From: Ignavibacteria bacterium
GTDB lineage: Bacteria > Bacteroidota > Ignavibacteria > UBA10030 > UBA6906
Direction of reading: 5' to 3'
Assembly: GCA_003251275.1 (NCBI GenBank)
Contig: QKGJ01000038.1
Coordinates: 1-32,774 of the forward strand
Length of the DNA: 32,774 bases
Below are positions 1-32,774 of this stretch, piece by piece (position 1 is the stretch's first letter; each line of letters begins with the position of its first letter). The position numbers and the translations under genes are program-made. The notes beneath the pieces were generated by a model, which was not told the origin of the DNA, ran no database searches, and was given only the letters and a program-made list of their open reading frames with translations.

Positions 1-30
1 GAAACTGTCCAATCCACGAATGGCCATCTC

Positions 31-1059
31 ATGAAGGCAGCAGTGTACCACGGACCCAATCAGCCCCTGAAGATCGAAGAGATTGCGACGCCCGCCATCA
101 ATCCCCATGAAGTCTTGGTGAAGGTGGCAGCATGTGGTGTTTGCCACACCGACCTCCACTACCTTGATCATGGTGTTCAGACATTCAAGAAGCCGCCGCT
201 TGTTCTTGGACACGAGCCATCCGGAATAGTCTCACAGATGGGCAAAGAGGTGAAGAATTTCAAAGAGGGTGATCGCGTGCTTTTGCCAGCAGTTCTCACA
301 TGCGGCTCGTGCGAATTTTGCCGGACCGGCCGCGAGAACATCTGTCAAACGATGACAATGTTCGGCAACACTGTCGATGGCGCGTACGCCGAGTACGTCG
401 TTGCTCCTGGCAAGGACATCTTCCATCTGCCAAATGAAATCCCGCTTGAAGAAGGCTCGATCATCGCAGATGCGATCTCGACACCGTACCATGCTGTAAA
501 GAACCGTGCAGAGGTGAGGGCAGGAGACAGTGTGGTTGTGTTGGGATGTGGCGGCGTTGGTGTGAATGTTGTCCAGGTCGCTGCTGCATGCGGAGGTATC
601 GTTATTGCCGTTGATGTCTCCGACAAGAAGCTTGAGTGGGCGAAAAAGTTGGGCGCGACCTATGCCATCAATCCAACCAAGGTTGAGAACCTTGGCAAGG
701 AGATTAAGAAGCTCACGGGAGGAGGGGCCGATATTGCCATTGAAGCGATTGGCAAAGCGCAAACGATTGAGATTGCCTTCGGCACGCTTCGCAAAGGTGG
801 CAGACTCGTTGTCGTTGGTTATACGGGTGAAGAAATCAAACTCAGTGCTGCCAAGATTATGTATTTCGAGATGGAGGTCCGGGGTTCGCTCGGCTGCCGT
901 CCCGTGGATTATCCAAAACTCATTGAGCTTTGCCGTAGTGGAAAGATCAAAGTACAGGAGCTGGTAACGCAGAAGTTTAAGCTGGAACAAATTAACAATG
1001 CGTTCGATCTGTTGCGCAATCATGATGAGAACGCTCTCCGGTCAATCGTTGTACCATAA
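31..1059 (+). CDS. Zinc-dependent alcohol dehydrogenase (MDR family)
   Basis: 342 aa; catalytic-zinc CGVCHTD and GHE motifs, structural-zinc CGSCEFCRTGRENIC, Rossmann GCGGVGVNVVQ. Confidence 0.92.
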   Translation: MKAAVYHGPNQPLKIEEIATPAINPHEVLVKVAACGVCHTDLHYLDHGVQTFKKPPLVLGHEPSGIVSQMGKEVKNFKEGDRVLLPAVLTCGSCEFCRTGRENICQTMTMFGNTVDGAYAEYVVAPGKDIFHLPNEIPLEEGSIIADAISTPYHAVKNRAEVRAGDSVVVLGCGGVGVNVVQVAAACGGIVIAVDVSDKKLEWAKKLGATYAINPTKVENLGKEIKKLTGGGADIAIEAIGKAQTIEIAFGTLRKGGRLVVVGYTGEEIKLSAAKIMYFEMEVRGSLGCRPVDYPKLIELCRSGKIKVQELVTQKFKLEQINNAFDLLRNHDENALRSIVVP

Positions 1060-1067
1060 GTGAGTGC

Positions 1068-2249
1068 ATGATCGACTTTACGTTGACATCTGAACAGGAA
1101 ATGTTGCGTGATGTGGCACGGAAGTTCACCAACAACGAAGTGCGTCCTCGTGCGGCGGAGATCGATGAGAAAGAGGAGGCGCCGATGGATCTCATCCGGA
1201 AGGCGGCAGAACTTGGTTTTCTTGGTGTCGTGTTTCCCGAAAAGTATGGCGGCGGAGGTTTCGGTGAAGTGGCCTATTGCCTTCTGCTGGAAGAAATTTC
1301 TCGCGGCTGCAACTCGACGGCGGTGACGATTGGTGGACACGAAAGTCTCGGCTCTATGGCCATCTATCTTGCCGGAAGTGAAGAGCAAAAGTCAAAGTAT
1401 CTCGTGCCGCTCGCCGAGGGAAAGAAACTGGCAACCTATGCGCTCACGGAAGCCGGCGCTGGTTCGGATGCAGGCGGCATCAAGACCACTGCTGTAAAAG
1501 TAGGTAACTGCTACATTCTCAATGGTAGCAAGACATTCATCACGAACGGGAACCTGGCAGATGTCATCATCGTCTTTGCGCTGACCGATCCCGACAAGCG
1601 AACGCATGGTGGTATCACGGCGTTCATTATGGAAAAACAGTGGCAGGGGTTCCGTGCTGGGAAGCCCGAGAGGAAAATGGGAATTCGTGGTTCACATACC
1701 ACGGATCTCTCCTTCGAGAACGTGCAGATTCCAGCGGAGAACGTTCTTGGTGGAGTTGGTAACGGGTTTAAGGTCGCCATGGAAACCCTCGACGTCGCAC
1801 GCGTGAGCCTTTCGGCGCAATGCCTGGGCGCTGCCAAAGAGATGCTCGATCTCAGTATCAAGCATGCCTCGCAGCGCATCCAGTTCGGTAAGCCCATTGC
1901 AGAGCAGCAAGCGGTGCAGATTATGCTCTCGGATATGGCGACGGATATTTACCAGGTGGAAAGTATTGTGTATCGAACGGCGCACTCCATCGACGAGTCA
2001 CTAACCACACAGCCGGCCAACGGACTATCTTACAGCCGGGAGTCAGCAATCTGCAAGCTTGCGGCTGCCGAGATGGTGTGCCGCGTTGCTGACAATGCAA
2101 TGCAAATTCACGGAGGCATGGGCTACATGCGTGACTATCCCATTGAGCGGTTCTACCGTGATGCACGTATCAACCGCATCTTTGAGGGGACGAATGAAAT
2201 TCAGCATCTCGTGATTGCCAGGGACCTTATCAAGAAGGGTGCATACTGA
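1068..2249 (+). CDS. Acyl-CoA dehydrogenase
   Basis: 393 aa; YALTEAGAGSDAGGI, IHGGMGYMRDYPIERFYRDARINRIFEGTNEIQ (catalytic Glu region) typical of ACADs. Confidence 0.95.
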   Translation: MIDFTLTSEQEMLRDVARKFTNNEVRPRAAEIDEKEEAPMDLIRKAAELGFLGVVFPEKYGGGGFGEVAYCLLLEEISRGCNSTAVTIGGHESLGSMAIYLAGSEEQKSKYLVPLAEGKKLATYALTEAGAGSDAGGIKTTAVKVGNCYILNGSKTFITNGNLADVIIVFALTDPDKRTHGGITAFIMEKQWQGFRAGKPERKMGIRGSHTTDLSFENVQIPAENVLGGVGNGFKVAMETLDVARVSLSAQCLGAAKEMLDLSIKHASQRIQFGKPIAEQQAVQIMLSDMATDIYQVESIVYRTAHSIDESLTTQPANGLSYSRESAICKLAAAEMVCRVADNAMQIHGGMGYMRDYPIERFYRDARINRIFEGTNEIQHLVIARDLIKKGAY

Positions 2250-4030
2250 TGCCTACCAAACAGTTTCTTTCGGGCAATGAAGCGATTGCGCGCGGGGCAT
2301 GGGAAGCTGGCGTGCACGTTGCCGCGGGCTACCCGGGCACGCCGAGCACGGAAATTATCGAGAACCTCGTCCGCTACGAGGATGTCGATGTCGAATGGTC
2401 TACGAACGAAAAGGTGGCATTCGATGTTGCCTACGGTGCTTCACTTGCCGGCGGCCGGTCGTTGGTTTCAATGAAGCATGTCGGTGTGAACGTCGCCCTC
2501 GATTCCCTGATGGTGACACCGTTCGCAGGCGTGCATGGCGGGTTCGTGATCATCACTGCGGATGACCCCGGCATGCACTCTTCACAAAATGAGCAGGACA
2601 ATCGCTACCTCGCCAGATTCGCTAAAATTCCGATGCTCGAGCCTGCCGATAGTCAGGAGGCAATGGAGTACGTGAAGATTGCATTCGATATCAGCGAGCA
2701 ATTTGACGTGCCGGTGTTCCTGCGGACAACCACGCGGACGTCGCACTCAAAGTCCGTTGTGGAGATGGGCGTTGCTGACCGCAAGCTTCCGAAGAAGTAT
2801 AAGCAAGATCCCCTCAAACATGTCGTCCCTATTCACGGTAAGCGCTTGCGGGGGAACGTTGACGACCGACTAAGAAAGTTGGAGGAATTCGCGGAGACGT
2901 GTCCGTTGAATACAATAGAATGGAACTCGAGAAAAATTGGCATTGTCACGAGCGGTATCAGCTATCAGTATGCAAAGGAGGTTTTTCCCGAGGCATCGAT
3001 CTTGAAACTCGGAATGATCTTTCCCTTACCGCGGAAGCTCATCGAATGGTTCTGCGACGGCGTGGAAAAGACCTATGTCATTGAAGAGCTTGAGCCATTT
3101 CTTGAGGAGCAACTAAGGATTATTGGCATCAAGAACCCGTATGGCGTTTCAGACATTGTGGGCAAAGCTGCGATCCCGAGCATGTTCGAGTTGTCACCAG
3201 ATATTCTGCGCAACGCCTTTCTTGGCATAGAGGGACGATCATCGTTTGAATCAGAAGTGTCTATCCCACCCCGACCACCGGTATTGTGTCCCGGTTGCCC
3301 ACACAGTGGAGTGTACTTCGCACTCCACAAGCTCAAAGCTGTCGTGACCGGAGATATTGGTTGCTATACGCTAGGAGCTCTTCATCCGTTCAACGCACTT
3401 GACACAACCTTCTGCATGGGAGCCGGAATCGGAAATGCGTTTGGAATGGAAAAAGTTCATCGCGATACAATGGGCAAAAAGCTCGTTGCCGTCATTGGCG
3501 ACGGAACCTTCCTCCACAGCGGCCTTGGTGCGCTCATCGATATTGTTTTCAATAGAGGTATAACGACCGTCATCCTCATGGATAACTCTACGACTGGAAT
3601 GACAGGCCATCAGCAACATCCGGGAATGGGAAAGACTGTCAGGAACCTCGAGACCCACGCGATCAACTACGAGGAACTCATCCATGCGATTGGCGTGAAG
3701 CACATTCGTGTCGTCGATCCGTACGACCTTGAGCTGACGGAGAAATCAATCAAAGAGGCACTGGCGCTTGAAGAACCGGCAGTTGTCATCTCACGGAGGC
3801 CGTGTGTACTGCTTGAGGACGAGAGAGCGAAGCCACATCAGCCCTACGAGGTGATCGAAGAACTGTGCGAGGAGTGCGACCTTTGCCTGAAGATCGGTTG
3901 TCCCGCCATTGGCGGACTCGGCACGACGCCGTTTATCTCGAAGGAACGCTGTATTGGGTGCGACCTCTGCGCGAAGCTCTGCGCGTTTGACGCTATCCGA
4001 CCAATCGGACACGAGATGGCAAAGAGGTGA
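2249..4030 (+). CDS. iorA: Indolepyruvate:ferredoxin oxidoreductase alpha subunit
   Basis: 593 aa; N-terminal GNEAIARGAWEAGVHVAAGYPGTPSTEI, TPP-binding GDIGCYTLG...GDGTFLHSG, C-terminal double 4Fe-4S (CEECDLCLKIGCP / CIGCDLCAKLC). Overlaps the preceding stop codon (TGATG). Confidence 0.93.
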   Translation: MPTKQFLSGNEAIARGAWEAGVHVAAGYPGTPSTEIIENLVRYEDVDVEWSTNEKVAFDVAYGASLAGGRSLVSMKHVGVNVALDSLMVTPFAGVHGGFVIITADDPGMHSSQNEQDNRYLARFAKIPMLEPADSQEAMEYVKIAFDISEQFDVPVFLRTTTRTSHSKSVVEMGVADRKLPKKYKQDPLKHVVPIHGKRLRGNVDDRLRKLEEFAETCPLNTIEWNSRKIGIVTSGISYQYAKEVFPEASILKLGMIFPLPRKLIEWFCDGVEKTYVIEELEPFLEEQLRIIGIKNPYGVSDIVGKAAIPSMFELSPDILRNAFLGIEGRSSFESEVSIPPRPPVLCPGCPHSGVYFALHKLKAVVTGDIGCYTLGALHPFNALDTTFCMGAGIGNAFGMEKVHRDTMGKKLVAVIGDGTFLHSGLGALIDIVFNRGITTVILMDNSTTGMTGHQQHPGMGKTVRNLETHAINYEELIHAIGVKHIRVVDPYDLELTEKSIKEALALEEPAVVISRRPCVLLEDERAKPHQPYEVIEELCEECDLCLKIGCPAIGGLGTTPFISKERCIGCDLCAKLCAFDAIRPIGHEMAKR

Positions 4031-4110
4031 AATTGCCGACTCGGATTTTGAACCTTGTGTGAATTCTGAGATTGGATGATTGGATGGCGGGCTTGATAAA
4101 CAACAATCAT

Positions 4111-4704
4111 ATGAGCAAAAACTTACTCTTCGCCGGGGTTGGCGGCCAGGGCATCCTGCTTGTCTCTGAACTGGCGGCCCGTACGGCGATCCATGCTGGC
4201 TTTGATGCAAAAAAAACAGAAGTCCATGGTGCAGCGCAACGCGGCGGAAGCGTGGTCAGTCACGTGCGTTTCGGGCCAAAGGTTTACTCACCTCTTTCGT
4301 CGACCGGAGATGTTGACATCCTCCTCTCGTTAGAGAAACTCGAGGGACTCCGCTGGGCTCATTACGTGAAAGAAGGTGGTCTCATTGTATTGAACGATGA
4401 GATCCGTGTGCCGGCGCGACTCACCAATACGCCCGTTCAATATCCGGACAACGTCGTCGAGTTCCTCACAGCTCAAGGATATCGTATTGTCTCCATCGAC
4501 GCGAACTCCGTTGCTACCGAGTTGGGTAACTACCGCGCGGCGAACACGGTGCTCTTGGGCGCGATGGCTGAACATACCGGCATTGCCGATGAGCATTGGG
4601 AGACAGTCATGAAGGAGTCGCTCAATCCGAAGATTCTCGAACTGAATCTCCGGGCGTTCAGGCGGGGCAAGGAACTATCGAACTCAAGAGTTCTTTCCTC
4701 CTGA
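4111..4704 (+). CDS. iorB: Indolepyruvate:ferredoxin oxidoreductase beta subunit
   Basis: MSKNLLFAGVGGQGILLVSELAARTAIHAGFDAKKTEVHGAAQRGGSVVSHVRFG, typical IorB; internal ATG at 4111 preferred over the ORF start at 4072. Confidence 0.9.
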   Translation: MSKNLLFAGVGGQGILLVSELAARTAIHAGFDAKKTEVHGAAQRGGSVVSHVRFGPKVYSPLSSTGDVDILLSLEKLEGLRWAHYVKEGGLIVLNDEIRVPARLTNTPVQYPDNVVEFLTAQGYRIVSIDANSVATELGNYRAANTVLLGAMAEHTGIADEHWETVMKESLNPKILELNLRAFRRGKELSNSRVLSS

Positions 4705-4728
4705 CGAATAGGAGGACCTGAGACGGCA

Positions 4729-7551
4729 ATGTCAAAGCAACTGATCACGCTTACGGTGAATGGAGAACCCAGTGAGCTAGCGGTAGAGTCTCACTGGACC
4801 CTTGCCGAAGTGCTTCGCGAGCAATTGGGCCTGACGGGTGTCAAGATCGGTTGCAACGCGGGAGATTGCGGCGCGTGTACCGTGCTGCTCGACGGCAAAC
4901 CGATTCTTTCATGTCTCACTCTTGCAGTGACCGTAGAAGGTAGCTCAATCGAAACGATTGAAGCTCTCGCCCGAAACGGCGTTCTTCATCCTCTTCAAAA
5001 ATCCTTCCTCCATCATGGTGCAACTCAATGTGGCTTCTGCACTCCCGGAATGATCCTCACCTCAAAGGCCATCCTCGCCTCCAATGGTACTCCGCCGGAA
5101 AATGTCATACGCGACCAACTTTCGGGAAACATGTGCAGGTGTACGGGATACACAAAGATTGTTGAGGCTGTCCAGAACGCCAACCAGGAATTGGATGACC
5201 CTCCCCGTTCACCAATTAAGGTGGATGCAGTCGGTCAGGTTACGGGCGGAGCAAAGTACACCGATGATCTGTCGTTGCCGAGGATGCTCTATGGAAAGAT
5301 CCTCCGGAGTCCGCACGCGCATGCAAAGATTGTTTCGATCGATACCTCAAAGGCAGAAGCTCTTCCCGGTGTTGTTGCTGTGATGATTGGATCTGAACTG
5401 CCGACGAAGTATGGTGTCCTTCCAGCGAGTCAGGATGAGACGGCACTCTGCATAGACAGAGTCCGATTTATTGGTGATGGGGTGGCCGCTGTTGCCGCAG
5501 TGGATGAACGCACGGCACAGGAGGCGCTCAGGCTCATCAATGTTCTGTATGAGTTGCTGCCGCCGGTTCTCTCGATGGAGGACGCCGTACGGACCGATCT
5601 TCCGAAGATCCATCCAGAAACCAAGTACGAGAACAACGCGGCGAAGCAGGTCGAGCTTGAATTCGGAAATGCGGAGGAAGGGTTTGCCGAGGCAGACTAC
5701 GTAAGGGAGGACGAGTTCCACTATGGAGCCAACACGCATGCGATGCTTGAGCCCCATTCAGCACTGGCATCATTTGAATCGCCGAATCAATCGAAAAGCT
5801 GCAAAGAAGGGCACTTGACTCTGTGGTCTGCTACCCAGGTGCCGCATTATGTTCACCGGACCCTTGCCAAAGTGCTGGAGATGCCAGCAAGTCATATCCG
5901 GGTCATCAAGCCTCATCTTGGTGGTGGATTTGGCGGGAAGTCCGAACCGTTTGCGCTGGAGTTTTGTGCCGCTTGGCTTTCGATCAAGTCCGGTCGGCCC
6001 GTGAAGATCACTTACACCCGTGAGGAAGTGTTCTATTCACATCGCGGCCGTCATGCAACGAAGATGCAGCTCAAAACCGGAGTGAAGAAGGATGGATCGA
6101 TAACGGCCGTCCAGTACAAAGCCATGCTCGATGGCGGTGCGTACGGCAGCTATGGCCTCGTCACCACTTACTACTCGGGGCAGCTTCTCACGTTGCCGTA
6201 CAAGGTGCCTCGGTATAAGTTTGAGAGCACACGCTTTTATACGAACAAACCCCCTTCAGGTCCAAAGCGAGGTCACGGCGCAGTGCAGCCACGGTTTGCA
6301 TTCGAAGCTCACTTGGATCGCATTGCCGAGCATCTTGGATTGGATCCGGCGGAGATCCGGCTGAGGAACCTCGTCGAACCCAACTCGATGACCGTCAATT
6401 CTCTCCGCATTACGAGTTGTGGCGTGAAAGAATGTATCGAAGCGGTCATGAAGGCTTCGGGATGGAAGGAGAAGCATCGCAAACTTCCCCGCGGACATGG
6501 ACTCGGGATCGCGGCAAGCGCATACATCAGCGGAGCGGGAAAAGAGATCAACTGGCTGGGGTTGCCACATTCTGGAGCAGTCGTCAAGATCGATCGTGGT
6601 GGCGGTGTAACGGTGTTCTGTGGCGCATCCGATATCGGACAGGGTTCAAGCACGGTGCTTGCACAGCTTACTGCAAAAACTCTCGGCGTTGACATCAGCC
6701 ATGTGCGAGTCTATGAGGCCGACACAGATCTTACACCAGTTGACCTTGGAAGTTACTCAAGCAGGGTAACATTCATGGCGGGAAACGCCGTGCTCCGTGC
6801 GGCAGAGGACCTGATTGGCAAGATTTTTGACACCGTGGCCGAAAAATTGCAGACAGCGAAAGAGAATCTGGTTGCCCGTTCAAATGAGATTTTCGTCAAT
6901 GATGATCCAACAAAACAAGTCAGCTTCATTGAGGCGGCGCGACTTGCAGAGGCGAAGTTCGGAACACTCTCGGCGGTAGGTTGGTACACACCGCCACCAC
7001 TAGGTGGAACCTACAAGGGCGCCGGCGCCGGACCGTCACCGTCATACAGCTTCACCGCGCACGTTGCAAAGGTTGAGGTAGATGAAGAGACTGGTCACGT
7101 GAAAGTGAGCAAGGTCTGGTCGGCTCATGATTGTGGAAAGGCGCTAAACAAGACTCTCGTGGAGGGTCAGATCCAAGGATCCGTGCACATGGGAATTGGT
7201 GAGGCGCTCACGGAAGAAATGAACTATACACGCGCCACGAAGGAAACACCAGGTGGGTTGCTGAAGGCTACGTCGCTATTGGACTATAAAATTCCGACCT
7301 CGATTGATACTCCTCCGATTGACGTGACAATCGTTGAGACGATAGATCCCGAGGGTCCGTTAGGTGCTAAGGAAGCTGGTGAAGGACCGCTGCTTGCAGT
7401 TCCACCTGCGATAGCCAACGCAATCTACGATGCAGTCGGGATCAGACTTTCGTCAGTCCCATTCACACAGGAGAAGGTATTAGCCGCCCTCCGCGGCCAA
7501 GCTCGATCGAAAAAGGCTATTTCCGAAACAACGGAGGTGTCGGCAAAATGA
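4729..7551 (+). CDS. Xanthine dehydrogenase-family protein: N-terminal 2Fe-2S (gamma) fused to molybdopterin-binding (alpha) subunit, 4-hydroxybenzoyl-CoA reductase-like
   Basis: 940 aa; CNAGDCGACTVLLDGKPILSC and CGFCTPGMI...CRCTGY 2Fe-2S motifs, then GGGFGGK and KEAGEGP Mo-domain motifs; strong SD (aggagg) upstream. Confidence 0.9.
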   Translation: MSKQLITLTVNGEPSELAVESHWTLAEVLREQLGLTGVKIGCNAGDCGACTVLLDGKPILSCLTLAVTVEGSSIETIEALARNGVLHPLQKSFLHHGATQCGFCTPGMILTSKAILASNGTPPENVIRDQLSGNMCRCTGYTKIVEAVQNANQELDDPPRSPIKVDAVGQVTGGAKYTDDLSLPRMLYGKILRSPHAHAKIVSIDTSKAEALPGVVAVMIGSELPTKYGVLPASQDETALCIDRVRFIGDGVAAVAAVDERTAQEALRLINVLYELLPPVLSMEDAVRTDLPKIHPETKYENNAAKQVELEFGNAEEGFAEADYVREDEFHYGANTHAMLEPHSALASFESPNQSKSCKEGHLTLWSATQVPHYVHRTLAKVLEMPASHIRVIKPHLGGGFGGKSEPFALEFCAAWLSIKSGRPVKITYTREEVFYSHRGRHATKMQLKTGVKKDGSITAVQYKAMLDGGAYGSYGLVTTYYSGQLLTLPYKVPRYKFESTRFYTNKPPSGPKRGHGAVQPRFAFEAHLDRIAEHLGLDPAEIRLRNLVEPNSMTVNSLRITSCGVKECIEAVMKASGWKEKHRKLPRGHGLGIAASAYISGAGKEINWLGLPHSGAVVKIDRGGGVTVFCGASDIGQGSSTVLAQLTAKTLGVDISHVRVYEADTDLTPVDLGSYSSRVTFMAGNAVLRAAEDLIGKIFDTVAEKLQTAKENLVARSNEIFVNDDPTKQVSFIEAARLAEAKFGTLSAVGWYTPPPLGGTYKGAGAGPSPSYSFTAHVAKVEVDEETGHVKVSKVWSAHDCGKALNKTLVEGQIQGSVHMGIGEALTEEMNYTRATKETPGGLLKATSLLDYKIPTSIDTPPIDVTIVETIDPEGPLGAKEAGEGPLLAVPPAIANAIYDAVGIRLSSVPFTQEKVLAALRGQARSKKAISETTEVSAK

Positions 7552-8564
7552 TGCGCTTGCCTTCCTTCGACGTAGCCATACCCAGGACGATGCCGGAACT
7601 TCTGGAGAATCTTCGTCCGAATGGTCTTGGAGTCAAGATCATGGCGGGTGGAACCGACTTGCTTGTGAATATGAAGCAGGGGTTCCATATCAGCCGCCGA
7701 CTCGTATGGCCTGGGAGGATCGAAGAGCTCCGACACATCAACACCCAGATCGGTGGAGAGATTAGCATCGGTGCGATGGCGACCCTGAGTGACGTCGCTG
7801 CTTCTGATGTCGTGAAGACCTCGTATCCTTCACTCTCCAAAGCAGTTCTTTCGATTGCGACTCCGGCCGTCCGTAACAGGGCGACCATCGGAGGAAACCT
7901 CTGCCTCGATACCCGGTGCTACTTCTACAACGAGTCCGAGTTCTGGCGTAGTTCGCTCGGCGGCTGTCTTAAGCTGAATATCCCCACACACGGTACCGGC
8001 GATGTCTGCCATTCCGCACCAGGGAATGCAATGTGTTCCGCAGTTAGTTCATCCGATTCGGCGCCGATACTGTTAGCGCTTGGTGCATCAGTCGAAATAC
8101 AGAGTGCGCAGGGTAAGAGAATTGTGCCGCTGTCGGATTTCTACGCGAATGACGGAATGAGGTTTTTGAATCTTGCGACGGGCGAACTTCTCAAGCGCAT
8201 CATTCTTCCCGTATCTCGATATGGCTTGCGCTCAGCGCATAACAAGGTTCGCTCGCGTCAATCGGTAGACTTTCCGTTGGCGAATGTGGGGATAGCGGGT
8301 GTTGTTGAAGACGGTCGGGTCTTCACCTATCTAAGAATATATGTTGGTGCAATACAGAGTGCACCCATAAGAGTTCCAAGCGCAGAGGCCCTTCTGAACG
8401 GCAGAGAAGCTACGACTGTTCTCATCGAGAAGGGTGCAGAGGAAGCTGCATCGTGCGTGAAGCCGATACAAAATGTTGGCGGAACAGTGGGGTATCGGAA
8501 ACGAATGGTGGCCATGTTGGTGAAGCGAACGCTTGTCCAGCTACTTACCTCTGCAAGAGACTAA
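7548..8564 (+). CDS. FAD-binding (beta) subunit of XDH-family enzyme with 4-hydroxybenzoyl-CoA reductase-type Cys-rich insert
   Basis: 338 aa; KIMAGGTDLLVNMKQG FAD motif, ATIGGNLCLDTRCYFYNESEFWRSSLGGCLK...CHSAPGNAMC insert resembling the HcrB [4Fe-4S] loop; ATGA overlap with the upstream gene. Confidence 0.88.
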   Translation: MMRLPSFDVAIPRTMPELLENLRPNGLGVKIMAGGTDLLVNMKQGFHISRRLVWPGRIEELRHINTQIGGEISIGAMATLSDVAASDVVKTSYPSLSKAVLSIATPAVRNRATIGGNLCLDTRCYFYNESEFWRSSLGGCLKLNIPTHGTGDVCHSAPGNAMCSAVSSSDSAPILLALGASVEIQSAQGKRIVPLSDFYANDGMRFLNLATGELLKRIILPVSRYGLRSAHNKVRSRQSVDFPLANVGIAGVVEDGRVFTYLRIYVGAIQSAPIRVPSAEALLNGREATTVLIEKGAEEAASCVKPIQNVGGTVGYRKRMVAMLVKRTLVQLLTSARD

Positions 8565-8574
8565 TACACGAGGG

Positions 8575-9204
8575 ATGATGGTCGCTGCAATCATTTTGGC
8601 TGCTGGTGAATCGACTCGGATGAAAAGTCCAAAGGCTCTGCTCCCGTTGAATGACAAGACACTCATCCGGGGCGTAGTAGATTTGCTGACGACTAGTGGA
8701 CTCTCACCGATCGTAGTAGTTTTGGGGGCTCACGCAGAATTGATTCGAGAAGAGCTGGCAGGGTTGAATGTACTCGTCACAACCAACAACGAGTACCGTG
8801 CCGGACAGCTCTCGTCTCTTCAGAAGGGATTGGAGGTGGTGAGAGAGAAGTCAGCTACTGGAGTATTGATACACCCTGTCGATCATCCTTCTGTCGCAAC
8901 AGAAACGGTGACAAAGATTCTTGATCGCTTCACGTCCACTCGCGCCCCGGTTGTTGTGCCGACATACAACGGTAGGCGAGGCCACCCTGTGATCTTCTCT
9001 GAGAACTTGTTTGACGAATTGATGAACGCACCTGCCGAAATAGGAGCGCGCGCTGTGGTCCGGCGGCATATAGAGGAAATTGAAGAAGTATTGACAGGTG
9101 ATTGTGCCATTTTGGAAAACATCGACACGATAAAGGACTACGGTCTTCTTCTTCAAAGAAAGGTGTTGGGCTTTAAGGGACATGAGCAGAACGAAATAGG
9201 TTGA
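8575..9204 (+). CDS. MocA-like nucleotidyltransferase (putative molybdenum cofactor cytidylyltransferase)
   Basis: IILAAGESTRMKSPKALLPLNDKTLI signature, HPVDHPSV, YNGRRGHPVIF; internal ATG 8575 preferred. Located directly after the XDH-family genes. Confidence 0.87.
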   Translation: MMVAAIILAAGESTRMKSPKALLPLNDKTLIRGVVDLLTTSGLSPIVVVLGAHAELIREELAGLNVLVTTNNEYRAGQLSSLQKGLEVVREKSATGVLIHPVDHPSVATETVTKILDRFTSTRAPVVVPTYNGRRGHPVIFSENLFDELMNAPAEIGARAVVRRHIEEIEEVLTGDCAILENIDTIKDYGLLLQRKVLGFKGHEQNEIG

Positions 9205-9211
9205 AAATAAA

Positions 9212-9245
9212 AAGACCTCGGTTTGAACAACCAAGGCCTTTTTTT
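9212..9245. terminator. Probable bidirectional Rho-independent terminator
   Basis: Imperfect hairpin AAGACCTCGG-TTTGAACAA-CCAAGGCCTT (9212-9240) followed by T-run on + (9239-9245) and by TTTTTATTTT on the - strand; lies between the end of the + operon and the tRNA end. Confidence 0.65.
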
Positions 9246-9246
9246 G

Positions 9247-9319
<73 letters not shown>

Positions 9320-9358
9320 ATCAATGTGGGTTTAAGATACGAACAATCAGGGGTGAAG

Positions 9359-9946
9359 TCAAGGCGGGGTTAAGAGCCTTAGCGCTTCGTTGTACTGAGA
9401 AGGTGTATTGACGTTGAGAAAAGGGCTCGACTCCTCTCCTTCAAACACCACAACCCTCCCCTTCATATGCTGGACAAGCTTAAGGACTGAATACTCCTTT
9501 ACTTCCAATTGACCTTGAATAACCTTCATACACGTTTGACGATACAGTCCGCATAATGGCTGGGGGCCTGTACCATCACCTGCGATGATCGCTTCTGCAC
9601 CGGAGGCGTTTTCAAGAATTCTCTCAATAACTGACACATCAACGAATGGAAGATCGCATGAGAGGACGAAGATGTCGGCCTTGCCTGCGCTCGCCATCGC
9701 TGCATGGATGCCCGCAAGTGGACCGCATCCTTTGTGCACATCCTCGACAACGGGGAAACCAACGGCTTCATAAGCTGCGCGATTATTTGCACTGATGATC
9801 ACGTTCTCAAACACCTGTTGCAGGAGGTTTGCTGCACGCCCGATGAATGTTTCCTCTCCAACGCGCAGCAAGGCTTTGTTTTGTCCCATACGGGAGCTGT
9901 TGCCGCCCGCCAGGCCAACGCCCATGATATCGTTTCGCTTCGCCAT
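9359..9946 (-). CDS. mobA: Molybdenum cofactor guanylyltransferase
   Basis: GVGLAGGNSSRMGQNKALLRVG, CGPLAGIHAAM, VLSCDLPFV, FLNVNTPSQY; start 9946 overlaps the TauE stop (TAATG). Confidence 0.92.
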   Translation of the reverse strand: MAKRNDIMGVGLAGGNSSRMGQNKALLRVGEETFIGRAANLLQQVFENVIISANNRAAYEAVGFPVVEDVHKGCGPLAGIHAAMASAGKADIFVLSCDLPFVDVSVIERILENASGAEAIIAGDGTGPQPLCGLYRQTCMKVIQGQLEVKEYSVLKLVQHMKGRVVVFEGEESSPFLNVNTPSQYNEALRLLTPP

Positions 9947-10701
9947 TATCCCATCCAAAAGACTTTGCCAATCAATTTCGCTCCGGCCATCACCAACACC
10001 ACGCCGAGTACTCCCTGGAGAATTCTTGCGCTGAGTTTGAATGCTCCCATACGGGATCCGAGAAAACCTCCGCCGACCGCAGCAACGACGAGCGGAAGAG
10101 CGCCTGCCATATCGAAGGACGATCGCGACAAATGTCCAGCAAGCCCACTGATGGAATTGAGAACAATGAACGCACTGGAAATTGCCGCAGTACGTTTCAC
10201 ATCAGCCCAGCGGAACAACAACAGAATCGGACTGAGAAACACGCCGCCGCCGATACCGATCATTCCGGAGACAAATCCGAGAGCCCCTCCGATGGGAATG
10301 CTTGCACGCAACGGAACATTCCGGAGCGTTCCTACCTCGGGGGGGGTATTCCAAAAGAAAATACGGCCGGCAGCAAGCAAGAGTGCGGCACCGAGCAGAA
10401 CGGAAAACACTTCAGGGGATATCGCCGTGAATCCGCCGAGAAAAGCAGCCGGAAGAGAAGAGGCAACGAACGGCCAGAGCATCTTCCATGAAAAATGTCC
10501 CCCACGATAATAATGCCAGCAACTTGTCGACGCGACGAAAATATTCAGGACGAGCGCAACAGGTGCTACTGCGGGAGACGCAACGCCAAACAGCGCAAAC
10601 AACGCAAGGTACCCCGATGCGCCACCGTGTCCGACGCTGGAGTAGACGAACGCAACAAGAAAAAAAAACGGAACTATTTCCCACGGATAGGTGAGTGTCA
10701 T
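9946..10701 (-). CDS. Sulfite exporter TauE/SafE family membrane permease
   Basis: 251 aa polytopic; VGHGGASGYLALFALFG and GALGFVSGMIGIGGGVFLSPILLL repeat motifs of TauE/SafE. Confidence 0.88.
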   Translation of the reverse strand: MTLTYPWEIVPFFFLVAFVYSSVGHGGASGYLALFALFGVASPAVAPVALVLNIFVASTSCWHYYRGGHFSWKMLWPFVASSLPAAFLGGFTAISPEVFSVLLGAALLLAAGRIFFWNTPPEVGTLRNVPLRASIPIGGALGFVSGMIGIGGGVFLSPILLLFRWADVKRTAAISSAFIVLNSISGLAGHLSRSSFDMAGALPLVVAAVGGGFLGSRMGAFKLSARILQGVLGVVLVMAGAKLIGKVFWMG

Positions 10702-11633
10702 TATTTCTTCTTCCGCGGTTTCTCCGGATGTCCTCCTCCCGAAAGCATTGCCGCAGAATGAAGTAATGCAGGGAAGAGCGCATCAAGTGAATCGGCGACC
10801 CCCTTTTTTGAACCGGGAAGGTTCACAATAATGGTGTTACCGCGAAGACCGGCAATGCCGCGAGAGAGCATGGAATACGGAGTTCTTTCCTGCCCATATG
10901 CACGCAGCGCTTCCGGTATGCCGGGAATCTCACGCTCGATCACTTGGGCAGTCGCCTCAGGAGAAAAATCCCGTTTGCTGAAACCTGTGCCTCCTGTCGT
11001 CAGCACGAAGTTTACCTTCATCGTATCGGCATACGCAATCAGCTTCTTCTGGATTTCCTCCTGGTCATCCGCAATGACGTCGTACGATACCACCGCAATT
11101 CGCTCTTTCTCTAAACGTTCGACGATCAGTTTGCCGGACAAGTCCGTTTTCTGTCCTGAAGAAATCGAATCAGAGGTAACCAACACCGCCGCTTTGAGGT
11201 CCGTACTTTTCTCTTCGAGAAAGTCCGACTTTCCTCCCCGTTTCTCCTCAAGGCGTACTTCCCCAATGGTCATTGTACTGTCAATTTGTTTCAGCATGTC
11301 GTACAGCGTAAGCGCTGCCACGCTCGCGGCGGTAAGCGCTTCCATTTCCACACCGGTCGGATGAATTGCTTTCACTTCGGTTGTGATGGTGATTTCCTTT
11401 TCTCCGAGTTGGATGTCGCATCCCACAAAGGTGAGCGGAAGAGGATGACAATAGGGAATAATCTGACTGTTGTTCTTCGCGGCCTGGATTGCGGCAACCT
11501 TCGCTACCGGGAGAGGATCGCCTTTCGGTACCGTTCCTCCGCGGATACGCGCGATGGTTGCGGGCTTGAGTGTGAGCACCGCCTTTGCTTTTGCAGAGCG
11601 AAGCGTTTTGGACTTTTTAGTGATGTCATACAT
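10701..11633 (-). CDS. moaCB: Bifunctional molybdenum cofactor biosynthesis protein MoaC/MoaB (fusion)
   Basis: 310 aa; N-terminal MoaC (IPYCHPLPLT, GVEMEALTAASVAALTLYDMLK) and C-terminal MoaB/MogA (TSDSISSG, TTGGTGFSKRDFSPEAT, NLPGSKKGV). Confidence 0.92.
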   Translation of the reverse strand: MYDITKKSKTLRSAKAKAVLTLKPATIARIRGGTVPKGDPLPVAKVAAIQAAKNNSQIIPYCHPLPLTFVGCDIQLGEKEITITTEVKAIHPTGVEMEALTAASVAALTLYDMLKQIDSTMTIGEVRLEEKRGGKSDFLEEKSTDLKAAVLVTSDSISSGQKTDLSGKLIVERLEKERIAVVSYDVIADDQEEIQKKLIAYADTMKVNFVLTTGGTGFSKRDFSPEATAQVIEREIPGIPEALRAYGQERTPYSMLSRGIAGLRGNTIIVNLPGSKKGVADSLDALFPALLHSAAMLSGGGHPEKPRKKK

Positions 11634-11639
11634 GAATGT

Positions 11640-12647
11640 TCAGCCGCCGATGGCAACCATGGATCTGTTTTGCTCTTCCAGGAGTGTGTTTGTGTCAGGA
11701 TGTTGTTCGCGTTTTAGGATGACTGTCATGCGAATGGAATCTTCGATCACTTCATGCGATGCACCTGACCGCAGTAGTCGCCGGAGATCGATCTCTTCGC
11801 GCCCAAAGAGACAGTTGCGGAGCTTACCATCGGCAGTAAGCCGGATGCGGTTGCATGAATCGCAGAAGTGCTCCGTCATTGTTGTTATGAAACCGACGAC
11901 TGCATCGCTGCCTGCAATGTGGAATTCCTTCGCAGGTCCGGGAATGCCTTCCGCCGGTTCCGCCGGTACGAGCTGGAATCGGGTTTCGAGAATTCCCCTC
12001 ATTTCCTTGTATGGCATCATGCGCACTTCATTCCAACTGTTTCCGAGAAATGGCATGTATTCGATAAAGCGGACATGAAGAGAACGGGCCTTGGCGAATG
12101 CCACGAAGTCTGGAAGCTCATCATCGTTGAATCCTCGCATTACCACTGTGTTGATCTTTAATGACGCGAAACGGGCATCTAGTGCAGCATCGATCCCGCG
12201 GATTGTTTCATCAAAGAGCGAGCGAAGTGCGATGCGCTCGAAGCGTTCGGGCTTCAGTGTATCAAGGCTGATGTTCACGTGGTTCACTCCAGCGGCTTTG
12301 AGTACTCTTGCTTTGTCTGTCAACAATACACCGTTTGTTGAGAGAGCAAGCGTCTCCAATCCCGGAATGCCGGCGAGCTGCGAGCAAAGGTCCTCGACAC
12401 CCTTGCGGACGAGAGGTTCTCCGCCGGTCATCCGGATCTTTTTTACCCCAAGGTCGACAAAGAGTTTTGCAAGCGTTAGTATTTCATCGAAGGAAAGGAG
12501 GGAAGATTTGGGACCGAGTTCGATTCCCCCCGGAGGCATGCAGTAGCGGCAGCGGAGGTTACACCGATCCGTTATGGAAATTCTCAGGTAGGTATGCTGG
12601 CGGCCAAAGTTGTCGAGGAGCCGGGAGGGTCTGGCGATAACCATCAC
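11640..12647 (-). CDS. moaA: GTP 3',8-cyclase
   Basis: 335 aa; radical-SAM CNLRCRYCMP, C-terminal FCDSCNRIRLTADGKLRNCLF cluster, C-terminal GG. Confidence 0.96.
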   Translation of the reverse strand: MMVIARPSRLLDNFGRQHTYLRISITDRCNLRCRYCMPPGGIELGPKSSLLSFDEILTLAKLFVDLGVKKIRMTGGEPLVRKGVEDLCSQLAGIPGLETLALSTNGVLLTDKARVLKAAGVNHVNISLDTLKPERFERIALRSLFDETIRGIDAALDARFASLKINTVVMRGFNDDELPDFVAFAKARSLHVRFIEYMPFLGNSWNEVRMMPYKEMRGILETRFQLVPAEPAEGIPGPAKEFHIAGSDAVVGFITTMTEHFCDSCNRIRLTADGKLRNCLFGREEIDLRRLLRSGASHEVIEDSIRMTVILKREQHPDTNTLLEEQNRSMVAIGG

Positions 12648-12994
12648 TGTTCCTTTGAGAGTACATCATCCACCCAGCTGAGTGCAGCCATCATCGAGGG
12701 AAGTCCGATGGTTGGGAGTGACAATAGCGCTACCTGACGGATCTCCCCTGCGGTGGCTCCCGCGTTCAATGCTTTTCGGACGTGGGAATGAACAGCACCT
12801 TCAAGCCGGGCGCCAACCGAAATGCCGAGTTTTATCAACGATCTGGTTTTCTCATTCAGCGGACCGGCAGCATGAACGGCAGCGCCAAGCTCCTCGTAGG
12901 CCTTGGCCACCCGGGGATAAGTCTCCTGGAATTCTTGAAATTTTTTTGGAATGGGCGACATAACATCCTCCCGGCGTTCTTCGCCGACGTTCAA
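12644..12994 (-). CDS. Carboxymuconolactone decarboxylase/AhpD-like small protein
   Basis: 116 aa; LNEKTRSLIKLGISVGARLEGAVHSHVRKALNAGATAGEIRQVALLSLPTIGLPSMMAALSWV, CMD-family pattern; ATGA overlap with moaA. Confidence 0.85.
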   Translation of the reverse strand: MNVGEERREDVMSPIPKKFQEFQETYPRVAKAYEELGAAVHAAGPLNEKTRSLIKLGISVGARLEGAVHSHVRKALNAGATAGEIRQVALLSLPTIGLPSMMAALSWVDDVLSKEQ

Positions 12995-13013
12995 GGTAAG
13001 ATACGGGTTTTCC

Positions 13014-14855
13014 CTAGAAGGAAACCGAAGTCTGCAAATACCCCCAGAGCGCTACATCACTGGCATTAAATGCCTGTCGCATCAAATCATCAGGGAGAAA
13101 AGCGGACGTGCCGATTTCGAACGAGATGTTCTTATTGTGGCGATACTGGACGACAATGTCAATCTCTTGGCCAAGCGTTTTCTCATTGAGAACGCTTTGC
13201 GCAAGCGAAAAATGATGCAACCAGACATTTGCTGTCGTCTTTTCCGAGAGGGAGATGGTCGCGCGTGCGATCAGATCTGCAAGACCACGGTTCGATGTGT
13301 TTGCGGGGATATTGACAAAGTAGTCCATGAATCCGTAGAACTTATGTCCAGTGTGGAATGTCGGGTCGAAGGTCTTGAACTTTGCATCACCGGTGGGAGT
13401 GCCGGACAAGAGTTCATATCCCAGCGAAACACGGCTCAGCGCGCAATCCGAAAAAGAATACCCGAGTGCCCCGGATAGGAGATAAGCAGAAATGTCCACT
13501 CCCTGGCGTGTTCCTCCCTGGTATGCGACCTCAGCTTCATAATCGAGGGCGTTTGCTTTTCCCTTCACATATGAGCCGACCGTGGATCGTTTGAGGTTTG
13601 TTTTCCCCGAACCGGTGGTATCCCTGTTCACCTGATAAAGGAAGTACGGGTCGATGGTATGGTTCTCGATTCCTTTAACCTTCCCGTAGGCCCCGTAGAA
13701 ATCATACCCAGCATCATACATCGAACGAACAGAAGGCGGCGTGGCAACGACAGGGTATATTTGTGTTTCGCCCACGTTCATCGCAAGCGCATCGATTGTT
13801 ATTCCCGGCCAGTCAAAGCGAATCACACCGCCGTCAAATGAACGGCTCACGTTGTTCCACCCTACGGCGCCCAGCAAGCGCTCGTTACTGTAGGCCAGTT
13901 CCATCCGTCCAAGGCGGAGGGAAATCTCGTCCGCGAAAAGTTTCTTTACTTCCACGAATGCCTGGTGCATGTCCAGGTTTTTCGTATCAGCAAGGGTGTT
14001 AAAGGAACCGCCCGCGTCCTTTTCTGACCCGAAGACACGCGAATCCTGTGCCTGAATAAACACGAGAACATCTTCGAGCGGTTGCGCCTGAACTCCAAGA
14101 CGCGTTCTCAGCAGCGTGAAGGTGTTTGACGGAGTCCGTTGATTGAAATCGCGCATGTCCACTTCGTTCCGGACACGAACATTGCCGGTAATCTTAATAA
14201 GAGGTGCCTGGTCTTGAGCGTTTAATTGTTCTCCGATCAGAAAGGAGAATACCATCAATGCTAATGCCATTAACTGGATTGGCTTTGAACCAGCTGCTTT
14301 CGGAGCTACTTCATCTTTTTCCATGTTCGCAAGGAGCTCGATGAGCTGCTGTTTGGTCGAGCATGCCGCACTTTTTGCCTCTTCCGCTTGAAAGTCCTTC
14401 AACAATGCTGCCGCTTCGTCGGTGGAAAGATGCTGGTCTGCCATTGCAAAGAGAATATTGTCTTCTTTCATAATGTGGCTGCGAAGCAAGCCGATGAAAG
14501 ACTGAGTATGTTTAACGAGCGCCGGTCTCCCCGCAGGATCGCCTTTCGCGAATCGCTCAAGAGCGGCATTCATTGCAGCGACTTCCTGTCTCCCCAGGTC
14601 GTGCTCATGCAGCATAACGCCAATGGGTCCGGACTCCTGTGAGAATCCCTTTTGCACCATCGCCGGGAATAGCAGCTTTTCTTCCTTCTGATGATGACAC
14701 CCGTCGGCAAATTCCCTGATGAAACGAATGCCGTTGCGAAACACATCGGGGTGAACATCTTCTCCGCGGTGAAGTCGGCTTGCGGCGTTTTCAAGTAAAA
14801 TCAACATGCGTTCGATTGAGCGGTGCTCATCCTTCAATATATCTGTCGGTTTCAT
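13014..14855 (-). CDS. Hemerythrin-like domain fused in frame to an outer-membrane beta-barrel (alginate-export/porin-like) domain
   Basis: Start at MKPTDILKDEHRSIE (14855, SD aggaca) rather than the 15086 ORF start. N-terminus has hemerythrin His motifs (EHRSIE, CHHQKEEKLLFP, LHEHDLGRQE, HIMKEDNILFA). C-terminal part follows signal-peptide-like IQLMALALMVFSFLIGEQLNAQ, with barrel-type alternation and terminal Phe (LQTSVSF). Confidence 0.8.
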   Translation of the reverse strand: MKPTDILKDEHRSIERMLILLENAASRLHRGEDVHPDVFRNGIRFIREFADGCHHQKEEKLLFPAMVQKGFSQESGPIGVMLHEHDLGRQEVAAMNAALERFAKGDPAGRPALVKHTQSFIGLLRSHIMKEDNILFAMADQHLSTDEAAALLKDFQAEEAKSAACSTKQQLIELLANMEKDEVAPKAAGSKPIQLMALALMVFSFLIGEQLNAQDQAPLIKITGNVRVRNEVDMRDFNQRTPSNTFTLLRTRLGVQAQPLEDVLVFIQAQDSRVFGSEKDAGGSFNTLADTKNLDMHQAFVEVKKLFADEISLRLGRMELAYSNERLLGAVGWNNVSRSFDGGVIRFDWPGITIDALAMNVGETQIYPVVATPPSVRSMYDAGYDFYGAYGKVKGIENHTIDPYFLYQVNRDTTGSGKTNLKRSTVGSYVKGKANALDYEAEVAYQGGTRQGVDISAYLLSGALGYSFSDCALSRVSLGYELLSGTPTGDAKFKTFDPTFHTGHKFYGFMDYFVNIPANTSNRGLADLIARATISLSEKTTANVWLHHFSLAQSVLNEKTLGQEIDIVVQYRHNKNISFEIGTSAFLPDDLMRQAFNASDVALWGYLQTSVSF

Positions 14856-14869
14856 TGTTGTCCTATCGT

Positions 14870-16051
14870 TTACGAGTGATGGTGGATGCTTTCCACCAGG
14901 AGCGGGTCTTTGAGTGGGACGGGGTTTGCCTGTGCAAATGCTTTGAATGTTCCAAGAAAGAATAACGCTATCATCCCTGCAAACGGACCGATCTCCCAAA
15001 GGCTCACTTCCGGTCCGGTTTTCAAAAACGGCGGAAGGATCATCCAATACAAATCGATCCAATGGCCAATCATGATAATCACACACACCTTCAGAAGAAG
15101 GCCTTCATTCTTCTTGCTCCACTGGGAAAGAAGGACGACAAACGGGATCAACCAGTTGAACACCACATTGAGGCCTGCAAAAATCGTCCAGCTTCCTTTT
15201 TCACGATTGACGAAATAGACAACTTCTTCGGGAATGTTGGCGTACCAGATGAGAATATACTGGCTGAACCAAATATACATCCAGAACGTACTGAATGCAA
15301 AGATAAGCTTTCCCAGATCATGCAGGTGCGAGTCAGTGACGACCGTTCGAAGCGGGCCTGTGCGCCGCAGGATGATAACGACTACGGCGATGGCTGCGAG
15401 CCCGTTCAAGAGCATTCCGCTCAGGTTATACATGCCAAAAATAGTGCTATACCATTCCGGCTCCAGCGACATGATCCAGTCCATGCTCGCGAGCGTAAAG
15501 GTCAACGCGATGACAACGAGAAATCCGCCCGATAACTTTTTGTTTTTTCGGGTAAGAGAAACGTCACCTGTTGCATCCTGCTGACGGGAAAACTTGCGGA
15601 GGTAAAAGGCAAAGACAAACCAGACACTAAGGTAAAGGATCGTACGAATGACAAAAAAGGGAACGTTCAGCCATCCCGCTTTTGCCTGGAGAAGATGATT
15701 GCCTGAGACTGCGTCAGCGTGACTCCACTCGTACAAGCTTGGAATGCCCAGAAGGGTAATCACCATAAGGAGAGAAGCGATGGGGAGTATTCCTGCCAAT
15801 GCTTCCGGAGCGCGACGAATGGCGACACTCCAGCCGGCATTCGAAACATACTGAAGCGCAATAAAAAGAACGCCGGCAAGGCCGAGGCTGAGAAGATAGA
15901 AACTCGCGAGCAGGATATTCGGCCATGCTCTCTCAGGCGCGACGAATGCACCGATCGATGCAGTAATAGCGCCAAGTGCCATAACCAGAGCCAGATTTCT
16001 CCGAAGGCGTGGAATTCCTGCAAGAACATCTTCCGATTTATGGAGATTCAT
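14870..16051 (-). CDS. actF: Alternative complex III subunit ActF (quinol:cytochrome c oxidoreductase membrane subunit)
   Basis: Polytopic ~394 aa from MNLHKSEDVLAG; NILLASFYLLSLGLAGVLFIALQYVSNAGWSVAIRRAPEAL typical of ActF; position in act gene order. Confidence 0.88.
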   Translation of the reverse strand: MNLHKSEDVLAGIPRLRRNLALVMALGAITASIGAFVAPERAWPNILLASFYLLSLGLAGVLFIALQYVSNAGWSVAIRRAPEALAGILPIASLLMVITLLGIPSLYEWSHADAVSGNHLLQAKAGWLNVPFFVIRTILYLSVWFVFAFYLRKFSRQQDATGDVSLTRKNKKLSGGFLVVIALTFTLASMDWIMSLEPEWYSTIFGMYNLSGMLLNGLAAIAVVVIILRRTGPLRTVVTDSHLHDLGKLIFAFSTFWMYIWFSQYILIWYANIPEEVVYFVNREKGSWTIFAGLNVVFNWLIPFVVLLSQWSKKNEGLLLKVCVIIMIGHWIDLYWMILPPFLKTGPEVSLWEIGPFAGMIALFFLGTFKAFAQANPVPLKDPLLVESIHHHS

Positions 16052-16053
16052 AA

Positions 16054-16650
16054 TCATTTGACTGCAACCGTCGACTGAATGGGTTGTTGCTGAAGGGAGC
16101 GTATGTATGCCGCGACGCGCCACCGATCCGCGCGTACCACCTGGCTTGCGAACGAGGGCATGTTCCGCTGACCGTAGGTAATGATGTGATAGATTTGTCC
16201 GCCTTTCATGTTGACTGCATTCTGTGCAAACAATGAGGGAGGCGGAGGGAAACCATGTTTCGGGATTGTTCCATCACCAGTCCCGCCAGCTCCATGACAA
16301 GGAGAGCAAACATGAGCAAACACGACCGACCCCCGACGAAGATCGCTCAGACTGTCCTTTGGATCCAGTGGGCTGCGAAGCTCGTTGCCAGCACGAATGG
16401 CGTCTTCCAGGGTTGGCTTGTACGGGAACGGATCAAAATTTCGGACGACGGTTCCTTCCGCAGGGGGTTGCAGGATCTTGCCGTCGGGGAAGATCGGACT
16501 CGCTGACTGCGATCCGTATGCATCGGAATGCACCATACCCGGAAGCAGTTCTATGTTCGGGACAGTAAACTGCCGACGAACAAAAAATATAGTTCCGACC
16601 AAGACGAGGAGAATCAGGAGCAAAATACTATTCAGCAGATTTCGTGTCAT
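16054..16650 (-). CDS. actE: Alternative complex III subunit ActE (monoheme cytochrome c)
   Basis: 198 aa, N-terminal TM, one CSPCH heme motif followed by GAGGTGDG; RNMPSFASQV; position in act order. Confidence 0.87.
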   Translation of the reverse strand: MTRNLLNSILLLILLVLVGTIFFVRRQFTVPNIELLPGMVHSDAYGSQSASPIFPDGKILQPPAEGTVVRNFDPFPYKPTLEDAIRAGNELRSPLDPKDSLSDLRRGSVVFAHVCSPCHGAGGTGDGTIPKHGFPPPPSLFAQNAVNMKGGQIYHIITYGQRNMPSFASQVVRADRWRVAAYIRSLQQQPIQSTVAVK

Positions 16651-16653
16651 GAA

Positions 16654-17178
16654 TTAATCCTCCTCAACTCGTTCTTCCATTTTCACCATGTGAAATGGAG
16701 CAAACAATTTTTCCACTTTCTCGACATCAAATGAAGCGTCCTCCTCCGCGAGGACAAGGACAAATTTATCGTTCGTGACGCCTTCGTACACTACCTTTGG
16801 CCTTTTTCCGGGAAGAAGTCTGCTTACGAGGAAGAACGCAACCACCGTACCAACTCCTGCAAAGAGAACAGTGACTTCAAATGTCACTGGAACGAATGCC
16901 GGCAGGGAGGTCAGAGGTTTTCCCCCGACATTTACCGGCCAGTCAAACGCAGAGGTCCAGATCTGGAACCACAGCTTTGCCGCCGCGCCGAGCAAACCGA
17001 GTCCAAGACAAATCCATCCAATGCGCGTTGGACGAATCCCCATTGCCTTATCGAGACCGTGGACCGCATAGGGAGTGTAGGCATCGACGATGGTGTACCC
17101 GTTTTCTCGGGCAGCTTTTGTCGCGTTGAGAATATCCTGATCACTTTGAAAAACATTGACCAACAATCGGCGACTCAT
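16654..17178 (-). CDS. actD: Alternative complex III subunit ActD (DUF3341)
   Basis: 174 aa; YTIVDAYTPYAVHGLDKAMGIRPTRIGWICLGLGLLGA typical of ActD; ATGA overlap with actC. Confidence 0.9.
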   Translation of the reverse strand: MSRRLLVNVFQSDQDILNATKAARENGYTIVDAYTPYAVHGLDKAMGIRPTRIGWICLGLGLLGAAAKLWFQIWTSAFDWPVNVGGKPLTSLPAFVPVTFEVTVLFAGVGTVVAFFLVSRLLPGKRPKVVYEGVTNDKFVLVLAEEDASFDVEKVEKLFAPFHMVKMEERVEED

Positions 17179-18548
17179 TTCTTATCCCCCTTTCCATTGT
17201 TCGCGTAGTGGAGAACGTTCTTGACTTCACCGATGGAAATCATCGGAAGGAGTCGGGAGAAGAGGAGGAAGAGGGTGAAAAACAAACCAAAGCTCCCAAC
17301 CAATGTCGCGATGTCAATGATTGTGGGTGTGAACGCCGACCAGCTCGCTGGAAGAAAGTCGCGTGTCAGCGACGTCATAATGATGACGAACCGTTCGAAC
17401 CACATCCCCACATTGATAATGATGGAGACGACGAAGACGACTGCAACGTTCCTTCGGAGCTTCTTGAACCAGAACAGTTGCGGCGCCAGAATATTACACG
17501 ACACCATGATCCAGTATGTCCAGCCATACGGTCCGAGCGCCCGGTTGATGAAGGCAAAACGTTCGTATTCATTCCCCGAGTAATACGCCACGAAGAGTTC
17601 GGTGGCGTATGCCAGCCCGACAATTCCTCCGGTCGCGATGATCACCTTGCACATTTGTTCGATGTGGTGGAGAGTGATGTACGATTCAAAATGGAGAACA
17701 CGTCGGACGATGAGCATCAGGGTCAAAACCATGGCAAATCCTGAGAACACCGCGCCAGCGACAAAGTATGGTGGGAGGATGGTGGTGTGCCATCCCGGAA
17801 TTACGGAAGTCGCAAAGTCCCAGCTGACAATGGTATGAACAGACACCACCAACGGCGTTGCCAGGCCTGCCAGGAGCAGGTACACTTTTTCGTACCTATG
17901 CCATGTCCGATTGGAGCCGTCCCAACCGAAACTGAGAAAGCCATAAATCTTCTTTTTGATTTTCGAAGTTGCCCGATCACGCAGGGTCGCCAGATCCGGA
18001 ACAAGTCCGGTAAACCAGAAGACAAACGAAATAGTGAAGTAACAGCTGATCGCAAACATGTCCCACACGAGCGGTGAACGGAAGTTGATCCAGAGCGGCC
18101 CCCGGAAATTCGGATAAGGAATAAGCCAGAACGCAAACCACGGCCTTCCTGTGTGAATGATCGGGAAGATCCCTGCGCAGATGACCGCGAAGATGGTCAT
18201 CGCCTCTGCCGACCGGTTGACGGAGGTTCTCCATTTCTGTCTGAAGAGAAAAAGAATTGCAGAAATGAGCGTTCCGGCGTGGCCGATACCGATCCAGAAA
18301 ACAAAGTTGGTGATGTCAAAAGCCCAGCCAATAGTGTTGTTCAATCCCCAAACCCCGACTCCGGTCGCGATTTGATACGCGATGGCAACCGCGCCGATAA
18401 CCAAAAGGGAGAAAGAAACAATGAACGCGGCCCACCACGCGGTTGAGGGTCGGTGGTCGAGTGTTTCGCAGACATCCCTGGTGATGTCGCTATACGACTT
18501 GTTGTCCAGGACGAGCGGAGTACGGAGTGTGGAATACACCTCAGCCAT
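17175..18548 (-). CDS. actC: Alternative complex III subunit ActC (NrfD/PsrC-like integral membrane protein)
   Basis: Polytopic NrfD-like; WGLNNTIGWAFDITNFVFWIGIGHAGTLISAILFLFRQKWRTSVNRSAEAMTIFAV; start 18548 (MAEVYSTLRTP). Confidence 0.94.
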   Translation of the reverse strand: MAEVYSTLRTPLVLDNKSYSDITRDVCETLDHRPSTAWWAAFIVSFSLLVIGAVAIAYQIATGVGVWGLNNTIGWAFDITNFVFWIGIGHAGTLISAILFLFRQKWRTSVNRSAEAMTIFAVICAGIFPIIHTGRPWFAFWLIPYPNFRGPLWINFRSPLVWDMFAISCYFTISFVFWFTGLVPDLATLRDRATSKIKKKIYGFLSFGWDGSNRTWHRYEKVYLLLAGLATPLVVSVHTIVSWDFATSVIPGWHTTILPPYFVAGAVFSGFAMVLTLMLIVRRVLHFESYITLHHIEQMCKVIIATGGIVGLAYATELFVAYYSGNEYERFAFINRALGPYGWTYWIMVSCNILAPQLFWFKKLRRNVAVVFVVSIIINVGMWFERFVIIMTSLTRDFLPASWSAFTPTIIDIATLVGSFGLFFTLFLLFSRLLPMISIGEVKNVLHYANNGKGDKK

Positions 18549-21525
18549 GATGTTGTTTCTCCTTGTCATCCGGGCGATCATGGATCAACGTCATATATCC
18601 GACCGATGGTCGAACGCCGATTTCCTCCAGAACTTTATAGAATCGTGGGTTCTTCATACGCTTCGATACTTTGCTCTCCGGGTCATTCATATCTCCAAAA
18701 ACAATCGCCTGTGCGGGGCACGACTGCGCACACGCAGGCTGGATATCACCATCCTTCAACCGTGTGCCGCTGTTTCTTGCTTCGATTTTTGCCAGCTCGA
18801 TCCGCTGGATGCAGAAGGAACATTTTTCCATAACGCCCCTGTCGCGCACGGTGACGTCTGGATTGAGCACCATCTTTTGCATCTCATCACCGCGCTTATA
18901 CTCGAACCAGTTGAACCGGCGGATCTTGTAGGGACAGTTGTTCGCGCAGTACCGGGTGCCGACGCACCGATTGTAGACCTGCTGATTCAGCCCTTCATCG
19001 TTATGCACCGTTGCGAGCACCGGACATACCGTTTCACAAGGCGCGTTTCCGCAGTGCTGACACATCATTGGCTGGTGGGACACGGAGAAACTGCCGTCGT
19101 TGTTTTCATCATAATACCGGTCAATCCGAATCCATGTCAGGTCGCGGTTCCGGCGCATCTCGTCCTTGCCAACCACGGGAATATTGTTTTCTACCTGACA
19201 GCCTACCACACATGCCGAACATCCGGTGCATGCATTCAAATCGATTGCCATTCCCCACCGATGGCCTGTGTACTTGTGGTCCTCTGGCCACATTGTTTCC
19301 AGGTGAGGCTTGCGAAAACTTCCCGCCGATGGATCAAGAGAGAAGGCTGCGAGCGTTGCTTCCTGCACAATCGGTCGCCGTTCACCGGTCGGTTCTCCAA
19401 GAAGATTTGGATCTCGCAGCGAGTTATACTCCTGCGACGCGACGAGTGAATAGGAACGCCCGGTTCTTGAAATGGTGACACTGTTGGTTATGTACGTCAA
19501 CAATGTATTGGCGTGGCCGACAAACGGTGCCATGTTTTTCCCCACAAGAGCACCCGGGGGAACAGTGGGCCTGGCCTGTATCCAGTCAGGGCCTATGTTC
19601 GTGAACCGATCCGTTCCTTTGCGACCGTAGCCGAGTGCGACCGCGATGACGGCATCATGCTGGCCGGGCTGAATATGAACCGGCAACTCAACGTCACCGC
19701 CATTCTGGACTTCGAGCTTCACAATATCACCCTCCGCCAGTCCATACTTCTCAGCGGTATTCCGGGAAAGGGAAGCGTGATTATCCCAGACAGTTTTGGT
19801 CACGGGGTCCGGAAGTTCTTGCAGCCAGGCGTTGTGAGCGTTCCGACCGTCCATCATTGTAGGCGAAGCATGCAACACCAACATCATTGACCCATCGTCC
19901 TTTGGTACATCCGTTTTGTTTAAGGACGATGTGAACGACGGAAGATCAAATGCAGATTGAGAAAAAGTCGGCGCCGAAACGGTGACGAAACCTTTCAGCA
20001 GGGTGTCGTTCCAGAACTCATCAAAAGTCTTTTTCGATGACTGTCGTTGAAAAACCGTCGAGCGCCATTCTGCGCGGATCAGGTCATACGCAGTTTGAGA
20101 TTCACCCATCCAGGCACTGAGGCTCTCGATAAATGATCGGGTCTTCATCAGTGGCGGGATGGTCGGCTGTGTCAGGGAGACAGCGCCATGCACCGGCTCT
20201 GTGTCATTCCACGTTTCGAGAAAATGCGGAGTCGGACATACCATTGTTGCCGCGGAAGCTGTCTCGTCCATTCGTTCCGCAAAACTTACCACCAGGGGAA
20301 TCTTTCGCATGTTTGCCCCGAGTGTCTCCCCCTCCGGAAGATCATACACGGGATTGCCTCCCGCAATAAACAACGCGCCCACGTCACCAGCCTTGATTTC
20401 GTGCAGGACATCCTGAAGGGCGGCGTCATTCGGGTTAGTCTGGAACGAAGGTGTTTGCACGTCCACAGTGTTTCCATATCCGTCAAGAAGATGGTTGGCG
20501 AAGTTGGCAAGCAACTGGAGTCGGAGATCATTCACCCCACAGACCACAAGAGATCGTCCCCGTGTCTGCCATAATCGGTCGGCAATGCGTTGAACACGTC
20601 GCTCCATCTCAGGGTTGATCTTCGACGTGAGGCCTGTCTGTCGCCCACCTTTTTCCCCGATAAGTATTGCGAGCTGGGAGAGGATCCCTTCATACTCGGC
20701 GGGGGAAACCGCAATTCGTTCATCGGCGTTACTTCCCGTCAACGACAATTGTGACTCGATTTGTGTGTGGTGAGAGAACTTCGGCGGCGTTCCTTCCAGA
20801 GTTCGTCCTGCCCGGAAGCCGGCAGTGTACTCCACCGGAGAAATCCATGTCCCGAGAAAATCCGCATCAACACTGAAGATCGTTTGAGCCCGGTCGAAAT
20901 GGTACCGCGGAAGAATCCGACGGCCATGGGTGATTTCATGTGCGTCGAGAATCGCGGAGCAGGAAATCGCCTCGTACTCGACATGTTTGGCGTTGGGATA
21001 GCGGGAAAAAAACTTTGCGATCACGGCGCGGGTGGTCGGGCTTGTGATCGTTCCCGTGAGCAACCGGATACGTCCACCCGTTTGTCTGATCCGGCTCAAT
21101 ACTGACGTTACCTGCGCATCGATCTCATTCCATGTTGCCTCTTTGCCGGAAAGCAATGGACCCTTGAGCCGATGAGAGTCGTACAGAGAAAGAATGGATG
21201 CCTGACCGACGGCACAGAGTCCCCCTTTGGAAATCGGGTGATCGGGATTGCCCTCCAGTTTGATTGGACGCCCATCCCGGTTCTTTGCCAGAACGCCGCA
21301 CCCGGCAGAACAACCGGTGCAGGTAGTTGAGTACCAATACGCCAATCCCGGCGTCACTTCTTCCGGTTGGATCAGAAACGGAATTGCTTTTTCTATCTTT
21401 CCCTGCTGACACCCGGCGAGAAACGCCCCGGCAAAGGAAAACCCTGCGAGACGAAGAAAATCGCGCCGGCCGACGCCGCTTCCCGTCTGGAGTTCTTCGT
21501 CTTTCGGATGATGTTCGTGACTCAT
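18541..21525 (-). CDS. actB: Alternative complex III subunit ActB (TAT-exported Mo-oxidoreductase-like/iron-sulfur fusion)
   Basis: 994 aa; GRRDFLRLAGFSFAGAFLAGC TAT/lipobox-like N-terminus; Mo-oxidoreductase-like region; C-terminal ferredoxin motifs CTGCSACVVGCQ, CQHCGNAPCETVCP, CVGTRYCANNCPYKIRRFNW. Confidence 0.94.
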   Translation of the reverse strand: MSHEHHPKDEELQTGSGVGRRDFLRLAGFSFAGAFLAGCQQGKIEKAIPFLIQPEEVTPGLAYWYSTTCTGCSAGCGVLAKNRDGRPIKLEGNPDHPISKGGLCAVGQASILSLYDSHRLKGPLLSGKEATWNEIDAQVTSVLSRIRQTGGRIRLLTGTITSPTTRAVIAKFFSRYPNAKHVEYEAISCSAILDAHEITHGRRILPRYHFDRAQTIFSVDADFLGTWISPVEYTAGFRAGRTLEGTPPKFSHHTQIESQLSLTGSNADERIAVSPAEYEGILSQLAILIGEKGGRQTGLTSKINPEMERRVQRIADRLWQTRGRSLVVCGVNDLRLQLLANFANHLLDGYGNTVDVQTPSFQTNPNDAALQDVLHEIKAGDVGALFIAGGNPVYDLPEGETLGANMRKIPLVVSFAERMDETASAATMVCPTPHFLETWNDTEPVHGAVSLTQPTIPPLMKTRSFIESLSAWMGESQTAYDLIRAEWRSTVFQRQSSKKTFDEFWNDTLLKGFVTVSAPTFSQSAFDLPSFTSSLNKTDVPKDDGSMMLVLHASPTMMDGRNAHNAWLQELPDPVTKTVWDNHASLSRNTAEKYGLAEGDIVKLEVQNGGDVELPVHIQPGQHDAVIAVALGYGRKGTDRFTNIGPDWIQARPTVPPGALVGKNMAPFVGHANTLLTYITNSVTISRTGRSYSLVASQEYNSLRDPNLLGEPTGERRPIVQEATLAAFSLDPSAGSFRKPHLETMWPEDHKYTGHRWGMAIDLNACTGCSACVVGCQVENNIPVVGKDEMRRNRDLTWIRIDRYYDENNDGSFSVSHQPMMCQHCGNAPCETVCPVLATVHNDEGLNQQVYNRCVGTRYCANNCPYKIRRFNWFEYKRGDEMQKMVLNPDVTVRDRGVMEKCSFCIQRIELAKIEARNSGTRLKDGDIQPACAQSCPAQAIVFGDMNDPESKVSKRMKNPRFYKVLEEIGVRPSVGYMTLIHDRPDDKEKQHHG

Positions 21526-21564
21526 GTAACCTTCTTCATTTTGCTGGCGATGCGCATTTCCACC

Positions 21565-22230
21565 TTAGTGATGACAGACGATACAATTGGTCGAGGCGTT
21601 CCGCGGTGTGCCGTTGATACCATTCCTGTTTGCATCGCGATGACAATTCACACACCATCCCATCGAGAGGTCCGATACCTGGCGGACTCGTTCCATCGTC
21701 TCGACAGCGCCATGACATGTTTGGCACTGAACCCCGGATCGAACATGAGCGCTGTGATTGAAAGAGACAAAGCCTGGAAGGTTGTGAACCTTCATCCACG
21801 TCAATGGCAGTGGCGTCTTTGTGGAATCGGGGCGGAGGTTATCATCAAGGCCGATGCGGTCATACATTTTCTTCAACTCCGGGGAGATGATCAATCGGGG
21901 CTTCCGCTTTTCCTTTGTGGCAAGATCATCTTCTGCCTTCACATTTACCCATGGCGCAGTGAGACGCGCATGGCAGTTCATGCAGACGTTTGCCGAGGGG
22001 ATGCCCGCGGACTTGCTCCGTTCCGCACCGTGATGACAGTGGAGACAGGCGATCCCCAACTCTCCGGCATGCAGCCGATGTGAGTAGGCGATGGGCTGTA
22101 CAGGCTCGTAGCCCTGATTATTATCCGGGAGTTTGATATTGTTGGTAAAGGAAGTGACGAACACGCTCGCTGCCATGAGAACAGCAACCGTGAGTACCAC
22201 AGTCACCAGACGATTACCGAACCAGTTCAT
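21565..22230 (-). CDS. actA: Alternative complex III subunit ActA (pentaheme cytochrome c)
   Basis: 221 aa; N-terminal TM and five CXXCH motifs (CLHCH, CMNCH, CQTCH, CVNCH, CIVCH). Confidence 0.93.
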   Translation of the reverse strand: MNWFGNRLVTVVLTVAVLMAASVFVTSFTNNIKLPDNNQGYEPVQPIAYSHRLHAGELGIACLHCHHGAERSKSAGIPSANVCMNCHARLTAPWVNVKAEDDLATKEKRKPRLIISPELKKMYDRIGLDDNLRPDSTKTPLPLTWMKVHNLPGFVSFNHSAHVRSGVQCQTCHGAVETMERVRQVSDLSMGWCVNCHRDANRNGINGTPRNASTNCIVCHH

Positions 22231-22283
22231 TGTTGTGACATTGCTCCATCAAACTATAAGGCAGACCATAAGTCGCATGATTA

Positions 22284-23618
22284 TCAGCTTGGTTTCTCAC
22301 ATCCTTTGCGAGTGTAGTACCACCAATTAATGCCGGTGGCAATTACGTAGTACACGCCAATGCCGATAAAAAATATGATTGGCGATCCGTAACTGGTGAT
22401 CACGGTACCGATCAAGGTTGCAAAGATAAAAGGTCCGTATGCCGCGATCGCAGCCGTCCAACCAATCACGCCCGCTCCCTGTCTGGCGGAATGCGAGAAA
22501 ATAATGGGGAACTGTCTGAACGTGGAGGCATTCCCGATACCCGTCAGGAGAAAAATGAACAGCATAACCCCGACAAACAGTGGAAACTGATCCAGCGAAG
22601 TTGGCGCGAGCAAACCCGCGAACGACATGAATGCGACCGAAACAATCAGCCCAAGGCCCACTAAATGTGTGATGATTCCCCCGCCGTACTTGTCGGCGAA
22701 AGGTCCGGCGGCAACCCGTGAAAGCGATCCCACAAGCGGACCAAGGAAGGCGTAGGTTAACGGATCAGGCGCATTGGGAAAACTCCCGTACAGTGTTTTG
22801 ATGAGGAGCGGAAACGCCGCTGCAAATCCTGCAAAGGAACCGAACGTCATCACATACGTTATTGTGCAAAACCACGTATGCTTGTTCTTGAAGATATCCA
22901 GCTGTTCGCGGAATGACGCCCGAACCGGCACACTTCTCAGATACATCCATCCCACTATTCCCATGATCACCAAAACCGGCACATAACAGAACGCCGCGTT
23001 CTGCAGCCAGACGGAGGAGGTGACGCCCCCTTTCACAAGGGTCTGTGAAGCGCCAAATGCACCAATGCCGATTATCCACGGTGTTACGAATTGCGTGAGA
23101 CTCACGCCAAAGTTCCCGATACCAGCCTGTATTCCAAGTGCAGTCCCCTGGAGTCGTTTTGGAAAGAAGATACTCGTACTCGGCATGTACGACGAAAAAT
23201 CTCCACCACCAAATCCGGCCGAGAAGGCAAGGATCATGAAAATCCAGAAGGGAGTCTCCGGGTTCATCACTGCGATGCCAATCCCGATGCACGGAATTAG
23301 TTTCAGGAGGGTGGAGAATGTAATGACAGATCGTGTTCCGAAAATTGGGATAAGGAACGTGTGGAGAATCCTCAGTGTCCCTCCGGCGAGGCCGGGCATT
23401 GCCGCCAGCCAGAACAATTGCATCGTATCGAACTTGAATCCGATCTGTGGCAGGCGGACCACGATCGCACTGATCATGAACCACGTTGCGAACGACAGGA
23501 CCAGAGAGATCGTCGTAATTGTCAACGTCCGCCAGGCGATCTTGCTGCCTGTTTGCTGCCAGAAGGTACTATCTTCCGGAGTCCATGTTTCCAGCCATGT
23601 GCCCGACGGGGTTTTCAT
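22284..23618 (-). CDS. narK: NarK-family MFS nitrate/nitrite transporter
   Basis: 444 aa; AFSAGFGGGDFSSYMPSTSIFFPKRLQGTALGIQAGIGNFGVSLTQFVTPWIIG nitrate-signature region typical of NarK. Confidence 0.9.
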   Translation of the reverse strand: MKTPSGTWLETWTPEDSTFWQQTGSKIAWRTLTITTISLVLSFATWFMISAIVVRLPQIGFKFDTMQLFWLAAMPGLAGGTLRILHTFLIPIFGTRSVITFSTLLKLIPCIGIGIAVMNPETPFWIFMILAFSAGFGGGDFSSYMPSTSIFFPKRLQGTALGIQAGIGNFGVSLTQFVTPWIIGIGAFGASQTLVKGGVTSSVWLQNAAFCYVPVLVIMGIVGWMYLRSVPVRASFREQLDIFKNKHTWFCTITYVMTFGSFAGFAAAFPLLIKTLYGSFPNAPDPLTYAFLGPLVGSLSRVAAGPFADKYGGGIITHLVGLGLIVSVAFMSFAGLLAPTSLDQFPLFVGVMLFIFLLTGIGNASTFRQFPIIFSHSARQGAGVIGWTAAIAAYGPFIFATLIGTVITSYGSPIIFFIGIGVYYVIATGINWWYYTRKGCEKPS

Positions 23619-25178
23619 TTAAGAGCCTTTCTTGATGGTAGGGTGCAGGGCATGCAACGGAACTTCGTCGGCCATTTCTTCGAGCGGCCGTTTGTCCTCG
23701 ATCTGGCGTGAAAGGACGGGAGCTTGCTCTCTCATAATCCTTCGCACCGTCATGTGCAGCCACAAATGACTGGCGAACGTGATAACGAAGAAAAACATCC
23801 ACGCCGTGGTCCAGATACCCGTGGCTTTGAGCAGATAGCCAAAGATGATCGGGCAGACGAATCCGCCGAGGCCTCCGATCACGCCGACAATCCCTCCCAC
23901 CACGCCGACTTCCTTCGGGTAGTATTCAGGAATAAACTTATAGACCCCGGCCTTGCCAATCCCCATCATGATCCCCACCATGAAGACCAGTGCGGTGAAA
24001 ATCCAGACATTGGCTTGGAAATAAATATGCGTCACTCCCCGTGCGAGAAGATGTTTCTTGCCAACCGTTTCGCCGACAGTCACCGCGGGCTCTTGCCAAA
24101 AAGTGAATGTGGGCCACACGAGTGTTCCCTCATCCATCATGCGTGGCCTCATTTCCGGTTTCGTTAACAATTCGTATCTCTGTCCCGAGACGACGACTGC
24201 GTCAGGTGTGACCTCCGTGACTTCACCTCCTTTGTCCGCCATAACACCTTGGCCCGGCGACTCGATATCCATGCGGGGAACGCAAAGGAGTATGAAGCAC
24301 ACCAGGCAGAGCCCGAACACCCAGTACATTACCGCGCGGGCACCATACTTGTCCGAGAGCCACCCACCAAGGGCGCGAATAACACCTGATGGAAAACTGA
24401 AAATACTGGCCATCAATCCCGCAAGGGCGATCGTCATGCCGTACGCGCTGACGTAGTAGGGGATGAGCCATTGGGCAAGTGCGACAAAACCTCCAAACAC
24501 GACGAAGTAATACATTCCGAAGCGCCACACACGCATGTACTTGAGAGGCTCCAGGCGTTGCTTCAGGGTCATCTCTTTTCCGTGTTCGACTTTCTTGGAA
24601 CTTGTGAACATGAAAAAGAAGACTGCCATTACAACAAGAGCTCCTGCATAGATCTGTGGCAGCATGCGCCACCCATCGAGATTCTCGCCGCGGTTGGTGA
24701 GGGAGAGGAGGAGCCAGGGCGCGCCAATACTGGTGATTGCCGACCCTGCGTTGCCGGCCCCGAAAATTCCAAGCGCCGTTCCTTGGCGTTCTTTCTTGAA
24801 CCAGAGGGATGTGAACGCAATCCCAACTGCGAACGACGCTCCCGAAAGCCCGAATCCCAGGCTCCCCCAGAGAAAGTGTTCGTAGGTGTTTGCATAACCC
24901 AGTAGAAATGTTGGAATGGCGGAAAAGAGAAGAAGCAGAGTGAAGACTATTCGCCCCCCATACTTATCTGTGAGGACGCCGAGAGGAAGGCGCATCAGTG
25001 ACCCGGTGAGAACCGGGATTCCGATGAGCCACCCAATTTGCGCTTTGTCCCAGTGGAAGATTCCTCTTTCCACCAGGAAGGTAACGAGCACGCCGTTCAT
25101 CGTCCATACTGCAAAGCAGACCGTGAACGCAAGCGTGTTCATTGTGAGAACGATCGGAGCTCTTTTGTCTTCAGTCAT
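23619..25178 (-). CDS. narK: NarK-family MFS nitrate/nitrite transporter with extra-membrane insertion
   Basis: 519 aa; FGLSGASFAVGIAFTSLWFKKERQGTALGIFGAGNAGSAITSIGAPWLL; ~80 aa hydrophilic insertion before IYFQANVWIFTALVFMVGIMMGIGKAGVYKFIPEYYPKEVG. Confidence 0.88.
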   Translation of the reverse strand: MTEDKRAPIVLTMNTLAFTVCFAVWTMNGVLVTFLVERGIFHWDKAQIGWLIGIPVLTGSLMRLPLGVLTDKYGGRIVFTLLLLFSAIPTFLLGYANTYEHFLWGSLGFGLSGASFAVGIAFTSLWFKKERQGTALGIFGAGNAGSAITSIGAPWLLLSLTNRGENLDGWRMLPQIYAGALVVMAVFFFMFTSSKKVEHGKEMTLKQRLEPLKYMRVWRFGMYYFVVFGGFVALAQWLIPYYVSAYGMTIALAGLMASIFSFPSGVIRALGGWLSDKYGARAVMYWVFGLCLVCFILLCVPRMDIESPGQGVMADKGGEVTEVTPDAVVVSGQRYELLTKPEMRPRMMDEGTLVWPTFTFWQEPAVTVGETVGKKHLLARGVTHIYFQANVWIFTALVFMVGIMMGIGKAGVYKFIPEYYPKEVGVVGGIVGVIGGLGGFVCPIIFGYLLKATGIWTTAWMFFFVITFASHLWLHMTVRRIMREQAPVLSRQIEDKRPLEEMADEVPLHALHPTIKKGS

Positions 25179-25212
25179 TTGTTAGGCCTGGTCAATGTTG
25201 GACATGGATCGA

Positions 25213-25920
25213 TCAAACTTTTCGCAGGGATTTCCATGCAGCATACCAGCGAACCACCTGCGGCTTGCGCCAGAGGTAAGGATTCGGGACAACCAGAATA
25301 TGCACAAGCCGGGTGAATGGCGCGAAGGCGATCATGAGCCAAGCGCTCACGATATGAAGCTTCACCATCCAAGGCATCGCCGTGACAAACTTAATGTCCG
25401 GATTGAGCGTCACCAGAGACCAGAGATAGGGAGTTGCAAGCGAGGCAAACCAGGATGATCCCCAGCTGTGGAACACCGCGACGTACAGTCCACTCAGTAT
25501 CTGGATGACAAAACTGGCAAACACGATCCAGTCAGCCCAGCTTGTTACCTTTTTTACCTTCGGGTCCGTGAGGCGCCGTGTGATAATCGAAACGAGTCCC
25601 ACCATGGTGAGAAGTGCCGCTACAAAAGCGCTCCCCTCAAGGATATAGAGCCGCAACGGATGACTGTTCCATGCCAACACTTCTCGCGGAATAAGAAACG
25701 CAATCAAATGTCCCGCCAGCACGGTAATAATCCCGAAATGAAACGGAACCAATCCCCAGAAATGATGCTGGTTTTCAAGAAACTGTGACGACAGCGATGA
25801 GAAGGTAAACGCCTCGGTACGATAGCGGCGGATCGAGACAAGGAGAAAGATGATAACCGCGACGTAGGGGAACACAATGAAAAAAATCTGATCAAGGAAA
25901 AATGGTCCGGTACTAATCAT
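25213..25920 (-). CDS. narI: Respiratory nitrate reductase gamma subunit (cytochrome b)
   Basis: 235 aa polytopic; HFWGLVPFHFGIITVLAGHLIAFLIP and VKLHIVSAWLMIAFAPFTRLVHILVVPNPYLWRKPQVVRW typical of NarI. Confidence 0.96.
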   Translation of the reverse strand: MISTGPFFLDQIFFIVFPYVAVIIFLLVSIRRYRTEAFTFSSLSSQFLENQHHFWGLVPFHFGIITVLAGHLIAFLIPREVLAWNSHPLRLYILEGSAFVAALLTMVGLVSIITRRLTDPKVKKVTSWADWIVFASFVIQILSGLYVAVFHSWGSSWFASLATPYLWSLVTLNPDIKFVTAMPWMVKLHIVSAWLMIAFAPFTRLVHILVVPNPYLWRKPQVVRWYAAWKSLRKV

Positions 25921-25922
25921 TG

Positions 25923-26462
25923 TTATACTCCTGCATATGATGATGCATAATGAGTCAGTAGTTCCTTGAGAGCGGAGAGAATTTTTTCGTAGGGACTTGA
26001 ATGGTCAGCAAACCCCTCGAGCATCTTGTCGAGAGCTTTCAGGACCTTGTTCGAGATGAAGCTGCTTCCCTCAAGGGGATCCATTCTCGCGAGCGCCTGG
26101 AGGACATGAGAGAGATGGTCAGGTAGTTCAGTCGACTCCTCAATGTGCAAACGGTACAGCAGACTGCGCATGGATACGAGAAATGCTCCGCGTTCATAAG
26201 TCTCGCCATGGAGATGCCATCCGACCTCAAGACTACTAATTGGATTGATGTCAAAAGTCCTGGTATAAAGCTCTTCGAGTTCAGCGGTGGTGAGGTCTTG
26301 TGTCGCGTTTGCAAATTCCTGAATCTTCTTCCCGATCTCCGACGGAACGTCCTTGAGTGCAGCGACAGCCTTGCTGCATTGATCCAACTGTTGATGATAA
26401 TTCCCGGAAGGGTATACCAGCAGCCTTGACAATGCATCAAAAGCCTCAGCATACTCCTTCAT
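25923..26462 (-). CDS. narJ: Nitrate reductase molybdenum cofactor assembly chaperone
   Basis: 179 aa; LYTRTFDINPISSLEVGWHLHGETYERGAFLVSMR, LPDHLSHVLQ; located between narH and narI. Confidence 0.93.
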   Translation of the reverse strand: MKEYAEAFDALSRLLVYPSGNYHQQLDQCSKAVAALKDVPSEIGKKIQEFANATQDLTTAELEELYTRTFDINPISSLEVGWHLHGETYERGAFLVSMRSLLYRLHIEESTELPDHLSHVLQALARMDPLEGSSFISNKVLKALDKMLEGFADHSSPYEKILSALKELLTHYASSYAGV

Positions 26463-27952
26463 TAGAGTCCTCGCTCCGGTGATTCCGTAAAGCCGAATCC
26501 AACCGACGATTTATGCTCCGCCGGGTCGCGCATCATTTCGATGGCTTCCTCCCGATGCATCGGGGGAATGACGAACCGATCTTCAAACGTACAGAGCGAG
26601 GTGAGCTGATATATTACTTCGGCCTGTTCGACCGTGCAGTCCGCTTCGCGCAGCATTCGTTCGGCGACATCCATCGTGATATCGCCGACGGTCACTGCAC
26701 GGCGATACGTGCGTACCGCTTTTTGTTTTTTCAACGCGTATATCACCTTTCCCTGGTGGCCCGCGCCGAAGAGGTTGGCGAGGAATTGCATTGGCACCCT
26801 CGCCTGCTCGATATCATGGAAGAACTCATCCGACACGCTGCTGACCGTATCGTCATTGCGGTTTGACATAACCGGAGACATCGGCGGCACGTAGTACAGC
26901 ATGGGCATCGTTCGGAATTCAATATGTGGAGGAAGAGCGATCTTCCAATCCTTTACAAATTTGTACACTGGAGATGCTTGTGCCGACTCGATGACCGAAT
27001 CATGAATTCCGTTTTGCCGTGCCGCAGCAATTACGTTCGGATCATGGGGATTGAGAACGATCGAGCGGTGACCATCGATAAGCTGATCATCAGGCAGCTT
27101 TGCTACCTCCTCAATGCGGTCAGCGTCGTAGAGAAGAACGCCGAGATAGCGGATCCGGCCAACGCAAGAATGAAAACACGCAGGCGCTTGTCCGGTTTCC
27201 AGCCTGGGGTAACAAAGGATGCATTTCTCCGATTTCCCGGTCGACCAATTGTAAAAGGTTTTCTTGTACGGGCACGCCGCAACGCAAGCTCTCCAGCCGC
27301 GACATCGCTTCTGATCGATCAAGACAATTCCATCCTCACCGCGTTTATAGAGCGCTCCTGATGGACATGCAGCAACGCAACTGGGGTTCAGGCAATGATT
27401 GCAGATGCGTGGGAAATAGAAGAACACGAGACGCTCAATAGCCGAAAGCTGCATCCGCTGTTCTTCGGTAAGTCCCTGCAGGTTTGGGTCGTTTTCCGCG
27501 TACACGGGGGAACCACCCAAATCATCGTCCCAGTTCGGGCCCGCTTCGACATTGATGTATTCGCCGGTAACCATGGAGATCGGGCGAGCCGTCGGTTGGT
27601 CAGAGCCCTCGGGTGCATTGAGTAACTCATCGTACTTGTATGTCCACGGCTCGTAATAATCATCCATGCTCGGCATGGATGGATTGTGGAAGATGTTGGT
27701 GATGGTCTTTGCCTTGCTCGTTGATTTCAGCTGCACCTTTCCATCTTTGAGTTCCCAGCCACCCCGATATTTTCCCTGATCCTCCCATTTGGTCGGAAAG
27801 CCGGTGCCCGGCTTTGTCTCCACGTTGTTCCACCACATGTACTCTGTTCCCTTTCGGTCCGTCCAGATGTTCTTGCACGCGATGCTGCATGTGTGGCAAC
27901 CGATGCATTTATCCAGGTGGAAGACCATCGATATTTGGGATCGTACGTTCAT
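26462..27952 (-). CDS. narH: Respiratory nitrate reductase beta subunit (Fe-S)
   Basis: 496 aa; CIGCHTCSIACKNIWTDRKGTEYMWWNNVETKPGTGFP, CNHCLNPSCVAACPSGALYKR, CRGWRACVAACPYKK, CILCYPRLETGQAPACFHSCVGRIRYLGVLLYDADRI. Confidence 0.97.
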   Translation of the reverse strand: MNVRSQISMVFHLDKCIGCHTCSIACKNIWTDRKGTEYMWWNNVETKPGTGFPTKWEDQGKYRGGWELKDGKVQLKSTSKAKTITNIFHNPSMPSMDDYYEPWTYKYDELLNAPEGSDQPTARPISMVTGEYINVEAGPNWDDDLGGSPVYAENDPNLQGLTEEQRMQLSAIERLVFFYFPRICNHCLNPSCVAACPSGALYKRGEDGIVLIDQKRCRGWRACVAACPYKKTFYNWSTGKSEKCILCYPRLETGQAPACFHSCVGRIRYLGVLLYDADRIEEVAKLPDDQLIDGHRSIVLNPHDPNVIAAARQNGIHDSVIESAQASPVYKFVKDWKIALPPHIEFRTMPMLYYVPPMSPVMSNRNDDTVSSVSDEFFHDIEQARVPMQFLANLFGAGHQGKVIYALKKQKAVRTYRRAVTVGDITMDVAERMLREADCTVEQAEVIYQLTSLCTFEDRFVIPPMHREEAIEMMRDPAEHKSSVGFGFTESPERGL

Positions 27953-27962
27953 TTGTGTCCTC

Positions 27963-30900
27963 CTACCAGATGAGTTCGGGAAGTTTTCGCACTAAGATGT
28001 GCGTATCGCGGTTCGAACCGGTCGGTCCCCAATAGTTGAAATGATAGGTGAACTGACCGTAACCGCCTATCATAAGATTTGGCTTCAATCGTGTCCGTGT
28101 GAGACTATTGTGGCCACCTGCCCGGCGATTATTCCGCATCGGAGATTTCGGGACCGAGTACGTTCTCTCCGGAGAATGGTAGATGATGCAAATTCCCCTT
28201 GGAATCCGGGCGCTCACTGCTGCACGCGTAACTACAACGCCGTGATCGTTGTACACTTCCACCCAGTCATTATCGTTCACACCGAGATCTGCAGCGTCTT
28301 TGTCATTAATCCAGAAAGGTTCGATCCCTCGAGAAAGCGTTGTCATACGTTGATTGTCACCATACGTCGAGTGGATATGCCACTTACCGTGAGGCGTGAG
28401 GTAGTTCAACATCTTCGTCTTTCCACCGTTGGTCGAAAAACGAAGATCGGCATACTCGGTCGCTCCCGGTTTTGGTTTATAGGTCGGAAGGTGCTCTCCG
28501 AATTGAATGTATGCAGGATGATCGAGATAGAAATGTTGCCGTCCGGTCAGCGTGCGCCATGGGACATTTGCCTCAACGTTATAGGTAAACGGCGAATAAG
28601 CCCGTCCGTTTTCCGTTAGACCTGACCACATCGGACTGTTGAGAAGGCGCACCGGTTGTCCCTGGAGATCGCGATAGTTAAGACGTCGACCCCGGTTTTT
28701 TTCCGCCAGCTGTACCAACGGCAGCCCGACTTTTTCCTCCATGTTCTTGTAGGATCGGTAGGCCAACTCTCCGTTGGTGACTGTAGCAAGGTGGAGAATC
28801 GCATCACATACATGCACGTCCTTCACGAGCGATGGATACTTTACCCCGTCGAAAGTTACTGTTGGACCGGTGATGAGCATTTGATCGTAGAAGTCGTCGA
28901 TAGCGTACTTGGTACCATGTGCACCGAGACCGTTCTGTCGGACAAGGGGTCCAAGCGAGACGTACTGGTTGTACACATTTTTGTAGTCGCGCATGACAAC
29001 CGATAACTGGGGCATTGTCTTTCCGGGAACCGCTTCTACTTCGCCGTCGATCCAGTTCTTGATCGCCGGCTGGGCGATTTCCGCAGCGGAATCATGAGCC
29101 AGTGGTGTCGTGACGATATCTCTTACCGGTGTTGGAAAATGCAGCTCAGCCAACGCTGAGAACTTCTTGGCAATCGCTTTGAAAATATCCCAATCGCTTT
29201 TCGACTCCCAGCAGGGGGGCACAGCAGCCGAGAGTGGATGAATAAAGCTATGCATATCCGTGGAATTCAGATCTGATTTCTCATACCAGGTTGCCGCCGG
29301 TAGCACGATGTCAGAATACAAGGCGGAAGTGTCCATGCGAAAATTCAGATCAACCACGAGATCCATTTTTCCATGAGGTACCTTATCATGCCAGACAACT
29401 TCTTTGACAGATTCCTGGGCCATATCCTCGGCGATCGCATTGTCATGCGTGCCAAGATAATGGCGGAGGAAATACTCATGACCTTTGCTGCTTGCCATCA
29501 GGGCGTTCCCGCGCCAGATGTACCAGACGCGCGGCCAGTTTTCCGGAGCGTCGGGGTCTTCCACAGAAAACTTGAGGTCCCGGGATTTGAGACGTCGCAC
29601 CGTCTCCTTGATGATTTCCTCTCCAGTTTTCTTTGCTTCCGCTTCAATGTCTTGGATGAGACGAATGCTGTTTTCGCTGAACTGAGGATAGAAGGGAAGC
29701 CAGCCGTTCCGGACAGCTTTTACCTGCACATCCATCGTATGGCCTTGCGCAAGCGAGCCCTCTTCCTGCCGCATCGGGACTGTATGATAATCGGTGAACT
29801 CTTTTTCATAGCGCCATTGATCGGTGTGAACGTAGTGCCAGCTCGGCGCATTCTGTTGCCGCGATGGTCCATACCAATCTTTTGCAAACGCAATTGCGCC
29901 CCACGGCTCCCCCGGTGCTAGTTTTTCCTGTCCGACATAGTGTGCGAGTCCGCCACCGTTGACACCGACGCAACCGCAGAACATCAACGCGTGAATGCCG
30001 GCCCGGTACATGAGGTTGCCATGATACCAGTGGTTGATCCCTGCCCCAATAATGATCGTGCATTTGCCGTTCGTATGGAGTGCGGTGCTTCCCCACTCGC
30101 GTGCGAACTGGAGAAGATCCTTGCGTGCAATGCCCGTGTATTTTTCAGACCATGCAGGAGTATACGGCTTGTCTTCGCTATCGTAATCAATAGGGTAATC
30201 ACCTTTCAAGCCCCGGGGAACACCGTATTGAGCCATGAGAAGATCATAGACTGTCGTGACCGTGATCTCCTCCCCGTCATGCCCAACAAGGATCTTCACC
30301 GGTACGTGTCGTGTATGGCTTGACGCTTCTCCGAAGTTGTCGAAACGGATCGGGACAGTCTTCTCGCCATCCTTGAGGAAGGTGAGCCGCGGATTGATCT
30401 CGGTCTCATCGACGCCATCCTTCAACAGAAGATTCCACTTTCCCTTTTCCTGACCCCATCGAAAGCCGGAGCTGCCTAACGGCATTTTCGGACTTTTAGT
30501 TTTCTCATCCCACATGAGAAACTTCCAATCACCGTTCTCCGCGTCCGAGTATTTGGTGATTCTGTTGGCCCGCAGCATTTGACCGGCTTCATAGACGCCA
30601 CTCTCTTCCTTCAGTTCGACGAGATACGGCGCGTCGGTATATTTTTTTGTGTAGTCGATGAAGTAAGGCACCTGCTGTTCGTGGTGAAACTCTTTGAGCA
30701 GTACATGGTTGACTGCCATCCACCATGCACCATCCTGCCCCGCATTGATCGAGACCCATTGATCCGCGTATTTCGCAACCTGACTGAAGTCAGGCGAGAA
30801 GACGTACATCTTCGTTCCGTTGTGCCTTGCCTCCGCGGCGTAGTGGCAATCGGGTGTGCGCGTCATGTTCAGGTTCGATCCCATCACGGCCAGGAGCTTC

Positions 30901-31607
30901 GCGTTATACCAGTCCGCAGACTCCTGCACATCTGTTTGCTCGCCCCATGTTTCGGGCGAAGCGGGGGGAAGATCGCAATACCAATCATAGAAGGAGAGAG
31001 AGATACCGCCGAGCAGTTGCATTAGTCGTGCGCCGGATGCATAGCTTACCATCGACATCGCCGGGATGGGGGAAAAGCCCGCAATTCGGTCAGGGCCATG
31101 TTCTTTGATTGTATGAACATTTGCTGCCGCAGCAATCTCCAGCGCTTCGTCCCAGCTCGCACGCCGGAAACCGCCTTTACCGCGCGCTCTTTGCCAGCGG
31201 CTGCGCGTTTCGGGGTTTTCGACAAGAGAGCGCCATGCCTCAACGGGATCCTCGTGTTCCGCCCGGGCTTTCCGCCACAGATCGAGCAATGCACCGCGGA
31301 TGTACGGGTACTTTACTCGTAACGGACTGTAGAGATACCATGAAAATGAAATCCCGCGTTGGCATCCCCGTGGCTCGTAGGGGGGCAATCCGTGTTCGAG
31401 CATCGGATAGTCAAGTCCTTGCATTTCCCAGGTCACGATCCCGTCTTTTACATGGATCATCCACGTGCAGCTTCCGGTGCAATTCACTCCGTGCGTGCTG
31501 CGGACAACCCTGTCATGCTGCCATCGATTGCGATAGAACTCTTCCCAGTTGCGAAGCTGGGCATCATCCTCATCTTTGATCCAGGGAATTTTCGGGTGAT
31601 CACTCAT
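27963..31607 (-). CDS. narG: Respiratory nitrate reductase alpha subunit (Mo-bisMGD)
   Basis: 1214 aa; [91 protein letters not shown]. Confidence 0.98.
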
Positions 31608-32472
31608 GAACAGCCTCCATTCTTTTTTCGCGCACCAGGGCGCGGCGGACAGTCTTCAATCGTTTATTCCAGATAATATCAAACATGGCAAGCATCAAGA
31701 GTGTCCCTCCAAGACCGACCAGCACAAAATTCAATCGGGCTGTTGATGGATCTTCCGGATTGCGCTGCAGCGTGTTCTGGAAATAGGCCACCAGTGGAAG
31801 GACCTCTTCTGCATCGATCGGGTGCTCTTTGAATAACGATTGCATGGTGGGCGTTGCCGGTGCAGTGAGCCATGTCGAAAGAGTTTTGCGACCTCCATAC
31901 CGCTCCATCACGGTGGTAAGATCAGGTGCGAGGCCGCCGCCGCCAAACCCCCCAAGACCCTGCACGCTGTGGCACGCGATGCAGGAGGTTCCACCGTTTT
32001 TCAGGCTGACAGCACCGGTGAAAATTTTCTTTCCAAGAATGACATCCTCTGCAGTAAAGGGCCGCTCACTGATTTTGACACCCTGGAATTGAGATTTTTC
32101 GAGTTTCGATTCTGCATCAATCAAATCAAGGAGTGCCTGTGCGCGCTGCGGCGTCATTCCGGGAAACGGCGGCATCACCACACCGCGAGCCTCCTCTTTG
32201 AGTTGATTCGCATATCTGTCGCCGCTTTCAACAACACCACGCGGATCGATAATAAATTTTGTGAGCCATTCCCGTTCTGCACGTTTCGATACATCCTTCA
32301 GGTCGGGGCCCGTCAGGCGGCCACCGCCGATGGTGTGACAACTGATGCAGTTTTGACGGAAGAAGTCTACCGCCTCCTGCGAAAGAACATCCGGGACGAG
32401 TATTCCGGAAAGAATAGCAACAGTGACTGTCATCCAAAATTGAAGGGACCGACTGTAAATGCTAGCGCTCAT
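31600..32472 (-). CDS. Membrane-anchored diheme cytochrome c (NarC-like)
   Basis: ~290 aa; two CXXCH motifs (CISCHT, CIACHS), N-terminal signal/TM and C-terminal TM ([20 protein letters not shown]); overlaps the narG start, as the first gene of the nar run. Confidence 0.86.
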
Positions 32473-32774
32473 GATGGCTCTCGCTTTAAGGCACAAGTTA
32501 TTGCTGCTCGGAATAAAATGGATTGGTTGGATCTGCCGTGATTGGAGAATATATTTTCGATCTGATGCTGACGTGATGACCTGGATGAATTAGAGTGTGG
32601 AACCCACGTTGATGATCAGGAAGTATGGTACCGCCATCGTCAGCGCTCTTCAAATCCACTCAAGGTATCCGCTGAAGGCAAATTCAGACTTCATTGACCG
32701 CAATTGGTGTGCCGTGGGAATGGCTCAAAGACTTTGGATTTTCTGTGCAAAGAGGGGGATTTCCCGCTCTGACT

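Follow-up and report, generated by a model that had tools for sequence, protein, structure and literature searches.

How a cytosolic di-iron domain and an outer-membrane beta-barrel came to share one reading frame, and whether that frame is genuine, is the question raised by a nitrate-respiration locus of an Ignavibacteria bacterium. The stretch analysed, called the window below, is the entire contig C174 (32,774 bases) of a MAG whose assembly amounts to 3.38 Mb in 412 contigs and is 94.6% complete. A first-pass annotation, made from the letters alone, had reported there a hemerythrin domain running in a single uninterrupted frame, through an internal signal peptide, into an outer-membrane barrel.

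Two folded parts in one frame

The coordinates of that report were right and the frame proved to be open from 14855 to 13014 over 613 aa; the report omitted the strand, however, which is the minus strand (the plus strand at 13014-14855 has many stops). The translation reads MKPTDILKDEHRSIE ... IQLMALALMVFSFLIGEQLNAQ ... SVSF before the stop codon. Two Pfam domains were found above their cut-offs: PF01814 Hemerythrin at residues 3-139 (E 4.1e-21, 76.2 bits versus 25.3, profile positions 2-127 of 127) and PF13372 Alginate_exp at residues 222-597 (E 1.3e-38, 133.3 bits versus 25.2). Both are certain, and the frame is therefore not a chance ORF. Up to residue 190, and so also over 121-190, each block scored for codon usage favours it above the two other frames. 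Neither half contains a stop or a frameshift in the sequence, and both the di-iron ligands of the first and the conserved columns of the barrel have been retained. The positions of the features are collected in Table 1.

Table 1. Positions in the window of the fused ORF, its parts and its immediate neighbours
Feature	Position	Strand	Remarks and basis
Fused ORF: hemerythrin-like domain, internal signal peptide, outer-membrane barrel	13014..14855	-	613 aa; Pfam
Hemerythrin HHE domain PF01814, YtfE/RIC-like	14439..14849	-	Pfam, YtfE alignment
In-frame ATG (M178), possible internal start	14322..14324	-	without Shine-Dalgarno
A5 run	14316..14320	-	gain or loss of a single base would terminate the hemerythrin gene immediately; three-frame translation
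Junction, residues ~183-190 (VAPKAAGS)	14286..14309	-	ends and starts of homologues; disordered in the model
Internal signal peptide K191-A213 (KPIQLMALALMVFSFLIGEQLNA, then Q)	14217..14285	-	hydrophobicity, homologues, AF2 helix; predicted cut A213/Q214
Mature outer-membrane beta-barrel, AlgE-like PF13372, 18 strands, C-terminal Phe	13017..14216	-	Pfam, AF2, Foldseek
actF (alternative complex III)	14870..16123	-	directly upstream, 14 bases ahead of the fused ORF
Carboxymuconolactone-decarboxylase/AhpD-like (CMD) gene	12644..12961	-	directly downstream of the fused ORF

The N-terminal half resembles YtfE/RIC, DnrN and NorA in being a hemerythrin-like four-helix domain with aligned ligands, found in nitrate-respiration loci; as in the YtfE/RIC group, Rrf2-type regulators adjoin the hemerythrin gene in several relatives. 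Of the RIC/YtfE ligand set H-HxxxE-H-HxxxE, which is present, five residues are directly aligned: H54, E58, H85, H127 and E131 match the YtfE di-iron ligands H129, E133, H160, H204 and E208 (PMC9268430; residue numbering read off the alignment), while H11 lies near the first YtfE ligand, H84, in an uncertain register. The ligands are also retained in the aligned close hemerythrin homologues. In a PDB sequence search YtfE gave the only matches, and the NCBIfam matches were to YtfE, RIC and DnrN, all far under the equivalog cut-offs (49.9 versus 254 bits for RIC). The AF2 model of this part is a four-helix bundle, weak at residues 54-75, i.e. around ligands H54 and E58. Unlike YtfE, the window protein has no N-terminal ScdA/DfCCgG domain, the two Cys of which pass electrons in YtfE (PMC9052748), the Hemerythrin match starting at residue 3; unlike YtfE/RIC, it is joined to an exported barrel. 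The cytosolic hemerythrin-like domain of the first-pass annotation is thus upheld, and its NO- or O2-responsive partner has to be modified: the domain resembles YtfE/RIC, an NO-generating nitrite reductase, as YtfE has been described (PMC9052748), or iron-centre protein, rather than a classic O2 hemerythrin. By analogy with the family, we infer that nitrite or NO formed during nitrate reduction would be the substrate dealt with by the di-iron part.

For the C-terminal half, the AF2 model of the fused protein (35-row alignment, mean pLDDT 82.6) shows a barrel of 18 strands between residues 220 and 612, for which AlgE structures are the best fold matches in Foldseek (E 3e-17). With the Pfam score above the cut-off, the modelled strands and the terminal Phe, the outer-membrane barrel proposed earlier is a PF13372 member, like the AlgE/Alginate_exp channels. 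Unlike AlgE, to which its identity is 12-15%, it stands in a setting of nitrite/nitrate reduction, and no alginate genes were recognised in the window. An NrfA-like gene lies within 2.5 kb of the porin gene and in the same orientation, usually at less than 200 bases, in 27 of the 49 loci whose flanks reach 2.5 kb or more on each side. This neighbourhood supports, without proving it, a role of the barrel in passing nitrite, nitrate or related anions; the earlier idea of a nitrate/nitrite porin is strengthened accordingly by the adjoining nitrite reductase genes. The barrel-NrfA adjacency (L066-L145) spans Ignavibacteria, other members of the Bacteroidota group and further MAGs, which outlines a candidate nitrite/nitrate porin family.

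The order on the minus strand is cytochrome (narC-like)–narGHJI–narK1–narK2–actABCDEF–fused ORF–CMD-like–moaA–moaCB–tauE-like–mobA, the names having been assigned by homology and by reading of the translations. The fused ORF therefore does lie, as first described, between the alternative complex III gene actF and the moa genes of a nar cluster; every further window gene included in the comparison has an intact frame. NrfA was not found in the window genome (G000), either above the family cut-off or with the G039 protein as query, whereas sister genera carry it elsewhere in their genomes. NirK was not found in the window genome either, a nitrate reducer by its locus. A few side observations were made. 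The TTG start listed for the CMD/AhpD-like gene (12994) is probably wrong, ATG 12961 having a strong Shine-Dalgarno (dG -10.8); homologues of this gene (63-76% identity) follow the porin in L036, L159 and L160. At 10701-11633 of the minus strand, a MoaC-like and a MoaB/MogA-like part share one 310-aa frame (translation read by eye).

The join and the internal signal peptide

Close hemerythrin homologues terminate in LLTRLETQFPS, LLVRMEGEYVTPQLQK, LESLEKEFIP, LDRLEAEIFRETDTARS and similar sequences, each followed by a stop; close porin homologues start MKIKIVPSMMM, MRMRLLAFF, MKHLFILF or MRPLVLVC, and their signals finish AQ or SQ. The window reads LLANMEKDEVAPKAAGS-KPIQLMALALM across the join (junction sequence LLANMEKDEVAPKAAGSKPIQLMALALMVF), with the hemerythrin relatives ending at about residues 183-190 and the porin signal peptide beginning just after. 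Since the relatives end and begin at the edges of the junction, the hemerythrin is whole save its stop and the porin precursor whole save its start: by sequence comparison, one gene is shown to have lost its stop codon and the other its ATG. Apart from the Met, which is missing, the signal still has its h-region, its AQ cleavage context and, in the n-region, the charged residue K191. No other 15-mer of the protein is as hydrophobic as the core, I193-I207; the KD of this core, 2.47, falls within the range of 1.95-2.78 given by the N-terminal signal peptides of unfused homologues. AF2 models a hydrophobic helix at 194-208, preceded by a disordered linker at 161-191, and the internal signal peptide noted earlier is supported by both values and model. 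Cleavage is predicted between A213 and Q214, in the context LNA-QD.

That no stop interrupts the join says little in favour of design: only ~8 codons lack homology, and random joining would be in frame and stop-free about once in four (an estimate, 1/3 for the frame combined with a short linker). Inspection by eye of these ~8 codons revealed no leftover nrfA sequence.

Distribution of the fusion and of the separate genes

Among 60 relatives, 98 genomes from its order and 394 from its class (92 of these last with a match at E <= 1e-45), the fusion was found in the window genome only (match covering residues 1-613); it is known from one MAG contig, and the comparison genomes include no second member of its genus. 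In GTDB, none of the best 80 of the 325 stretches encoding a relative carried both domains in one frame. A conserved fusion, as expected of an FbcH-like polyprotein (see below), was thus rejected for the order, the class and the GTDB loci, and, with the fusion conserved in no relative, there is no sign of selection for it. The first-pass annotation had held that orthologues always found as two separate genes would speak against a real fusion; that is what was observed, and it counts against a conserved fusion, not against one confined to a lineage.

In the best-matching relative (G039, locus L032) the order is actF–HR–nrfA–porin–moaA, with a stop for each gene, HR being the hemerythrin gene and nrfA encoding a PF02335 protein with the CxxCK haem motif. 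Elsewhere the porin directly follows actF without HR (G009, G015, G025, G060 and G063), or a close hemerythrin homologue lies directly ahead of a narC-like cytochrome gene and narG (G028, G023, G151 and G063). The loss of a stop between two genes, one of the origins first considered, agrees with the separate genes of the relatives and with the nrfA found between them in G039. In the porin tree the window porin groups with seven unfused porins (support 100/99), which makes the fusion derived; the branching order inside this group is unsettled.

Other candidates were rejected. The long porin frames of some relatives (835, 1032, 672 and 609 aa) have no hemerythrin match; those inspected correspond to upstream stop-free sequence in the porin frame or to other barrel architectures. 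On plasmids, the tblastn matches listed were only PF13372-like barrels with 24-29% identity, no record reaching 80% query coverage, and neither plasmid blastn nor the viral contigs gave a match. A literature search for FbcH-like or hemerythrin-porin fusions found nothing relevant.

Some observations concern the neighbours of the separate genes. In L044, L155, L161 and L046 the genes for an Rrf2-type regulator, the hemerythrin and a narC-like cytochrome, and then narG, follow one another in a conserved order, which ties the hemerythrin to nitrate respiration and perhaps to NO-responsive control. The regulator and hemerythrin genes overlap by a few bases in L044; in L046 (17565-18650, minus strand, genome G023) they share a 362-aa open frame from stop to stop, in which the hemerythrin Met has no preceding Shine-Dalgarno, a possible regulator-hemerythrin fusion. 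In L033 (G009) the moaA gene 3' of the porin seems frame-shifted or broken (tblastn pieces in different frames).

Origin, processing and possible role

With a single MAG contig as the source, the observed frame could have been produced by a miscount of one base in the A5 run, its weakest point, or by the collapse of a segment carrying for instance nrfA. The other two frames stop a few codons past the run, where the hemerythrin would end in MEKR or MEKMK at a quite normal length, and nrfA is missing from a MAG that is incomplete. An indel, however, would leave the porin lacking a proper start (K191 is preceded by TCA, no start codon); moreover, over residues 171-190 the fused frame is the one preferred by codon usage, and the neighbouring genes are intact, so that an assembly or sequencing artefact is unlikely. 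The frame might also yield two proteins, i.e. a porin initiated internally at ATG 14324 (M178) or 14270 (M196) and a tailed hemerythrin from 14855. In-frame ATGs do exist ahead of the signal core, and weak Shine-Dalgarno starts occur elsewhere in the window, the duplex dG of its other genes going from -2.5 (NarK1) to -15.3. At the internal ATGs the values are -2.2 (14324, the one first described as having no clear Shine-Dalgarno), -2.9 (14270) and -1.5 (14255), versus -6.2 at 14855. Starting at M178, the n-region would be unusually long and acidic (MEKDEVAPKAAGSK); starting at M196, it would have no positive charge, whereas the closest unfused homologues start MK or MR beside the core. The fused frame also has no nearby stop for re-initiation, and internal initiation appears rather improbable.

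A fusion that is real at the DNA level may still be neutral or decaying, with a poorly exported porin or a tolerated N-terminal extension and a coupling devoid of function. Its presence in one genome out of the class, its absence from the 80 GTDB loci, the ease with which chance can provide an in-frame join and the relatives of the same family that carry the porin without an adjacent HR are all in keeping with this. Against it stand two halves free of stops and frameshifts, with their ligands and barrel columns, and a signal peptide of still normal hydrophobicity; we regard neutrality as doubtful.

The fusion is thus probably real and lineage-specific. The reading that we favour, with a probability of about 0.5, is a real fusion of this lineage, plausibly arisen by deletion of nrfA, whose whole chain is cut into a tethered di-iron protein and a porin. 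As the comparison shows, a soluble YtfE-like gene and the porin gene following it in a nitrate-respiration locus were joined tightly, with loss of a stop and a start codon, and deletion of the intervening nrfA plausibly produced the join: nrfA loss is a natural origin because G039 has the gene between the two others and the window genome has none detectable. Insertion of nrfA between two adjacent genes in G039 would look the same, and the tree leaves the order of events undecided. Translation would proceed as one chain from ATG 14855, the only candidate start with a ribosome site. While its N-terminal domain folded on the cytosolic side, this chain would enter SecYEG by the internal signal sequence in an N-in/C-out orientation, and signal peptidase I would cleave at A213/Q214. 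The di-iron domain would then stay at the inner membrane through residues ~191-213, facing the cytosol, and the AlgE-type porin would be released to the Bam machinery and would pass nitrate/nitrite or similar anions.

The fusion is not a new kind of system. In Bradyrhizobium, signal peptidase cleaves FbcH, the precursor of cytochromes b and c1, at a signal inside the chain, and the fused ORF likewise has two proteins in one frame, joined at the internal signal peptide of the second, which lies between two folded parts. In contrast to FbcH, which provides two subunits of one inner-membrane complex, it combines a cytosolic di-iron domain with an outer-membrane barrel; FbcH processing has been shown, whereas that of the fused ORF is predicted. 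From its sequence, a two-compartment polyprotein is a possible and fair reading. More tentatively, such a polyprotein could supply the tethered di-iron protein and the channel in equimolar amounts, replacing the NrfA step or coupling NO defence and substrate entry.

If the fusion is real and processed, an outer-membrane porin would be exportable from behind a folded cytosolic domain, its signal peptide would at the same time anchor another protein by the C-terminus, and the locus would be a clean natural case of a gene loss possibly creating a fusion. Independently of the fusion, the comparison connects the PF13372 barrel family of Ignavibacteria-type bacteria with NrfA nitrite reductases and so points to a testable nitrite/nitrate porin.
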